Positions 1 to 64,000 of a stretch of DNA of 64,000 nt are shown here, piece after piece. The translations under genes were made by a program, and so were the position numbers. The DNA is from Prauserella shujinwangii (GTDB lineage Bacteria; Actinomycetota; Actinomycetes; Mycobacteriales; Pseudonocardiaceae): contig NZ_PVNH01000006.1 of NCBI RefSeq assembly GCF_003001955.1, positions 186,001 to 250,000 on the forward strand, given 5' to 3'. The notes beneath the pieces are model-generated. The model worked only from the letters and a program-made list of their open reading frames with translations, was not told the origin of the DNA and did no database searches. The first letter of the stretch is position 1; each line of letters starts with the position of its first letter.

Positions 1-239
1 GCCAGTTCCCCGCCGACGTCGCCACCGGCGCGCGGGACCTCTGGCTCCAGACCGGCCGGATGGCCTGTGACCTGCTCGAAAGCACCAACGGCGACATCAT
101 CGCGACCCGCCGCGGGGTCGGTGAGTCGCTCATCAAGAACAGCGACGAGAGCTGGGCCACCCAGAACCTCACCGAGCGGTCGGAGACCATCGTCGAGGCC
201 GCGAAGCGGCACCTGTGCCCGGAGTGGTCCGCACCGTAG
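1..239 (+). CDS. C-terminal part of a small DUF732-like protein (partial, runs off left edge)
   Basis: The reading frame is open from base 3 to a TAG at 237-239 and gives about 78 residues with no start in the window. The tail has the look of the actinobacterial DUF732 family of small secreted or lipid-anchored proteins: an acidic/helical segment, one internal Cys (in the motif MACDLLES) and a C-terminal HLCPEW motif, where a late Cys-Pro is typical of the family. The two cysteines could form a disulfide in the exported protein. Any signal peptide would lie off the left edge. The gene lies outside the tRNA-Asn direct repeat and is probably host sequence. Family membership is judged by eye only. 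Confidence 0.5.
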   Translation, partial: QFPADVATGARDLWLQTGRMACDLLESTNGDIIATRRGVGESLIKNSDESWATQNLTERSETIVEAAKRHLCPEWSAP

Positions 240-261
240 CGGAACGGGCCACCAAACACGA

Positions 262-326
262 AACCCCAGGCCGCCTGACCTGGGGTGATGCTCCCCCAGC
301 TGGACTCGAACCAGCAACCCTTCGGT
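262..326. repeat. Distal attachment-site copy (3' half of tRNA-Asn plus its terminator)
   Basis: This 65-bp stretch is identical to 1738-1802, which spans the 3' half of the intact tRNA-Asn gene and the terminator hairpin behind it. Identity stops in the anticodon loop (after cttcggt), the usual crossover position of tyrosine recombinases that use tRNA genes. No 5' half of a tRNA follows, so this copy is not a functional tRNA. I read it as the far att site of an integrated element whose other end is at 1738-1802. Confidence 0.8.
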
Positions 327-743
327 CGGGTGCCCAAGTCGGCCGAGATTTCCAACTCTTCGGCCCTGTCCGCCCGCATCGAGGTGACCGAGCGGTACCC
401 GAGGATCGCCGGGTCAGTGGGGAGCACCGTTACCCTGGGAACCGATCCGCCTCAGTGGGGACCCGCTCACCGTGACCGTACACCCGCAAGCCGAGCATTA
501 ACGGAGGAGTCGCCGCGAAGCGCGGGGCCAGTGTTCAGCCCGGCTTTGATTTCGCACAGATCGTGTTTCCGCCATGATCCGCCAATCGTGAGCACTGTTC
601 ATACTTCTGCAGGATGGCGCCATGCTTAGCACGGATGGCGACGCGGTGTGCAGAACCGTACAGAAGGCCCTCACACGGTCGGAGGGCCCACATCATCCGC
701 ATGGAGGTATCATCGTTGTAATCTTCCCTGCAAATCTGTCTGC
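327..743. other. No recognisable gene between the att copy and the small membrane-protein gene
   Basis: The stretch lies inside the element scar. It is less GC-rich than the flanking chromosome, especially from about 540 onward. Short open frames exist but none has a ribosome-binding site or family signature that I recognise. The frame of the downstream gene is open back to 648, so part of this segment could be coding if translation starts earlier. Confidence 0.5.
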
Positions 744-1139
744 ATGAGAGCTGCGACCAAGCGGAGAATTGGGCAGCTGTGGGGGTACCTGCTCTTGGGG
801 GTTGTAGCCTACGGCTGGTTTGGTGCCAACTTCACACCAGTTTGGATAGCCAGCTTGTCCACGCTGGTTCTTATTTATACGCTGTTCCAGGCACCCATGT
901 GGTGTTGTGCGGTCACACGTAATGAAGAACCGTGCAGAAACAACGCGCATGGGCTTCTTCTTGGATGCCACCTGCGTCAGCACAAGTGGCAAAAGCTCAA
1001 TATGTCCATGCAGTTCAGCATGTGGGGCAAACTTACTGTTCGCGTACTGTCCAGCATCGGTGGCGTAGCGGCATCAATTTCTGCGGTCGCGGCTAGCGCG
1101 TCGGCCATAATCGCATTGGGCGCCTTGGTGATGAAATAG
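744..1139 (+). CDS. Small membrane protein with a Cys/His-rich cytosolic segment (element cargo)
   Basis: From ATG 744 the product is 131 residues. It begins with a basic leader (MRAATKRRIG) and two adjacent hydrophobic spans near residues 12-50. A polar segment follows with the pattern C-C-(8)-C-(10)-C and nearby His residues (CRNNAHGLLLGCHLRQHKWQK), then a C-terminal hydrophobic Ala/Ser-rich span. The Cys/His pattern could bind a metal, but I cannot name the family. The frame is open to 648, giving 163 residues, but the extension is unlike a membrane-protein N-terminus. Base composition is clearly lower in GC than the neighbouring genes, consistent with transferred DNA between the two att copies. 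No strong Shine-Dalgarno is seen for either start. Confidence 0.55.
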   Translation: MRAATKRRIGQLWGYLLLGVVAYGWFGANFTPVWIASLSTLVLIYTLFQAPMWCCAVTRNEEPCRNNAHGLLLGCHLRQHKWQKLNMSMQFSMWGKLTVRVLSSIGGVAASISAVAASASAIIALGALVMK

Positions 1140-1490
1140 AACAAGCCCGGATGGCGAGGTCATCAGACTCGCGGAGCCTGTGAGCGACGCTTGCCGTGCG
1201 CACGCCAGAAAGCCATCGAACACACGCTTGATCGGCCATAGGCGGCATCGACCGCCAGCACCGGCTCTCGGGAGGCGTTGGCAGAGAAGCAATGGTGGCC
1301 AACACGTTAGCCAGGATCGTGCACCGAGACAGCGGCACCAGCCGCGTCGCGCGCGACGCCCTCAGTGGCGATCTGGTCCAGCGATGGATCCGCACGCCCG
1401 GGAGCGTCATCTCGAGTGCCTTTCGCACCTGCCTGCTCCCAGCTCCCCGCGGCGGTCACTTCTCCACCCAGAGGTGTGGCTGCTCACCTC
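1140..1490. other. Scar sequence without a recognisable intact gene
   Basis: The segment lies between the small membrane-protein gene and the integrase remnant. Open frames on both strands are short and match no family I recognise. The last 50-100 bases probably continue the decayed integrase, because one frame reads into its conserved C-terminal motif, but the similarity is too weak upstream to place a boundary. Confidence 0.4.
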
Positions 1491-1687
1491 GGCTGGGCGA
1501 CCTCGCACGTATTCCGCAAGACGGGCGGCTTCCGTGCTGGCCGAGGCGGACCTGCCGCTGAGTGCGATCGCGGACCAGCTCGGCGGCACGCCCATCGTCA
1601 CCGGGAAGCACTACCGGACGCGAGGTAGCCGACCAGGCCTCGGCGGAGGCGCTGGGAGGCATGTTCAGCGAGGACACCGGAGCGTGA
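1491..1687 (+). pseudogene. Decayed tyrosine-recombinase (phage/ICE integrase) C-terminus
   Basis: Three frames read in succession give a typical integrase catalytic tail. 1503-1523 encodes SHVFRKT, the HxxR box. After one extra base at 1524, 1525-1620 encodes AASVLAEADLPLSAIADQLG and continues to KHYRT, with the catalytic Tyr in the usual place. After another extra base at 1621 the frame continues to TGA 1685-1687. Two +1 shifts and a missing N-terminus make it non-functional. Its end is about 50 bp from the att core at 1738, the normal arrangement of an integrase beside its own tRNA attachment site. Confidence 0.75.
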
Positions 1688-1737
1688 AAGTGGCGGGCTT
1701 TCCGGCGGGCCGACCCGACCCGGGGCCACAAAACACG

Positions 1738-1839
<102 letters not shown>

Positions 1840-2004
1840 ATGCTCGGTGTGCCCGGGCGGTGTTCCCGGCCAACGAGAGAGAACTCTAACGCATCGTTGA
1901 TCGACGCCGCGCAGCACCCCCGCCCACCGCGTCCCGAGCGCCCCGCGCGTCGCTGGGGGACAATGGGGCGCAGCGACAGCCAGCCGGGAGGAGGCGAGAC
2001 GAGC

Positions 2005-2265
2005 ATGAAGACGTTCCTGCTTGGCGCGGCCGTGGGGTACGTGCTCGGGGCGCGGGCCGGGCGGGCGCGCTACGAGCAGATCGTGCGGACCTACCGCCGG
2101 ATCGCCGACCACCCCGCGGTCCAGGGCGCCGCGGGGGTGGCGCGGGCGAAGGTGGGCGAGAAGCTCGGCGAGCGGGTGCCCGCGGTGGGGCGCCGGGTGG
2201 CCCCGTCGTACACCAGCGACGGGCAGGTGCGCTCGGCGTCCGAGCCGAGGACCCCTCAGGCCTGA
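2005..2265 (+). CDS. Small conserved actinobacterial protein, YtxH-like (86 aa)
   Basis: ATG 2005 is preceded by a good GGAGGAG site about 12 bases upstream; the open frame further 5' lacks a comparable site. The product has a short glycine/alanine hydrophobic N-terminus ([19 protein letters not shown]) with a GxxxGYVLGxRAGRxRYE pattern. Basic amphipathic helices follow, so it is probably a single-span or membrane-associated protein. Proteins with this N-terminus are widespread in actinobacteria and have no assigned function. Its 3' end overlaps the convergent methyltransferase gene by 10 bases, so no terminator lies between them. Confidence 0.7.
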
Positions 2266-3026
2266 CCGACCCGGGCGACCGCGAACACCCTGCGGAACGG
2301 CAACCACGTCGTGCCGTCGGCGCGCCGCGGGTAGGCCCCGGCCAGCAGCGGGGCCAGTTGCGCGCGGAACCGCTGCCAGCCGCCCTCGTCCAGCCGGTCG
2401 CGGACCGGCCGCAGCGCCGTACCCGTGACCCAGTCGAGCACCGCGTCCTGGCCGGTCAGCCGCTGCACATAGGTCGTCTCCCACGCCTCCACCGCGCAGC
2501 CGGCATCGGCGAGCAGCTCGGCGTACCCGATCGGGTCGTCCACGGTGTCCCTGCCGCGCAGCACGCCGCCCAGCAGCGGCGCCCACTCCGCGCTCTCGGC
2601 GAGCTCGCGGATCAGCGTGTGTGACGGTGCGCCGAAGTTGCCCGGCAGCTGCACCGCCAGCCACGCGCCCTCGGGCAGGTCCGCGGCCCACCGCCGGAGC
2701 AGATCCCGGTGCCCGGGGACCCAGTGCAGGACGGCGTTGGACACCACCACGTCGGTGTCGGGTTCCGGCCGCCAGTTCCCGACGTCCGCCACGCGCGCGT
2801 CGATCCCGGCTTCCCGCGCGGCGGCCACCATGTCCGGCGAGCTGTCGATCGCCTCCAGCATCGCCCCGGGCCAGCGCCGCGCGAGCGCGGCCGTCAGGTT
2901 GCCCGGCCCGCACCCGAGGTCGGCGACCCGGCGGGGCGCCTCCGCGTCGATGCGCGCGACGAGCTCGAAGAACGGCCTGGCCCGCAGGTCGCCGAAGGCC
3001 AGGTAGCGCGCCGGATCCCACTTCAC
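2256..3026 (-). CDS. tam: Trans-aconitate 2-methyltransferase family
   Basis: The 256-residue SAM-dependent class I methyltransferase starts at GTG 3026 ([11 protein letters not shown], a family-typical beginning). The SAM-binding motif I is [10 protein letters not shown] near residue 36, followed by a motif II acidic residue in [10 protein letters not shown] and motif IV in [12 protein letters not shown]. Length and N-terminus match the Tam family, which methylates trans-aconitate, a side product of the TCA cycle, in the cytosol. A perfect 16-bp palindrome touches the start codon and is likely a repressor site. The gene follows the dnaG pair on the same strand, but the palindrome suggests it can be controlled separately. 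Substrate identity is inferred from family only. Confidence 0.8.
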
Positions 3027-3041
3027 AGTACGATCGTACTG
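3026..3041. promoter_or_regulatory. Perfect 16-bp palindrome at the tam start (probable operator)
   Basis: CAGTACGATCGTACTG is its own reverse complement. It lies exactly between the TAG of the upstream gene (3042-3044) and the GTG start of tam, with its last base inside the start codon. Such a site would block ribosome or polymerase access if bound by a TetR-type dimer. No cognate regulator is adjacent. Confidence 0.55.
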
Positions 3042-3563
3042 CTACAATTCGGGGTCCGCCAGTTTCCGCGCGGCCTCCTCGGCGATGGCCGCGACGACAC
3101 CGGCGTCGGTGCCCGGATCGGGCCGCACCTGCAGCACCGAGCGGTCCTCCCCGGGGATCTTGCGCACGACGAACCACGCCCCGCCGCCGGACAGCTCCTT
3201 GCGGTACCGGTCCCGGATCGACCCCTCGACCCGCAGGCGCACCGTGTGCGGGATCCGGCCGGGCCGCGGCAGCACGAACCGCGCGGGCCGCCGGTCGGCG
3301 AGCAGCTCGGCCTGCCCGGCGTGCCCGGTGACCTCGGCCTCGACGACGGTGAGCACGTCACCCGCCCAGGTGGCCTTGCTGATCCGGTGCCAGCCGACGC
3401 GCCGCACGCCCTGGCCGCCGGGCACCCACAGCCCGAGAGCGGTGACCGCGACGTGTCCCCCGGTGCCGACCGGTCCGGACGCCACCACCTCCTCGCCGGG
3501 GTCGAGCGCACTCGCGATCGGCTCGGGCACGCCCCGGCCCAGCAGCCTGTGCAGCCAGTCCAT
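3042..3563 (-). CDS. Conserved hypothetical protein coupled to dnaG (173 aa)
   Basis: ATG 3563 overlaps the TGA of dnaG by one base (TGATG), so translation is probably coupled. The product begins MDWLHRLLGRG. It has a beta-rich middle reminiscent of PH-like folds (LGLWVPGG, VGWHRISKATWAGD, FVLPRPGRIPHTVRLRVEG) and ends in a short helical tail. There is no signal peptide or membrane span. Actinobacterial relatives are found beside dnaG, but I know of no tested function. The PH-like reading is inferred from strand pattern only. Confidence 0.75.
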   Translation of the reverse strand: MDWLHRLLGRGVPEPIASALDPGEEVVASGPVGTGGHVAVTALGLWVPGGQGVRRVGWHRISKATWAGDVLTVVEAEVTGHAGQAELLADRRPARFVLPRPGRIPHTVRLRVEGSIRDRYRKELSGGGAWFVVRKIPGEDRSVLQVRPDPGTDAGVVAAIAEEAARKLADPEL

Positions 3564-5476
3564 CAGTCCATTCCGCTCACGGCCTGCTCCCGCAGCGCCT
3601 TCCGGTACTGCTCCAGCGCCACGAGGTCCCCGAACAGCGCACGGTAGTCGTCGGCGGCGTCGACCGGCGACAGCCGCTGCAGCTTCGACTTCAGCTCGCC
3701 GATCTGCCGCCCGACCAGGTGTTCCTGCACGGCGGCGAGCACGCTGGAGATGTAGCGGGTGTCCACCTCGCCCTTGGCCCGCAGCGGCTCGACCGCCAGC
3801 TCGGACAGCAGCGACCGCACCGTGCCCTCCGGGGTGTGCTGCGCGGTCGCGTCGATCAGCGCGGGACCGGCGAGCCCGGAACCCGTTCCCCCGGCGGCGA
3901 GCACCGCCCGGTGCACCGCGACGTACGCGGGATGGGTGAACGCGTCCTCGGGCAGCGCGTCGTACTCGGGTCCGGTGAGCGCCGGCTCCTGCAGAGCCGC
4001 CTTGAGCACCTCCCGCTGGGCGCGCAGCGCCGGGTGCCGGGGATCCGGCCGCTCCACGGTGTCCCGCGGCGCCGAACCGTTGGCGGAGCCGTTGCCGTTC
4101 TGCGTCCCCCGGCGCCTGCCACTCGCCTGCACCGGCACGCCGGAGCTCTCCCGCACCCGGCGGACCACCATGGCCTCGTCCTGCCAGCCGACCCACCACG
4201 CCAGCTTGGTGGCGTAACCGTCCCGCTTGGCCCGGTCCTTGATCTGCGCGACGAGCGGCACGGTGCGCTGCAGCGCGGCCACCTGGCCGTCCACCGAGTC
4301 CAGGTCGTAGTCGCGCAGGATGCTGCGGATGGCGAACTCGAACAGCGGGATCCGCCGCGCGACGAGGTCGCGCACGGCCGCGTCCCCCTTGGCCAGGCGC
4401 AGCTCGCACGGGTCCATCCCGTCCGGGGCGACGGCGATGTAGGTCTGGCCGGCGAAGGTCTGGTCCCCCTCGAACGCCTTGAGCGCGGCCTTCTGCCCGG
4501 CCTCGTCGCCGTCGAAGGTGAAGATCACCTCGCCACGGAAGGCGTCGTCGTCCATCATGAGCTGCCGCAGCACGCGCATGTGCTCGTCGCCGAAGGCGGT
4601 GCCCGAGGACGCGACGGCCGTCGGCACGCCCGCTTCGTGCATGGCCATCACGTCGGTGTAGCCCTCCACCACCACCACCTGGTGCCTGCGCGCGATCTCC
4701 CGCTTGGCCAGGTCCAGCCCGAACAGCACCTGCGACTTCTTGTAGATCTGGCTCTCGCTGGTGTTGAGGTACTTCGCCTGGATGGGGTCGTCGTCGAAGA
4801 TGCGGCGCGCGCCGAAGCCGACGATGTCCCCGCCGCGGTCCTTGATCGGCCACACGAGGCGCCGGTGGAACCGGTCGATGGGGCCCTGCCTGCCCTCCTT
4901 GGAGATCTGCGACTTGTACAGCTCGGTCAGCTCGAAGCCCTTGTTGAGCAGGTACTTGGTGAGCCGGTCCCAGCCGGAGGGCGCGAACCCGCAGCCGAAC
5001 TTCGCGGCGACGGCCTCGTCGAAGCCGCGCGCGGTGAGGAACTCGCGGGCCTGCTGGGCCTCGGGGGTGCGCAGCTGCTCGGCGTAGAACTGCTGGGCGA
5101 CGCGGTGCACCTCCACGAGCCGGGCGCGGGTGCCGCGGTCGCGCTGCACGCTGCCCCCGCCGCCCTCGTAGGTCAGCTGCAGGCCGACCCGGTCGGCGAG
5201 CCGCTCGACCGACTCGACGAAGCCGAGGTGCTCGATCTGCATGACGAACTTGATGACGTCGCCGCCCTCGCCACAGCCGAAGCAGTGGAACGTGCCGTGG
5301 GTGGGGCGCACGTTGAACGACGGGGTCTTCTCCTCGTGGAAGGGACACAGCCCCTTCAGCGCACCGCCGCCTGCCCGGCGCAGCGCCACGTAGTCACCGA
5401 CGACCTCGTCGATCCGATTGCGCTCACGCACCTGCGCGATGTCGCTCTCCCGGATCCGTCCCGCCACGGGGTTCAC
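3563..5476 (-). CDS. dnaG: DNA primase DnaG
   Basis: This enzyme makes RNA primers for replication. It carries the N-terminal CHC2 zinc-binding domain (C44, H47, C65, C68 in CPFH...HCFGC) and the RNA polymerase domain with the TOPRIM motifs VVVEGYTDVMA and FTFDGDEAG. The C-terminal helicase-interaction domain ends in QYRKALREQAVSG. The length, 637 residues from GTG 5476, matches mycobacterial DnaG (about 640). ATG 5509 (648 aa) and GTG 5467 are alternatives. I prefer 5476 or 5467 because ATG 5509 would leave only 9 bases to the divergent sigma-factor start. The overlapping gene downstream is co-transcribed. Confidence 0.95.
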   Translation of the reverse strand: MNPVAGRIRESDIAQVRERNRIDEVVGDYVALRRAGGGALKGLCPFHEEKTPSFNVRPTHGTFHCFGCGEGGDVIKFVMQIEHLGFVESVERLADRVGLQLTYEGGGGSVQRDRGTRARLVEVHRVAQQFYAEQLRTPEAQQAREFLTARGFDEAVAAKFGCGFAPSGWDRLTKYLLNKGFELTELYKSQISKEGRQGPIDRFHRRLVWPIKDRGGDIVGFGARRIFDDDPIQAKYLNTSESQIYKKSQVLFGLDLAKREIARRHQVVVVEGYTDVMAMHEAGVPTAVASSGTAFGDEHMRVLRQLMMDDDAFRGEVIFTFDGDEAGQKAALKAFEGDQTFAGQTYIAVAPDGMDPCELRLAKGDAAVRDLVARRIPLFEFAIRSILRDYDLDSVDGQVAALQRTVPLVAQIKDRAKRDGYATKLAWWVGWQDEAMVVRRVRESSGVPVQASGRRRGTQNGNGSANGSAPRDTVERPDPRHPALRAQREVLKAALQEPALTGPEYDALPEDAFTHPAYVAVHRAVLAAGGTGSGLAGPALIDATAQHTPEGTVRSLLSELAVEPLRAKGEVDTRYISSVLAAVQEHLVGRQIGELKSKLQRLSPVDAADDYRALFGDLVALEQYRKALREQAVSGMD

Positions 5477-5518
5477 TGTAGGCCACCGGCTGTCACCGGG
5501 TTCGGCCATACTCTGCCC

Positions 5519-6469
5519 ATGGCGTCGACCGACGAGGCACTGGCCGGGCTGTTCGCCGAGCACCGCACGCACCTGGTGGGGGTGGCGTACCGGCTGACCG
5601 GGTCCCTGGCCGACTCGGAGGACGCGGTGCAGGAGGCGTGGCTGCGGCTGGCCGGCCTGCCCGCGGCCGACCGGGAGCGGATCAGGGACGTGCGCGCGTG
5701 GCTGACCACGGTCGTGGGGCGGATCTGCCTCGACCGGCTGCGCTCGGCCGCCGTCCGCAGGGAGCGGTACGTCGGCGAGTGGCTGCCGGAGCCGATCGTC
5801 ACGCCCGCCGACGGTGCGCCCGGCGAGGACCCGCTGGACGCCGTCGTGCGCGACGACGGCGTGCGGATGGCGGCGATGGTGGTGCTGGAGCGGCTCACCC
5901 CCGAGCAGCGGGTGGCGTTCGTGCTGCACGACGCGTTCGCGGTGCCCTTCGGCGAGATCGCGGCCACCCTGGGCTGCTCGGCGGCGGCCGCCCGCCAGCA
6001 CGCGTCCCGGGGCAGGCGCGCGGTGGCCGACGCCGACCCGCCGCCGAGGGCCGACCTGGCCGCGCAGCGGGAGGTGCTGGAGCGGTTCGCCGCCGCGGTG
6101 CTGTCGGGCGACGTGCGGGCGGTGGCGGAGGCGCTGCACCCGGACGTGGTGCTGATCGGCGACTCCGACGGCAAGGGCCGCACGGCGCGGCGGGTCATCG
6201 CCGGCGCCGACAAGCTGGTGCGGTTCTTCCAGGGCCTGCTGCGCACGTACCGGCCGGGCGCGTTCGCCACGGCCCGGCCGGTACTGGTCAACGGCGACCT
6301 CGGGCTCTACGTCCCGGCCGCGCCCGGCGGCGACGGCTACCGCGACCTGGACACGCACGTGCAGACGCTGGCCCTCCGCGACGGCAGGGTGGTCGCGGTG
6401 TACGACGTGGTGAACCCCGACAAGCTCACCCGGCTACCCGCGTCCGTCGTGAGTGAGAAACGTGGTTAG
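5519..6469 (+). CDS. ECF41-type RNA polymerase sigma factor (SigJ-like)
   Basis: The protein has 316 residues: sigma region 2 (residues about 10-75, DSEDAVQEAWLRL), region 4 (about 115-165, LTPEQRVAFVLHDAF... IAATLGCSAAAARQ), then a C-terminal SnoaL-like extension (about 180-300) ending near the family-typical VVNPDKL. ECF41 factors use this fused extension in place of a separate anti-sigma factor. ATG 5519 is close to the divergent dnaG start, so the promoters overlap. The last residues (VSEKRG) are encoded by a dispersed palindrome, not by family sequence. In this family a carboxymuconolactone-decarboxylase-type gene is the usual partner and target. One lies directly downstream on the other strand, although it is not in the usual co-directional position. 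Confidence 0.9.
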   Translation: MASTDEALAGLFAEHRTHLVGVAYRLTGSLADSEDAVQEAWLRLAGLPAADRERIRDVRAWLTTVVGRICLDRLRSAAVRRERYVGEWLPEPIVTPADGAPGEDPLDAVVRDDGVRMAAMVVLERLTPEQRVAFVLHDAFAVPFGEIAATLGCSAAAARQHASRGRRAVADADPPPRADLAAQREVLERFAAAVLSGDVRAVAEALHPDVVLIGDSDGKGRTARRVIAGADKLVRFFQGLLRTYRPGAFATARPVLVNGDLGLYVPAAPGGDGYRDLDTHVQTLALRDGRVVAVYDVVNPDKLTRLPASVVSEKRG

Positions 6470-6491
6470 AACCACGGGGAACACTCACGAG
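6448..6491. repeat. 44-bp dispersed palindrome, copy 1 (convergent terminator)
   Basis: The element begins CGTGAGTGAGAAACG and ends ACACTCACGAG, with an imperfect inverted repeat around GGTTAGAACC. It contains the stop codons of both convergent genes: TAG 6467-6469 of the sigma factor and TGA 6485-6487 (minus) of the AhpD-like gene. Related copies are at 16490, 40535 and 63744. A bidirectional terminator role is inferred from position and symmetry. Confidence 0.75.
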
Positions 6492-7066
6492 TCGACGTCG
6501 GATGGCACCGGGACCCGGCAGGCGTCGCCCGAGGTGAAGCCCTGGTCGGTGATGTCGAGCGCGCTGTTGATCCGCGCCCGCATGTTCTCCAGCCCGATCT
6601 GGTAGGTCAGCTCCACCACACCGGCCCGGCCGAACTCCGCCACCAGCTCCGCGACCTGCTCGTCGGTCACGGCCACCGGGGTCTCCGTCATGGCGTCGGC
6701 GTAGGCGAGCGCGAGGCGCTCCGGCCGGGAGAACTCCGGCGACGTGGCGTAGTCGTCGATGGCCTTCAGCCGCTCGATGTCGAGGCCCTCGTGCTTCTGC
6801 AGCATCGTGCCGAAGTCGACACACCACGAGCACCCCAGCCGCACCGCCGTGCGGTAGACGGCGAGCTCGCGGACGTTCGCGGGCAACGTGCGGCAGGCGC
6901 GCTCGGCCAGCAGCTCGTGCGCCGCCGAGGCCCGCAGCAGCCGCGGATGATGGGCGACCACGGTGAACGGCTCGGGCACCGCCCCGTAACGGCGGCGGGC
7001 GAAACGGTAGGCGAGCCGGACGAGCGGACCGGCGGCCTTGGTCGGAACTCCTGTGATACGTGGCAT
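6485..7066 (-). CDS. Carboxymuconolactone decarboxylase / AhpD-like protein
   Basis: The product is a 193-residue all-alpha protein of the CMD/AhpD superfamily. The redox CxxC is present in LGCSWCVDFGTML with a downstream acidic/His environment, and the helix LALAYADAMT is typical. These proteins act as alkylhydroperoxidase-like thiol enzymes in the cytosol. ATG 7066 gives the family-like start MPRITGVPTK. A GTG at 7114 overlaps the upstream stop (GTGA) and would add 16 residues. Proteins of this class are the usual regulatory targets of ECF41 sigma factors, one of which is the convergent neighbour. That link is known for the family and only inferred here. Confidence 0.85.
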   Translation of the reverse strand: MPRITGVPTKAAGPLVRLAYRFARRRYGAVPEPFTVVAHHPRLLRASAAHELLAERACRTLPANVRELAVYRTAVRLGCSWCVDFGTMLQKHEGLDIERLKAIDDYATSPEFSRPERLALAYADAMTETPVAVTDEQVAELVAEFGRAGVVELTYQIGLENMRARINSALDITDQGFTSGDACRVPVPSDVDS

Positions 7067-7110
7067 GACAGGGGGACGGGACAGCCGCGCGCGGTGTGAC
7101 AGCGACCGGC

Positions 7111-8907
7111 TCACGCGCCGGTCAGCGCGCGCACGTCCCAGGCCCAGACGCCGCCGGTCAGCTCGCCCCGCCTGCCCAGCAGCAGCTCCACCGTCCGGCG
7201 GACCGGTTCCTCGGCCGCCTGCGCCCGCACGACGACGACGTCGGCCCGCCAGAACCGCAGATCCTCGCGCAGCCGCTCCCGGTCCTCCCCGGTCACCGGC
7301 GGCACCTCACCGCTGTCGTCCACGTCCTCCAGCAGCCGCGAGGTCGGCCTGCGGACGGCGCCGTAGGTGCCCCGGCCGTCGGTGCCGGGGCCGACGAAGT
7401 AGCCCTCGGCGAGCGGGAACGCCAGCCCCGACTCGATCTGCCAGTGCAGTGCCCGCGCGTTGCCGGTGTCCGGCAGCGGGGCCACGACGACCGAACCGCC
7501 CGGGTCGACATATCCACGCCAGGTGCCGCGCTCGAAGAACGCGGGCACCGGGTCCCGCTCCGACACCGGCAGCGGGGTGGGCGCGATCGGCAGCAACGCC
7601 ATCGTGAGCGCGCCGAACCACAGGATGCGGAAGCCCAGCCGCTGTTCGGGGTCCCGGCCGATCCGCAGCGCCCGGTCGGTGGCCATCGCCAGCAGCACGC
7701 CGATGCACGGCACGCAGGCGAGCGCGAACCGCGACTCCAGCACCGAGTCGAACAGCGGCCGGTCGAACACGAGCAACCAGGGGCCCGGCACGGACGTGGC
7801 CGTGCCGTCGACCATCATCAGCACGCCCGCCGACAGCCACGCCATCGTGACCATGGCCACGGCGGTCGCCCTGGCCACCGGGCTGCGCCACAGCCAGGCG
7901 GTCACCAGCACCATGAGCACGACCAGCGGCCAGCCGAAGAACGCGTTCTCCTCCGTCCGATTCAGCGACAGCTCCCGCGCCGCCTCCGGGTCGCCCGCGA
8001 ACGACTCGGTGGAGAACGCGGTGAACGCGGCCAGGTCGTTGCCGACGAAGCCGTGCTCCAGCGACGAGTAGCTCTGCGGGCCGAAGAACTGCCACCACAG
8101 CGGGTACGCCACGATCGCCAGCGTCACGGCGGCGGCCACCCCGACGCCCGCGGCGAGCGGGCGGGCCCGCTCCAGCGCGTCCTCCGGGTTCGCCAGCGCG
8201 TAGGCGATGCCGAACACCAGCAGCGTGATCGCCGCGATGAACAGCGGCTCCTCGCCGAGGAAGACCTGGAAGGCCAGCAGCAGGCCCAGCACCAGCCCGC
8301 CGCGCAGCGGCCGCTCGCCGTGCGCGAGCCGGATCAGCCACAGCACGATGAACGGCAGCACGAACAGCGCGGTGAAGTTCGGGTGCGCGTTGGCGTGCGA
8401 CATGATCGGCGGCGCGAACGCGCACACGGCCCCGCCGGCCGCCGCGCCGGCACGGCTGCCGACGACGTGCCGGGACAGCACCCAGTACCAGCCCGCCGCG
8501 GTGCCGGCGAGGCCGCCGGTGAGGACGAGCGCCCACGTGACGGTCGGGCCGAAGGCCAGCGTGACCGGTGCCAGCGGCACCCCGATGCCCAGCATGACCG
8601 TGTTGGACATGAGGTTGACGCCGAGCGGGTAGTTCTGCAGGTCGCTGAACAGCGGGTTCTCCAGGCCCGCGACGGCCTTCGCCGTAACCGCGAAGAACCA
8701 CTCCCACATGCGCTGGTCCTGCCCGCTGAACGTGAGGTACCCACGCTCGAGGTCCAGCCACAGTGGACGGTAGAGGAGGAACGCGGCGAGCGCGTAGCCG
8801 AGCAGGACCGCCACGTCGACGAGGTGGCGGCCACGACCCGCGGTGCCGCGCGGTGCGCCGGGAGCGGGCCGGGCGGCGGGCGCGCTCACCACCGGAGCGG
8901 GGCTCAC
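7111..8907 (-). CDS. Multi-span membrane protein, GT-C glycosyltransferase-like
   Basis: The protein has 598 residues with about 12-13 hydrophobic spans. A luminal loop early in the protein carries acidic residues after the first span (LWLDLERGYLTFSGQDQ), as in GT-C lipid-sugar-dependent glycosyltransferases. A soluble C-terminal domain of about 140 residues is predicted outside the membrane. No specific GT-C subfamily is recognised. The GTG start 8907 overlaps the serpin TGA (GTGA), indicating coupled translation. The coupling suggests the serpin and this envelope protein act together, but the sugar acceptor cannot be guessed. Confidence 0.65.
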   Translation of the reverse strand: MSPAPVVSAPAARPAPGAPRGTAGRGRHLVDVAVLLGYALAAFLLYRPLWLDLERGYLTFSGQDQRMWEWFFAVTAKAVAGLENPLFSDLQNYPLGVNLMSNTVMLGIGVPLAPVTLAFGPTVTWALVLTGGLAGTAAGWYWVLSRHVVGSRAGAAAGGAVCAFAPPIMSHANAHPNFTALFVLPFIVLWLIRLAHGERPLRGGLVLGLLLAFQVFLGEEPLFIAAITLLVFGIAYALANPEDALERARPLAAGVGVAAAVTLAIVAYPLWWQFFGPQSYSSLEHGFVGNDLAAFTAFSTESFAGDPEAARELSLNRTEENAFFGWPLVVLMVLVTAWLWRSPVARATAVAMVTMAWLSAGVLMMVDGTATSVPGPWLLVFDRPLFDSVLESRFALACVPCIGVLLAMATDRALRIGRDPEQRLGFRILWFGALTMALLPIAPTPLPVSERDPVPAFFERGTWRGYVDPGGSVVVAPLPDTGNARALHWQIESGLAFPLAEGYFVGPGTDGRGTYGAVRRPTSRLLEDVDDSGEVPPVTGEDRERLREDLRFWRADVVVVRAQAAEEPVRRTVELLLGRRGELTGGVWAWDVRALTGA

Positions 8908-10022
8908 GGCTCGACGATCCGGGCCAGGAAGTACACCGCTCCGGTGCCGCGGTGACGGACGAGGAACAGGAACGGCCGGTCCAGCTCCACGGTGACCGGC
9001 TCACCCGCGGGCATGGACACGAGCCGCATCATGGCGGCGGTGGCCGCCGCACCCTCCAGCCCGCTCTCGCCGACGCGGAGCACGGCCTGGTGCAGCACGC
9101 CGGAGACGAACATCCGGGCGTCCTCGGTGAGCGCGCCGAAGTCGGCGGCGCGGGTGAACATCGTCTCGACGCCGAGCGAGCGCAGCGCGCGGGTGAGCTC
9201 GCTGCGCACGTCCAGGGAGAACCGTGGCATCGCCAGGTCCACCTGGGTGGTGCGGCGGGCCGAGAGCAGCTCCCGCAGCAGGTCGGCGTCCAGTGTGGAC
9301 TCCTGGTCGGCCAGCTCGCCCTCGGGCAGCAGCGCGACGGCCTCCACGTCGCCCTCGGCGGCGAGGCTCACCAGCCGCCAGCCGTGGCCCGCGGCGTAGC
9401 CGAGCTGCTCGGACTGCCGCATCATCGGCACCCGCCGGGTGCCCGACGGCGGGTGGAAGTCCGCCGGGGCGGTGTCGTCCTCGCGGAACGGGAACAGCCA
9501 GCCGGCCCGCAGGTAGAGGGCGTTGACCAGGCTCGCCACCGTGTCGTCGGCGACGTCGCCCGGCGAGAGCAGCTCGGGGATCAGGTCGCGGGTGGCCTTC
9601 GCGACATCGGCGTTGATCATGCCGCGCGCGGCCTCGGGGTCGCTGACGAACGGCGCGGTGGCCAGCGTGCCCCCTGGCCAGCGCGCGAGCTCGCCGGTGA
9701 ACTCGTGCGCGATCCGCAGCTCCTCCCAGGCCCACAGCGTGTTGGACACGGCGAGCACGGCCCCGTCCTGGCCCTCGCTCGCGCCGGGCAGGGCGGCGGC
9801 CTCGCGGAGCAGCCGCGCCTGCTCGGGCACCCCGTCGGCCGAGCCGGCGAGCAGGGTCGCGACCTCGTCGCCGGTGGCGCCGCGGCCCGCGGTCGCGACC
9901 AGGCCGAGCGCGCTGGCGACCGAGTACGGCGAGTAGCAGGAGTCCCCCGAGCGCCCCGCGACCGCGCGGTGCACAGCGAGGGCGAACCGCAGGTGGGCTC
10001 GTTCGGTTGCGCTGGCAGCCAT
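8904..10022 (-). CDS. Serpin-family protease inhibitor
   Basis: The 372-residue single-domain serpin has SPYSVASALGLVATAGRGAT near residue 31 (family helix B pattern). The reactive-loop hinge is ESGLEGAAATAAMM near residue 318, and the C-terminal signature is DRPFLFLVRHRGTGAVYF. The small residues at P15-P9 are the pattern of inhibitory serpins, which trap target serine proteases by loop insertion. Counting from the hinge puts P1-P1' around Leu/Val-Ser, suggesting an elastase- or chymotrypsin-like target. That is inference. There is no signal peptide, so the inhibitor appears cytosolic. It starts at ATG 10022 and overlaps the membrane-protein gene downstream. Confidence 0.9.
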   Translation of the reverse strand: MAASATERAHLRFALAVHRAVAGRSGDSCYSPYSVASALGLVATAGRGATGDEVATLLAGSADGVPEQARLLREAAALPGASEGQDGAVLAVSNTLWAWEELRIAHEFTGELARWPGGTLATAPFVSDPEAARGMINADVAKATRDLIPELLSPGDVADDTVASLVNALYLRAGWLFPFREDDTAPADFHPPSGTRRVPMMRQSEQLGYAAGHGWRLVSLAAEGDVEAVALLPEGELADQESTLDADLLRELLSARRTTQVDLAMPRFSLDVRSELTRALRSLGVETMFTRAADFGALTEDARMFVSGVLHQAVLRVGESGLEGAAATAAMMRLVSMPAGEPVTVELDRPFLFLVRHRGTGAVYFLARIVEP

Positions 10023-10056
10023 TCCCCGACGCTACCGTGAGCGGAGTTCGCGGACA

Positions 10057-11382
10057 CTAGCGAGTGGTGACAAATCCCCGGCCCCCGGTGTGCCAGGCGT
10101 GCCACGCCTGCGCCTGCGCGTCGGTGAGGGAGGCGATCTGGTCGACGACGACGCGGGTGCGCGCCGCGTCGTCGGCCGCCCGCTCCCACGCCGGGCGGAA
10201 CGTCGGGTCGAGGGCGTCCGGGGCGCGGCGGCCGAGCAGGTCGGCCAGCTCGGCGAGCAGCTGCCGCTGGCCCTCCTGTACCGCGAGGCGGCGCCGGTCG
10301 CTCATCACGTAGCGCAGGGCCAGCGCCTTGAGCAGCGCCACCTCGGCCGCGGCCTGCTCGGGCACGGCGAGGTCGGCGGCGTAGCGGGTGAGCGGACCCT
10401 CCCCGTGCGTGGCCCGCGTCCCGGTGACCGCGGCCGCCGCGAACCGGCCCACCAGCTCGCTGGTGAGCCGCTTCAGGGCGACGAGGGCACCCAGCGACGA
10501 GTCGTGGTCCGGCCGCGCCAGCTCGGCCACCACGGGCAGGTCCAGCAGCTCCCCCGCCGCGTCCTCCAATGTGGACACCGGTTTGGCCGAGAAGTGCTTG
10601 GCGGCGAGCTCGGCGACGGCGGCTCGCTCCTCGGCGTCGCGTAGCACGGACAGCGAGATCCGCCCGGCGAGCACCCCGTCCTCGACATCGTGCACCGAGT
10701 AGGCCACGTCGTCGGCCCAGTCCATGATCTGCGCCTCCAGGCACGGGCGGCGCGGCGGCGCGCCTGCACGCAGCCACGTGAAGGCCGGGACGTCGTCGGC
10801 GTAGACGCCGAACTTGGCGGTGCCCGCCTCCCGGGGCCACGGGTACTTGGTGGCCGCGTCGAGGCAGGCCCGGGTGAGGTTGAGGCCGAAGCTGGTGCCG
10901 TCGTCACCCAGCACCTTGGGTTCGAGCCGGGTGAGGATCCGCAAGGTCTGCGCGTTGCCCTCGAAACCGCCGCAGTCGCGGGCGACCTCGGCCAGCGCGC
11001 GCTCGCCGTTGTGCCCGAACGGCGGGTGCCCGATGTCGTGGGCGAGGCCCGCGGTGTCCACCAGGTCCGGGTCGGCGCCGAGGTCCTCGGCGATGCCGCG
11101 GCCGATCTGGGCCACCTCCAGGGAGTGCGTGAGGCGGGTACGCGGGACACCGCTGACCTCCGTACCCTCCCCCGGCCCGACGACCTGCGTCTTCCCGGCG
11201 AGCCTGCGCAGCGCGGCCGAGTGCAGCACGCGGGCCCGGTCGCGCGCGAACGGCGTCCTGGCATCCGCGCGGGAGCCGGGCAGCGCGGATCCCTTCGGCG
11301 GCTCGGGCAGCCTGCGTTCCCGGTCGTGCTCGCGGTACGGCGGCGGGACGGTCACCTTCGCCACCTTAGCCACCTCTGCCAC
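10057..11382 (-). CDS. dgt: Deoxyguanosinetriphosphate triphosphohydrolase-like protein
   Basis: This HD-domain dNTPase splits dGTP-type nucleotides into deoxynucleoside and triphosphate. Metal-binding residues are visible as H86 (RLTHSLEV) and H115-D116 ([15 protein letters not shown]), with a later conserved Asp in [11 protein letters not shown]. The length of 441 residues fits the family. The start is uncertain: the 5' end is a short repeat with four in-frame GTG codons between 11382 and 11355, and 11382 is the outermost. The gene lies near dnaG and glyS, as in mycobacteria. Confidence 0.92.
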
Positions 11383-11414
11383 CTTTGCCCGCCGCCCGGC
11401 GCGGAGCCGGAACT

Positions 11415-11467
11415 GCCCTGAGTGACCCGTTACCGGCGAAGAACGTCAGTAACGGGTCGCTCAGGGC
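11415..11467. terminator. Long inverted repeat between ydcF-like gene and dgt
   Basis: Two 19-base arms (GCCCTGAGTGACCCGTTAC and its complement with one G:T-type mismatch) are separated by 15 bases. It lies downstream of the YdcF-like gene and upstream of dgt on the minus strand. It is most simply a terminator of the upstream gene. Its sequence differs from the 44-bp family but contains a similar CTGAGTGA outer arm. Confidence 0.6.
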
Positions 11468-11495
11468 ATCCGGAGGTTCCGGGGCCGGACCGGGG

Positions 11496-12140
11496 TCAGC
11501 CGAGCCCGGTGCCGCCGATGTCGTCGGCGGGGTTCTTGGACAGCCGGTAGTACAGCAGGGCAGCGGTCTCCCGCAGGATGTAGCGGGCCTGCGTCTCGCG
11601 CGTCTGCACGACCGGCCCGCTGTGGGTGGGTGAGGTCCACGCGGTCAGCCCGATGTCCCTGGCCATCGTCGCCGCCCGCAGCGAGTGCCACGGGTCGCTG
11701 ACGAGCACGGCGGTGTCCCAGCCGCGGGCGTGCACCTCGGCCGACACCGCGCGCAGTGTGCGCAGCGTGTCGCTGCCCTCGCCGACGGCGACCGTGGCCT
11801 CGGCGGGCACGCCGTTCTCCCGGAGCCAGTGGGCGCCTGCCTCCGCCTCGGTGTAGGTGTCGCCGACCTGGCCGCCGCCCGAGGTGACGATGCGCCGGGC
11901 CACCCCGGCGTCGTAGAGATCCCTGGCGTGCTCGAGCCGGGCCGCGAAGATCTTCGACGGGGTCCCGTTGTACTGGGCGGCGCCGAGCACCACGATCACG
12001 TCGGCGGGCGTGCGGTCGTCCCCGCGGGCGACGTACCAGACACGGAACGCCGTCCCGGCGACAATGAGCGCGCCGATGACCACCACGCCGACCACGGCAC
12101 GGCCGAGCCAGCGCGCCAAACCCGTTCCCATACCGATCAT
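11496..12140 (-). CDS. YdcF/SanA-family (DUF218) membrane-anchored protein
   Basis: The product has 214 residues with one N-terminal transmembrane helix (residues about 14-35) and an extracytoplasmic DUF218 domain. Family motifs are VIVVLGAAQYNGTPSKIF (residues about 48-65), TSGGGQVGDTYTEAE and VLVSDPWHSLRA. Members such as SanA affect envelope barrier function and vancomycin sensitivity in enterobacteria; the biochemical activity is unknown. ATG 12140 precedes a second ATG at 12131. The neighbour glyS lies just upstream on the same strand with a 26-base gap. Confidence 0.85.
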   Translation of the reverse strand: MIGMGTGLARWLGRAVVGVVVIGALIVAGTAFRVWYVARGDDRTPADVIVVLGAAQYNGTPSKIFAARLEHARDLYDAGVARRIVTSGGGQVGDTYTEAEAGAHWLRENGVPAEATVAVGEGSDTLRTLRAVSAEVHARGWDTAVLVSDPWHSLRAATMARDIGLTAWTSPTHSGPVVQTRETQARYILRETAALLYYRLSKNPADDIGGTGLG

Positions 12141-12166
12141 TGTTCCAGGGCGGCGCCGACCCCGGG

Positions 12167-13564
<1,398 letters not shown>

Positions 13565-13647
13565 TCCACGCTCCGGGGCGAGTTGTTTATGACTATACCC
13601 GCCAGCCTATCCGGCAACTCTGAGATCACGGCCGCGGGGATGGCTGT

Positions 13648-14307
13648 TCACGGACGGGTGACCAGCTCCGCCGTGACGATCCGGTTGTCCTCGTAGCCAT
13701 CGGTGCCGCCGACGTAGTCGCCGCCGCACGTGACCAGCACCAGCCGGTGCGGGCCGGTCGGCGAGAACAGCCGCTGCGCGTGCCGGGGCAGCTCGGTCTT
13801 GTGCAGGGTCACCACCTCGGTGACGCGGTAGACCCACTCGCCGCCCGCCGTGTCGACCACGCGGACCCGCTGGCCGGGACGGGAGCGCCACAGCTCGGCG
13901 AACGGTCCGCTGCGGCCCGCCCAGTTGACGTGCCCGGACAGCAACGCGGCGCCGCGCGGGGCGCCGAGTCGCGCGCCCCACCAGGTGGCCTCGTCCAGCC
14001 CGTCCGGGATGGGCAGCGTGCCGTCGGGGGTGAGCTCGCGGCGGACCAGCGTCGCCGTGCCGCCCTCGGGCAGGCGGACGGTGCCGGGTGGCTGCCCCGC
14101 CTGCCGTGCCGCCACCGTCGGTGTGGCCGGGCCGGTCGCCGCCGGGGACGACCCGGTCGCGGCCAGGGCGGGCCCGGTCGTGGCGGGCGGCCGGGTGGGC
14201 GCGGCATCCGGCGGTGTGCCCGCTCCGGAGGTCAGGACGAGCACCCCGGCGAGGACCGCGGCGGCGGCGAGCACGCCGAGCGCGGCCGCGACGAGAGGGC
14301 GCCGCAC
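13648..14307 (-). CDS. Class F-type sortase
   Basis: The protein has 219 residues from GTG 14307, only 4 bases after the TAG of the upstream surface-protein gene. An N-terminal signal-anchor (residues 5-26) and a Pro/Ala/Thr linker precede the sortase domain. The catalytic triad is visible: H126 (SGHVNWAG), C194 (VTCGG) and R209 (EDNRIV). Sortases cleave sorting signals and attach proteins to the cell wall; class F is the common small actinobacterial type. An upstream open frame to 14505 is a shadow of the neighbouring gene. The coupled surface protein is the obvious candidate partner but lacks an LPXTG box. Confidence 0.88.
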   Translation of the reverse strand: MRRPLVAAALGVLAAAAVLAGVLVLTSGAGTPPDAAPTRPPATTGPALAATGSSPAATGPATPTVAARQAGQPPGTVRLPEGGTATLVRRELTPDGTLPIPDGLDEATWWGARLGAPRGAALLSGHVNWAGRSGPFAELWRSRPGQRVRVVDTAGGEWVYRVTEVVTLHKTELPRHAQRLFSPTGPHRLVLVTCGGDYVGGTDGYEDNRIVTAELVTRP

Positions 14308-14311
14308 GGCG

Positions 14312-15541
14312 CTAGTCCCCGGCCGGGACCCGGCGGCGCAGGGCGACGGTGACGGCGGCCGCGCCGAGCAGGACACCGCCGCCGAGCAGCCCGAGGCCCC
14401 ACGCGACCGAGTCGTCCTGCGCGGGCGCCGCGCCGGCGGGGATCTTGACCGGCACGGTGGGCGCGGGGCCGCTCCCGCCACCCGAGTCCACGGGCACGAA
14501 GTCACTCGGCAGCGAGCAGCTGACCCCGCCGAGCACGATCGTGGTGGTCACCGGCTCGGCGGCCGGGGTGACCGCCTTCGGCGCGGGGCCAGTGGCGTCG
14601 GCGGGCTCGGAGCTTCCGGTGGTCTCGGTGCTCTCGGTCGTCGCGGTGCGGTTCTGCGAGGTTCCGGTGGCCGCGCCTTCGGTGTTCCCGGCGTCCCCGG
14701 CGTCCCCGGCGTCCCCGGTGCCCTCGGTGGTGTCGGTGGTGTCGGTCCGCTCCGCCGGGCCGGTGTCCCCGGCGACGGGCTGGGTGACGACCTCGATCTT
14801 CCAGCCGGCGGCGACCGTGACGTCGCCGGAGCGCCACTGCTGCTGCCGCAGCAGCTCGTCGAACGACTCGATCCTGCTGATGGTCACGGTCGCGGTGCCC
14901 GAGTGGTCGCCGCGCGGGAAGCTCAGCTCCGGGATCTCCCGGCGCACCGGCTCGTCCCCCGTGGGGAGCGCGACCTCCTGCAGGCCGCCGCCCTGGCGCA
15001 CCCGGAGACGGTCGGCGGTCGCGGTACCGGTCAGCTCGCCGGGTGCGGGGCACTCGGCGCTGGTCCTGGCGCCCTCGAGCACGAGGACGGTCCGGCCGGA
15101 CCGGGTGTCCCACAGGGCGTAGTTCGCCTCGGCACTCGCGCGGGGCACGTGGTCGGCGGCGAGCTCGGCGACGATGCGGTGCGTCCGGCTCGGCACCCCG
15201 TCCGGGAAGGGGTTGCTCCCGGTCCGGGCGTGGTTGCCGAGGTGGACCTCGTAGTTACCGCCCGTGGCGCTGCGTTCGCTCCGCGTGCCGGGCACCGTCA
15301 CGCGGTCCTGCGCCAGCCGGGACTCACCGGGCCGCAGCGGGGACCGCTGCGTCTCGCTGATGACCGAACCGCCGGAGCCGTTCTCCCCGACGCTGAGCGC
15401 GGCGGCATTGGCGTAGGCGACCGGCCCGGTCGCCTCGTCGACGGCGTCGACGGCGGAGTCCTGCGCGGCCGCCGCGCCGGGAACGGCGGCGAGCGCGAGT
15501 GCGGCGGTACCGGCGGCCAGCTTCGTCGCGAGACGCGTCAT
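14312..15541 (-). CDS. Secreted, C-terminally membrane-anchored surface protein (409 aa)
   Basis: It has a classical signal peptide (MTRLATKLAAG...AVPGAAAAQ, cleavage near residue 26) and an extracellular beta-rich domain of about 220 residues. A low-complexity Thr/Glu/Gly spacer follows with a GDAGDAGDAG repeat near residue 280. The C-terminus is a hydrophobic helix followed by RRR. This is the layout of a sortase substrate, but no LPXTG/LAXTG motif precedes the helix. The gene is transcribed with the class F sortase directly behind it. It has a divergent promoter region shared with smtB. Family not recognised. Confidence 0.75.
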   Translation of the reverse strand: MTRLATKLAAGTAALALAAVPGAAAAQDSAVDAVDEATGPVAYANAAALSVGENGSGGSVISETQRSPLRPGESRLAQDRVTVPGTRSERSATGGNYEVHLGNHARTGSNPFPDGVPSRTHRIVAELAADHVPRASAEANYALWDTRSGRTVLVLEGARTSAECPAPGELTGTATADRLRVRQGGGLQEVALPTGDEPVRREIPELSFPRGDHSGTATVTISRIESFDELLRQQQWRSGDVTVAAGWKIEVVTQPVAGDTGPAERTDTTDTTEGTGDAGDAGDAGNTEGAATGTSQNRTATTESTETTGSSEPADATGPAPKAVTPAAEPVTTTIVLGGVSCSLPSDFVPVDSGGGSGPAPTVPVKIPAGAAPAQDDSVAWGLGLLGGGVLLGAAAVTVALRRRVPAGD

Positions 15542-15624
15542 GATCCCCTCAGTTCACCCGGATGGCGCAGGGCCGGTCGGTGCCGCGAGGCGTGACGACC
15601 AGGCTCACTGCCGCCGGAACACTA

Positions 15625-15640
15625 GGATGGTAGGGCATCC
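15625..15640. promoter_or_regulatory. Candidate SmtB operator/promoter (GGATG-N6-CATCC)
   Basis: A short inverted repeat GGATG/CATCC with a 6-base spacer overlaps a plausible -10 hexamer (TAGGAT, 15623-15628) upstream of the smtB start. It could be an autoregulatory ArsR-family site. The arms are short and the call rests on position only. Confidence 0.3.
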
Positions 15641-15674
15641 CCCAGCAACACCCACACGAACGCGGGAGATCGAC

Positions 15675-16070
15675 ATGCCGACGGTGAGCCCCGGCGCGGC
15701 TCCCTCCGGGCTGCCCGGGGAGACCGACCAGCAGGTGCACTCGCCGGGGTCGCGGCCGGCACCCCGCACCCCGCCACCGGCGCCGGGTACGCTCGCCGAC
15801 GCCGGTGAGCTGCTGCGCGCGCTCGCCGCCCCCGTCCGCATCGCGATCGTGCTGCAGCTGCGGGAGGGCGACCGGTGCGTGCACGAGCTGGTCGACGCCC
15901 TCGACGTGGCCCAGCCGCTGATCAGCCAGCACCTGCGGGTGCTCAAGGCAGCGGGTGTGGTACACGGGGAACGGCGTGGGCGCGAGGTGGCCTACCGTCT
16001 CGTGGACGACCACCTGGCGCACATCGTCGTGGACGCGGTGGCACACGTGCAGGAGGAGGCGCACGGATGA
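15675..16070 (+). CDS. smtB: ArsR-family zinc-sensing repressor, SmtB-like
   Basis: The 131-residue winged-helix regulator has the recognition helix in VAQPLISQHLRVLKAAG (residues 78-94) and the wing in GERRGREVAYRL. The alpha5 metal site of SmtB/CzrA is fully present: D111-x-H113 and H124-x-x-E127, with the same 11-residue spacing between the His residues as in cyanobacterial SmtB. Zinc binding there releases DNA. The N-terminal 40 residues are Pro-rich and variable. ATG 15675 fits the N-terminus. The stop overlaps zur (ATGA). The smtB-zur pair beside glyS is conserved in mycobacteria, where SmtB represses the pair in low zinc. Confidence 0.92.
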   Translation: MPTVSPGAAPSGLPGETDQQVHSPGSRPAPRTPPPAPGTLADAGELLRALAAPVRIAIVLQLREGDRCVHELVDALDVAQPLISQHLRVLKAAGVVHGERRGREVAYRLVDDHLAHIVVDAVAHVQEEAHG

Positions 16071-16498
16071 GTTCAGCCGACACCCGCAGCCGAGCACCGC
16101 TGCCCGGGCGCAGGGCCACGCGGCAGCGCGCGGCCGTCGTGGAGCTGCTGAACGACGTGGACGACTTCCGGTCCGCCCAGGAGCTGCACGACGAGCTGCG
16201 CAGGCGCGGCGAGGGCATCGGCCTGACCACGGTGTACCGGACGTTGCAGTCGCTGTCCGAGGCGGGCGAGATCGACGTGCTGCGCACCGACTCGGGCGAG
16301 GCGATCTACCGGCGGTGCTCGTCGCACCACCATCACCATCTGGTGTGCCGCCACTGCGGGTACACCGTGGAGATCGAGGGCCCCACCGTGGAGCGGTGGG
16401 CGGAGAAGATCGCCTCCGGCAACGGGTTCTCCGACATCAGCCACACCGTCGAGATCGTCGGCACGTGCTCCGCCTGCGCCCGCAACGGTCGTGAGTGA
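16067..16498 (+). CDS. zur: Zinc uptake regulator Zur (Fur family)
   Basis: The 143-residue Fur-family repressor has a winged helix (TRQRAAVVELLND... TTVYRTLQSLSEAG, residues 18-67). The dimerisation domain carries the metal ligands HHHHH (87-91) and the structural zinc site C94/C97 plus C134/C137. It starts at ATG 16067 in a 4-base overlap with smtB, so the two are coupled. Zinc-loaded Zur shuts off zinc uptake genes. The TGA (16496-16498) is supplied by the 44-bp palindrome that follows. The convergent YcgR/YcgQ-like pair is a plausible target. Confidence 0.93.
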   Translation: MSSADTRSRAPLPGRRATRQRAAVVELLNDVDDFRSAQELHDELRRRGEGIGLTTVYRTLQSLSEAGEIDVLRTDSGEAIYRRCSSHHHHHLVCRHCGYTVEIEGPTVERWAEKIASGNGFSDISHTVEIVGTCSACARNGRE

Positions 16499-16533
16499 GA
16501 AACGTCGTTCTAACCACGGTCGTCACTCACGAG
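16490..16533. repeat. 44-bp dispersed palindrome, copy 2 (convergent terminator)
   Basis: The same outer arms as at 6448 occur here (CGTGAGTGAGAAACG... CACTCACGAG) with inner CGTTCTAACCACG. It contains the zur stop codon and ends 4 bases before the stop of the convergent TIGR03943 gene. Confidence 0.75.
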
Positions 16534-16537
16534 CCGG

Positions 16538-17260
16538 TCAGTACTCGTATGGGTCCTTCGGGGTGGGGATCGGCTCCAGGGCGGTGACGGCCAGCTCGGG
16601 GACGTAGCCGGGGCCGGTGGCGCGCGGCCCGGGCACCACCTGCCCGGTCACGCGCAGCCAGGTGTCGCTGGGCTGCCCGGCCGCGCCGCCGCCGGACAGG
16701 CGCACGGTCACCGGGAACGCGTCGGCGGCGCAGCAGCCGATCACCATCCTGGCCAGCAGCACCCCCTTCTCGTCGGGCACGACGAACCCGGTCAGCGCCA
16801 CGGTGCGGCCGCGCAGCGTTCCGTTCGCGTCCCAGCCCGCGCGGCTGGCGAACTCCGACAGCGACAGCGGCACCACCCTTCCCGGCGGCAACGGCGGGAA
16901 CTCCGCCTTCCTGCTCCACGCCGGGTCCAGCTGCCGGTCCTCCGCCCGGGTCACCGAGTCGGCGCCGAGCGCGGGCGGAGCCACCAGGAACACCGCCAGC
17001 ACCGGCGCCAGCAGCAGCCACGCCGACCGCGCCGGGTGCTCGTGACAGGCTTCCCCGCCGTTGTCCGGGGCGGGCCGCCGCGCCGCACGCACGTCCCGCA
17101 CCGCGGCGATCCCGGCCAGCAGCACCAGCACCACGCCCGCGCCGAACATCCACGGCAGCTGCGACGGCTTGACGTAGCGCAGGTAGTCGCCGTTGAGCGA
17201 GATCTTCAGCAGCGCCCCGCCGAGCAGGAGCAGCAGGATGTTCTGGGTTTCCCGCCTCAT
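16538..17260 (-). CDS. TIGR03943/YcgQ-type membrane protein
   Basis: The protein has 240 residues from ATG 17260, with two N-terminal transmembrane helices (residues about 8-25 and 36-55) and a third near residue 82-100. The exported C-terminal domain contains SLSEFASRAG, GRTVALTGFVVP and MVIGCCAADAFPVTV. The CC pair and overall layout match TIGR03943, the partner of YraQ/YcgR permeases. In Bacillus the ycgR-ycgQ pair is Zur-regulated. Here the two genes overlap by 4 bases and are convergent with zur. The function may be zinc- or metal-related transport, but no substrate is proven. Confidence 0.85.
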   Translation of the reverse strand: MRRETQNILLLLLGGALLKISLNGDYLRYVKPSQLPWMFGAGVVLVLLAGIAAVRDVRAARRPAPDNGGEACHEHPARSAWLLLAPVLAVFLVAPPALGADSVTRAEDRQLDPAWSRKAEFPPLPPGRVVPLSLSEFASRAGWDANGTLRGRTVALTGFVVPDEKGVLLARMVIGCCAADAFPVTVRLSGGGAAGQPSDTWLRVTGQVVPGPRATGPGYVPELAVTALEPIPTPKDPYEY

Positions 17261-18273
17261 CGCGCACCGCCGAGGAACACGAGCCCGGCCACCACGGCGC
17301 AGCCGATCGCGACGACGAAGGTGACGGGCGCGAACCGCAGCGCGAACGCCCTGCCGAACGTCCCGGCCTGCAACGCGAACAGCTTGGCGTCGATCGCGGG
17401 CCCGACGACGAGGAACACCAGCCGGGGCAGCAGCGGCAACGCGGACAGGGACGCGGCGACGAACGCGTCGGCCTCGCTGCACAGCGACAGCACGACGGCG
17501 AGCACCGCGAGCACGAGCACGCCGAGCACGATCTGGTCGGCCAGCGCGCCGAACCACTCCCCGGGCACGAGCACCCCCAGCGCGGCGGACACGAGCGCGC
17601 CGAGCACGAGGAAACCGCCCGCGTCCACCAGGTCCGACCGTGCCGTCTCGGCGAACGCGGCCCACCGGCCGCGCCCGGTCACCTCGGGCAGCCTGCGGCG
17701 GGCGCGCTCGGCGATCCACTCCAGCTTCCCCCACCGGATCCACAGCCAGCCCATGATCATGGCCGTGGCCAGGGACGCGACGAACCGGGCGAGCACCATG
17801 CCGGGTTCGCCGGGGAACGCGACGGCCGTGGCGACGAGCACGACCGGGTTCACGGCGGGCGCGGCGAGCAGGAACGTCAGCGCCGCCGCCGGCGCCACGC
17901 CCTGCCCGATGAGCCTGCGCGCGACCGGCACCGAGGCGCATTCGCAGCCGGGCAGCGCGACGCCGGACAGCCCGGCGACGCCGACCGCCGCGGACTGCCT
18001 GCGCGGCAGCACCCGCTCCAGCACGCGGGCGGGCACGAACGCGGCGATGGCGCCGCTGACCAGCACGCCCAGCACCAGGAACGGCAGCGCCTGCACACAC
18101 ACGGCCACGAACACGGTCGACGCGGTCCGCAGCGCGGGGACATCGAACACCGACTGCAGCCACGACTGCCCGAGCAGCGCCAGCACGAGCACGGCGCACA
18201 GCACCTCGACCGAGGTGATCCGGCCGCGGCGCGGCCGCGCGGTGCCGCGGGAGGCCTCGGAAACGGTTGCCAT
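17257..18273 (-). CDS. YraQ/YcgR-family (UPF0718) permease
   Basis: The integral membrane protein has 338 residues and eight or more spans in two homologous halves. Conserved short motifs PGCECASVPVARRLI (residues about 105-120) and LCSEADAFVAASL (about 255-267) each end a half and are typical of the family. These permeases pair with TIGR03943 proteins; the transported substrate is unknown. ATG 18273 lies inside a candidate Zur site. The stop overlaps the downstream gene (ATGA), so the two are one transcription unit. Confidence 0.88.
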   Translation of the reverse strand: MATVSEASRGTARPRRGRITSVEVLCAVLVLALLGQSWLQSVFDVPALRTASTVFVAVCVQALPFLVLGVLVSGAIAAFVPARVLERVLPRRQSAAVGVAGLSGVALPGCECASVPVARRLIGQGVAPAAALTFLLAAPAVNPVVLVATAVAFPGEPGMVLARFVASLATAMIMGWLWIRWGKLEWIAERARRRLPEVTGRGRWAAFAETARSDLVDAGGFLVLGALVSAALGVLVPGEWFGALADQIVLGVLVLAVLAVVLSLCSEADAFVAASLSALPLLPRLVFLVVGPAIDAKLFALQAGTFGRAFALRFAPVTFVVAIGCAVVAGLVFLGGAR

Positions 18274-18278
18274 TTTCC
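18259..18278. promoter_or_regulatory. Candidate Zur-type box over the permease start codon
   Basis: GGAAACGGTTGCCATTTTCC is an imperfect inverted repeat (GGAAA/TTTCC outer arms with a GAAACG half-site facing CATTTTC) spanning ATG 18271-18273 of the permease. It is unusually AT-rich for the surroundings. The Zur assignment rests on resemblance of the half-sites and on the neighbouring zur gene; it is weak. Confidence 0.3.
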
Positions 18279-18304
18279 CGATGATGCCAGGGGCGGGCGA
18301 GCGC

Positions 18305-18721
18305 TCAGCCGGTGGATCCGAGCAGGTCGGCGCGGACCTGCGAGGCGGTGGACACCACCAGCATCAGCAGGGTGCCCAACGGGGTGGCGTCCAGCCCCTG
18401 CGCCGGGAACGCGTACCGCAGGGTGAGGTCCATGCCCCGCTCGGTGTGCACGACGCCGAGCGTGCCGAACAGGCCCTGGCCCGCCCGCTCGGCCACCGAG
18501 GCGGCGACCTCGCTCTGGTCCGGCAGGTCCCACGCGACCACGCAGGTCAGGCTGAGCACGGTCAGCCCCTCGGCGAGCCGGGTGGCCTGCACGACGCACG
18601 GCACGTCGGCGTGGGAGAACGTGAGCGCCCCGTCGTCGTCGACGTGCACCTCGAGGTAGCGCTCCAGCGCCTCCTTCGCCGACGTCAGCAGCGCGGCGGT
18701 GTCGGCGGCCTCGGACGTCAC
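18305..18721 (-). CDS. YbjN-domain protein (138 aa)
   Basis: The compact alpha/beta protein of the YbjN superfamily (secretion-chaperone-like fold) carries the patterns [20 protein letters not shown] at the N-terminus and [20 protein letters not shown] at the C-terminus. GTG 18721 overlaps the uppS stop (GTGA), so translation is coupled. YbjN proteins affect stress and motility phenotypes in enterobacteria and have no known reaction. It has no signal peptide or membrane span. Confidence 0.8.
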
Positions 18722-19572
18722 GGGGATTCCTCCGCGCCTGCCGGGGCCGCCGCGGCGGCCTCGTTCGCCGCCTGGTCGACGGCCGCGCCGAAGCGGCGGT
18801 CGCGACGGGCGTACTCCAGGCAGGCGTCCCACAGCTTCGTCCGGTCGAAGTCGGGGAACAGGGTGTCCTGGAACACGAACTCGGCATAGGCCGACTGCCA
18901 CAGCAGGAAGTTGGACGTGCGCAGCTCGCCGGAGGGTCGCAGGAACAGGTCCACGTCGGGCATCTCCGGCTGGTAGAGGTACTTGGCGATCGTGCGCTCG
19001 TCGACCTTCTCGGGGTCGATCCGGCCCTCGGCGGCGAGCCGGGCGATCTGCCGGGCGGCGTCGCCGATCTCGGCACGGCCGCCGTAGTTGACGCACATGG
19101 TCATGTTGAGCCTGGTGTTGTGCCTGGTCTTCTCCTCCGCGGCCTGCAGCTCCTTGATGACGCTGCGCCACAGCCGGGGCCTGCGGCCCGCCCAGCGGAT
19201 CCGCACCCCGATCGAACCGAGGTAGTCGACCTGCCTGCGGATGGTGTCGCGATTGAAGCCCATGAGGAAGCGCACCTCGTCGGGGCTGCGCTTCCAGTTC
19301 TCCGTCGAGAACGCGTACACCGACAGCCACTTGACGCCGAGCTCGACCGCGCCGCTGGCGACGTCGATCATCACCGACTCGCCGCGCTTGTGCCCCTCGA
19401 TGCGGGGCAGCCCGCGCTGGTTGGCCCAGCGGCCGTTGCCGTCCATGACGAGCGCGACGTGCCGTGGCAGCAGCTCCGGCGGGATGTTCGGCGGGCGGGC
19501 GCCGTACGGGTGCGGCTCAGGTGGCCGTGGCGTCGTGTGTGACGCCACGTTCTCGCGTCCCCTGCGTCGCAC
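18718..19572 (-). CDS. uppS: Isoprenyl transferase (undecaprenyl/decaprenyl diphosphate synthase)
   Basis: This cis-prenyltransferase builds the polyprenyl diphosphate carrier for peptidoglycan and arabinogalactan. Conserved regions are [13 protein letters not shown] (catalytic Asp), [28 protein letters not shown] and [25 protein letters not shown] 19572 gives 284 residues and overlaps recO by 56 bases; GTG 19548 is an alternative. The uppS-recO order and overlap are conserved in mycobacteria. Confidence 0.95.
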
Positions 19573-20368
19573 CTGGCACCTCCGGATCGGTGGATGTCCC
19601 GTCCGACCCTAACTGGTGCGCGATCGGCGACTCACGGGCACGGCGTTCCACGAACGGCAACGACCGCAGCTGCCGCTCCAGATGCCACTGCAGGTGAGCC
19701 GCGACCAGCCCGCTGACGTCGCGGCGGACGGCCTGGGTCGTGGCCTCCGCCACCGGCCAGTCACCGTGCAGCAGCGCCTCCAGCAGCAGGAACACCTCGG
19801 CGGGCGGGTGCACCGCGCCCGCGCTCCGGCAGCGGCCGCACTGCGCACCCCCCGACTGCACGCTGAACGAGCGGTGCGGGCCTGGCTCGCCGCAGCGGGC
19901 GCACTCGGTGATCGCGGGCGCCCAGCCCGCGAACGCCATCGCGCGCAGGAAGAACGCGTCCAGCACCAGCGAGGGGTCGCGCCCGCCCTCGGCGAGCGCC
20001 CGCAGCGCGCCGGTCACCAGCAGGTACAGCCGCAACGCGGGCTCCCCCTCGTCGAGCGTGAGCCGGTCGGCGGTCTCGGTGATCGCGCTCGCCGCGGTGT
20101 AGCGCTGGTAGTCGCCGACGATGGGCAGCGCGAACGCGTCCACGGTCTCCACCTGCGTGATCACGTCGAGCGTGCGGCCGGTGTAGAACTGGGCGTCCAC
20201 GTGCCCGAACGGTTCGAGCCGCGCCCCGAACCGGGACGTGGTGCGGCGGACGCCCTTGGCGACCGCGCGCACCTTGCCGTGCCGCCGCGTGAGCAGGGTG
20301 ATGATGCGGTCGGCCTCGCCCAGCTTGTGCGCGCGCAGCACCACTCCGGTGTCCCGGTACAGACTCAC
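19517..20368 (-). CDS. recO: DNA repair protein RecO
   Basis: The protein has 283 residues with an N-terminal OB-fold ([21 protein letters not shown]... [12 protein letters not shown]) that binds single-stranded DNA. A helical zinc-containing C-terminal domain has four cysteines (ECARCGEPG...QCGRCRSAG, residues about 150-185). RecO helps RecR load RecA at gaps. It starts at GTG 20368. The last 18 codons overlap uppS in another frame, and the C-terminal tail beyond residue 260 is variable. Confidence 0.93.
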
Positions 20369-20441
20369 CGGACCATGCTAAACGGCTCGTGCGCGCGCGA
20401 CGCCGCGAGAACGACGTGTCCCGCCCACGAGCCGCCGCGCG

Positions 20442-20954
20442 TCAGTAGTTGTAGCTGTTGAGCGTGTCCACGGCCTCGTTGGCGGCCACGATCGCCACGA
20501 TGATCATGATGACGGCGATGGCCCAGCTGATCGCGCCGATGATCGTCGCGATGAGGCACAGCGTCCTCGTCTGCCGGGACGCGTCCTGCGCGGCCGCGAG
20601 GTTGCCCTGCATCTTGTAGGTGTTGACCTCGTTGGACTTCATGATCGCGAAGATGGCGAGGATCCAGAACAGGAAGATGCAGCCGATCGCCCAGCCCTTG
20701 TAGTCCGGGATGTCCTGCCCCACGGCGCCCGGCTGCCCGTAGGGCTGGCCGAACGGCGCCTGCTGCCCGTACTGGGGGTACTGTGGCTGGCCCGGCTGAC
20801 CCGGCTGGACCGGCTGGCCGTACGGCGCCGCGGGCATCCCGCCCGACGGGGTGCCGTAGGGCTGCTGCGGCTGGCCGAACTGCGGTGGCTGGCCGAACTG
20901 CTGCGGCTGCTGACCGTAGGGCTGTTGTTGTTGCTGCCCGTACGGGTTCGTCAT
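20442..20954 (-). CDS. CD225/dispanin-family membrane protein with Gln/Pro/Gly-rich N-terminus
   Basis: The protein has 170 residues. The first 85 are a low-complexity cytosolic segment built from GQP/PYGQP repeats. Two transmembrane helices follow, with the CD225 pattern between them (AIMKSNEVNTYKMQGNLAAAQDAS). ATG 20954 is chosen because the frame upstream lacks features. It lies downstream of a DUF2752 gene and a second CD225 gene on the same strand. Bacterial CD225 proteins are uncharacterised. Eukaryotic relatives (IFITM) change membrane curvature; carrying that role over is speculation. Confidence 0.85.
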   Translation of the reverse strand: MTNPYGQQQQQPYGQQPQQFGQPPQFGQPQQPYGTPSGGMPAAPYGQPVQPGQPGQPQYPQYGQQAPFGQPYGQPGAVGQDIPDYKGWAIGCIFLFWILAIFAIMKSNEVNTYKMQGNLAAAQDASRQTRTLCLIATIIGAISWAIAVIMIIVAIVAANEAVDTLNSYNY

Positions 20955-21050
20955 GGGGCCCTCCCCTGGCTTCGCGAACACGTGTGCCGCGGGAGCGTAC
21001 CTTCACGACGGTCGCGGTGTCCCCGGAAGTCGCCGGTTGCGGCCGGGATG

Positions 21051-21503
21051 TCACACCGCCAGCGCGGTGAACGGTGCGAAGGGCAGGTTCCGGAGCACGA
21101 ACCAGGCCACGAACACCACCCCGAACGCCACGGGGGTCCAGCGCAGGTGCAGCCAGGTGCGGACCCAGCGGCCACGCCACCGGCCGACCGTCCACGCGGC
21201 GAAGCTCCACAGGCACAGCGCGAGGAGCACCACCGTGACCGCGTTGAAGTGCAGTGCGGCCGCGAGGTCGCCGTGCAGCAGGCTGTACAGCATCCGCATG
21301 CCGCCGCAGCCGGGGCAGGTGAGCCCGAACAGCGCCTTCGTGGGGCACACGGGCAGCGGGCCGCCCGGTGTGGTCGGATCGCCCCACCACACGACGGCGC
21401 AGGCCACGGCCGCCGCCCCCGCCGCCGCCGCGGGCGGCGCCAGCCTGCGCACCCGCTCCCGCACGGTCGCGGCGGGCGCTCCGGTGTAGACGGTGCCGGT
21501 CAT
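21051..21503 (-). CDS. DUF2752 membrane protein
   Basis: The protein has 150 residues with three hydrophobic spans and the DUF2752 signature PTKALFGLTCPGCGGMRM (residues about 54-71), followed by LLHGDLAAALHFN. The CPxCG cysteines are the hallmark of the family. ATG 21503 follows the stop of the upstream CD225 gene by 2 bases, so the genes are coupled. DUF2752 proteins often sit beside CD225 or TM2-domain genes; the function is unknown. Confidence 0.88.
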   Translation of the reverse strand: MTGTVYTGAPAATVRERVRRLAPPAAAAGAAAVACAVVWWGDPTTPGGPLPVCPTKALFGLTCPGCGGMRMLYSLLHGDLAAALHFNAVTVVLLALCLWSFAAWTVGRWRGRWVRTWLHLRWTPVAFGVVFVAWFVLRNLPFAPFTALAV

Positions 21504-21505
21504 GG

Positions 21506-21901
21506 TCAGGTGGGGGTGAGTTCGGTGGCCGCGAAGCCGAACACGACGATCATCACGATGAGGAACACGACGTAGAGGCCCACGAGGATGCCCATGGTGG
21601 CGGCCGACCAGATCGCCCACTTCTTGGCGTCGTCGGCGGCCTGCCGCGCCTCCGCGTGCAGGCCCTGCGCCCACAGGCTCGCGACCTGGTTGGACTTCAC
21701 GATGGACACGATGCCCAGCGGCATGCAGCACAGGACGGTGGTGAGGATGGCCCAGACCAGGTGGTTGTCCGGCGGCGGGCCGTAGTTCGCCGGCCCGTAC
21801 CCGTACTGCGGATACGGGGGACCCGGCGGCGGGCCCTGCTGCCCCGGGTACCGCGGCTGCTCGGGGTACTGGGGGAACTGGGGATACTGCTGGTCGCTCA
21901 C
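21506..21901 (-). CDS. CD225/dispanin-family membrane protein (131 aa)
   Basis: It has a Pro/Tyr/Gln-rich N-terminus (residues 1-45, PQYPQFPQYPEQP-type repeats), then two transmembrane helices around the CD225 motif CCMPLGIVSIVKSNQVASLW. GTG 21901 has a strong AGGAGG site and overlaps the TGA of a 28-codon mini-ORF (GTGA). The open frame continuing to 21964 is an artefact of the duplicated leader. It is the first large gene of the CD225-DUF2752 pair. Confidence 0.85.
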   Translation of the reverse strand: MSDQQYPQFPQYPEQPRYPGQQGPPPGPPYPQYGYGPANYGPPPDNHLVWAILTTVLCCMPLGIVSIVKSNQVASLWAQGLHAEARQAADDAKKWAIWSAATMGILVGLYVVFLIVMIVVFGFAATELTPT

Positions 21902-21984
21902 GCCGCCTCCTGTGCCATGCGGGACACCCGCACCCGGTCGGCTCGCGTGCGCCGAGCTCCGCACGCTCCGCGATGATCGCTCAC
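21898..21984 (-). CDS. 28-codon mini-ORF, copy 2 of a tandem pair
   Basis: It has AGGAGG, GTG 21984, 28 codons beginning VSDHRGACGARRTRADR and TGA at 21898-21900, which overlaps the GTG of the CD225 gene. Its own start overlaps the stop of copy 1. The peptide is Arg-rich with one Cys. The chain of GTGA junctions suggests translational coupling through the leader. Whether the peptide is made or functional is unknown. Confidence 0.4.
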   Translation of the reverse strand: MSDHRGACGARRTRADRVRVSRMAQEAA

Positions 21985-22063
21985 GCCGCCTCCTGTGTCA
22001 TGCGGGACACCCGCACCCGGTCGGCTCGCGTGCGCGAAGCTCCGCACGCTCCGCGATGATCGC
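21898..22063. repeat. Tandem duplication, 83-bp unit (two copies plus partial third)
   Basis: Units 21898-21980 and 21981-22063 differ at three positions. A short third start (tcacgccgcctcc) follows at 22064. Each unit includes the Shine-Dalgarno and first codons of the CD225 gene, so the leader appears to have been copied backwards from the gene start. The unit is 28 codons minus one base, so every copy ends in a stop that overlaps the next start. Confidence 0.85.
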
Positions 22064-22067
22064 TCAC
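21981..22067 (-). CDS. 28-codon mini-ORF, copy 1 of a tandem pair
   Basis: GTG 22067 lies 13 bases after the era stop with a GGAGGC site. It encodes 28 residues starting VSDHRGACGASRTRADR and ending VSRMTQEAA, then TGA 21981-21983. It differs from copy 2 by two residues. Its position ties era translation to the CD225 cassette. Confidence 0.4.
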   Translation of the reverse strand: MSDHRGACGASRTRADRVRVSRMTQEAA

Positions 22068-22080
22068 GCCGCCTCCGTGT

Positions 22081-22980
22081 CTAGAACCCCAGCTTCCGCA
22101 GCTGCTTGGGATCGCGCTGCCAGTCCTTGGCCACCTTCACGTGCAGGTCGAGGTAGACCTTAGTGCCGAGCAGCGCCTCGATGTGGCGGCGGGCCGTGGC
22201 TCCGACCTCCTTCAACCGCGCCCCCCGGTGGCCCAGGACGATCCCCTTCTGGCTCGGCCGCTCCACGTAGAGCAGCGCGTGCACGTCGACGAGGTCGGCG
22301 CGGCCCTCGCGGGGGATCATCTCCTCGACGGTCACCGCGATCGAGTGCGGCAGCTCGTCCCGCACGCCCTCCAGCGCCGCCTCCCGGATCAGCTCCGCGA
22401 CGAGCTGCTGCTCGGGCTCGTCGGTGAGGTCGCCCTCCGGGTAGAGCGGCGGGCCCTCCGGCAGGCGCGCCACGAGCACGTCGGCCACCACCCCCACCTG
22501 GTAGCCGCTCTGCGCCGACACGGGCACGAGGTCGGCGAAGTCCATGAGGTCCTGCAACGCGAGCAGCTGCTTGGCGATGCGGTCGGGCGGCACGAGGTCG
22601 GTCTTGGTGACGACGCCGATCACCGGGGTGCGCCGGGCCACCTTGGCCAGCTCGGCGGCGATGAACCGGTCGCCGGGGCCGATCTTCTCGTCGGCGGGGA
22701 CGCAGAAGCCGATGACGTCCACTTCGGACCATGTCGAGTGGACGATGTCGTTGAGCCGCTGCCCGAGCAGGGTGCGCGGGCGGTGCAGGCCCGGCGTGTC
22801 GATGATGACCAGCTGCGCGTCCTCGCGGTGGACGATCCCGCGGATGGCGTGCCGGGTGGTCTGCGGCTTGCTCGACGTGATCGCGACCTTGCTGCCGACG
22901 AGCGCGTTGGTGAGGGTGGACTTGCCCGCGTTGGGGCGTCCGACGAAGCAGGCGAAACCGGAACGGTAGGGCTCGGTCAT
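22081..22980 (-). CDS. era: GTPase Era
   Basis: This 299-residue ribosome-assembly GTPase binds the 3' end of 16S rRNA. G motifs are GRPNAGKS (residues 14-21), the switch region with Thr in QTTRH, DTPG (near 61) and TKTD (near 125). The C-terminal KH domain has GHRGARLKEVG near residue 250. The stop is followed at once by the mini-ORF leader. It sits in the conserved recO-era-Rv2365c-Rv2366c-ybeY-phoH order. Confidence 0.96.
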   Translation of the reverse strand: MTEPYRSGFACFVGRPNAGKSTLTNALVGSKVAITSSKPQTTRHAIRGIVHREDAQLVIIDTPGLHRPRTLLGQRLNDIVHSTWSEVDVIGFCVPADEKIGPGDRFIAAELAKVARRTPVIGVVTKTDLVPPDRIAKQLLALQDLMDFADLVPVSAQSGYQVGVVADVLVARLPEGPPLYPEGDLTDEPEQQLVAELIREAALEGVRDELPHSIAVTVEEMIPREGRADLVDVHALLYVERPSQKGIVLGHRGARLKEVGATARRHIEALLGTKVYLDLHVKVAKDWQRDPKQLRKLGF

Positions 22981-22984
22981 CGGC

Positions 22985-23320
22985 TCAGCGCAGCGTCTCG
23001 CGCACGGTGCCCGCGGGATCGGCCCGCAGGATCGGCGCGCCCGGCGCGAGGTCGCGCACGGCCCGCACGGAGGCGTCGGCGACCGTGTCGTCGCCGGTGA
23101 CCACGGCGGCCGCCTCGAGACCCTCCGCGCCGCTGGACACGGCCGCGGCGACGGCCGCCTGCAGCGCGGTCAGCCGCAGCGAGGGCAGGTCGACGGTGGC
23201 GGCGGCGTAGGTGCGCCCGTCGGTGTCCCGTACCGCCGCGCCCTCGGCGGCCTGGATCCGGGCGCGCGTCGACCGGGCCAGGGTCAGGATCTTCTCGTCC
23301 TCGGGGTCAAGCTCAGGCAT
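22985..23320 (-). CDS. Rv2365c-like small protein, cytidine-deaminase fold (111 aa)
   Basis: From ATG 23320 the product reads [20 protein letters not shown], with a central segment DTDGRTYAAATVDLPSLRLTALQAAV that resembles the core of cytidine-deaminase-like folds. The Cys/His zinc ligands of true deaminases are missing. Orthologues occupy the same place between era and the CBS-domain protein in mycobacteria and have no known activity. The start overlaps the upstream gene by 8 bases. Confidence 0.8.
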   Translation of the reverse strand: MPELDPEDEKILTLARSTRARIQAAEGAAVRDTDGRTYAAATVDLPSLRLTALQAAVAAAVSSGAEGLEAAAVVTGDDTVADASVRAVRDLAPGAPILRADPAGTVRETLR

Positions 23321-24653
23321 GTTCGACACTCCTATCACGCTCGTCGGGCTCGTCGGGCCTGACCGGCAGCCTGCGGCCGGCGATCCGGTCGTCGACAGCC
23401 CGCACGACGACCGTGGTGATCCGCATTCTGCCTCGCCGGTCCTTGCCGCCCTCGGCGCGCAGGCGCAAGCCCTCCACCTCCGCCTCGGCACCGGGCAGCG
23501 GGACCCGGCCCAGCCGCTGCGCGAGCAGGCCGCCGACGGTCTCGACGTCGTAGTCGGAGAGGTCCAGTGCGAACAGTTCGGCCAGGTCGTCCACGCCGAG
23601 CCGGGCCGACACGCGGATCGCGTTGTCCTCCAGGTACTCGACCGGGGGCCGCTCGCCGGTGTCCGACTCGTCGGTGATCTCGCCGACGATCTCCTCCAGG
23701 ATGTCCTCGATGGTGAGCAGGCCTGCGGTGCCGCCGTACTCGTCGACGGCGATGGCCATGTGGTTGCGGGAGACCTGCATCTCCTGGAGCAGGTTGTCGA
23801 GCCGCTTGGAGTCGGGTACGAAGCTGGCCGGCTTCATCAGCTCGCTGACCCCGCGCGCGTTGCCGTTCTCGGCCAGGGAGGCGCGCACGAGGTCCTTCAG
23901 GTGGACGACGCCGACGATGTCGTCGACCGACTCGCCGATCACCGGCAGCCGGGAGAACCCGGTGCGCAGGGACAGCGCGAGCGCCTGCCGGACCGTTTTG
24001 GCCTGCTCGATCCAGACGATCTCGGTACGCGGCACCATGACCTCGCGGGCGACCGTGTCGCCGAGCTCGAACACCGAGTGGATCATCTCCCGCTCGGAGG
24101 CCTCCACCACCCCGCGCTCCTCGGCGAGGTCGACCAGTTCGCGCAGCTCGACCTCGGTGGTGAACGGGCCCTCGCGGAAGCCCTTGCCCGGGGTGATGGC
24201 GTTGCCGACCACGATGAGCAGCTTGCTCAGCGGGCCGAGCACGGACCCGAGGACCCGGACAGGCCCGGCCACGACCAGGCCCACGCGGTAGGGGTGCTGC
24301 CTGCCGATGGTGCGCGGGCCGACGCCGACCAGGACGTAGCTGACGAGCACCATCACGCCGCCCGCGGCCACGATCGCGAGCCACACCGGCTCGATCCAGC
24401 GCAGGCTCACCACCGTGACCAGCACGGTGGAGGTGAGCTCGCAGCCCATCCGCAGCAGCAACAGCAGGTTGATGTGCCGCCTGCGCTCCCGCAGGACGGC
24501 GACGAGCTGGCGCGCGCCGACACGGCCCATGCGCACGAGTCCGTCGGCGCGGGCCTGCGACATGGTGCTGATGGCGGCGTCCGCCGCGGCGAACACGCCG
24601 CCGAGCAATACCAGCAGGACGGCGATGACCAGCATGGTGGCCGAACCGGTCAC
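23313..24653 (-). CDS. Hemolysin-family CNNM/CorC-type membrane protein with CBS domains
   Basis: The protein has 446 residues with an N-terminal DUF21 membrane domain (three to four spans, residues 1-140). A CBS pair follows (about 200-330, with [13 protein letters not shown] and [29 protein letters not shown] as visible family motifs), then a C-terminal CorC/HlyC transporter-associated domain. The family is linked to magnesium or cobalt efflux. It starts at GTG 24653, overlapping the ybeY stop (GTGA). It corresponds to mycobacterial Rv2366c by position. Confidence 0.92.
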
Positions 24654-25210
24654 GACTGCTCCGCTTCGGACCCTCCGTCGGTGCCCTGGAGACCGGCCGC
24701 GCCGAGCAGCCGGTCGTCGGCACTGCGGCGGGCGTCCCGGCGCTGGGCGGCCAGCCGCGCGGCGGTGAAGTCGGCGAGGATGCGGTTCTGCAGCGAGAAC
24801 ATCTCGCGTTCCTCGGCCGGTTCGGCGTGGTCGTAGCCCAGCAGGTGCAGCACGCCGTGCACGGTCAGCAGGTGCAGCTCCTCGGCGAGGGAGTGCCCCG
24901 CCGTGCGCGCCTGGTCCCGCGCGAAGGCGGGGCAGAGCACGATGTCACCCAGCAGCGCCGGCGACGCCTCCGCGGCGTCGGGCCTGCGCGTGGCGTCCAG
25001 CTCCTCCATGGGGAACGCCATGACGTCGGTGGGACCGGGCAGGTCCATCCACCGCTCGTGCAGGTCCTCCATCACCTCGAGTGTGACCAGGAGGACGGAC
25101 AGCTCGGCGAGCGGGCTGACCTCCATCCGGTCCAGCGCGAACCGTGCGGCGGAGACGATCGACTCCTCGTCGACCTGCACGCCGGACTCGTTCGCGATCT
25201 CGATGCTCAT
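24650..25210 (-). CDS. ybeY: Endoribonuclease YbeY
   Basis: This zinc-dependent RNase acts in 16S rRNA 3' maturation and ribosome quality control. The metal site [11 protein letters not shown] is near residues 114-124 of the 186-residue product. The N-terminal [17 protein letters not shown] and DVMAFPM motifs are typical. ATG 25210 overlaps the phoH stop (ATGA). The C-terminal 35 residues are an unstructured extension seen in actinobacteria. Confidence 0.95.
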
Positions 25211-26310
25211 CGCCCGACGGCCTTCCCGCCGGGAGCGTCCTGCGCGGCCTGCCACTTCTCGTAGGCGTCCACGATGTCGCCGACCAGCTTGTGCCGCACC
25301 ACGTCGTGGCTGGTGAGGTTGGCGAAGTGCAGGTCGTCGACGCCCTCGAGGATCTCCCGCACGATCCGCAGCCCGCTGCGCTGCCCGCCGGGCAGGTCGA
25401 CCTGGGTGATGTCGCCGGTCACGACGACCTTCGACCCGAAGCCGAGCCGCGTGAGGAACATCTTCATCTGCTCGGGCGTGGTGTTCTGCGCCTCGTCGAG
25501 GATGATGAACGCGTCGTTGAGCGTGCGGCCGCGCATGTAGGCCAGCGGCGCGATCTCGATGGTGCCCGCCTGCATGAGCCTGGGGATGGACTCGGGGTCG
25601 ACCATGTCGTGCAGCGCGTCGTACAGCGGCCGCAGGTACGGGTCGATCTTCTCGTAGAGCGTGCCCGGCAGGTAGCCGAGCCGCTCCCCCGCCTCGACGG
25701 CGGGGCGCGTGAGGACGATCCGGGTGACCTGCTTGGCCTGCAGTGCCTGCACGGCCTTGGCCATGGCCAGGTACGTCTTGCCGGTGCCCGCCGGGCCGAT
25801 GCCGAACACCACGGTGTGCTTGTCGATCGCGTCGACGTACCGCTTCTGGTTCAGCGTCTTCGGCCGGATCGTGCGCCCGCGGCGGGACAGGATGTCCATG
25901 CTGAGCACGTCGGCGGGCGACTCCGCGCCTCCTGCCGACAGCATCGCCACGGTGCGCCGGACGGTGTCCGGACCGACTTGCTGCCCACGTCCCGCGAGAA
26001 TCACCAGTTCCGCGAACACGCGCTCGGCGAACGCCACGTCCGCGGGGGTGCCGGTGAGAGTGACCTCGTTGCCGCGCACGTGCACGTCGGCGGAGAGGAG
26101 GTCCTCGGCCGCGCGCAGGTTCTCGTCACGGGAACCGAGCAGGACGAGCACGGCGGCGTCGGGGATCGGGAACTTCGACTGGGCTGCCTGCGGGGCGGCC
26201 TCGGAGGGTTGCTGGGGGGCGGATCCGGCCACGTGCGCTCGGGCCTGCTTTCTGCGCTGGTGCGCTGGTCGTCGGTCTGTCGGGTTCGATGCTAACGGCA
26301 TCGACTTCAC
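25207..26310 (-). CDS. phoH: PhoH-family ATPase
   Basis: This 367-residue ATPase has an N-terminal KH-like region (residues about 45-110) and a P-loop domain with Walker [14 protein letters not shown] (near residue 170) and Walker B in [21 protein letters not shown]. PhoH proteins pair with YbeY genetically and are proposed to act on RNA. GTG 26310 is the outer start and ATG 26301 is also possible. It overlaps ybeY by 4 bases. Confidence 0.93.
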
Positions 26311-26335
26311 GGGGCAGAGACGTTACCCCGCCGGG

Positions 26336-26704
26336 TCACGAGGACCCACCCGAATAACGCCCGAAAAGACCGAGCTGTTCCCCTCCGAGCACGTGGGCGT
26401 GCACGTGGTAGACGGTCTGCCCGGCGTCGTCCCCGGTGTTGAACACGACGCGGTAGCCGCTGCCGGTGAGGCCCTCGAGGCGGGCGACCTCCTCGGCGGT
26501 GGTGAGCACGTCGGCGAGCAGCTGCGGGTCGGCGGCGGCCAGCTCGCCGACCGTGCGGTACCGGGTCTTGGGCACCACGAGGACGTGGGTTTTGGCCTGC
26601 GGGTTGATGTCCCGGAACGCCAGCGTGGTCTCGGTCTCGTGCACGATCTCCGCCGGGATCTCCCTGGCGATGATCCGCTCGAACAACGTGTCCGCGTCAC
26701 TCAT
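26336..26704 (-). CDS. HIT-domain nucleotide hydrolase/transferase
   Basis: This 122-residue histidine-triad protein has the catalytic HVHAHVLGG motif near residues 99-107, the N-terminal CxxC-free form FERIIAREIPAEIVHET, and DINPQAKTHVLVVPK. Members hydrolyse adenosine phosphoramidates or related nucleotides. ATG 26704 gives the family-typical N-terminus. The longer frame upstream runs into repeat DNA. It is co-directional with phoH, 25 bases apart. Confidence 0.92.
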   Translation of the reverse strand: MSDADTLFERIIAREIPAEIVHETETTLAFRDINPQAKTHVLVVPKTRYRTVGELAAADPQLLADVLTTAEEVARLEGLTGSGYRVVFNTGDDAGQTVYHVHAHVLGGEQLGLFGRYSGGSS

Positions 26705-26771
26705 ACGGCAGACCCTATCGACCGCCGTCCCGGTGCGGCACGCGGCGCGCTGGGCGGGCCCCCAATGCCAC

Positions 26772-26892
26772 ATCGGGTGCGCTGGACGCACCGGATGCCG
26801 CATTGGGTGCACCCGACGCACCGAATGCCACATTGGGTGCACCCGACGCACCGAATGCCACATTGGGTGCACCCGACGCCACATTGGGTGCG
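26772..26892. repeat. 30-bp tandem hairpin array
   Basis: The anchor ATTGGGTGC recurs at 26772 (as ATCGGGTGC), 26802, 26832, 26862 and 26883, giving three 30-bp steps and one 21-bp step. Each unit holds a hairpin: GCACCGAATG, loop CCA, CATTGGGTGC, with one G-G mismatch in ten pairs. The first unit is the most diverged. It is transcribed, if at all, upstream of the HIT gene. Confidence 0.85.
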
Positions 26893-26904
26893 GCAGCGGA
26901 AGCG

Positions 26905-27027
26905 GCGCAGCAGCGAACAGGGCGCCGCGGAGGGGTCCGGGGGGCCTGGGGGGCGTCCCCCAGAGAACACAGCGAAACCCCGCCACCGGGAAGCTGCGCG
27001 GCAGCGAACAGGGCGCCGCGGAGGGGT
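26905..27027. repeat. Direct repeat of 32 bp, spaced 91 bp
   Basis: The segments 26905-26936 and 26996-27027 differ at one base and share the core GCGAACAGGGCGCCGCGGAG. Between them lies GC-rich sequence without a recognisable gene. It is probably part of the same intergenic repeat landscape. Confidence 0.75.
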
Positions 27028-27274
27028 GAAGCCTGGGGGTCGCTCCACCGCCTCCGCGGCTCCGCCGGACCGAGGGGGGAGGTGTCCGGCGGGATCGTCG
27101 GCGCGCCAGGACGCGCACCGGAAAATCGGATCGTTAACGAGCGTAATGGTTTCCGCGCGGGTGGCGCCAGGAGTCGTTGGGAAATGCCTCCGAACAGCCG
27201 CGACGGCCGAAACACCGGCACCCGTTCGGGGGAGGCGCGGCGGCGGACGGTGGGCGAGCGCGGGCGTCGCCGAC

Positions 27275-27399
27275 CGCAGCGGAGCACTCGCCGACCCGAA
27301 CGCGGCACTCGCCAGCCGGAGCGCAGCACTCGCCGACCCGAACGCGGCACTCGCGGGCCGCGGCGCAGCACTCGCGGGCGGGAGCGGGGGACTCTCGGG
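27275..27399. repeat. 21-bp tandem array abutting the rsmE stop
   Basis: The word CACTCG recurs at 27285, 27306, 27327, 27348 and 27369, exactly 21 bp apart, within units like GCGGCACTCGCCGACCCGAAC. A degenerate last unit GGGGGACTCTCGGG ends at the rsmE stop codon (27400-27402). The end sequence resembles the inverted repeat at 56182-56267, so the two may be one family. Confidence 0.8.
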
Positions 27400-28158
27400 T
27401 CAGCGCCAGCGGTCGGTGAGGGCGCCGAGCGCGCCGAGCGCGACCGCGCCCGCGGTGGAGGTGCGGAGCACCGACCGGCCGAGGCGCACGCCGAGCGCGC
27501 CCGCCGCCGCGAACGCCGCCGCCTCGTCGGCGGTCACGCCGCCCTCGGGGCCGACGACGAGCACGAGCTCGCCCTCGGCGGGCAGGGTCACGTCGGCGAG
27601 CCCGCGCGGCGCCTCGGAGTCGAGGACGAGCGCGAGCTCCGCCTCGGCGAGCACGTCGGCGAGCTGGGCGGTGGTGACCGGTTCCCGCACGTCGGGCAGC
27701 CTGCCGCGGCGGGCCTGCTTGGCCGCCGCGCGGGCGGTCGCCCGCCAGCGGGCGAGCGCTTTCGCCCCGCGCGGACCGTCGTCCCACCGGGCGACGGACC
27801 GCGCGGCCCGCCACGGCAGCACGGCGTCGACCCCGGCCTCCGTCGCGAGCTCCACCGCGAGCTCGCCCCGGTCGCCCTTCGCGAGCGCCTGGGCGAGGGT
27901 CACGCGCAGCGCGGGCGCCGGCTCGTGGCGCCGGTCGAGGAGCCGCAGTCCGAGCCGGGGCTCGCGGCCGGGGTGCACCGACTCCACCACGCAGTCCGCG
28001 ATGCCGCCCGCGCCGTCGGAGAGGGTGAGCCGTTCCCCCGGCCTGGTCCGGCGGACCGTGACGGCGTGCCGGGCCTCCTCGCCGTCGAGCACGGCCTCCT
28101 CCCCGCCGGGGAGCCGGTCGACCAGGAACACCGGCGGGGTGCTGTCGCCTTCGGCCAC
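27400..28158 (-). CDS. rsmE: 16S rRNA (uracil-1498-N3)-methyltransferase RsmE
   Basis: The 252-residue SPOUT-fold methyltransferase has an N-terminal PUA-like domain and a knotted SAM domain with LVLVVGPEGGVTADE and VRLGRSVLRTSTAGAVAL at the C-terminus. It methylates U1498 in the decoding centre. GTG 28158 lies 7 bases after the dnaJ stop. The hrcA-dnaJ-rsmE order is conserved in actinobacteria. Confidence 0.94.
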   Translation of the reverse strand: MAEGDSTPPVFLVDRLPGGEEAVLDGEEARHAVTVRRTRPGERLTLSDGAGGIADCVVESVHPGREPRLGLRLLDRRHEPAPALRVTLAQALAKGDRGELAVELATEAGVDAVLPWRAARSVARWDDGPRGAKALARWRATARAAAKQARRGRLPDVREPVTTAQLADVLAEAELALVLDSEAPRGLADVTLPAEGELVLVVGPEGGVTADEAAAFAAAGALGVRLGRSVLRTSTAGAVALGALGALTDRWR

Positions 28159-28165
28159 GGGAGCG

Positions 28166-29329
28166 TCAGCGGCTCTTGGCGCGCAGCTTGGAGAACAGGC
28201 CGCCGCCGTGCTTGCTGCCGTTGCCGGACAGCGTCGACGCCTCCTCGCCGCGCAGCCGCGCCAGCTCCCGCAGCAGGTCGCTCTGCTCGTCGTCGAGCTT
28301 GCTGGGCACCGCGACGTCGATGTGCACGTGCAGGTCGCCGCGCCCGTCGACCCGGCCCGAGGAGCGCAGCCTCGGCATGCCCTTGCCCTGCAGCACCAGT
28401 TCGGTGTTGGGCTGCGTGCCCGGCTCGATGTCGATCTCGTGCTCGCCGTCGATCAGCGTCTCCAGCGGCACGGTCGCGCCGAGCGCGGCGGTGGTCATCG
28501 GGATCCGGAAGTTGCAGTGCAGATCGTGCCCCTCGCGGACGAAGACCTCGTGCGGCGCCTCGTCGACCTCGACGTACAGGTCGCCCGCGGGACCGCCGCC
28601 GGGACCGACCTCGCCCTGGCCGGACAGCCGGATGCGCATGCCGTCGCCGACGCCGGGCGGGATCTTGGCCACCACGTCGCGCCGTGCGCGGACCCGGCCG
28701 TCGCCGCCGCACTGCTGGCACGGGTCGGTGATGACCTCGCCGAATCCGCGGCACACCGGGCACGGGCGCGCGGTGACGACCTGCCCGAGGAACGACCGCT
28801 GCACCGACTGGATCTCGCCCTGCCCGCCGCAGGTGTCGCAGGTCTTGACCGTGGCGCCCTCCGCCGTGCCGGCGCCGCGGCACAGGTCGCACAGCACCGC
28901 GGTGTCGACGGTGATCTCCTTGTCGACACCGGTCGCGCACTCCTCGAGGGTGAGGGCGATGCGGATCAGCGCGTCGGAGCCGGGCTGCACGCGGCTGCGG
29001 GGGCCGCGGCCGCGGCCACCACCGGTGGCGGCGCCGAAGAAGGCGTCCATGATGTCGCCCAGCCCGCCGAAACCGGCGAACGGGTCCCGGGCCCCGCCCG
29101 CGCCCGCGCCGTTGTCCAGCGGGTCGCCGCCGAGGTCGACGATCTTGCGCTTCTGGGGGTCGGAGAGGACCTCGTAGGCAGTGGTGACCTCGCTGAACCG
29201 CTGCTGGGCGTCCTCGGAGGGATTCACGTCGGGGTGCAGCTCGCGGGCGAGCTTCCGGTAGGCGCGCTTGATCTCCTGATCAGTCGCGTTCTTGGACACC
29301 CCGAGGATGCCGTAGTAGTCCCTGGCCAC
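28166..29329 (-). CDS. dnaJ: Chaperone DnaJ (DnaJ2 type)
   Basis: The 387-residue co-chaperone of DnaK has a J domain (residues 1-65; the HPD motif appears as [10 protein letters not shown]), a Gly/Phe linker, and a zinc domain with four CxxCxGxG-type repeats ([32 protein letters not shown]). C-terminal substrate-binding domains follow. It starts at GTG 29329 ([11 protein letters not shown]). It follows hrcA on the same strand at a 25-base distance, matching the mycobacterial hrcA-dnaJ2 pair. Confidence 0.95.
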
Positions 29330-29354
29330 CGTCTTGCCGTCCTCCTACAACGCG

Positions 29355-30380
29355 CTACTTGCCGGACAGGATCTGACCCACGTAGCTGGCCACAGCACGC
29401 ACCGCGGCGATCGTGCCCGGGTAGTCCATCCGCGTCGGACCGACCACGCCCATGCCACCCAGCAGCATGTCGTCCATGCCGTACCCGATGGACACCACCG
29501 AGGTGCTGCGCATCTGCTCGTCCTCATTCTCCTCGCCGATCCGCACGGCGATGGCACCGGGGTTGCGTGCCGCCGCGAGCAGCTTCAGCACGACCACCTG
29601 TTCCTCCAGCGCCTCCAGCACCTGGCGCAGCGAGCCGGGGAAGTCGGCCACGTTGCGGGTCAGGTTCGCCGTGCCGCCGAGCACCAGCCGTTCCTCCGGG
29701 TGCTCGACCAGCGACTCCACCAGCACCGTGCAGACCCGGGTGAGCACGTCCCGCAGCTCGGGCGGCGCGTGCTCGGGCAGCTCGGAGACCTTCGCCGCGG
29801 CCTCGGGCAGCCGGTCGTCGGCCAGCGTGGCGTTGAGCAGGTCGCGCAGGCGCCCGACGGCGTCGTCGGTGATGACGTCCCCGAGCTCGACCACGCGCTG
29901 GTCGACGCGGCCGGTGTCGGTGATGAGCACCAGCATCAGCCGGGCGGACGTGAGCTGCACCACCTCCACGTGACGGACCGTGGACGCGGTCAGCGTCGGG
30001 TACTGCACGATCGCCACCTGCCGGGTGAGCTGCGCGAGCAGGCGCACCGACCGGCGCAGCACGTCGTCGAGGTCGACGGCGCCCTCCAGGAAGCCGCGGA
30101 TCGCCTTGCGCTCGGCCGCCGAGAGCGGCTTGATCTCGGACAGCCGGTCCACGAACAGCCGGTACCCCTTGTCGGTGGGGATCCGCCCCGCGCTCGTGTG
30201 CGGCTGGGTGATGTATCCCTCTTCCTCGAGGGCCGCCATGTCGTTGCGCACGGTCGCGCTCGACACGCCGAGGTTGTGTCTGTCCACCAGCGCCTTCGAC
30301 CCGACCGGCTCCTGGTTCGACACGTAGTCGGCAACGATGGCCCGGAGAACTTCGAAGCGGCGCTCCTCGGAGCTGGCCAC
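29355..30380 (-). CDS. hrcA: Heat-inducible repressor HrcA
   Basis: The 341-residue repressor has an N-terminal winged helix ([30 protein letters not shown], residues about 40-70) and a C-terminal GAF-like domain. I choose GTG 30380 because AGGAGG sits 5 bases upstream. The outer GTG 30386 overlaps that site. HrcA represses heat-shock operons at CIRCE elements, but I see no CIRCE sequence upstream of this operon, so hrcA-dnaJ is probably not self-regulated through a nearby site. Confidence 0.94.
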
Positions 30381-30479
30381 CGGCACCTCCTCTCGTCGCC
30401 CACCGATGCGTGGTTGACGTCGAGTTTACGTTCTCCGAGGTCCGAAAGGGGGTGCCGGTCGCGAGGCGGCCCCGGGGGG

Positions 30480-31979
30480 CTACGTGTTACGCGGGAAGCC
30501 GAGGTTGACGCCGCCGTGCGACGGGTCGGGCCAGCGGGAGGTGACCACCTTCGTCCTGGTGAAGAAGTGGAAGCCGTCGGGCCCGTAGGCGTGGCTGTCG
30601 CCGAACAGCGAGTCCTTCCAGCCGCCGAACGAGTAGTACCCGACCGGCACCGGGATCGGCACGTTGACGCCGACCATGCCGACCTCCACCTCGTTCTGGT
30701 ACCGGCGGGCGGCGCCGCCGTCGGTGGTGAAGATCGCCGTGCCGTTGCCGTAGGGGTTGGCGTTGACCAGGTCGAGCGCCGCGTCGTAGCTGGGGGTGCG
30801 CACGACCGACAGCACCGGGCCGAAGATCTCGTCGGTGTAGATCGTCATGTGCGGCTCGACGCGGTCGAACAGCGTCGGCCCCAGCCAGAAACCGGGCCCC
30901 TCGGTGGTGTGGCGGCCGTCGACCACCAGCTCGGCACCGGCCGCCTCCCCCGCGTCGACGTAGGAGCGCACCCGCTCGCGGTGCGCGGCCGAGACGAGCG
31001 GGCCCATCTCCGAGTCCGGGTCGCGGCCGTCGCCGACCCGCAGCCTGCCCATGCGCTCGGCGATGCGCCGGACCAGCTCGTCGCCGACCGGGTCCACCGC
31101 GACCACCACGGACACGGCCATGCACCGCTCCCCCGCCGAGCCGAACCCCGCGGACACGGCGGCGTCGGCGGCGAGGTCGAGGTCGGCGTCGGGCAGCACC
31201 ACCATGTGGTTCTTCGCACCACCGAGAGCCTGCACGCGCTTGCCACGGCGGGTGCCGGTCTCGTAGACGTGGCGCGCGACCGGCGTGGAGCCGACGAACG
31301 AGACGCCCCGCACGTCCGGGTGCTCCAGCAGCCCGTCGACGGCCACCTTGTCGCCGTGCAGCACGTTCAGCACGCCGGGCGGCAGCCCCGCCTCGGCGAA
31401 CAGCTCGGCCAGGAACACCGACGCGGACGGGTCCTTCTCGCTCGGCTTGAGCACCACGGTGTTGCCGCACGCGATCGCGTTGGGCACGAACCACAGCGGC
31501 ACCATGGCGGGGAAGTTGAACGGGGAGATCACCCCGACCACGCCGAGCGGCTGCGCGATCGAGTAGACATCCACCCCACGGGAGGCGTTCTCGCTGAACC
31601 CGCCCTTGAGCAGCTGCGGCGCGCCGCAGGCGTACTCGACGTTCTCCAGTGCCCGCTGCACCTCGCCCGCCGCGTCGGAGAGCACCTTGCCGTGCTCGGC
31701 GGTGATGATCCGCGCCAGCTCGTCGCGGCGCGCGGCGAGCAGCTCGCGGAAGGCGAACAGCACCCGCGAGCGCCCGGCGAGGGAGGTCTCGCGCCAGCCG
31801 GGCAGGGCGCGCGCGGCGGCGGCGACCGCCTCGGCGACCTCCCCGGCACCGGCGAAGTCCACGTGCGCGCGGACCTCGCCGGTGGCGGGATCGAACACCT
31901 CCCCGGTCCGTTCCGGTTCCCCAGCCCACGTCTTGCCGTCGATCCAGTGGCTGATCCGCCTGCCGCCGAACTCGGTCAC
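30480..31979 (-). CDS. mmsA: CoA-acylating methylmalonate-semialdehyde dehydrogenase
   Basis: The 499-residue aldehyde dehydrogenase converts methylmalonate or malonate semialdehyde to propionyl- or acetyl-CoA. The catalytic C286 lies in SAGERCMAVS and the oxyanion Asn is N155 in FNFP. The usual general-base Glu region reads ALGGAKNH, the MmsA-specific substitution. GTG 31979 overlaps the aminotransferase stop (GTGA). Together with that aminotransferase it forms the exit of beta-alanine or beta-aminoisobutyrate catabolism in the pyrimidine island. Confidence 0.94.
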   Translation of the reverse strand: MTEFGGRRISHWIDGKTWAGEPERTGEVFDPATGEVRAHVDFAGAGEVAEAVAAAARALPGWRETSLAGRSRVLFAFRELLAARRDELARIITAEHGKVLSDAAGEVQRALENVEYACGAPQLLKGGFSENASRGVDVYSIAQPLGVVGVISPFNFPAMVPLWFVPNAIACGNTVVLKPSEKDPSASVFLAELFAEAGLPPGVLNVLHGDKVAVDGLLEHPDVRGVSFVGSTPVARHVYETGTRRGKRVQALGGAKNHMVVLPDADLDLAADAAVSAGFGSAGERCMAVSVVVAVDPVGDELVRRIAERMGRLRVGDGRDPDSEMGPLVSAAHRERVRSYVDAGEAAGAELVVDGRHTTEGPGFWLGPTLFDRVEPHMTIYTDEIFGPVLSVVRTPSYDAALDLVNANPYGNGTAIFTTDGGAARRYQNEVEVGMVGVNVPIPVPVGYYSFGGWKDSLFGDSHAYGPDGFHFFTRTKVVTSRWPDPSHGGVNLGFPRNT

Positions 31980-33283
31980 GCGCGCCGCCTCTCCTCGTCC
32001 GCCACGGCGATCGCCTCGCCCAGGATGTCCAGCGCCTCGCCCGCCTCCTCGTCGGTGAGCGTCATGGGCGGCGCCAGCCGGATCACGTTGTTGTGCAGGC
32101 CGCCCTTGCCGACGAGCAGGCCACGGGCCTTGGTCTCCTCCAGCACCACCCCGGCCGCGGGCGGGCTCGGTTCGGTGCCGCCCGGCTCGACCAGCTCCAC
32201 GCCGATCATCAGCCCCTTGCCGCGCACGTCGCCGACCACGCCGTAGCGGTCGCCGAGGTCGCGCAGCCCGGCGATGATCCGGTCGCCGAGCTTGGCGGCG
32301 TTGCCCTGCAGGTCGTTGTCGAGCAGGTAGTCCAGCGTGGCCTTGGCGCCCGCCGTGGCGACGGGGTTGCCGCCGAACGTGGAGATCGAGTTCGCCCCGA
32401 GGCAGTCCATCACCTCGCCGCGGGCAACGACGCCGCCGATGGCCAGCCCGTTGCCGAGGCCCTTCGCGAACGTCATCACGTCGGGAGTGACGCCGTGCGC
32501 CTCGATGCCCCAGAAGTGCTCGCCGGTGCGGCCCCAGCCGGTCTGCACCTCGTCGGAGATCAGCAGGATGCCGTGCTCGTCGAGCACCTCCTTGAACGCG
32601 CCGAGCAGCCCGTCCGGCGGGACGTTGAAGCCGCCGACGCCCTGGATCGGCTCGGCGATGAGCGCAGCGACGTCGCCCGAGGTCGTCGTGGCGAGCACGT
32701 CGCGCAGGTCGTCGACGCACGCCGCGACGTAGTCGGCGTCGGACAGCCCGGCGAACGGGCCGCGGTAGCGGTAGCCGCCGTGCACGTAGCTGACCTTCAC
32801 CGGGGACAGCGCGCTGGCCGACCAGCCGCGGTTGCCGGTGACGCCGACGGTGGCGAAGGCCCTGCCGTGGTAGGAGTTCCGCAGGGCCAGGACCTGGTTG
32901 CTGCGCCGGTACTGGGTGGCGAGCATCAGCGCGGTCTCGTTGGCCTCGGTGCCGGAGTTGGTGAAGAACACCTTGGCGCCGGGGATGCCGGAGAGCTCGG
33001 CGATCCGCTCGGCGAGCTCCACCTGCCTGCGGATGAGGTACAGCGTCGACGTGTGCAGCACCCCGGTGTCGAGCTGGGCGCGGACGGCGTCGGAGATCTC
33101 GCGGACATCGTAGCCGATCGCGTTGGTCAGGATGCCCGCGAAGAAGTCGAGGTAGGTGCGGCCCAGCGAGTCGGTGACGCGACGGCCCTGAGCCCGCACG
33201 ATCTCGATCGGCTCGGAGTAGTACAGCGCCAGCCAGTCCGGCAGCACCGCGCGGTGCCGGCTCAACAGGTCCGAATCCGTCAT
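31976..33283 (-). CDS. Class III omega-aminotransferase (beta-alanine type)
   Basis: The 435-residue PLP enzyme has cofactor residues D244 (LISDEVQTGWGRTGEH) and K274 (TFAKGLGNG), with GTEANE near 111 contacting the phosphate. The context of dihydropyrimidinase, amidohydrolase and MmsA points to beta-alanine or beta-aminoisobutyrate as amino donor, giving malonate or methylmalonate semialdehyde. ATG 33283. It is divergent from the PucR regulator across a 113-bp region with a likely operator. A generic GABA or alanine-glyoxylate transaminase cannot be excluded by sequence alone. Confidence 0.88.
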   Translation of the reverse strand: MTDSDLLSRHRAVLPDWLALYYSEPIEIVRAQGRRVTDSLGRTYLDFFAGILTNAIGYDVREISDAVRAQLDTGVLHTSTLYLIRRQVELAERIAELSGIPGAKVFFTNSGTEANETALMLATQYRRSNQVLALRNSYHGRAFATVGVTGNRGWSASALSPVKVSYVHGGYRYRGPFAGLSDADYVAACVDDLRDVLATTTSGDVAALIAEPIQGVGGFNVPPDGLLGAFKEVLDEHGILLISDEVQTGWGRTGEHFWGIEAHGVTPDVMTFAKGLGNGLAIGGVVARGEVMDCLGANSISTFGGNPVATAGAKATLDYLLDNDLQGNAAKLGDRIIAGLRDLGDRYGVVGDVRGKGLMIGVELVEPGGTEPSPPAAGVVLEETKARGLLVGKGGLHNNVIRLAPPMTLTDEEAGEALDILGEAIAVADEERRRA

Positions 33284-33329
33284 GCGTCCGAGTCTCGGCC
33301 CGCCGCGCGCGGGATCGCCACCGACAATA

Positions 33330-33357
33330 TGTACGGAGTCCCGTCCGCCGCCGTACA
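33330..33357. promoter_or_regulatory. Candidate PucR operator (TGTACGG-N14-CCGTACA)
   Basis: Perfect 7-bp inverted arms lie 14 bases apart, centred in the intergenic region between the divergent aminotransferase and pucR genes. The position suits simultaneous control of both. A PucR-type regulator is encoded immediately to the right, which makes it the likely binder. Confidence 0.5.
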
Positions 33358-33396
33358 GTCTGCATCTTCCGTGGCTCGCGAACGGGAGGAGGGACC

Positions 33397-35052
33397 GTGT
33401 ACCCCACCGTGGCGGAGGTGCTCGCCCTGCCGGTGGTGCGGCACGGCGGACCGAGGGTCGTGGCGGGGGCGGCGGGGCTGGACGCGCGCGTGCGCTGGGT
33501 GCACGTCGCCGAGGTCGCCGACATCGCGCACCTGCTCAAGGGCGGCGAGCTGGTGCTGACCACCGGCATCGCGCTGCCGGACGACGACGGCGCGCTCACC
33601 AAGTACGTCGGGGAGCTGGCCGGGGTCGGCGTCTCCGGGCTCGTGGTGGAGCTGGTGCGGCACTGGAGTGACCGGCTGCCGCCCGCGCTGGTGCACGCGG
33701 CCGACGAGCACGGCCTGCCGCTGGTGACCCTGTCCAGGGAGACCCGGTACGTGACGGTGACCGAGGCGGTCAACGGGCTGATCGTGGACGCGCAGGTGGC
33801 GGAGCTGCGGGCCGCGGAGCAGGTGCACGAGACGTTCACGGCGCTGACGGTGTCGGGCGCGGAGCCGGACGTCGTGCTGCGGGAGGTGGCCCGGCTGACC
33901 GGGGACGCCGTGGTCCTGGAGACGCTGGCGCACGAGGTGCTCGCCTACGACGCCGCCGGGGCCGACCCGGGCGAGCTGCTCGCCGGCTGGCAGCAGCGCT
34001 CCCGTTCCGTGCGGCTGGGCGAGCGGACCGGGTACCACCCGGCGACGGGCTGGCTGGTCACGATCGTCGGGGCGCGGGGGCACGACTGGGGCAGGCTCGT
34101 CGTCGTGTGCGCGGAGACGCCGCCGCGGCGGCACGTCGTGGTGGTGGAGCGGGCGGCGTCGGCCCTGGCGGTGCACCACCTGCTCGCGCGGGAGGGCGAC
34201 GGGCTGGAGCGGCAGGCGCACCGCGCGGTGCTGACCGAACTGCTCGCCTCGCCCGCGCCGTCGGCGGAGCTGGTGGCACGGGCCGCGGCGCTGCGGGTGC
34301 CGCTCACCGGGCGCAGGCTGGTCGGCGCGGCGATCCGGCCGCGGCTGGGTGGGGAGGCGAGCCCGGCCCCGGCGGCGTCCACCGGGCCGCTGCTGCGGGA
34401 GCTGGCCGAGGTGACGGCGCTGGCGACGCGGCGGGCGAAGGTGACCGCCCTGGTGGCCGCCGTGGACGACACGAGCGTCCGGGCGCTGCTGTCGCTGTCG
34501 CCGCAGGCCAGTGCCGACGCCGTGCTGAGCAGGCTGGCCAGGGAGATCCGGCAGGCGCGGCCCTCGGTCGCCGCCGGGTCGACGGTGGTGGCGGCGGGCA
34601 CCACCGTCGACTCGGCCGCCGAGGCGGGCCGCAGCCTCACCGAGGCGGGGCACGTCGCGGCCGCCGCGCTGCGCAGGGACACCGAGCCCGGCCGCGGCTT
34701 CCACCGGCTGGAGGACGTGCGGCTGCGCGGCCTGCTGCACCTGCTGGGCGACGACGACCGGGTGGCGGCGTTCGCGGCGCGGGAGCTGGGCCCGCTGCTG
34801 GCCCGGGACGCGGCCACGGGCAGCAGGCTCGTGCAGGCGCTGCGTTACTTCTGCGAGCACGGCGGGAACAAGTCCGCGGCCGCGGCGGCGGCGCACACCT
34901 CGCGCACCGCGTACTACCAGCAGCTGGCCCGGATCGAACAGGTGCTCGGGGTGCCGCTGGAGGATCCGGAGTCGATGCTGTCGCTCTACGTCGCCCTGCT
35001 CGCCCTCGACGTGCCCACCCGGTCGGGGGATGTCGATCACCCGGCCGAGTAA
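33397..35052 (+). CDS. PucR-family transcriptional regulator
   Basis: The 551-residue protein has an N-terminal PucR domain (residues 5-125, VLALPVVRHGGPRVVAGAAGLD... EVADIAHLLKGGELVLTTG), a central GGDEF-like/linker region and a C-terminal helix-turn-helix (GNKSAAAAAAHTSRTAYYQQLARIEQVLG, near 490-520). Start GTG 33397 has a GGGAGGAGG site. Such regulators control purine and pyrimidine catabolism genes. It lies between the two halves of the pyrimidine island and is expected to sense a pathway intermediate. Confidence 0.92.
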   Translation: MYPTVAEVLALPVVRHGGPRVVAGAAGLDARVRWVHVAEVADIAHLLKGGELVLTTGIALPDDDGALTKYVGELAGVGVSGLVVELVRHWSDRLPPALVHAADEHGLPLVTLSRETRYVTVTEAVNGLIVDAQVAELRAAEQVHETFTALTVSGAEPDVVLREVARLTGDAVVLETLAHEVLAYDAAGADPGELLAGWQQRSRSVRLGERTGYHPATGWLVTIVGARGHDWGRLVVVCAETPPRRHVVVVERAASALAVHHLLAREGDGLERQAHRAVLTELLASPAPSAELVARAAALRVPLTGRRLVGAAIRPRLGGEASPAPAASTGPLLRELAEVTALATRRAKVTALVAAVDDTSVRALLSLSPQASADAVLSRLAREIRQARPSVAAGSTVVAAGTTVDSAAEAGRSLTEAGHVAAAALRRDTEPGRGFHRLEDVRLRGLLHLLGDDDRVAAFAARELGPLLARDAATGSRLVQALRYFCEHGGNKSAAAAAAHTSRTAYYQQLARIEQVLGVPLEDPESMLSLYVALLALDVPTRSGDVDHPAE

Positions 35053-35088
35053 CACAGGTCCCGGGCCGGGCCTGCCGATATCCGAAAC

Positions 35089-35466
35089 ATGCCCATGTTC
35101 GCCGAATCGCTCGCCGCGTGCGCCGCCACCCTGCTGTGCGCGAGCGGGCCCGCCGTGTCCCCGTCCCCCGACTCCGTCCTCCACCTGACGATGACCCCGC
35201 CGAACGGCGCCACGCGCGCGGCCGTGCTGGTGTGCGATCCGGCGGCGGGCACCCACCCGAAGCCGTACGAGGCGTGCTCGGCGATCGAGCGCGCCGACGG
35301 CGAGCTCGCCGACCTGCCCCGGCGGAACCAGGCCTGCCCGATGATCTACTCCCCCGTCGTCGCCGAGGCGCACGGCTGGTGGCGCGGCGAGCGCGTCGAC
35401 TTCCGCGCCTCCTACTCCAACGCCTGCGTCGCCGACGCCGAGTCGAGCGGCCTGTTCGGCTTCTGA
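35089..35466 (+). CDS. Secreted subtilisin inhibitor (SSI family)
   Basis: The product has 125 residues with an N-terminal signal peptide (residues about 1-22) and an SSI domain. Hallmarks are LVCDPAAGTHPKPYEACSAI (first disulfide), the reactive-site region RRNQACPMIYSPV, and FRASYSNACVADA near the C-terminus. The four conserved Cys are present. SSI proteins are dimeric inhibitors of secreted subtilases. It sits within the pyrimidine island but has no link to that pathway. A broken subtilase lies at 52149 in the same window. Confidence 0.92.
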   Translation: MPMFAESLAACAATLLCASGPAVSPSPDSVLHLTMTPPNGATRAAVLVCDPAAGTHPKPYEACSAIERADGELADLPRRNQACPMIYSPVVAEAHGWWRGERVDFRASYSNACVADAESSGLFGF

Positions 35467-35492
35467 CCCGCCCCCTCCCGCCCGCGCCCAGC

Positions 35493-35580
35493 GCACCCGG
35501 ACGCAGTGAAGGCCACCCTCACCGCCTTGGACGCACACAGGGTGGCCCTCACTGCGTTGATCACACGCAAGGTGGCCTTG
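35493..35580. repeat. Dispersed intergenic repeat, family B copy 1
   Basis: It starts GCACCCGGACGCAGTGAAGG and contains alternating AAGGCCACC and GGTGGCC words that form stacked hairpins. A close relative lies at 49589-49680. It is 26 bases after the subtilisin-inhibitor stop, so it is a likely terminator. The strand reads as pseudo-coding (for example KATLTALDAHRVALTAL) because the repeat units are in frame. Confidence 0.75.
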
Positions 35581-35744
35581 GGGGCGGGGCTACAGCGGGG
35601 TTGCGCGGGGGTTGCGGGGGTGTTGAGCTGGGCAGGGAAGCACCGGCGGCGGGCGGGCGCAATCGACACTGTGTCTGCCGTCACCCCCATCGGTGAACAC
35701 TCTGCCAGTCCCTGCGGGCGGCCTCCGGCGAGCACGATGCCGCA

Positions 35745-37328
35745 ATGGAGCCGACCACCGCACAGATCCAGCACCCGGACGGCCGGGTGGAGCTTCGCGA
35801 TGCGTCGTCACTTCACGGCAGCCGGTTCTTCAACGACGAACTCGCCCCGGTGCCCGTCGAGCGGCGAACCTGGACCACCTACAACTACTTCGCGCTGTGG
35901 AACGGCATGGCGCTCAACCTGCCGTCCTACCTGCTCGCGTCCGGCCTGATCGCCATCGGGATGAACTGGGCGCAGGCGTTCCTCACGATCGCCCTCGGCA
36001 ACCTCATCGTGCTGGCGCCCATGCTGCTGAACAGCCACGCGGGCACCAAGTACGGCATCCCGTTCCCCGTGTTCGCCCGCGCGTTCTTCGGCGTGCGCGG
36101 CGCCAACCTGGCCGCGCTGCTGCGCGGTCTCGTCGCGTGTGGCTGGTTCGGCATCCAGACGTGGGTCGGCGGGCAGGCGATGTTCGTCATCATCGGCAAG
36201 CTGTTCGGCGACGGCTGGAGCGGGGCGGCCGCCGTCGCGGGCCAGCCGTGGACGCTGTGGCTCTGCTTCGCGGCGTTCTGGGCGCTGCAGATGGTCATCA
36301 TCTGGCGCGGCATGGAGGCGGTCCGCAAGCTGGAGAGCTGGGCGGCGCCCGCGGTCAGCGTCGGGTTCCTCATCCTGCTGGTCTGGGTGCTGATCAAGGC
36401 GGGCGGGTTCGGCCCGATCTTCGCGCAGCCGTCCGAGCTGGGCTGGGGGCCCGAGTTCTGGAAGGTGTTCGCGCCCTCGCTGATGGGCATGATCGCCTTC
36501 TGGGCCACGCTGTCGCTGAACATGCCGGACTTCACCCGGTTCGGCCAGGACCAGCGCAGGCAGGCCTGGGGCCAGATCCTCGGCCTGCCCACCACGATGT
36601 CGCTCATCGCGATCATGTCCATCATGATCACCTCGGGCGGGATCGTGATCTACGGCGAGGCGATCTGGGACCCGGTGCAGCTGGCCAGCCGGTTCGACTC
36701 GCCGATCGTGGTGATCGCGGCGCTGCTCGGCATCGTGCTCGCGACGATCACGACCAACCTCGCCGCGAACGTGGTGAGCCCGTCCTACGACTTCTCCAAC
36801 GCCTTCCCGCGGAGGATCAGCTTCCGGGTCGGCGGGCTCATCACCGGCGTGATCGGCATCGTCATCATGCCGTGGCGGCTGATCTCCGACCCGAACATCT
36901 ACATCTTCGCGTGGCTGAACTTCTACGGCGGCGTGCTCGCGGCCATCGCCGGGGTGCTCGTGGCCGGCTACTGGGTGCAGGCCGGGACCCGGCTCGCGCT
37001 CGCGGACCTGTTCAGCGAGCGGGGCCGCTACTGGTTCACCGGCGGCTGGAACTGGCGCGCGCTGGTGGCCTCGGGCGTCGGCGCGGTGTTCGCCGTGGGC
37101 GGCGCGTACTCCGCGCCGGGCTCGGGGCCGTTCCCCGAGAACGGGCTCATCCCGCTGTTCCAGCCGTTCTACGACTACAGCTGGGTCGTCGGCCTGGTGG
37201 CCGCGTTCCTGGTGTACCTCGCGCTGACGCTGCCCGGCTCGCGCGAGGAACCGATTCCCACCGACAAGGAGGACAGCAGTGAACGAAGTGGTCAGGGCAG
37301 GCTTGGTTCAGCAGCGGTGGACGGGTGA
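35745..37328 (+). CDS. NCS1-family nucleobase/allantoin/hydantoin permease
   Basis: The 527-residue cation symporter has about 12 transmembrane spans. NCS1 features include WTTYNYFALWNGMALNLPSYLL in the first span, the Asn-rich YGIPFPVFARAFFGVRG region and NMPDFTRFGQDQ near residue 265. Context suggests uracil, thymine or a hydropyrimidine as cargo. ATG 35745. The 3' end overlaps the amidohydrolase gene by 50 bases, so it heads the plus-strand catabolic operon. Confidence 0.92.
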   Translation: MEPTTAQIQHPDGRVELRDASSLHGSRFFNDELAPVPVERRTWTTYNYFALWNGMALNLPSYLLASGLIAIGMNWAQAFLTIALGNLIVLAPMLLNSHAGTKYGIPFPVFARAFFGVRGANLAALLRGLVACGWFGIQTWVGGQAMFVIIGKLFGDGWSGAAAVAGQPWTLWLCFAAFWALQMVIIWRGMEAVRKLESWAAPAVSVGFLILLVWVLIKAGGFGPIFAQPSELGWGPEFWKVFAPSLMGMIAFWATLSLNMPDFTRFGQDQRRQAWGQILGLPTTMSLIAIMSIMITSGGIVIYGEAIWDPVQLASRFDSPIVVIAALLGIVLATITTNLAANVVSPSYDFSNAFPRRISFRVGGLITGVIGIVIMPWRLISDPNIYIFAWLNFYGGVLAAIAGVLVAGYWVQAGTRLALADLFSERGRYWFTGGWNWRALVASGVGAVFAVGGAYSAPGSGPFPENGLIPLFQPFYDYSWVVGLVAAFLVYLALTLPGSREEPIPTDKEDSSERSGQGRLGSAAVDG

Positions 37329-38121
37329 CAAGGAGTCCATGATCGCCACCTCGGTCGAGGCCATCGGCCGGGCCGCCTCGCAGGGGGCGCAGGTGGTGTG
37401 CCTGCAGGAGCTGTTCTACGGGCCCTACTTCTGCCAGGTCCAGGACACCGAGTACTTCTCCTACACCGAGGCCGTCCCGGACGGTCCGACCACGCGGCTC
37501 ATGCAGGAGGTCGCCGAGCGGCACGGCGTGGTGCTGGTGCTGCCGATGTACGAGGAGGAGCAGCCCGGCGTCCTCTACAACACGGCCGCGGTGATCGACG
37601 CGGACGGTTCCTACCTCGGCAAGTACCGCAAGAACCACATCCCGCAGGTGAAGGGGTTCTGGGAGAAGTTCTACTTCCGGCCGGGCAACACGGGCTACCC
37701 CGTGTTCGACACGGCGGTCGGCCGCATCGGGGTCTACATCTGCTACGACCGGCACTTCCCCGAGGGCTGGCGCGCGTTCGGGCTGGCCGGCGCGAAGATC
37801 GTGTTCAACCCGTCCGCCACCAGCAGGGGCCTGTCGCAGTACCTGTGGCGGCTGGAGCAGCCCGCGGCGGCGGTGGCCAACGAGTACTACATCGGCGCGA
37901 TCAACCGGGTCGGCGTGGAACCGCTGGGCGACAACGACTTCTACGGCCAGTCCTACTTCGTCGACCCCCGTGGCGAGCTCGTCGGCGACGCCGCCTCCGA
38001 CTCCGAGGACGAGGTGGTGGTGCGCGACCTCGACATGGGCAAGCTGGAGGAGGTGCGCAAGCTGTGGGCCTTCTACCGCGACCGCAGGCCGGACTCGTAC
38101 GAGTCGCTCGTCAAGCCGTGA
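37279..38121 (+). CDS. Nitrilase-superfamily amidohydrolase, beta-ureidopropionase-like
   Basis: The 280-residue enzyme carries the catalytic triad E44 (CLQELFYGPYF), K118 (GKYRKNHIPQ) and C155 (YICYDRHFPEGWR). The residues around each match N-carbamoyl-beta-alanine/N-carbamoylputrescine amidohydrolases. In this operon the expected reaction is N-carbamoyl-beta-alanine (or the beta-aminoisobutyrate analogue) to beta-amino acid, CO2 and ammonia. GTG 37279 has AAGGAGG upstream. An N-carbamoylputrescine amidase is the main alternative. Confidence 0.88.
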   Translation: MNEVVRAGLVQQRWTGDKESMIATSVEAIGRAASQGAQVVCLQELFYGPYFCQVQDTEYFSYTEAVPDGPTTRLMQEVAERHGVVLVLPMYEEEQPGVLYNTAAVIDADGSYLGKYRKNHIPQVKGFWEKFYFRPGNTGYPVFDTAVGRIGVYICYDRHFPEGWRAFGLAGAKIVFNPSATSRGLSQYLWRLEQPAAAVANEYYIGAINRVGVEPLGDNDFYGQSYFVDPRGELVGDAASDSEDEVVVRDLDMGKLEEVRKLWAFYRDRRPDSYESLVKP

Positions 38122-38131
38122 GGAGGGTGTC

Positions 38132-39526
38132 ATGCTGCTGGTGATCAAGTCCGGCACGGTGCTCACGCCGTCCGGGCCGATCGAGGCGAACGTCGTGGTG
38201 GAGGGTGAGCGGGTCGTCGCGCTCACCGAGCACTCCAGCACCGCGTTCGACGAGCGCGCCGACCGCATCCTGTCCGCCGAGGGCAAGTACGTGCTGCCCG
38301 GCGGCATCGACGCGCACACGCACATGGAGATGCCCTTCGGCGGCACGTTCTCCGCGGACACGTTCGAGACGGGGACGAGGGCCGCGGCCTGGGGCGGCAC
38401 GACGACCATCATCGACTTCGCCGTGCAACAGAAGGGCACGTCGCTGCTGTCCACACTCGACAAGTGGCACGAGAAGGCCGACGGTGACTGCGCGATCGAC
38501 TACGGCTTCCACATGATCGTCTCCGACGTCAACGACGCCACGTTGAAGGAGATGGAGTCCTGTGTGGACGCCGGGGTCAGCAGCTTCAAGATGTTCATGG
38601 CCTATCCCGGCGTGTTCTACTCCACCGACGGCGAGATCCTGCGCGCCATGCAGAAGGCGCGGGAGACCGGGTCGACGATCATGATGCACGCCGAGAACGG
38701 CATCGCGATCGACCAGCTGGTGGCGCAGTCGCTCGCCGAGGGCAGGGGCGAGCCGGTCCAGCACGGGCTGACCCGGCCGCCGGAGCTGGAGGGTGAGGCC
38801 ACCTCTCGCGCGATCACGCTGGCCGGGGTGACCGGGGCGCCGCTGTACATCGTGCACCTGTCGGCCGCGCAGGCGCTGGCGGCCGTGGCGGAGGCGCGGA
38901 ACACCGGGCAGAACGTGTTCGCCGAGACCTGCCCGCAGTACCTGTACCTGTCCATCGAGGACCTGGCGAAGCCGGACTTCGAGGGCGCGAAGTACGTGGC
39001 CTCTCCCCCGCTGCGGGAGAAGCACCACCAGACCGACCTGTGGCGGGGGCTGCGCACCAACGACCTCTCCGTGGTGTCCACCGACCACTGCCCGTTCTGC
39101 TTCAAGGACCAGAAGGAGCTGGGCCGGGGCGACTTCTCCAAGATCCCCAACGGGATGCCCGGCGTCGAGCACCGGATGGACCTGCTGCACCAGGGTGTGG
39201 TGGCCGGAGAGATCTCGCTGGCGCGCTGGGTGGAGACCTGCTCGACGACGCCGGCACGCATGTTCGGCCTCTACCCCCGCAAGGGGGTGCTCGCACCCGG
39301 CTCCGACGCCGACATCGTGATCTACGACCCGGCCGCCGAGCAGACGATCTCCGCGGAGACCCACCACATGAACGTCGACTACTCGGCGTATGAGGGCATG
39401 CGGCTGCGTGGCCGCGTCGACACCGTGCTGTCCCGGGGCAGGGTACTGGTCGAGAACGGCGAGTACCACGGTTCCCCCGGCCACGGCCGGTTCCTGTCGC
39501 GGGACCTCTGCCAGTACCTGAACTGA
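38132..39526 (+). CDS. hydA: Dihydropyrimidinase / hydantoinase
   Basis: The 464-residue cyclic amidohydrolase carries the binuclear zinc ligands H62-x-H64 (GGIDAHTHMEMPFGG), the carboxylated bridging K153 (SSFKMFMAYPG), the later HAENG and VHLSAA histidines and Asp in VVSTDHCPF. It opens dihydrouracil or dihydrothymine to the N-carbamoyl amino acid. ATG 38132, with AGGAGG upstream, follows the amidohydrolase by 10 bases. Size and motifs fit bacterial dihydropyrimidinases. Confidence 0.94.
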   Translation: MLLVIKSGTVLTPSGPIEANVVVEGERVVALTEHSSTAFDERADRILSAEGKYVLPGGIDAHTHMEMPFGGTFSADTFETGTRAAAWGGTTTIIDFAVQQKGTSLLSTLDKWHEKADGDCAIDYGFHMIVSDVNDATLKEMESCVDAGVSSFKMFMAYPGVFYSTDGEILRAMQKARETGSTIMMHAENGIAIDQLVAQSLAEGRGEPVQHGLTRPPELEGEATSRAITLAGVTGAPLYIVHLSAAQALAAVAEARNTGQNVFAETCPQYLYLSIEDLAKPDFEGAKYVASPPLREKHHQTDLWRGLRTNDLSVVSTDHCPFCFKDQKELGRGDFSKIPNGMPGVEHRMDLLHQGVVAGEISLARWVETCSTTPARMFGLYPRKGVLAPGSDADIVIYDPAAEQTISAETHHMNVDYSAYEGMRLRGRVDTVLSRGRVLVENGEYHGSPGHGRFLSRDLCQYLN

Positions 39527-39540
39527 GGAAGGACGCCGTC

Positions 39541-40539
39541 ATGGACTTCGGGGTGGTGCTGCAGGCCGACCCGCCGGGGAGCGAGGTGGTGCGGCTGCTG
39601 CGGGAGGCGGAGCAGCGCGGTTTCGGCTACGGCTGGACATTCGACTCGTGCGTGCTGTGGCAGGAGCCGTTCGTGCTCTACTCACAGGTGCTCGCGGCGA
39701 CGTCGTCGATGGTGGTGGGCCCGATGGTGACCAGCCCGGGCACGCGCGACTGGTCGGTGCTGGCCTCGCTGTTCGCCACGCTCAACGACATGTTCGGCAA
39801 CCGCACGGTGTGCGGGATCGGCCGGGGCGACTCCGCGCACCGCGTGGTGGGCAAGCCACCGTCCACTCTGGCCACGCTGCGGACGGCCATGCACGTCGTC
39901 AAGGAGCTCGCCGAGGGCCGGGAGGTGGAGCACAACGGCGTCCCGGTGCGCATCCCGTGGGTGCGGGACGGGCGCCTGGAGATGTGGATGGCCGGGTACG
40001 GGCCGAAGGCGCTGCGCATGGTCGGCGAGCACGCCGACGGGTTCATCCTGCAGACCGCCGACCCGGCGATCGCGCGGTGGACGATCGGCTCGGTGCGCGA
40101 GGCGGCCCGTGCGGCGGGCCGGGACCCGGAGGGCATCACGATCTGCGTGGCCGCGCCCGCCTACGTCGGCGAGGACGTGGCGCACCAGCGGGAGCAGCTG
40201 CGCTGGTTCGGCGGGATGGTCGGCAACCACGTGGCCGACCTGGTGGCGCGCTACGGCGACTCCGGGCCGGTGCCGAGAGAGCTGACCGACTACATCGCGG
40301 GCCGGGAGGGCTACGACTACGCGCACCACGGCCGGGCGGGCAATCCGTCGACCGACTTCGTGCCGGACGCGATCGTCGACCGGTTCTGCCTGGTGGGACC
40401 CGCGGCGGCGCACGTGCAGCGGCTGGAGGAGCTGGCCGAGCTGGGCGTCGACCAGTTCTCCCTCTACCTCATGCACGACCAGCGGGAGGAGACGCTGACC
40501 GCCTACGGCGACGACATCGTCCCCAAGCTCACCTCGTGA
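39541..40539 (+). CDS. LLM-class F420-dependent oxidoreductase (TIGR03842-like)
   Basis: The 332-residue luciferase-like TIM-barrel protein starts MDFGVVLQADPPGSEVV. Family-typical segments are GYGWTFDSCVLWQEPF, GPMVTSPGTRDWSV and CGIGRGDSAHRVVGK. Such enzymes use cofactor F420 or flavin for hydride transfer. The gene is the last of the permease-amidohydrolase-dihydropyrimidinase operon (14-base gap). No dihydropyrimidine dehydrogenase is present, so it is the best local candidate for the reductive first step. The stop lies in the 44-bp palindrome at 40535. Substrate and cofactor are inferred. Confidence 0.85.
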   Translation: MDFGVVLQADPPGSEVVRLLREAEQRGFGYGWTFDSCVLWQEPFVLYSQVLAATSSMVVGPMVTSPGTRDWSVLASLFATLNDMFGNRTVCGIGRGDSAHRVVGKPPSTLATLRTAMHVVKELAEGREVEHNGVPVRIPWVRDGRLEMWMAGYGPKALRMVGEHADGFILQTADPAIARWTIGSVREAARAAGRDPEGITICVAAPAYVGEDVAHQREQLRWFGGMVGNHVADLVARYGDSGPVPRELTDYIAGREGYDYAHHGRAGNPSTDFVPDAIVDRFCLVGPAAAHVQRLEELAELGVDQFSLYLMHDQREETLTAYGDDIVPKLTS

Positions 40540-40578
40540 GTGAGAAACGTCGTTCTAACCACGTTTCTCACTCACGAG
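40535..40578. repeat. 44-bp dispersed palindrome, copy 3 (most symmetric)
   Basis: Outer arms CGTGAGTGAGAAACGT and ACGTTTCTCACTCACG are perfectly complementary (16 bp) around CGTTCTAACC. The LLM stop (40537-40539) and the minus-strand serine-hydrolase stop (TAG at 40557-40555) both lie inside it, and the last codons of the latter (VSEKRG) are encoded by it. Confidence 0.85.
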
Positions 40579-41802
40579 GGCCTGGTAGACCAGCTGGCGG
40601 AGCCGCTGGCGCAGCGGGTGCGTACTGGAGGGCAGCAGCTGGGTGAAGAACAGCACGGTCAGGTCCTCGGCGGGGTCCACCCAGAACGCCGTGCTCGCCG
40701 CGCCACCCCACGCGTACTCGCCCTCGCTGGACAGCGTCCTCGCCTTCACGGGGTCGCGCAGCACCGAGAAGCCGAGCCCGAAGCCGAAGCCGTCGAACGG
40801 CATCTCGGCGAACAGCGGGCGGCCGAAGTCCTCCAGGTCGGCGTCCCCGGGCAGGTGGTTGCGCGTCATCAGCTCCACCGTGCGCGGCGCGAGCAGCCGG
40901 ACGCCGTCGAGCTCGCCCCTGCGGAGCAGGAACTGGGTGAACCGGTGGTAGTCGGCCGCGGTGGAGGCGAGTCCCGCCCCGCCGGACAGGCAGGCGGGCT
41001 TGTGCTTGATCAGCTCACCGAACGCGTCGTTGCGCACCGCGCGGCGGGTGCCCGGTTCCGGCACGTACAGCGCGGCGAGCTGGTCCACCTCGTCGCCCTC
41101 GACGTGGAAGCCGGTGCTGGTCATGCCGAGCGGGCCGAGGATCCGTTCGGCGAAGAACGCGTCGAGCGACTGCCCGGAGACCACCTCGACGAGCCTGCCG
41201 AGCACGTCGGTGGCCACCGAGTACGTCCACTCCGCCCCGGGCTGGAACAGCAGCGGCAGCTCCGCCCACTTCGCGCAGCACGCGGCGAGGTCCAGCCCCG
41301 GCGGGGTGGTCCACTCGAAGCCGGCCTCCCGGTACAGGGCGTCGACCGGGTGCGCGTGGTGGAAGCCGTAGGTGAGCCCCGCGGTGTGGGTGAGCAGGTG
41401 CCACACGCGGATGGCCTCGGTGGCGGGGACGGTCACCGGGCGCACCGCCGAGCCCTTGCTGTAGACGCGCAGTTCGGCGAACTCGGGCAGCCAGCGGCTG
41501 ATCGGGTCGGTGAGGTCGAAGGCGCCTTCCTCGTACAGCATCATGGCCGCGACCGAGGTGATCGGCTTGGTCATCGAGAAGATGCGCCACCGGGTGCCGG
41601 TCTCCACCGGGCGCCCGGCTTCGAGGTCGGCGTGGCCGCGGCGCGCCACGTGCGCGATCCGGCCGTGCCGGGTCACGACGATCAGCCAGCCGGGCAGCAG
41701 GCCCTCGTCGACGTAGCGGGCCATCCGCTCGTCGACGCGGCGCAGGCGCTGGGGGTCGAAGCCGAGTTCGGCGGGGTCGGTCTCCACGGCGAGGTCATTC
41801 AT
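40555..41802 (-). CDS. Serine hydrolase, class C beta-lactamase/esterase fold
   Basis: The 415-residue protein has the SxxK nucleophile in FSMTKPITS (near residue 76) and the Tyr motif in WTYSVATDVLG. An HxG-type region (WGGAASTAFWVDP) lies near the C-terminus. It resembles EstB-type esterases and D-alanyl-D-alanine carboxypeptidase relatives; there is no signal peptide, so it acts in the cytosol. ATG 41802. The last residues, ALVSEKRG, come from the palindrome, so the native gene probably ended earlier. The convergent partner is the LLM gene. Confidence 0.9.
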   Translation of the reverse strand: MNDLAVETDPAELGFDPQRLRRVDERMARYVDEGLLPGWLIVVTRHGRIAHVARRGHADLEAGRPVETGTRWRIFSMTKPITSVAAMMLYEEGAFDLTDPISRWLPEFAELRVYSKGSAVRPVTVPATEAIRVWHLLTHTAGLTYGFHHAHPVDALYREAGFEWTTPPGLDLAACCAKWAELPLLFQPGAEWTYSVATDVLGRLVEVVSGQSLDAFFAERILGPLGMTSTGFHVEGDEVDQLAALYVPEPGTRRAVRNDAFGELIKHKPACLSGGAGLASTAADYHRFTQFLLRRGELDGVRLLAPRTVELMTRNHLPGDADLEDFGRPLFAEMPFDGFGFGLGFSVLRDPVKARTLSSEGEYAWGGAASTAFWVDPAEDLTVLFFTQLLPSSTHPLRQRLRQLVYQALVSEKRG

Positions 41803-41821
41803 GCCCGCCAGTTGTACCCGA

Positions 41822-42628
41822 TCAGCCGAGGAACCGGGCCTTCTCCTGCCGCCAGGCCTCGTCGGTGCGGCCGCGCCGCCAGTAGCCGGACAGCGAGAGC
41901 AGCTCGCGGGGGATGCCGCGCTCCTCGAGCAGGTGCGGGCGCAGCTCGCGGACGAACCCGGCCTCGCCGTGCACGAACGCCTGGCAGGTGCCCGGGGGCA
42001 GCTCGGCCGCGCGCACGGCGGCCACCAGGTCGTCCCCCGCCGCGCGGTGCAGCCACCGGATCTGCGCGTCGCCCTTCGTGGCGAGCGCCTGCTCCTCGGC
42101 CGCGTCCTCGACGAGGAGGAACGCCCGCACCGGTGCGCCCGCGGGCACGGCCTCCAGCGAGGCCCCGATCGCGGGCAGCGCGCTCTCGTCGCCGACGAAC
42201 AGGTGCCAGTCGACGTCCTCGCGCGGCGCGTACTTCCCGCCGGGGCCGAGGACAAGGAACTCGTCGCCGGGGCGCAGTCCCGCCGCCCAGGGCCCGGCGA
42301 GTCCGGTGTCGCCGTGGTGGACGAAGTCGATGGCGAGTTCGCCGGCCTTGGCGTCGAAGTAGCGCACGGTGTAGGTCCGCTGGCGCGGCCAGTGCTCGCG
42401 GGGCAGCTCCGCCTTCACCGTCGCCATGTCGAACGGCTCCGGGTAGGTCACGCCGGGCACCGGGAACAGCACCTTGACGTAGCTGTCGGTGAACCCGTTC
42501 GGCTGGAACGCCGCCAGGCCCTCGCCGCCGGAGACCACCCGGATCATGTGCGGCGTGATGCGCTCGGTGCGCAGCACGCGCAGGCGGGTGACGGGCTTGC
42601 CGCCGGTGCGCGCCGGTTCGTCCGCCAT
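41822..42628 (-). CDS. Siderophore-interacting protein (ferric-siderophore reductase)
   Basis: The 268-residue FAD/NAD(P)H protein of the SIP/ViuB family has the FAD-binding signature RTYTVRYFDAKAGELAIDFVHHG near residue 82 and GPWAAGLRPGDEF. The nucleotide part has FVGDESALPAIGASLEA. The C-terminal SGYWRRGRTDEAWR is diagnostic. It releases iron from imported siderophores. An IdeR/DtxR-type box lies 32 bases before ATG 42628, implying repression in iron sufficiency. The gene is 19 bases upstream of the serine-hydrolase start on the same strand. Confidence 0.94.
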   Translation of the reverse strand: MADEPARTGGKPVTRLRVLRTERITPHMIRVVSGGEGLAAFQPNGFTDSYVKVLFPVPGVTYPEPFDMATVKAELPREHWPRQRTYTVRYFDAKAGELAIDFVHHGDTGLAGPWAAGLRPGDEFLVLGPGGKYAPREDVDWHLFVGDESALPAIGASLEAVPAGAPVRAFLLVEDAAEEQALATKGDAQIRWLHRAAGDDLVAAVRAAELPPGTCQAFVHGEAGFVRELRPHLLEERGIPRELLSLSGYWRRGRTDEAWRQEKARFLG

Positions 42629-42659
42629 TCGTCGCTCCTCACTGCGCCGGGGCAGGTAC

Positions 42660-42678
42660 TCAGCTAAGGCTACCCTAA
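42660..42678 (-). promoter_or_regulatory. IdeR/DtxR iron box
   Basis: On the minus strand the 19-mer reads TTAGGGTAGCCTTAGCTGA. It matches the IdeR consensus TTAGGTTAGCCTAACCTAA at most positions, with the TTAGG and TAGCCT cores intact. It lies just upstream of the siderophore-interacting protein gene. Confidence 0.75.
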
Positions 42679-42727
42679 GATCAGCCGGTCGGCCCAGCGC
42701 CGCTCACCAGCCGGAGTCAGCGGGCCG

Positions 42728-44584
42728 CTACTCCCCCGCGCCGACGAGGGACACCGGGCGCGGCCGGGTGGCGACGAGGCTGGTCAGCACGCTCGTCACG
42801 CCGACCACGACGCACGCGCCCGCGACCACCGCGGCAAGCAGCGGCCACGGCACCCCCACCAGCCAGGCGCCGGTGGACCGCACCGCCGCGGCGCCGATCC
42901 CGGCGACCGCGCCCGCGGCGGCCAGCCCGCCGAGGAACAGGCCGATCGCGGCGACGGCCCAGGACTCCACCAGGGCCGCCCGCACGACCTGGCCCCGGCC
43001 GAGACCGCTCACCCTGGCGACGGCGAACTCGCGCCTGCGCTCCGCCGCCCCGATCACGACGGCGTTGACCACGGCGATCAGGGTGTACAGCCCGGCCAGG
43101 CCCATGATGACGGTCATGATCCCGGCACTGGTGTCCTGTTGCTGGGCGGCGGCGCGGGCGACCCAGGCCTCCGCCGTCTGCACGCGGCCCTCGCCGAGAT
43201 CCGCCGCCACCCGCGCGGGGTCGGCGCCGGGGTCGAGCCGCACCAGCGTGTGCGCCGGAGCGTGTTCGGCCACCGCGGGCGGCACGAGCGCGCGGGGCAG
43301 CAGCACGTCGGCGCCCGCGAACGAGTCGGGCAGCACGGCGACCACCCGCAGCGGCACGGTGCGGTCCCCGATCCGGGCGTCGACCACACTGCCGAGGGGG
43401 TGCTCGCCGGAGGCGATGCTGTGGCCGCGCAGGTCGGCGAGCGAGCCCTCGGCCGCGGTGCGGTGGTGGGTGCGCTGGTAGTCCGCCGGGTCGACGGCCA
43501 CCGCCTCGGCCGCGTCGGTGTCGGTCTCGACCTCACCGTCGTCCACGGTGGTGACCGTGAGCGGCACGCGCAGGCTGAGCTCGGTCGACGCGACCGCGAC
43601 GCCGGGCACCCCGGCGACCGACGGCGGCCCGTCGGTGGTGACGACGAGGTCGGCGCGCACGTCCTGGCGCAGCTCGTGTTCGGCGGCGGCGCCGAGGGTG
43701 GTGAGCGTGCCGGAAAGGCCGAGCAGCAGCGCGACGAGCACGAGCAGCGGCGCCGCCGTCGAGGCACTGCGCCGCACGCCGTCGCGCAGGTTGGCCGCCG
43801 CGAGGGTGCCGAGCGGACCGCCCCGCAGCAGCGGCCCGACGAGGCGCCCGACCAGCGGCACCACCAGTGGGCTGAGCGCGCTCAGCCCGATGGACGCGGT
43901 GATCGCGATGTTGATCGAGAGCGGGATGGCCGCGACCGGCCCGGCGAACGACGACACGATGGCCAGCGCGACCGCGCCGCCGAGGAACAGCACGCCGAAG
44001 AACCAGCGGGACGCGGTCATCACCCGGGCGGCCGCCCCCGTCTCCCGCAGCGCCTCCAGCGGCCGTACCCGCGCTGCCCGCCGGGAGGCGGCGAGCACCC
44101 CGGCGACCGCGACGCCGGTCCCGATACCCGCGGACACGGCGACGATCCAGGCGCGCCAGGGCACGGCGAACTCGGCGGGCACGAAGCCGAGCCCGGTGAG
44201 CAGGGCGGTCTGGGCCCGCTGCACGAGCAGGCCCAGCGGCACGCCGATCCCCGTGCCGAGCAGGCCGAGCAGGACCGCCTCGCCGAGCAGCAGCCTGCGG
44301 ACCTGGCTGCGGCCCGCGCCCGCGAGCCGCAGCAGGGCGAGGTCGCGCCTGCGCTGGGCGACGGTGAACGCGAAGGTGGACGCGACGATGAACACGGCGA
44401 GGAACGTGGCGATCGCCAGGGTCATCCCCAGCAGCGTGATCGCCTCGACGTACCCGCCGGTGGCCGCGGCGAGCAGGATCAGCAGCGACGACTGCACGAG
44501 CGCGACGCCGAGGCAGACGGTGAGCAGGGCGCCGACGAACAGCTGGCCACGCTCGCGGAAGGTGCTCCAGGACAGGCGCAGCAC
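42728..44584 (-). CDS. FtsX-like ABC transporter permease
   Basis: The protein has 618 residues with two FtsX-type modules, each with about four transmembrane helices. The first is near residues 15-120 and 180-250 and the second near residues 480-600. A periplasmic domain of about 200 residues lies between them. The VAQRRRDLALLRLAGAGRSQVRRLL motif next to the membrane is typical of MacB/LolC-like exporters. It starts 3 bases after the ATPase stop, so the pair is one transporter. Substrate unknown; this arrangement often exports peptides, lipids or antibiotics. Confidence 0.9.
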   Translation of the reverse strand: MLRLSWSTFRERGQLFVGALLTVCLGVALVQSSLLILLAAATGGYVEAITLLGMTLAIATFLAVFIVASTFAFTVAQRRRDLALLRLAGAGRSQVRRLLLGEAVLLGLLGTGIGVPLGLLVQRAQTALLTGLGFVPAEFAVPWRAWIVAVSAGIGTGVAVAGVLAASRRAARVRPLEALRETGAAARVMTASRWFFGVLFLGGAVALAIVSSFAGPVAAIPLSINIAITASIGLSALSPLVVPLVGRLVGPLLRGGPLGTLAAANLRDGVRRSASTAAPLLVLVALLLGLSGTLTTLGAAAEHELRQDVRADLVVTTDGPPSVAGVPGVAVASTELSLRVPLTVTTVDDGEVETDTDAAEAVAVDPADYQRTHHRTAAEGSLADLRGHSIASGEHPLGSVVDARIGDRTVPLRVVAVLPDSFAGADVLLPRALVPPAVAEHAPAHTLVRLDPGADPARVAADLGEGRVQTAEAWVARAAAQQQDTSAGIMTVIMGLAGLYTLIAVVNAVVIGAAERRREFAVARVSGLGRGQVVRAALVESWAVAAIGLFLGGLAAAGAVAGIGAAAVRSTGAWLVGVPWPLLAAVVAGACVVVGVTSVLTSLVATRPRPVSLVGAGE

Positions 44585-44587
44585 CGG

Positions 44588-45370
44588 TCACGCCTCCAGC
44601 CGGGCGAGCCGCTCGGCGACCTCGCGGGCGCTCGGGGCGAGGGCGCGGTCGGCGATGCGGCCGTCGGAGAGGAACACGACGGAGTCGGCGGCGGCCGCGG
44701 CGGCGGGGTCGTGGGTGACCATGACGATGGTCTGCCCCGCCGAGGTCACCATGCCGCGCAGCAGGCGGAGCACCTGCCTGGCGGAGCCCGAGTCGAGCGC
44801 ACCGGTGGGCTCGTCGGCGAACAGCACCGCCGGGCGCGTCACCATCGCCCTGGCGATCGCCACCCGCTGCTGCTGCCCGCCGGAGAGCTCGCGGGGGCGG
44901 TGCCGCCTGCGGTCGTCGAGGCCGACACTCGCCAGCACCTGCCGCACCTGCTTGCCGGACACCCGCCTGCCGGCCAGCCGCAGCGGCAGCGTCACGTTCT
45001 GCTCGGCGGTGAGCGACCCGATGAGGTTGAAGCTCTGGAAGACGAACCCGATCCGGCCGCGGCGCAGCTCGGTCAGCTCCCGCTCGCCCGCCGTGGTGAT
45101 GTCGTCGCCGGAGAGCAGCACCTGCCCCGCACTGACCTGCTCCAGCCCGGCGGCGCAGTGCAGCAGGGTCGACTTGCCGGAACCGGAGGGGCCCATCACC
45201 GCCGTCCAGCTGCCTGCCGCGAACGCGATGCTCACGCCGTCGAGGGCACGTACGCGCGCCTGGCCGCTGCCGTAGTCCCGGCTGGCGCCGCGCAGCTCGA
45301 CGGCCGGGGCGGGCAGGTCCGCGCGGCGGGGCGCGGTTCCGGTGTCCTGGGGTGCTGTCATACCGTTCAT
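44588..45370 (-). CDS. ABC transporter ATP-binding protein (MacB/LolD type)
   Basis: The 260-residue ATPase has Walker A GPSGSGKST, Q-loop FQSFNLIGSL, signature LSGGQQQRVAIARAM, Walker B AVLFADEPTGALD and H-loop VMVTHDP. ATG 45370 and ATG 45361 are both possible. It powers the FtsX-like permease directly behind it. The start faces a 262-bp gap shared with the divergent oxidase gene. Confidence 0.93.
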   Translation of the reverse strand: MNGMTAPQDTGTAPRRADLPAPAVELRGASRDYGSGQARVRALDGVSIAFAAGSWTAVMGPSGSGKSTLLHCAAGLEQVSAGQVLLSGDDITTAGERELTELRRGRIGFVFQSFNLIGSLTAEQNVTLPLRLAGRRVSGKQVRQVLASVGLDDRRRHRPRELSGGQQQRVAIARAMVTRPAVLFADEPTGALDSGSARQVLRLLRGMVTSAGQTIVMVTHDPAAAAAADSVVFLSDGRIADRALAPSAREVAERLARLEA

Positions 45371-45632
45371 CCCACCCGCCAGGGCCCGCCGGGTCACCGG
45401 TGCGCGCCCCCGAACCGGGGGTGGGGCAGGCCCTACCCGATGGCCCGGCCGTCCCGTACGGCACCGAAGCCGGATCGCGCCCGGTTCCTCGATCATCCAG
45501 GATGGACAGTCTCCGGCCGGACCCCGCGCCGCCGAGGTCGCCGGCGACGTCGCGGTGCGTGCCGCGCGAGCGGGTGACCCCCGCCCGCCGGCACCACCAG
45601 AACTCTTGACAGCTTGCCAACAAGGAGCGAAT

Positions 45633-47351
45633 GTGGTGCTCATGACGCAGTTCGACTACGACGTCCTGGTGATCGGATCCGGCTTCGGCGGGAGTGTCAG
45701 TGCCCTGCGGCTCACCGAGAAGGGTTACCGGGTCGGCGTGCTCGAGAGGGGCAGGCGGTTCGCCGACCACGAGTTCGCCAAGACGTCGTGGCGGGTGCGC
45801 GACTACCTGTTCGCGCCGGGGCTCGGCTGCACGGGAATCTTCCGCGTCACGCCGCTGCCGGACGCGCTCGTGCTCAGCGGCGCGGGCGTCGGCGGCGGCT
45901 CGCTGGTCTACGCCAACACCCTCTACGAGCCGCCGGAGGCGTTCTACGCCGACCCGCAGTGGGCGGGGATCACCGACTGGCGGGACGAGCTCGCGCCGTA
46001 CTACGACCAGGCCAAGCGCATGCTGGGCGTCACGACGTACCCCCGGGTGACCCCCGCCGACGAGGTGATGCGCGAGGTCGCCGAGGACATGGGGATCGGC
46101 GACACCTACCACCCCGCCCAGGTCGGCGTGTACTTCGGCGCCGAGGGCACGCGCCCGGGCGAGGAGGTGCCGGACCCGTTCTTCGGCGGCGCGGGCCCCG
46201 CCCGGCGTGCCTGCCTCCACTGCGGCGAGTGCATGACCGGCTGCCGCCACAACGCCAAGAACACGACGGTCAAGAACTACCTGCACCTCGCCGAGCGGGC
46301 GGGGGCCCGCGTGCATCCGATGACGACGGTCACCGAGGTGCGACCGCTGCCCGGTGGCGGCTACGCCGTCGCGACCGTCCACACGGGCCGCCCCTGGCGC
46401 AGGCGGACGTTCACGGCGGACCAGGTGGTCTTCTCCGCCGCCGCGCTCGGCACCCAGCGGCTGCTGCACAAGCTGCGCGACCGCGGCGTACTGCCCCGCA
46501 TCTCGCCGAGGCTGGGGGTTCTGGCGCGCACCAACTCCGAGGCCGTGCTCGCCGCCCGCACCCGGCGCAGGGACAGCGAGTTCCACCGCGGCGTCGCGAT
46601 CACGTCGTCGATCCACCCGGACGCCGTCACCCACGTCGAACCGGTGCGCTACGGCAAGGGCAGCAACCTGCTCGCCCTGCTCGGCGCGGTGCTCACCGAC
46701 CCGGAGCCGGGCAAGCCGCGCTGGCTGCTCGGCCTGCGCGAGATGTGGCGGCAACGGCGTGCGCTGGCGGCGCTGCACAACCCGCGGCACTGGTCCGAGC
46801 AGACGATCGCCCTGCTGGTCATGCAGACGCTCGACAACTCGGTGACCACCTACACCCGACGCGGCCTGTTCGGCAGGCGCATGCGGACGCGGCAGGGCGT
46901 CGGCGAGCCGAACCCGGTCTGGATCCCGGCGGGCCACGAGGTCACCCGCCGGGTCGCGGACAAGATCGGCGGGATCCCGGGCGGCGGCTGGAACGACCTG
47001 GTCAACGTGCCGCTGACGGGACACTTCATCGGCGGCTGCGCGATCGGGGAGTCCCCCGAGACGGGCGTGGTCGACCCCTACCAGCGGCTGTTCGGCCACG
47101 AGGGGCTGCACGTCGTCGACGGCTCGGCCATCTCGGCGAACCTCGGCGTCAACCCGTCGCTGACGATCACGGCGCAGGCGGAGCGCGCGATGGCGCTGTG
47201 GCCCAACCGGGGTGAACGCGATCCACGGCCTCCGCTCGGGTCGCCTTACCGGCGCGTAACCCCCGTGGCCCCCAAGAACCCCGTCGTACCGGAGCACGCG
47301 CCCGGCGCGCTGCACCTCCCCCTGTTCCCGGCACAGGGGGCCTCGTCGTGA
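45633..47351 (+). CDS. GMC-family FAD oxidoreductase, cholesterol-oxidase (ChoD)-like
   Basis: The product has 572 residues with an N-terminal Rossmann motif VIGSGFGGSVSALRLTEKG. A Cys-rich segment follows, CLHCGECMTGCRHNAKN (residues about 195-215), shared with mycobacterial ChoD. The C-terminal FAD/active-site part is GHFIGGCAIGESPETGVVDPYQR and NLGVNPSLTITAQAERAM. Start is GTG 45633 or 45636 behind AAGGAG; ATG 45642 is too far. A TetR gene follows 13 bases later. Sterol substrate is inferred from family only. Confidence 0.88.
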   Translation: MVLMTQFDYDVLVIGSGFGGSVSALRLTEKGYRVGVLERGRRFADHEFAKTSWRVRDYLFAPGLGCTGIFRVTPLPDALVLSGAGVGGGSLVYANTLYEPPEAFYADPQWAGITDWRDELAPYYDQAKRMLGVTTYPRVTPADEVMREVAEDMGIGDTYHPAQVGVYFGAEGTRPGEEVPDPFFGGAGPARRACLHCGECMTGCRHNAKNTTVKNYLHLAERAGARVHPMTTVTEVRPLPGGGYAVATVHTGRPWRRRTFTADQVVFSAAALGTQRLLHKLRDRGVLPRISPRLGVLARTNSEAVLAARTRRRDSEFHRGVAITSSIHPDAVTHVEPVRYGKGSNLLALLGAVLTDPEPGKPRWLLGLREMWRQRRALAALHNPRHWSEQTIALLVMQTLDNSVTTYTRRGLFGRRMRTRQGVGEPNPVWIPAGHEVTRRVADKIGGIPGGGWNDLVNVPLTGHFIGGCAIGESPETGVVDPYQRLFGHEGLHVVDGSAISANLGVNPSLTITAQAERAMALWPNRGERDPRPPLGSPYRRVTPVAPKNPVVPEHAPGALHLPLFPAQGASS

Positions 47352-47364
47352 GAAACTGCACCGC

Positions 47365-48003
47365 ATGACCACGGAATCGGCGCCCCGGTGGCGGCGGCTG
47401 GAACCGGACGAGCGCAAGGAACAGATCTTCACCTGCGCGGCCGAGCTGTTCGGAGAACGCCCGTACGGCGATGTGTCCACTTCGGACATCGCCGCCCGGG
47501 CGGGGGTGGCACGCGGGCTGATCAACCACTACTTCGGCACGAAGCGCGACCTCTACCTTTCCGTGGTCCGCCGGGCGCTGACCGTGCCGCACTTCGCGGT
47601 CAAGCAGCTGCCCGAGGGGACGCTGGAGGAACGCACGGAGGCGGCCGTCGACTGGTTCCTCGACATGGTCGCCAAGCAGGAGAAGATGTGGCTCGCCGCG
47701 ATCACCCCCGAGGGCATCGGCCGGGACGTCGAGGTGGACCGGATCGTGGACGAGGCCGACCGGAACTCCGCCGACCGGGTGCTGGAGGCGGTCGGCATCA
47801 CGCCGGACGACGCGCACTGGGACGAGCTGAACGCGCTCGTGCGGGCCTACGGCGGCATGGTGAAGACGGCGGGCCGCGAGTGGCTGGTCCGCGGGGCGCT
47901 CAACCGGCGTCAGGTGCACACGCTGCTGAGCCGCTCGCTGCTGACCCTGATCCGGGACGTGTTCCCCGCGGCAGCCGGGCAGACCACCACCGCCCGGCAC
48001 TGA
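47365..48003 (+). CDS. TetR-family transcriptional regulator
   Basis: The 212-residue regulator has an N-terminal HTH (residues about 12-60: RKEQIFTCAAELFGERPYGDVSTSDIAARAGVARG-type, ending NHYFGTKRDLYLSVVRR) and a helical ligand domain. It is encoded 13 bases after the ChoD-like oxidase, so it is likely co-transcribed and may control that gene or the thiolase-like gene behind it. A partial inverted repeat at 48054-48077 could be its site. Confidence 0.9.
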   Translation: MTTESAPRWRRLEPDERKEQIFTCAAELFGERPYGDVSTSDIAARAGVARGLINHYFGTKRDLYLSVVRRALTVPHFAVKQLPEGTLEERTEAAVDWFLDMVAKQEKMWLAAITPEGIGRDVEVDRIVDEADRNSADRVLEAVGITPDDAHWDELNALVRAYGGMVKTAGREWLVRGALNRRQVHTLLSRSLLTLIRDVFPAAAGQTTTARH

Positions 48004-48053
48004 GCGGCCCCGGCCCCGCGCGGAGCGGGTCCGGGGCCGCGTCCCGTCCCACA

Positions 48054-48077
48054 CTGTTGGCACTCGGCCAGCAACTG
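48054..48077. promoter_or_regulatory. Candidate regulator site upstream of the thiolase-like gene
   Basis: TGTTGGC and GCCAGCA face each other across a short spacer (one mismatch), between the TetR gene and the thiolase-like gene start. The site is weak and supported by position only. Confidence 0.25.
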
Positions 48078-48090
48078 TTACCTTCGGGTC

Positions 48091-49572
48091 GTGGACCCCA
48101 GGACCCCGGTGCTCGTCGGAGCAGGTCAGTACACGTGGCGCGACGATGACGCGGCGACCTCGCCGCTGGAGCTGATGCGGCTGGCGGCCGAGACCGCCTT
48201 CACCGACAGCGGCGGCTCCGGCCTGCGCGAGCGCGTGCGCACGGTCGGCGTCGTCGACAGCTTCTCGTGGGGCACCGCCGATCCCGGCGCCCTGCTCGCC
48301 GCCGAGCTGGGTCTGTCCCCCGCCGAGACCGTCTACACGCACACCGGTGGCACCGGCCCGGTCGAGCTGCTCGCCGACACCGCGGACCGGATCCGGCGCG
48401 GCGAGCTGGACGCGGCCCTGCTCGCGGGCGGGGAGGCGGTCAGGGCCCTGTTCGGCGGGCGCTACTCCGGTGGGCCGAAGCAGCCCGAGGGCACCGCGCC
48501 CACGCGGATGCTCGGCGCCGACCGCGAACCGCACCATCCGGTCGAGGCCGCGGCGAAACTGGTGCTGCCGCTCGGCTTCTACCCGCTGTTCGAGAACGCG
48601 ATCCGGGCGACCGCGGAGCGGGCGCTGCCCGAGCACGTCGGCTGGCTCGGCCGGCTGTGGGCCCGCTTCGCCGACGTGGCCAGGGACAACCCGCACGCGG
48701 TGGCGACCGACCCGCCCGGCGCGGACGCCATCGTGGCCGCGGGACCGCGCAACCGGATGGCCGCGTTCCCCTACCGGAAGCTGCTCACCGCCAACATCTT
48801 CGTCGACCAGGCCGCCGCGCTCGTGCTGTGCTCCGCCGCGGCCGCCGAGAAGGCCGGGATCCCGCGGGAGCGGTGGGTGTTCCCCTACGCCAGCGCCGTG
48901 GCGAGCGACCACTGGTTCGCCGTCACCCGGCCCCGGCTGGACCGCTCCCCCGCCCTCGCGGCCGCCGCCGGTGCGGCGCTGGCGCACGCGGGGGTGGGCA
49001 TCGGCGACATCGGCCACCTCGACCTGTACTCGTGCTTCCCGTCAGCCGTCCAGGTGGCCGCCACCGAGCTGGGGCTCAGCCACGCGGACCTCACCGACCC
49101 GGCCCGGCCGCCCACGGTCACCGGCGGGCTGACCTTCGCGGGCGGGCCGGGCAGCAACTACGTCACCCACTCGCTGGCCACGCTGGTCGGGCGGCTGCGC
49201 GGGACACGCGGCGAGTACGGTCTGGCCACCGCGGTCGGGTGGTTCCTCACCAAGCACGGCGCGGTGGTGCTCTCCGCCGACCCGCCCGCGCGGCCGTACG
49301 CGCACCAGGACCGCTCGGCCGAGGTCGCCGCACTGCCGCGGCGGGACGTGGCCGTGGCCGCCACGGGCGACGCGACCGTCGAGACCTACACCGTGGTGCA
49401 CGACCGGTCGGGCGAACCGGAACGCGGCATCGTCTACGCGACCCTGCCGGGCGGCGAGCGCACCGCGGCCGCCACCGAGCACCCGGACACGATCGCCGGG
49501 CTGCTCGACGGCGACCCGCTCGGCGCCAAGATCCGGCTCACCGGCGACGCGACGTTCACCTTCCCCGGCTGA
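48091..49572 (+). CDS. Thiolase-like (acetyl-CoA acetyltransferase family) protein, catalytic Cys absent
   Basis: The 493-residue thiolase-fold protein resembles mycobacterial Rv0914c (start VDPRTPVLVGAGQYTW). The fold is clear from DLYSCFPSAVQVAATELGLS and GGLTFAGGPGSNYVTHSLATLV. The N-terminal nucleophile site (residues about 84-90) reads THTGGTG instead of a Cys-containing motif. The late CxGGG motif is replaced by LTKHGAVVLS. It therefore probably lacks Claisen-type activity and may bind acyl-CoA or act with a partner. GTG 48091. Confidence 0.82.
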   Translation: MDPRTPVLVGAGQYTWRDDDAATSPLELMRLAAETAFTDSGGSGLRERVRTVGVVDSFSWGTADPGALLAAELGLSPAETVYTHTGGTGPVELLADTADRIRRGELDAALLAGGEAVRALFGGRYSGGPKQPEGTAPTRMLGADREPHHPVEAAAKLVLPLGFYPLFENAIRATAERALPEHVGWLGRLWARFADVARDNPHAVATDPPGADAIVAAGPRNRMAAFPYRKLLTANIFVDQAAALVLCSAAAAEKAGIPRERWVFPYASAVASDHWFAVTRPRLDRSPALAAAAGAALAHAGVGIGDIGHLDLYSCFPSAVQVAATELGLSHADLTDPARPPTVTGGLTFAGGPGSNYVTHSLATLVGRLRGTRGEYGLATAVGWFLTKHGAVVLSADPPARPYAHQDRSAEVAALPRRDVAVAATGDATVETYTVVHDRSGEPERGIVYATLPGGERTAAATEHPDTIAGLLDGDPLGAKIRLTGDATFTFPG

Positions 49573-49588
49573 CGGGCCTGCGCGACCC

Positions 49589-49680
49589 GCACCCGGACGC
49601 AGTGAAGGCCACCTTCACTGCGTCCAACGCACTCAAGGTGGCCTTCACTGCGTCCGGCGCGGCCAAGGTGGCCTTGGGGG
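49589..49680. repeat. Dispersed intergenic repeat, family B copy 2
   Basis: It starts 16 bases after the thiolase-like stop and lies between convergent genes. It contains GACGCAGTGAAGGCCACC and palindromic CGCAGTGAAGGCCACCTTC-type words followed by two more AAGGTGGCC units. It aligns with 35493-35580. Likely a terminator with stacked hairpins. Confidence 0.8.
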
Positions 49681-49688
49681 ACGACAGG

Positions 49689-50612
49689 TCAGCCGGGGAC
49701 GGCGGTGATGGCGATGGCGCGTTCCTCGAGGCTGCCGAAGTAGAGCCGGCCGTCCCGCTCGCGGACGCCGGTGAGCATGTGGAAGCCCTCGATCTCGCCG
49801 GACAGCGCGTGCACCACCGTGCCCGCGGAGTCGAAGGCGAGCACGCCGCACGTGCGGGACGGCGACGGCTGCAGCCACGTCGGCAGGCGCCGGATCCCGG
49901 CGCGCGCCGGAGCGGGCAGCCTGCGCACCCGGTCCAGCGCCGCCACCTTCGGGCTCGCCTGCGTCACCCAGATCAGCCCGTCGCTGCCGGTCGACGTGTT
50001 GTCCGGGAACCCCGCCAGCCCGTCCGCGAACACGTCGGTGGTGCCCGCGCGCTCGCCGGACAGCCACACCCGCCGGACCCGGCAGTCGCCGGTCTCGGCC
50101 ACGGTCACGAACGACTCGTCGGCGGCCAGCGCCACCCCGTTGGCGAACTGCAGCCCGCCCGCGATCTCGTCCACCGTCCCGTCCGGGGAACGCCGGAACA
50201 GCCGCCCGGTGCCGGTCTGCTCGATGAGGTCGTCGCGCCACCGCGTGATCGGGAAACGCGTCGACGAGTCGCTGAAGTAGACGGTGCCGTCGGCGGCGAC
50301 CGCCGCGTTGTTGCAGAACAGCATCGGCCTGCCGGCCACCTCCGCGAGCAGGGTGCGCACGGCGCCGTCGGCGGGGTCCACCACGAGCAGCCCCCGGTGG
50401 GCGTCGCACACCAGCAGTTCGTCGCCGTGGAACTCGAGGCCGAGCGGCCGCCCTCCGGTGTCGGCGATCGTGTCGATCCGCCTGCCCTCGTCGGCGATGC
50501 GCAGCACGCGGCCGTCGGCGAGCCCGGTGTACACCCGGCCCTCGGCGTCGACCAGGGTGTCCTCGGGACCGTGGCCGTTCACCGGCACGAGCCGGACCGC
50601 ACCGAAACGCAT
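49689..50612 (-). CDS. SMP-30/gluconolactonase/strictosidine-synthase-like beta-propeller
   Basis: The 307-residue six-bladed propeller protein shows recurrent DGRV/DGTV blade patterns, a calcium-site-like NAAVAADGTVYFSDSSTRF near residue 102 and FANGVALAADESFV near 155. Start ATG 50612 gives MRFGAVRLVPVNGHGPEDTLVD, a typical strictosidine-synthase-like entry. There is no signal peptide. The reaction could be lactone or ester hydrolysis; no substrate is indicated by neighbours. Confidence 0.86.
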   Translation of the reverse strand: MRFGAVRLVPVNGHGPEDTLVDAEGRVYTGLADGRVLRIADEGRRIDTIADTGGRPLGLEFHGDELLVCDAHRGLLVVDPADGAVRTLLAEVAGRPMLFCNNAAVAADGTVYFSDSSTRFPITRWRDDLIEQTGTGRLFRRSPDGTVDEIAGGLQFANGVALAADESFVTVAETGDCRVRRVWLSGERAGTTDVFADGLAGFPDNTSTGSDGLIWVTQASPKVAALDRVRRLPAPARAGIRRLPTWLQPSPSRTCGVLAFDSAGTVVHALSGEIEGFHMLTGVRERDGRLYFGSLEERAIAITAVPG

Positions 50613-50622
50613 GGGTGACCTC

Positions 50623-51285
50623 CTAGCGGTAGCTGAGCAGGGTCGCGCCGTCGCCGTCGAAGTGGCCGTGCTCGTTGAACGACAGCAGCGTCGTCCCGGA
50701 CCGGCCGGTGACGATCTTGGTGATGCCGGCGTTGACCGTGACCCGGTTGAACGTGAGCAGCCCGGTGTCCGGCTGCCCGGTGAGCGCCCCGCACAGCGCC
50801 GCGATCACCCCGCCCGAGGTGAACACCACCGCCTGCTCCCCCTTGCCGAGGGTGGCGGCGAGCTCGTCGAGCGCGGCGCGGCAGCGCCCGAGGAACGCGG
50901 GCCACGTCTCCGCGCACGGGCTGGCGTCGCCCGCCCGCACCCAGCCGGTGAGCGCCGCGTCCAGCGCCGCCTGGTACGCCCGCGGGTCGGCGCTGTCCTG
51001 TGCCGCCCCGCCGCCGTGGTGGGCGGCGATGTCGACGTGGTCGTACTCGTTCCACCTCGGGTCCTCCTTGGCGACCACCGAGGGTGCCACCTCGGCGAGC
51101 GCCGCGGCGGCCGTGGCCCGCTGCCGGGAGAGCGTCCCGCACCGCGCCTCGGTGACGCCGACCCGGCGCCTGCGCAGTTCCGCGCCGACCGCGCGGGACT
51201 GCTCGGCGCCGCGGTCGGAGAGCACGTCGTAGTCGGCGGCCCCGAACGAGGCCTGACCGTGCCGCACCAGGAAGATCGCCGCCAT
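50623..51285 (-). CDS. Histidine phosphatase family protein
   Basis: The 220-residue protein has the catalytic RHG at residues 8-10 (FLVRHGQASFG) and a second conserved His in VVFTSGGVIAALCG-type context. Acid-phosphatase/phosphoglycerate-mutase fold. ATG 51285. It is 10 bases upstream of the propeller gene and likely co-transcribed with it. Substrate unknown. Confidence 0.9.
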   Translation of the reverse strand: MAAIFLVRHGQASFGAADYDVLSDRGAEQSRAVGAELRRRRVGVTEARCGTLSRQRATAAAALAEVAPSVVAKEDPRWNEYDHVDIAAHHGGGAAQDSADPRAYQAALDAALTGWVRAGDASPCAETWPAFLGRCRAALDELAATLGKGEQAVVFTSGGVIAALCGALTGQPDTGLLTFNRVTVNAGITKIVTGRSGTTLLSFNEHGHFDGDGATLLSYR

Positions 51286-51319
51286 CAGCCGTTCCCCCTC
51301 TCGGTCGCGGTCCCGCCCT

Positions 51320-52072
51320 TCACACCAGCCTCCGCAGCAGCCGGACGGGCAGCAGCCGGATGACGACGCTGAGCGGCGCCCAGGGCAGCGCCGGGATGCA
51401 GGCGCGCGCCGGTTCCCGCTCGATGGCCTTCACCAGGGCGCGTGCGCCGCGGTCGGCGCCGGTGAGCAGCGGGGCGCGGCCCGCCGACCCGGTCATCTCC
51501 GACTCGATGTAGCCGGGCAGCAGCGTGGTGACGCGGATGGGGGTGTCCAGGGTGTCCGCCCGGATACCGTCGGCGAGGGCGGTGACCCCCGCCTTGGCCG
51601 CGGCGTAGGCGGTGAGGTTGCGGGGCATGCCGCGCAGCGCGCTGAACGACGAGACGACCACCAGGTGGCCCGCCTGCTGCTCGCGGAAGATCCCCAGCGC
51701 GGCCTCGCACTGGGCCAGCGCGGCGACGAAGTTGGTCTCGGCGGTCTGCCGGTTGGCGTAGAAGTACCCGGTGCCCACCGGCTGGCCCTTGCCGAGCCCC
51801 GCGTTGACGATCACGCGGTCGAGACCGCCCAGCTCGGCGCGGAACTCCTCGAAGACGGTGAAGACGCGGTCGTGGTCGTTGACGTCCAGCCCGCGGGTGA
51901 CCACCCGGATGCCGGGGTGGCGCCGCGTCAGCTCCTCGGCGAGGGCGTCGAGGCGGTCGGTGCGGCGGGCGCACAACGCGAGGTTCCGGCCCGCGGCGGC
52001 GAAGCGGCGCGCCATGCCCGCACCGAGGCCGGAGCTGGCTCCCGTGATCACGATGTTCTTCCGGTTGGCCAT
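51320..52072 (-). CDS. Short-chain dehydrogenase/reductase (SDR)
   Basis: The 250-residue Rossmann enzyme has the cofactor motif TGASSGLGAG (residues 10-19), NAG near residue 90 (VIVNAGLGKG), and the catalytic S (VVSSFSALRG) and YxxxK (TAYAAAKAG). A Lys/Arg after the first strand suggests NADP(H). ATG 52072 gives MANRKNIVITGASSG. It leads the minus-strand trio SDR, phosphatase, propeller. Confidence 0.92.
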   Translation of the reverse strand: MANRKNIVITGASSGLGAGMARRFAAAGRNLALCARRTDRLDALAEELTRRHPGIRVVTRGLDVNDHDRVFTVFEEFRAELGGLDRVIVNAGLGKGQPVGTGYFYANRQTAETNFVAALAQCEAALGIFREQQAGHLVVVSSFSALRGMPRNLTAYAAAKAGVTALADGIRADTLDTPIRVTTLLPGYIESEMTGSAGRAPLLTGADRGARALVKAIEREPARACIPALPWAPLSVVIRLLPVRLLRRLV

Positions 52073-52148
52073 GCCTCATCATGGCATTACCGACAGGTAA
52101 CACGGTGGTGGCCCGGCGCCGCGCGCGCCGGGCCACCGCCGGACGGCG

Positions 52149-52292
52149 TCACTCGCCGGTGTAGAGCAGCCGGTCCGGCGTCCCCAGCCCGGGGTTGGTG
52201 ATCGTGCCGGGGGTGGCGGCGGCGGTCAGCGCGGCGGCCACGACGTGCGGGGTCGCCATCGACGTGCCGCTGATCGTGTTGTCGCCGCCGGG
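52149..52292 (-). pseudogene. C-terminal fragment of an S8 subtilisin-like protease
   Basis: The minus strand encodes DNTISGTSMATPHVVAAAL and then about 22 more residues to LLYTGE and TGA 52151-52149. GTSMATPHV is the subtilase catalytic-Ser box and the C-terminal LLYTG is typical of the S8 catalytic-domain end. A TGA lies in frame just upstream (52293 region), and the rest of the protease is missing. It is a truncated remnant. Confidence 0.75.
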
Positions 52293-52757
52293 TCAGGCCG
52301 GCACCGCACGAACGCGGCGGGCGACGCCTTCGCCCGGCCCTGCGCGGGCGCCATCGCGCGGAGCGGGCTGAGCCTCGACCGGCTGCGGGCGCTGCGCAAC
52401 TGCCGTGTCGGCCGGATCGAGACGGACTCCGCGCGCGGCGTCACGCTCGCGGAGCTGCTGTTCGACCGCGTGCTGGAACGCGGCGAGACCCACCTGGCGG
52501 AGTACTCGCTCGAGCACGGGGCCCCGCCCGCCGAGCCGCCGAACACCCACTTCCGGGAGTTCGACCGCCCGGTCCGGGAGTACCTGCTGGAGGTGCGGTT
52601 CGGCGCCGGGAGCAGGCCACGCCGCAGCTGGCAGTACGCCCGCGCCGGAGCGGAGGGCCCGCCCGAGCACCGCGAGCTGCGGTTCGACGAGTCGTCCGGG
52701 GTCCACGCCGTCGCGCTCGACCTCGGCCCCGGCCTGTTCGGCCTCGGCTGGTCGTGA
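52290..52757 (+). pseudogene. Internally deleted XRE-type regulator/hypothetical protein remnant
   Basis: The plus-strand frame has an N-terminal piece, GDAFARPCAGAIARSGLSLDRL, that looks like the start of an actinobacterial XRE-HTH protein. It joins directly to a C-terminal piece (GVTLAELLFDRVLERGETHL, then YLLEVRFGAG, VHAVALDLGPGLFGLGW). Whole-length members have a DNA-binding and middle region between these parts. No good start codon or SD is visible. It meets the subtilase fragment head-on, so the region is probably a rearrangement scar. Identification is by pattern only. Confidence 0.5.
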
Positions 52758-52782
52758 CGCCCGCCGGTACCCGCTCGCGGCC

Positions 52783-54411
52783 TCACGACAGCTGGTTGCG
52801 CAGCACCTTTCCGGTGGCGTTGCGGGGCAGCGCGTCGAGGAACTCGATCTCGCGCGGCACCTTGTAGCGGGCGAGGTTGTCGCGGACGTACTCACGCAAC
52901 GAGTCCGCGTCGAGCCGGGCACCCTTCGCGGGGACGACGAACGCCTTCAGCCGCTGGCCGAACTCGTCGTCGGGCACGCCGATCACCGCGGCCTCGGTGA
53001 CGTCGGGGCGCTCGGCGAGCAGGTTCTCCACCTCGATCGGGAAGACGTTCTCGCCGCCGGAGACGATCATCTCGTCGTCGCGCCCGTCGATGAACAGCAG
53101 GCCGTCGGAGTCGAAGTGGCCGACGTCGCCGCTGGCGAGGAGGCCGTCGATGATCTCCTTGTTGCGCCCGTCGGTGTAGCCCTCGAAGCTCAGGCCGCTC
53201 CCGACGAACACCCGCCCGGTCACGTGGGGCTCGGTGATCTCCCTGCCCTGCTCGTCGTACAGCCGGACGCGGCAGCCCACCGGCGGGCGGCCGACGGTGC
53301 CCGGCGCCCTGCGCCAGTCCTCCGGCGTGGCGACCGTGGCCACGGCGACCTCGGTGGAGCCGTAGAGGTTGTGGACGACGTCGCCGAACAGGGCCGTGGC
53401 GCGGTTGCCCAGGTCCGGCGCGAGCGCGGAGCCCGCGACGAACACGATCCGCAGCGACGAGGTGTCGTACCGGCCGACCACGTCCGGGCCGAGGTCGACG
53501 ATGCGCTGCAACATGGTGGGCACCAGCACGAGCGCGGTGCACCGGTGCTCCTCGATGCCGCGCAGCGTCTCCTCCGGGTCGAACCGGCGGCGCACCACCA
53601 CCTTCGACCCGAGCGCGAACGAGAGGATGAACTGCGACAGGCCGGTGCCGTGGAACAGCGGCGCGCCCAGGAACGTGCTCTCCCCGACGCGCAGCGGGAT
53701 CCGGTCGAGGAACTGCGCGGAGTCGAGCCCGGAGATCTTCGGGCGCGGGGCGCCCTTCGGGGTCCCGGTGGTGCCGCTGGTCAGCAGCACGAGGGCGCCG
53801 GGCCGGGCCGGTGGCGGCAGCGGGCGGTCGTCGGTGCCCTCGATCAGCTCGTCGAGCACGGGGATGTCGTGCCCCGCGGGGTCGGTCTCGGTCCAGGCCA
53901 GGTAGCGGTCGACCGGACCGCGCACCTCGCCGAGCAGGCCGGTGAACTCCTCGTCGTACACGAGCACGGTGACGTTCTCGCGCTCGGCGACGTCGGCCAG
54001 CTGCGGCTTGGCGAAGCCGGTGTTCATCAGCAGCAGCGGCACGCCGAGCTTGCCCGCGGCGAGCATCGTCGTGACCAGTCCCCGGTGGTCGCGGCAGAGC
54101 ACCGCGATCGTCGAGCCCTCGCCGACGCCCCGCTCGGCCCAGGCCCGCGCGAGCGCGTTGGAACGCAGGTCGAGCTGGGTGAACGTGAGCGGACCGCGCT
54201 CGTCGACGAGGCCGACCGCCTTCGGGTCGCGGCGGGCGGCGATCCGGGTGGCCCCGGCCAGCGCGCCGAGTCTGCGCACGGCCGCCAGCGAGCGAAGGCC
54301 TTCGTCGAGCCGGGGGAAGGGCACCAGCCCGGCCCTGCGGAGCACCTCGACGCTGCGGACGGTCTCCGTCAGGCGGGTCGCGAGCCCGGCCACCGTCAGC
54401 GGCCTCTTCAT
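52783..54411 (-). CDS. Acyl-CoA synthetase (AMP-binding, FadD2-like)
   Basis: The 542-residue ANL-superfamily ligase carries the AMP-binding P-loop LLTSGTTGTPKGAPRP (near residue 209), YGSTE (near 350), the hinge GRDDEMIVSGGENVFP and the C-terminal catalytic Lys in LPRNATGKVLRNQL. It activates a fatty or related acid with CoA. ATG 54411. A near-perfect operator-like palindrome lies 35 bases upstream. It resembles mycobacterial FadD2; chain length is unknown. Confidence 0.93.
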   Translation of the reverse strand: MKRPLTVAGLATRLTETVRSVEVLRRAGLVPFPRLDEGLRSLAAVRRLGALAGATRIAARRDPKAVGLVDERGPLTFTQLDLRSNALARAWAERGVGEGSTIAVLCRDHRGLVTTMLAAGKLGVPLLLMNTGFAKPQLADVAERENVTVLVYDEEFTGLLGEVRGPVDRYLAWTETDPAGHDIPVLDELIEGTDDRPLPPPARPGALVLLTSGTTGTPKGAPRPKISGLDSAQFLDRIPLRVGESTFLGAPLFHGTGLSQFILSFALGSKVVVRRRFDPEETLRGIEEHRCTALVLVPTMLQRIVDLGPDVVGRYDTSSLRIVFVAGSALAPDLGNRATALFGDVVHNLYGSTEVAVATVATPEDWRRAPGTVGRPPVGCRVRLYDEQGREITEPHVTGRVFVGSGLSFEGYTDGRNKEIIDGLLASGDVGHFDSDGLLFIDGRDDEMIVSGGENVFPIEVENLLAERPDVTEAAVIGVPDDEFGQRLKAFVVPAKGARLDADSLREYVRDNLARYKVPREIEFLDALPRNATGKVLRNQLS

Positions 54412-54445
54412 CCGAGCACCTCCGTGTGCGCTGTGGTCGAGTGAA

Positions 54446-54463
54446 ACCTACCCGCGAGTAGGT
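54446..54463. promoter_or_regulatory. Operator-like palindrome between fadD-like and polA-like genes
   Basis: ACCTACCCGCGAGTAGGT is an inverted repeat with a single non-complementary base pair in 18 (ACCTACYCGCGRGTAGGT). It lies 35 bases upstream of the acyl-CoA synthetase and 46 before the divergent polymerase-like gene. The form suits a TetR/FadR-type dimer. No cognate regulator is adjacent. Confidence 0.5.
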
Positions 54464-54508
54464 ACGGTTGTCGAACAGGCTGTCGGTGGCACCACACAGA
54501 ATCACCCC

Positions 54509-56179
54509 GTGCACATCATCGTGGCGCGGGATCCGGACGGCACGTTCGCCGCGCGTGCCCCGGAGGGCGGTCCCGCGGCGAGCGGGCTGAGCGCGGCCGA
54601 GCTGGCCCGGCACGCGGCGGGGTGGGAGCGCGAGCTGCGGCCCCGATGGGTGTTCACCTCGGTGGAGCACGACTACCCGGCCCTGCTCGGCGGCGGTGTC
54701 CGGGTACGCCGCTGCCACGACCTCGCCCTCACCGAGGGCCTGCTGCTGGCGGCCGAGGAGAGGGGCGAGCAGCCGCGCTCGCTGGCCGCCGCCTACGCGC
54801 GGGCGCGCGGGCTGGAACCGCCCGCCGAGGTGGAGTACACCGCACTCGACGACCAGCCCGCGCTGTTCCAGCCCCGTGGCCCCGGCCTGCCCGGCGGCGT
54901 GGCACCGCTCGACGCGGCGGAGCTCGTGCTCGCCGAGCAGCGACGGCGGATCGGGCGGGTGCCCCACCCGGACCGGATGCGGCTGCTCGTGGCGGCCGAG
55001 TCGGCGAGCGCGCTCGCGGCGGCGGAGATGTCGGCCGACGGGCTGCCGTGGCGCGCCGACGTGCACGATGCGCTGCTCACCGAGCTGCTCGGGGGCCGGG
55101 TGCCCGCCGGGCAGCGCCCGCCGAAGCTCGCCGCGCTGGCCGAGCGGATCCAGGAGGCGTTCGGCGGCAGGCCGGTCAACCCCGACCACCCCGGCAGCGT
55201 GGTGCGGGCGTTCGGGCGGGCGGGCATCGAGGTGCCGTCCGCGCGGGCCCACGTGCTGCGCGCGCTCGACCACCCGGCGGTCGAGCCGCTGCTGGAGTAC
55301 AAGGAGCTGGCCCGGCTGCACTCGGCACACGGCTGGGCGTGGCTGGAGCACTGGGTGCACGGCGACCGGTTCCGGCCGGTGTACGTGGTGGGCGGCGTGG
55401 TGTCCGGGCGGTGGGCGAGCCGGGGCGGGGCGGCGCTGCAGATCCCGCGCGCGCTGCGGGTGTGCGTGCGGGCCGATCCGGGCTGGAAGCTCGTCGTCGC
55501 CGACGCCGCGCAGCTCGAGCCGAGGGTGCTGGCCGCGCTGTCGGGCGACCGGGGGCTGGCGCGGGTGTCCGCGTCGGCCGACCTGTACGACAGCCTCGCC
55601 GACGCGATGTTCGGGCAGGCCAGGGGGCGGACGCCGGACGACAGGGGCCGGGCGAAGATCGCGATGCTGTCGGCCATGTACGGCGGCACCGCGGGCGAGG
55701 CGGCGTCGCTGCTGGCGTTGCTGCGGCAGCGCTTCCCGGAGGCGGTGTCGTACGTGGAGCGCGCGGCGCTCGCCGGGGAGCGGGGCGAGGTGGTGCGGTC
55801 GCGGCTGGGCCGCACCTCGCCCCCGCCCTCGGCGGCGTGGCGGGCGCTGACCGGCGGCACCGGCGACGAGGGCACCGCGCGCCGCGCGGCCCGGGACTGG
55901 GGCCGCTTCACCCGGAACTTCGTGGTGCAGGCCAGTGCCGCCGACTGGACGGCGGTGCTGCTGGCCACCCTGCGCGGCCGCCTGCCGGAACCCGCGCGTC
56001 TGGTGTTCTTCCAGCACGACGAGGTGCTCGTGCACGCCCCCGCCGGCCTGGCCGAGCGCGTGCGCAGCGGCCTGGAGGAGTCGGTCCGCGAGGCGTCGGC
56101 GCTGGTGTTCGGCACGTCGTGCCCGGTGCGGTTCCCCATGGCCGCCGCCGTCGTGGACTGCTACGCCGACGCCAAGTGA
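54509..56179 (+). CDS. PolA-like family A DNA polymerase (degenerate exonuclease N-terminus)
   Basis: This 556-residue protein is of the type annotated as bifunctional 3'-5' exonuclease/DNA polymerase. The polymerase domain is complete: motif A ADAAQLEPRVLAAL (near residue 328), motif B RGRAKIAMLSAMYGG (near 380) and motif C FQHDEVLVHAP (near 500). The N-terminal part (residues 1-210) lacks the DxE and DxxxD acidic exonuclease residues I would expect. There is no 5' nuclease domain. GTG 54509. It is probably a repair or accessory polymerase. Function is not established. Confidence 0.87.
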   Translation: MHIIVARDPDGTFAARAPEGGPAASGLSAAELARHAAGWERELRPRWVFTSVEHDYPALLGGGVRVRRCHDLALTEGLLLAAEERGEQPRSLAAAYARARGLEPPAEVEYTALDDQPALFQPRGPGLPGGVAPLDAAELVLAEQRRRIGRVPHPDRMRLLVAAESASALAAAEMSADGLPWRADVHDALLTELLGGRVPAGQRPPKLAALAERIQEAFGGRPVNPDHPGSVVRAFGRAGIEVPSARAHVLRALDHPAVEPLLEYKELARLHSAHGWAWLEHWVHGDRFRPVYVVGGVVSGRWASRGGAALQIPRALRVCVRADPGWKLVVADAAQLEPRVLAALSGDRGLARVSASADLYDSLADAMFGQARGRTPDDRGRAKIAMLSAMYGGTAGEAASLLALLRQRFPEAVSYVERAALAGERGEVVRSRLGRTSPPPSAAWRALTGGTGDEGTARRAARDWGRFTRNFVVQASAADWTAVLLATLRGRLPEPARLVFFQHDEVLVHAPAGLAERVRSGLEESVREASALVFGTSCPVRFPMAAAVVDCYADAK

Positions 56180-56181
56180 CC

Positions 56182-56267
56182 CGCGAGTCCCCCGCTCCCG
56201 CACGCAAGTGCCGCGGTCGGCGGGATGGGGTGTGCGACCGGCTCCGGTCCTGGGCGGGGGACTCGCG
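56182..56267. terminator. Perfect 14-bp inverted repeat between convergent stops
   Basis: CGCGAGTCCCCCGC (56182-56195) and its exact complement (56254-56267) frame 58 bases. The left arm begins 3 bases after the polymerase stop (TGA 56177-56179) and the right arm touches the TGA of the convergent antiporter gene (56268-56270). A related sequence ends the 21-bp array at 27390. Confidence 0.7.
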
Positions 56268-57302
56268 TCAGAAGGCGAGGATCAGCACGGCGGTGGCGTA
56301 GATCGCGGCGAGCATGACGCCGTCGAAGCCGAGCCGCCACCAGCCCCTGCGCTGCCGGACCAGCAGGCCGCCGAGCAGCACCGCCGTCATGAGCAGCGCG
56401 GAGCCGGTGAGGAAGAGCTGGTCGGGGGTGGCCGCGTGGAACAGCGAGCCCGCGCGGAAGACCACGTCGCCGAGCACGAGGTTGAGCGCGTCGAGGCTGT
56501 TGCCGCCGATGACGGCGGCCACGGCCAGCGTGAGCGCGCCCCGGCGGACCGCCGCGACGGCGGTGACGGTCTCGGGCAGCGCGTTGACCACGCCCATGAA
56601 GATAGCGCCGACGAGCCCCGCGGCCAGTCCCGTCTGGACGACGAGGCTCTCCGCCGCGCGGGCGATGGCCCAGCCCCCGACCACCACGACGGCCGCGATC
56701 AGGACGAACTCGCCCCACAGGGTGCGCGTGCGGCGCCTGCCGAGCGCGCCGTGGTCCTCCGGTTCGTCCGGTTTGGTCTCCCGCGTGCTGACCGCGCGCC
56801 ACATCGGCTCCCGCTGGTCGTGGATCAGCTTCAGCCCGCCCGCGTAGAGCGCGACCATGACGAACGAAGCCGGATGCACCCCGGCGACGGTCACGTCCGG
56901 GCTGAGCGACGCCAGCAGCCCGGTCCCGAGCAGGACGATGAGCAGGCATCCGAACAGCAGGTTGCGCACCGACGCCGCCGCGTGCTCCAGGTTGACCCGC
57001 CGGTGGGCGGCGTCCGCGGCGACGATCGCCAGCGTCTGTACCGCGATCCCGCCCACCGCGTTGCTGTAGGCGAGCTCCGGCTGTCCCTGGGCGGCGCTGA
57101 CCCCGGTCATCGTGATGCCGGACAACGACGACGCCACACCGAAGAACACCGCGCCGAAGAACGCCTCGCCCCAGCCCGTTCGGTCGGCGAGCGCGTCACC
57201 GAGACTCGCCAGCCGGATGCTGCAGACGACGGTCAGCGCGCCGGCCAGGACGAACACCGCGATGGCCCAGCCCAGCGGCCAGGGCTGGGTGAGCACGGAC
57301 AT
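56268..57302 (-). CDS. Cation:proton/calcium antiporter of the CaCA family
   Basis: The 344-residue membrane protein has about ten spans in two halves joined by a charged loop (REPMWRAVSTRETKPDEPED). The alpha-repeat motifs are VFFGVASSLSGITMTG (first half) and GVVNALPETVTAVAAVRRG plus GGNSLDALN (second half), the pattern of sodium/calcium exchanger-type proteins. ATG 57302. The open frame beyond it runs into the 21-bp array and is not coding. Confidence 0.88.
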   Translation of the reverse strand: MSVLTQPWPLGWAIAVFVLAGALTVVCSIRLASLGDALADRTGWGEAFFGAVFFGVASSLSGITMTGVSAAQGQPELAYSNAVGGIAVQTLAIVAADAAHRRVNLEHAAASVRNLLFGCLLIVLLGTGLLASLSPDVTVAGVHPASFVMVALYAGGLKLIHDQREPMWRAVSTRETKPDEPEDHGALGRRRTRTLWGEFVLIAAVVVVGGWAIARAAESLVVQTGLAAGLVGAIFMGVVNALPETVTAVAAVRRGALTLAVAAVIGGNSLDALNLVLGDVVFRAGSLFHAATPDQLFLTGSALLMTAVLLGGLLVRQRRGWWRLGFDGVMLAAIYATAVLILAF

Positions 57303-57340
57303 GGGTCCCGGATAGCCCGAACCGCCGGACACTACACACG

Positions 57341-57466
57341 CGCGCGTGTCCGCCACCGGCGCGCGCGTGTCCGCCATCGGCGCGCGCGTGTCCGCCATCG
57401 GCGCGCGCGTGTCCGCCATCGGCGCGCGCGTGTCCGCCATCGGCGCGCGCGTGTCCGCGTCGCACG
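57341..57466. repeat. 21-bp tandem array, six units
   Basis: The word CGCGCGTGTCCGC recurs at 57341, 57362, 57383, 57404, 57425 and 57446, each step 21 bp (unit CGCGCGTGTCCGCCATCGGCG). The first unit is preceded by the palindrome ACACGCGCGCGTGT. It lies between the antiporter start and the hrpA stop, both minus strand. Frames stay open because 21 is a multiple of three; none is a plausible protein. Confidence 0.9.
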
Positions 57467-57504
57467 GCGCAAACACGTGTCCGCAGCCGGCGGACACGGC
57501 GGCG

Positions 57505-60500
57505 TCAGGCGGCGGCGTCCAGTGCGCGCAGGATTCGCTTGGCCGACACCGGGTAGGCGGTGCGCAGCGTCTGCGCGAAATAGCTCACCCGCAGCTCCTC
57601 GATCATCCACCGCACCTCGGCCAGCTCAGGACGCGGTGCCGCGTGCGGCGGGAGGGTGTCGAGCACCGCCTGGTACTCCTGCCGCAGCCACGCGATTTCC
57701 CGCAGCCGCTCGGCGTCGCGGGCCGGGTCACTCGGCAGCTTCTCCAGCCTGCGCTCGATCGCGCGCAGGTAGCGCACGAGGTCGGGCAGCCGGTCGTAGC
57801 CGGTGGCGGTGACGAAACCGGGGTACACCAGCCCGTCGATCTGCGCGCGCATGTCGGCCAGCGACTCTCCGAACGCGTCGCCGCGCGTGTCCGCCAGTTT
57901 CGCCTCGGTGTCGTGCAGGGCGTGCAGGACGTTCTCCACCTCGCGCAGCACCGACAGCACGGTGGGGTTGAGCGCCCCACGGACCTTCTCCAGCAGCGCG
58001 CCGAACTCGGCGTCCGTCCACACCGGACCACCGGCGTCGGTGACGAGCCGGTCGACGGCGCAGTCGACGCAGTCCTCCAGCAGTGCCGCCACACTGCCGT
58101 GCGGGTTGCGGCCCAGCACCAGCTTCGACCGGTTGTCCAGGTTGCGGTTGAGGTACTTCATCGGCGAGGGCACGTTGAGCCGCACCAGCCGCCGCGTGCC
58201 CTCCCACATCGCCCGCCGCTGCTGCTCGGGGGTGTCGAGCATGCGCACGGCGACGCTGTCGCCCTCGTCCACCAGCGCCGGGTAGGCCTTCACCTCGTGC
58301 TCGCGCTGCCTGCCCTGGAACACCCTGGGCAGCTCGCCGAAGTCGGGCGTGCGCAGGCCGGAGCGTTCGACGCTGTCGGCCGCGGCCGAGATGGTGGCCC
58401 GCAGCCGCCCGCTCAGCCGTTCCTTGAGCTCGTCGAGGTCCTTGCCCTCGGCGAGGGTCCGGCCACGGTCGCCGAGCACCCGGAACGTCATCCTGAGGTG
58501 GCCGGGCACGGCGGTCCAGTCCCACGCGTCGTAGGGCACGGTCACGCCGCGCAGCGCGGCCAGCTCGCGGGCGAGCACCTCCAGCAGTGGACCGTCCGCA
58601 GGCGAGACGCGGGCCAGCACCTGCCGTGCCGTGTCGGGCGCGGGCACGAGGTTGCGCCGCAGCTGCTTGGGCAGCGACTTGATCAGCGCGGTCACCAGCT
58701 CCTCGCGCAGGCCCGGCACCTGCCACTCGAAGCCCTCCGGCCGCACCTGGTTGAGCACCGGGAGGGGGATGTGGACGGTCACGCCGTCGGCGCCGGTGCC
58801 GGGCTCGAACTGGTAGGTCAGGTCGAACCGCAGCGACGACTGCGTCCACGTGCCCGGGTAGTCGGTCTCGCTGACCTCGCCCGCCGTGGCGTTGATCAGC
58901 ATGGTCTTCTCGAAGTTCAGCAGGTCGGGCGTCCGCCCGCGCTCCTTCTTCCACCAGCTGTCGAAATGCCGTGCCGACACCACGTCGGACGGGATCCGTT
59001 CGTCGTAGAAGGCGAACAACGTCTCGTCGTCGACGAGGATGTCGCGGCGGCGCGCCCGGTGTTCGAGCTCCTCGACCTCCTCGAGCAGAGCGCGGTTGTC
59101 GTGGAAGAACCGGTGGGAGGTGTCCCAGTCGCCCTCCACGAGGGCGTGCCGGATGAACAGCTCCCGCGACAGCTCCGGGTCGACCCGCCCGTAGTTGACC
59201 TTCCGCCCGACCACGAGCGGGACGCCGTACAGGGTCACGCGCTCGTTGGCCATCACCGCGCCGCGCTTGCGTTCCCAGTGCGGCTCCGAGTACGTCCGCT
59301 TGACCAGATGCTGGGCCAGCGGCTCCACCCATTCCGGCTCGATGCGCGCGTTGACCCGCGCCCACAGCCGCGAGGTCTCCACCAGCTCGGCGGCCGCGAT
59401 CCAGCGCGGCTGCTTCTTGAACAGCGCCGAACCGGGGAACACGGCGAACCGGGCGCCACGGGCGCCCAGGTAGTCGCCCTTGGCCGGGTCCTTCAGGCCG
59501 ATGTGCGAGAGCAGGCCCGCGATCAGCGACGTGTGGATGCGCTGCGGGTCACCGGGGACGCTGTTCACCGTGATGCCGAGCGGCTTGGCGAGCTGCCGCA
59601 GCTGGCTGTAGATGTCCTGCCACTCGCGCACCCGCAGGTAGTTGAGGTACTCCGCGCGGCACAGCTTCCGGAACTGGTTGTTGGACAGCGCCTTCTGCTG
59701 CTCGGTGAGGTAGTTCCAGAGGTTGAGGTAAGCCAGGAAGTCGGAGGTGGGATCGGCGAAGCGGGCGTGCTGGGCGTCGGCGGCCTGCTGCTTCTCCGCG
59801 GGTCGCTCCCGGGGGTCCTGGATGGACAGTGCGGCGGCGATGATCATGACCTCGCGGGCGCAGCCGTTGCGGTCGGCCTCGACGATCATCCGGCCCATAC
59901 GCGGGTCGACGGGCAGCTGCGCGAGCTTGCGGCCGGTGTCGGTCAGCCGCGCCCGGCTGTCCTTCCCGGACCGCTCGAACGCGCCGAGCTCCTGCAGCAG
60001 CTGGGTGCCGTCGGTGATCTGCCTGCGGTCGGGCGGTTCGACGAACGGGAACGCCCCGATGTCGCCGAGCCCGAGCGAGGTCATCTGCAGGATGACCGAG
60101 GCGAGGTTGGTGCGCAGGATCTCCGGATCGGTGAACTCGGGCCGCGCCGCGAAGTCCGCTTCGGAGTACAGCCGGATGCACACGCCGTCGGACGTGCGGC
60201 CACAGCGGCCCTTGCGCTGGTTGGCCGACGCCTGCGAGATCGGCTCGATCGGCAGCCGCTGCACCTTGGTGCGGTGACTGTACCGGGAGATCCGCGCCGT
60301 GCCGGGATCGACGACGTACTTGATGCCGGGCACGGTCAGCGAGGTCTCGGCGACGTTGGTGGCGAGCACGATCCGTCTGCCGGTGTGCGGCTGGAACACG
60401 CGGTGCTGGTCCGCGGCCGACAGCCGCGCGTACAGCGGCAGCACCTCGGTGTTCGGCAGGCCGAGGGCGGTCAGCGCCTCGTTGGTGTCGCGGATCTCCC

Positions 60501-61395
60501 GCTCCCCGGAGAGGAACACCAGGATGTCGCCCGGCCCCTCGGCGCAGAGCTCGCGCACCGCGTCGGAGATGGCACTCACCTGGTCGCGGTCCGGGTCGGC
60601 GTCCGGGTCGTCGGGGTCCACGATCGGCCGGTAGCGCACCTCGACCGGGTAGGTGCGGCCGGACACCTCGACGATCGGCGCGCCGGAGAAGTGCCGGGAG
60701 AACCGCTCCGGGTCGATCGTCGCGGAGGTGATGATCACCTTGAGGTCGGGGCGGCGCGGCAGCAGCTGCTTGAGGTAGCCGAGCAGGAAGTCGATGTTGA
60801 GGCTGCGCTCGTGCGCCTCGTCGATGATGATCGTGTCGTACTGCCGCAGCATCCGGTCCTGCTGGATCTCGGCGAGCAGGATGCCGTCGGTCATCAGCTT
60901 GACCAGCGTGTCGTCGCCGGAGGTGTCGGTGAACCGCACCTTGTAGCCGACGCACGCGCCCAGCTCGGTCCTCAGCTCGGCGGCGATGCGCTCGGCCACG
61001 GTGCGGGCGGCGAGCCGCCGGGGCTGCGTGTGCCCGATCTGGCCGCGCACGCCGAGCCCGAGGTCGAGGCAGATCTTGGGCAGCTGCGTCGTCTTGCCCG
61101 AGCCGGTCTCCCCCGCGACGATCACCACCTGGTGGTCGCGGATCGCCTCGGCCAGGTCGTCGCGACGTCTGCTGACCGGCAGCTCGTCCGGGTAGGAGAT
61201 GCGCGGCACGGCCGCCCGCCTGCGCTCCACGCGCCGCTCCGCCTCGGCGAGGTCCTCGGCGATGCGCGCGGCGACCGCCTGCCGGTCGCCCGCCTTGCGG
61301 GCGCCGTCGATGCGCCGGCGCAGCCGGTGCGCGTCGCGTGCCATCAGGCCGGGCAGGCGGGAACGCAGCTCGTCGAGCGGGGAGGAAGCGGACAT
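57505..61395 (-). CDS. hrpA: ATP-dependent RNA helicase HrpA
   Basis: This 1296-residue DEAH helicase has Walker A GETGSGKTTQLPK (near residue 94), motif II DEAH (IIDEAHERSLN, near 190), motif III SATID and motif VI QRKGRCGR. A long HrpA C-terminal part (DUF3418-type) follows, including an OB-like domain. The helicase unwinds structured RNA and is involved in translation of stalled ribosomes in E. coli. Full family length. ATG 61395. Confidence 0.95.
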   Translation of the reverse strand: MSASSPLDELRSRLPGLMARDAHRLRRRIDGARKAGDRQAVAARIAEDLAEAERRVERRRAAVPRISYPDELPVSRRRDDLAEAIRDHQVVIVAGETGSGKTTQLPKICLDLGLGVRGQIGHTQPRRLAARTVAERIAAELRTELGACVGYKVRFTDTSGDDTLVKLMTDGILLAEIQQDRMLRQYDTIIIDEAHERSLNIDFLLGYLKQLLPRRPDLKVIITSATIDPERFSRHFSGAPIVEVSGRTYPVEVRYRPIVDPDDPDADPDRDQVSAISDAVRELCAEGPGDILVFLSGEREIRDTNEALTALGLPNTEVLPLYARLSAADQHRVFQPHTGRRIVLATNVAETSLTVPGIKYVVDPGTARISRYSHRTKVQRLPIEPISQASANQRKGRCGRTSDGVCIRLYSEADFAARPEFTDPEILRTNLASVILQMTSLGLGDIGAFPFVEPPDRRQITDGTQLLQELGAFERSGKDSRARLTDTGRKLAQLPVDPRMGRMIVEADRNGCAREVMIIAAALSIQDPRERPAEKQQAADAQHARFADPTSDFLAYLNLWNYLTEQQKALSNNQFRKLCRAEYLNYLRVREWQDIYSQLRQLAKPLGITVNSVPGDPQRIHTSLIAGLLSHIGLKDPAKGDYLGARGARFAVFPGSALFKKQPRWIAAAELVETSRLWARVNARIEPEWVEPLAQHLVKRTYSEPHWERKRGAVMANERVTLYGVPLVVGRKVNYGRVDPELSRELFIRHALVEGDWDTSHRFFHDNRALLEEVEELEHRARRRDILVDDETLFAFYDERIPSDVVSARHFDSWWKKERGRTPDLLNFEKTMLINATAGEVSETDYPGTWTQSSLRFDLTYQFEPGTGADGVTVHIPLPVLNQVRPEGFEWQVPGLREELVTALIKSLPKQLRRNLVPAPDTARQVLARVSPADGPLLEVLARELAALRGVTVPYDAWDWTAVPGHLRMTFRVLGDRGRTLAEGKDLDELKERLSGRLRATISAAADSVERSGLRTPDFGELPRVFQGRQREHEVKAYPALVDEGDSVAVRMLDTPEQQRRAMWEGTRRLVRLNVPSPMKYLNRNLDNRSKLVLGRNPHGSVAALLEDCVDCAVDRLVTDAGGPVWTDAEFGALLEKVRGALNPTVLSVLREVENVLHALHDTEAKLADTRGDAFGESLADMRAQIDGLVYPGFVTATGYDRLPDLVRYLRAIERRLEKLPSDPARDAERLREIAWLRQEYQAVLDTLPPHAAPRPELAEVRWMIEELRVSYFAQTLRTAYPVSAKRILRALDAAA

Positions 61396-61449
61396 ACGCC
61401 TACCACCATAGCCGGACCGGCCCCGCCCGCCCGGCGGCGAGCGGGAGTT

Positions 61450-62613
61450 TCACACCCGGCGCAGCACCGTGGAGTCGAGCTCAGTGACGGTGCGGTGCCC
61501 GGAAAGACCCATCGTCAGGTCGAAGTCGGCGAGCAGGCCGCGCAGCACGTGGCGCACCCCGTCCTCGCCGCCGTGCGCCAGCCCGTAGACGTAGGGCCTG
61601 CCGACCAGCACGGCACGCGCCCCCAGCGCGAGCGCCTTGAGCACGTCCGCGCCGGTGCGCACGCCGGAGTCGAACAGGACCGTGGCGCGCTCACCCACCG
61701 CGGTGGCGATCTCGGGCAGCATGTCCAGCGCGGCGACCGCGCCGTCCACCTGGCGGCCGCCGTGGTTGGAGACGATGATCCCGTCCATCCCGGCGTCCAC
61801 GGCGCGGCGGGCGTCGTCCACGTGCTGGATGCCCTTGAGCAGGATGGGGCCGTCCCAGTGCTCGCGCAGGAACGGCAGCGCGGACCAGTTCCGGTCCGTG
61901 CCGGTGACCATCGAGATCCAGCGCAGGATCGCCGTGGGCGCGTCCTCCTCCGGCGTCTTCTCCAGCAGCGACCGGAACGCCGGGTCGGTGAACGGCACGG
62001 CGAGGCCGTCGCCGTTCAGGAACGGCAGGTAGGCACCGTCGAGATCGGCGGGCCGCCAGCCGAGCGTCCACGTGTCGAGCGTGACGACGAGGGCCGTGTA
62101 GCCGGCCTCCTTCGCGCGGCGCAGGATGCTCCCGCACACGTCCGGGTCGTTCGGCCAGTACAGCTGGAACCAGCGGGGGCCGTCGCCGCTCGCCTCGGCG
62201 ACGGCCTCGATGCTGTGCGACGACGCCGTGGACAGCACCATCGGCAGGCGCAGGCCCGCCGCCGCGCGCGCGGTCGCCAGCTCCCCGTCGGGGTGCACGA
62301 TCGACTGCACGCCCACGGGCGCCAGCAGCACCGGCGCGGGCAGCTCCGTGCCGAGCACGGTCGTGGACAGGTCGCGTTCGGTGGCGTCGGTCAGCATCCG
62401 CGGCACGATCCGCCAGTGGTCGAACGCCGCGCGGTTGGCCCTGGCGGTGGCGCCGGAGCCCGCCGCGCCGGCCACGTACCAGAACGGCCCGGGTTCCAGC
62501 AGGTCCGCCGCGGACTCCTCGAGCCGGGTCGCGTCGGTGGTGAACGCGGGTGTGGTCCCGCCGTAGCCCTGCAGGTAGATCTCGTTCTGGTAGGAACCGA
62601 ACCGTTCGGTCAC
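61450..62613 (-). CDS. Alpha-hydroxy-acid oxidase, lactate 2-monooxygenase-like
   Basis: The 388-residue FMN enzyme has the catalytic His in SNHGGRQVDGA (near residue 290), the FMN phosphate region FDSGVRTGADVLKALALGA and GRPYVYGLAHGG. The N-terminal FGSYQNEIYLQGYGG segment and WFQLYWPND are specific to lactate 2-monooxygenase, which turns L-lactate into acetate and CO2. GTG 62613 has GGAGAGGGAGG upstream. The gene is divergent from the MerR/clamp fusion with an operator-like palindrome between them. Confidence 0.93.
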   Translation of the reverse strand: MTERFGSYQNEIYLQGYGGTTPAFTTDATRLEESAADLLEPGPFWYVAGAAGSGATARANRAAFDHWRIVPRMLTDATERDLSTTVLGTELPAPVLLAPVGVQSIVHPDGELATARAAAGLRLPMVLSTASSHSIEAVAEASGDGPRWFQLYWPNDPDVCGSILRRAKEAGYTALVVTLDTWTLGWRPADLDGAYLPFLNGDGLAVPFTDPAFRSLLEKTPEEDAPTAILRWISMVTGTDRNWSALPFLREHWDGPILLKGIQHVDDARRAVDAGMDGIIVSNHGGRQVDGAVAALDMLPEIATAVGERATVLFDSGVRTGADVLKALALGARAVLVGRPYVYGLAHGGEDGVRHVLRGLLADFDLTMGLSGHRTVTELDSTVLRRV

Positions 62614-62648
62614 GTGCACCTCCCTCTCCGTTCCCCCCACGCCTGTCC

Positions 62649-62662
62649 ATACCGGTCGGTAT
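62649..62662. promoter_or_regulatory. Operator-like inverted repeat in the divergent lactate-monooxygenase/MerR promoter
   Basis: ATACCGGTCGGTAT is an inverted repeat (ATACCG/CGGTAT with central GT), placed about midway between the two divergent starts. MerR proteins bind dyads in elongated spacers; the neighbouring MerR fusion is the candidate binder, but the assignment is inference. Confidence 0.45.
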
Positions 62663-62719
62663 CCTACGCACGCTCGCCGGGTTGACCTTCGAGTCGGTCG
62701 AACGCCCAGAATTCCTGCC

Positions 62720-63748
62720 ATGCCCGACGACCTGAGCATCGGCGAGTTCGCCCGCCGGACCGGCCTGACCCCGAGCGCGCTGCGCTTCTACGACGACTGC
62801 GGTGTGCTGCGGCCCGCGCGGACCGACGAGTCCAGCGGCTACCGCTTCTACGACCCCGGCCAGCAGCCCAGGGCGGAACGGCTGCGGGAGCTGCGCGCGG
62901 CCGGCCTGCCGCTGCCCGACGTCGCCGCGGTCCTCGACGGCTCCCCCGCCGAGGCCAGGCGGGTGCTGCGGGCGCACGCCCGCACGCTGCGGGAGCGGGC
63001 GGTCTCGGCGCAGGCGGCGCTCGCGGGGGTGCTGCGGGCGCTGCCCGACGCCGGGCACACCGAGGTGCGGCTCGGTGGACCGGAGCTGGCGAGTGCGGTG
63101 CGGCAGGTGGTGCCCTCGGCGGCGGCGACCGACGACGTCCCCGCGCTGGCGTGCGTGCTGCTGGAGCTCACCGGGGAGGAGGTGCGGCTCGTCGCCACCG
63201 ACCGGTACCGGCTCGCCGTGCGGGAGCTGCGGCCGCTCGGGGCCGAGGGCGACCCCCGGGAGCTGCTCGTCCCGGGCGCGGCCCTGGTGGAGGCCTCGGC
63301 GTGGGCCCGGGGACTGGCCGAGGTCACGATCGAGAGCGGCACGGCGGGGACCCGGCTGGCAGGCGGCGGAGCCGTGCGGGAACTGCCGGTGACCCGGGCG
63401 GAGTTCCCGGACTACCGGACGGTGCTGGCCGCGCTCGCGGCCCCCGCCCACCGGGTGCTGACCGGCAGGCGGGAGCTGCTGGCCGCGGTCGAGTCGGCCG
63501 GGGACCGGGTGGTTCTCGACGGCGGCGACGGAGTGCTGCGGGCCGGGGACCGCGCGCTGCCCGCCACGTGTTCCGGCCCGCCGCCGCGAATGGCGTTCGA
63601 CCCGGCGGTCCTCGGCCCGGCGCTGGCGGCGAGCGTGGGGCCGGACGTGCTGCTCGAGATCGCCGACGACGTCTCCCCGGTCGTGGTGCGCTCGGCCGAC
63701 CAGGGCGGGTTCACCACGCTCGTGATGCCCGTGGCCCTGCCCTCGTGA
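62720..63748 (+). CDS. MerR-family regulator fused to DNA polymerase III beta-clamp domains
   Basis: The protein has 342 residues. Residues 5-73 form a MerR winged helix (IGEFARRTGLTPSALRFYDD, GYRFYDPGQQ). Residues about 75-108 are a helical coiled-coil linker. Residues about 116-340 resemble sliding-clamp domains II and III: LELTGEEVRLVATDRYRLAV (149-168), EFPDYRTVL (228-236) and the C-terminal FTTLVMPVAL (331-340), like the DnaN ending YLLMPVRL. Clamp domain I is missing. ATG 62720. Divergent from the lactate monooxygenase, which it may regulate. The TGA lies in the 44-bp palindrome at 63744. Any role in replication is unknown. Confidence 0.88.
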   Translation: MPDDLSIGEFARRTGLTPSALRFYDDCGVLRPARTDESSGYRFYDPGQQPRAERLRELRAAGLPLPDVAAVLDGSPAEARRVLRAHARTLRERAVSAQAALAGVLRALPDAGHTEVRLGGPELASAVRQVVPSAAATDDVPALACVLLELTGEEVRLVATDRYRLAVRELRPLGAEGDPRELLVPGAALVEASAWARGLAEVTIESGTAGTRLAGGGAVRELPVTRAEFPDYRTVLAALAAPAHRVLTGRRELLAAVESAGDRVVLDGGDGVLRAGDRALPATCSGPPPRMAFDPAVLGPALAASVGPDVLLEIADDVSPVVVRSADQGGFTTLVMPVALPS

Positions 63749-63787
63749 GTGGTGACCGTGGTAAGAACCACGGTCGCCACTCACGAG
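63744..63787. repeat. 44-bp dispersed palindrome, copy 4
   Basis: It has CGTGAGTGGTGACCGTGGT...ACCACGGTCGCCACTCACG arms, complementary except for small mismatches, around AAGA. The MerR/clamp stop (63746-63748) is inside it and the convergent GMC oxidoreductase ends 14 bases beyond. The inner arms differ from copies 1-3, so only the CGTGAGTG/CACTCACGAG ends are conserved. Confidence 0.75.
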
Positions 63788-63800
63788 GCGGGGCAGGAGA

Positions 63801-64000
63801 TCACAGCCCCAGTTCGCCCAGCCGCACGCTGATCCTCGGGTCGGTCGAGACCACCGGTGCACCGGTGGCCACCCAGGGGTCACCGCCGAAGTAGCGCTGG
63901 AAGATCTTCTCCGCGGTGCGGGTGGCCAGCGCCTGCGTGGTGAGCGTCGGGTTGGGTCCGCCGAGCGCGTTGGGCAGCGCGGAGTTGTCGGCGATGAACA
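63801..64000 (-). CDS. C-terminus of a GMC-family oxidoreductase (partial, runs off right edge)
   Basis: The minus frame gives FIADNSALPNALGGPNPTLT then TTQALATRTAEKIFQRYFGG and ends TGA 63803-63801. The D-N-SALPN...NPTLT...A-x-R pattern is the C-terminal FAD/active-site motif of GMC oxidoreductases. The N-terminus lies beyond the window, so the substrate cannot be suggested. It is convergent with the MerR/clamp gene. Confidence 0.8.
   Translation of the reverse strand, partial: FIADNSALPNALGGPNPTLTTQALATRTAEKIFQRYFGGDPWVATGAPVVSTDPRISVRLGELGL

Follow-up and report, generated by a model that had tools for sequence, protein, structure and literature searches.

A MerR-type regulator fused to sliding-clamp domains II and III in actinobacteria: a candidate sensor of clamp-binding antibiotics

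An open reading frame at positions 62720–63748 (+ strand, ATG start) of the window, i.e., the whole stretch of 64,000 nt of Prauserella shujinwangii DNA analyzed here, encodes a 342-residue protein that joins a MerR-type DNA-binding head to domains II and III of the DnaN sliding clamp. Computation established the architecture and fold of this protein, the conservation of the clamp's protein-binding pocket, the loss of ring and basic positions, the operator, and the set of genes that carry the operator. The combination of a MerR head with a clamp pocket, and of predicted targets that comprise exporters, dnaN and the gene itself, suits a sensor of antibiotics directed at the clamp. We therefore favor, with moderate confidence, a TipA-like MerR regulator whose captured clamp pocket senses clamp-binding antibiotics and which induces exporters, a TPR protein and, in one genus, dnaN.

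Results

The N-terminal MerR winged helix-turn-helix (residues 6–73; 62735..62938, +) was recognized by Pfam MerR_1 (E 5.8e-14; 52.4 bits vs. a gathering score of 21.6) and is followed by a long linker helix in the AlphaFold2/DSSP assignment (residues 76–107; 62945..63040, +), presumably the MerR dimerization coiled coil. MerR proteins are dimers, and by family membership the fusion protein would be one as well. Clamp domain II (about residues 112–240; 63053..63439, +) was identified both by structure and by Pfam DNA_pol3_beta_2, which scored above its gathering threshold over residues 122–231 (E 5e-11), and a shortened domain III (about residues 241–341; 63440..63742, +; boundary approximate) was identified by structure. 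The NCBIfam DnaN model TIGR00663 also matched (E 1.3e-13), but the score of 50.7 bits lies below the full-length cut-off of 137.65. Sequence matches in the PDB placed the MerR regulator BrlR over residues 5–117 and DnaN over residues 122–328. The AlphaFold2 model, built on 41 family sequences, had a pLDDT of 94.8, and its best structural match was the clamp of M. tuberculosis (6fvo_B; Z 28.7, rmsd 1.9 Å, 225 residues). Residues 112–340 of the model aligned with residues 133–400 of that clamp, corresponding to domains II and III; by this match domain I is absent, and the protein does not have the three domains of DnaN. The TipAS effector domain (PF07739) was not among the Pfam matches up to E 1. 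An earlier note, made from the DNA letters alone, had proposed just such a fusion without clamp domain I and had quoted three motifs of the DnaN pattern. The Pfam matches, the PDB sequence matches and the AlphaFold2 superposition bear out the fusion, the structure match covers domains II and III alone, all three motifs are present, and the predicted structure has the DnaN fold on which that reading depended. A canonical dnaN lies at a separate place in the window's genome, G000 (G000:C5:298659-299783), and canonical dnaN was present in 40 of 41 genomes of the order and in 111/111 of one genus; the fusion protein is thus not the replication clamp.

Following removal of rows shorter than 290 aa and of identical rows, 120 distinct members remained, nearly all from Actinomycetota. 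Since they share one architecture, the fusion is neither a chance event nor a sequencing artefact. In a tree, the clamp halves of the 120 members formed a single clade (support 0.93) apart from 30 DnaN sequences, a pattern that would be consistent with an origin of the family by a single fusion. The distribution is patchy: the fusion gene was found in at least 46 of 200 genomes of the order (G013 included; the copy in G089 is cut at a contig end), and the sole other genome of the window's genus carries a copy of 66% identity. Scanning named genomes left 80 fusion loci, from Amycolatopsis, Saccharopolyspora, Streptomyces, Kribbella, Nocardia, Rhodococcus, Gordonia, Micromonospora and Blastococcus, among others; genes in the family loci were called with a purpose-written script, and some loci repeat a species (L063, L158). 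One fusion gene sits on a 7-kb contig of a Rhodobacteraceae MAG (L124; 70% GC) together with an operator of actinobacterial type, and this single non-actinobacterial label is probably a binning error. Nine plasmid records cover at least 80% of the query, of which seven say only "MerR family transcriptional regulator" and two are unannotated at that place. Literature searches in open-licence papers found no description of a regulator combining MerR with clamp, DnaN or griselimycin. The family is widespread in actinobacteria and apparently without a published description.

Two side observations concern other genes. A MerR paralogue in the window's own genome (L003; G000:C13:15890) was rejected as a second clamp fusion, as it joins a MerR head to a PP2C-type phosphatase; read from sequence, L039 and L059 resemble it, and MerR-PP2C proteins apparently occur in relatives as well. 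Within the window, short tandem repeats of ADTRAPM (RVSAIGA in another frame) lie at 57346–57500, at the start of a gene on the − strand (56268–57497).

Conservation of the pocket, whose residues were taken from the list given in PMC11139829, was compared between the 120 fusion members and 30 actinobacterial DnaN sequences; family positions are given below in E. coli numbering. In the window protein the pocket includes the motif TDRYRL (residues 160–165, E. coli 172–177; 63197..63214, +), P230 (E. coli P242; 63407..63409, +) and M336-P337 (E. coli M362-P363; 63725..63730, +). Subsite I is near-invariant across the family: L155 is kept in 113/120 members, T172, R176 and P242 in 118/120 each, and M362 and P363 in 120/120. 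Position 174 is R in 118/120 members, as it is in 30/30 actinobacterial DnaN, and position 246 of subsite I varies in the family, as in DnaN. The 18 pocket positions are better conserved than the rest of the 222 columns (p 9.6e-5), and the excess persists after regression on DnaN's own conservation (whole pocket, p 0.0013; subsite I, p 7.4e-5). Subsite II is looser, with N at N320 in 47/120, Y or F at Y323 in 54/120 and R at R365 in 68/120; the window protein has A at the equivalent of position 365. Classic clamp ligands may therefore not bind every member.

The positions that serve the clamp as a ring have fared differently from subsite I. Position 198 is R or K in 30/30 DnaN and R in only 6/120 fusion members, and most members have other residues at the basic positions 205, 268 and 269; we take these four positions to line the DNA channel, whose basic residues the family has thus mostly lost. 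Among DNA contacts named in published work, R24 belongs to the missing domain I, and Q149 is uninformative, since every one of the 30 reference DnaN has D there. At the ring interface, positions 272, 273 and 304 show gaps or substitutions in most of the 120 members, in a region where the alignment is less sure, and position 298, where it is likewise uncertain, is still D or E in 37/120. Because subsite I is kept and the ring-interface and basic positions are mostly lost, the clamp half is a clamp-derived pocket rather than a clamp ring. The earlier note had weighed both possibilities. Its suggestion of a ligand- or peptide-binding domain is supported by the near-invariant subsite I, the pocket residues being kept across homologues. 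Its incomplete or modified ring is not supported, given the missing domain I and the loss of most domain III ring-interface and basic positions; judged from these residues, ring-like assembly is unlikely.

Upstream of the fusion gene, a MerR-type promoter/operator was predicted at 62682..62712 (+), with the sequence TTGACC-N19-CAGAAT and a spacer dyad TTCGA-N5-TCGAA. A promoter spacer of 19–20 bp that holds a dyad operator is a hallmark of the MerR family, and the predicted operator of the window has this form, with a spacer of 19 bp. It ends 7 nt before the ATG, with the −10 element near the start codon, and the fusion transcript likely has a leaderless start. TTGACYYTC was found upstream of the gene in 118/120 members and the exact 31-base operator pattern in 82/120; in an alignment of 119 own-gene sites, A27 and T31 occur in all. 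G013, a carrier that is not among the 120, has no operator site upstream of its fusion gene. The first pattern used had this operator as its only exact match in the window's 6.1-Mb genome, with 0 matches for the reversed-pattern control. The operator pattern was derived from self-sites and recovers just 82/120 of them; self-sites are for this reason not counted as evidence, and targets will escape the search.

The divergent gene for an FMN-dependent dehydrogenase (61450–62640) was rejected as a target because the operator reads the other way; it adjoins the fusion gene in L040, L041, L043 and L080, which are close relatives. Between this gene and the fusion operator lies a palindrome, ATACCGGTCGGTAT (62649–62662), that is partly conserved in the sister species (L038) and that we take to resemble a TetR-type operator.

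The operator search covered 46 carrier genomes (G200 included, G013 not) and returned 20 non-self exact sites, all of which were read. Eight lie at TPR genes, eight at MFS genes (six at exporters of the L197 type and two at a second MFS type) and four in the dnaA-dnaN region. The reversed-pattern control gave 0 in every genome of the operator searches, and the exact pattern was found in 0/60 genomes without the fusion gene, which the analyst had selected out of 154 non-carriers, although 30 of the 60 have a TPR homologue. Two of the eight TPR partner genes with an exact site are broken or partial; L196 (G184) and L217 (G037) are TPR partner genes with an operator that are apparently frameshifted or partial. 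When one mismatch was allowed, the window's genome had two sites, at the fusion gene itself and at an unlinked TPR gene. No exporter with an operator was found in this genome, and the predicted targets there are these two genes only. Three one-mismatch matches lie at or beside other MerR genes (L199, L200, L201), and the search gave six further matches with one mismatch. MFS genes also lie directly downstream of the fusion gene in L051, L094 (where the gene was called in two pieces), L122 and L043, and one gene on in L041, an arrangement that points towards an antibiotic sensor. A Bcr/CflA exporter follows at a gap of 111 nt in L043 and 54 nt in L041, and stands four genes on in the window; as a link to the function of the fusion gene, its proximity is suggestive only. 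Synteny with serS and a saccharopine-dehydrogenase-like gene, seen in about 15 loci, was set aside as reflecting a shared chromosome position and not function.

The TPR site in the window's genome is on another contig (G000:C4:91151-91181), 64 nt upstream of the gene and with one mismatch; its PWM score is 37.2, vs. a self-site median of 41.1. A TPR relative is the next downstream gene on the same strand in 40/112 loci (9/121 were left out, no fusion ORF having been picked), and in 16 of these it overlaps the fusion gene by 4 nt; three of the 40 neighbors (L091, L107, L127) are apparently mis-called. The two genes co-occur, a TPR gene being present in 25/46 carriers vs. 30/154 non-carriers (Fisher p 9e-6, ignoring phylogeny). 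Among the 25 genomes with both, the genes are adjacent in six, and nine have an exact or one-mismatch site at an unlinked TPR gene. In four more (G016, G120, G138, G175) a weaker variant site was found just upstream of the TPR gene (PWM 15.6–33.1). In the remaining six (G045, G047, G077, G181, G185, G197) the two genes are not adjacent and the TPR homologue has no site; additional TPR paralogues in G021, G036, G038, G060, G133 and G151 are also without an operator site. The site-less TPR genes are mostly of a more distant type, with 45–51% identity to the nearest reference, and could perhaps form a separate subfamily; the link of TPR with the fusion gene is not universal. The model of the TPR partner (pLDDT 93) has a generic TPR fold, and in a fold search its matches were to generic TPR proteins, without any at E<=0.001.

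In the genus of G189, the exact sites in the dnaA-dnaN region lie 658–684 bp upstream of dnaN, on its strand and just after dnaA. Among the matches listed, such a site occurs in at least 11 of 111 genomes and, besides these, in G185. This genus is Micromonospora-like, as indicated by synteny shared with the named Micromonospora loci L140, L154 and L155. Twenty further genomes, picked for having no exact site among the matches listed, were re-examined, and 19 of them carry a variant at the same place (PWM 12.7–43.3, vs. at most 3.1 in shuffles and at most 2.4 on the other strand); G015 has no dnaN site. Within this genus the dnaN site is widespread. Across 30 dnaN loci of the wider order, PWM scores did not rise above 12.2, and the best site lay inside a coding region; the dnaN target is therefore lineage-specific. 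That one genus has a predicted operator in its dnaA-dnaN region gives substance to the link between transcription control and clamp biology that the earlier note had envisaged. Separately, second DnaN-like genes score over the model cut-off in G012, G004, G014, G033 and G026, and these may be resistant copies of the clamp, comparable to GriR.

Discussion

Our proposed mechanism is that a MerR-type factor, presumably dimeric, uses a captured copy of clamp domains II and III as its effector domain. The peptide-binding pocket would have been retained as a ligand site, and ring closure and DNA holding would have been lost. A ligand in the pocket would change how the MerR head sits on promoters whose spacer is 19 bp, presumably activating them, and so could switch on the factor's own gene (autoregulation), the small TPR protein as its putative partner, MFS exporters and, in the Micromonospora-like genus, dnaN. 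The most likely ligand would be an antibiotic that occupies the clamp pocket, of the griselimycin or mycoplanecin type. The target mimic would then sense, and perhaps mop up, the drug, and the response would be efflux and more target. No tie between the fusion gene and a gene cluster for a clamp antibiotic came to light in the course of these analyses. Several published observations accord with parts of this scheme. Griselimycin and mycoplanecin are described as occupying the clamp pocket that is conserved in the fusion family (PMC10817943), and one report attributes griselimycin resistance to a mutation of the dnaN promoter that raises the clamp level (PMC6204406). Likewise, accounts of the MerR proteins TipA and AlbA have them bind drug through the C-terminal domain, and describe TipA as raising its own expression on drug binding (PMC7762955, PMC6078987).

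The main rival is that the pocket senses the cell's own clamp-binding motifs. Free motifs of polymerases and repair proteins would signal too little DnaN or stalled forks and, once bound, would raise dnaN and associated genes, making the protein a sensor of clamp homeostasis or replication stress. Conservation of the pocket fits peptide motifs as well as drugs, and an operator upstream of dnaN in the Micromonospora-like genus is what such a sensor could use. However, homeostasis hardly explains why exporters recur as targets (8/20 non-self exact sites, besides the abutting MFS genes). The 30 dnaN loci from outside that genus, which lack the site, and the patchy occurrence of the gene (at least 46/200 genomes of the order) also speak against this role, and we consider it doubtful. 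A clamp half that is a structural relic or scaffold, with regulation answering something bound elsewhere, would account for the shortened domain III and the variable subsite II; since subsite I ranks with the best-conserved stretches of the clamp half, to a degree that descent from DnaN does not explain, we regard this as improbable.

The patchy distribution would also suit a regulator that induces defense on sensing phage proteins directed against the host clamp, and phage inhibitors of the clamp, such as Gp168 of Twort, are on record (PMC11139829). The same source places the Gp168 site in the DNA channel and not in the pocket, though, and it is the channel positions that are degraded in the fusion family. 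Moreover, PADLOC matched the MerR head only (mad1) and nothing in the TPR protein, and the predicted targets include exporters, all of which makes a phage sensor very improbable. Least credible is a modified clamp that encircles DNA, in which two fused chains would form a ring carrying a DNA-binding head. MerR proteins are dimers, and two chains would bring four clamp domains, yet domain I is absent and most ring-interface and basic positions are lost; we give this arrangement almost no weight.

The antibiotic sensor that we favor resembles the TipA/AlbA class in its plan of MerR head, linker helix and large C-terminal effector domain, as well as in having an operator before its own gene and a small (predicted) regulon. 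It differs from that class in its effector domain, which is sliding-clamp II and III instead of TipAS or AlbAS, and in its extra predicted targets, namely a TPR protein, MFS exporters and, in one genus, dnaN. With DnaN (TIGR00663) it shares the fold of domains II and III and subsite I of the protein-binding pocket, whereas it is fused to MerR, has no domain I and has lost most ring-interface and basic channel positions. By sequence, the closest solved MerR heads are of the BrlR/BmrR type (BrlR), and regulators of this type respond to drug-type effectors. The effector domain of BmrR is described as GyrI-like and not as a clamp (PMC7762955). GriR and MypR, second DnaN copies in the griselimycin and mycoplanecin clusters, are presented as DnaN genes for self-resistance (PMC10817943). 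Like them, the fusion protein is a clamp copy apparently tied to clamp-directed antibiotics; unlike them, it is a partial clamp within a transcription factor. By its head and promoter the protein is classed with the MerR family, and neither with DnaN nor in the TipA class, though it may work in a TipA-like manner.

Taken further, and more tentatively, a copy of the clamp, an essential antibiotic target, may have become an inhibitor-sensing factor. Its answer would consist of exporters, a peptide-binding-type TPR partner and, in a single lineage, more target read from a promoter within the dnaA-dnaN (origin) region, so that the signal could also reach the initiation of replication. If true, this would be a target-mimic sensor, in which an attack on the replication clamp is read out by a piece of the clamp itself, and clamp-binding natural products would be frequent enough for selection to have favored a dedicated sensor across Actinomycetota. 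The promoter and protein would make a ready reporter for finding new inhibitors of the clamp, which is a tuberculosis drug target. In Micromonospora-like bacteria, it would also mean that expression of dnaN, and perhaps the activity of the origin, is tied to a ligand-gated regulator.
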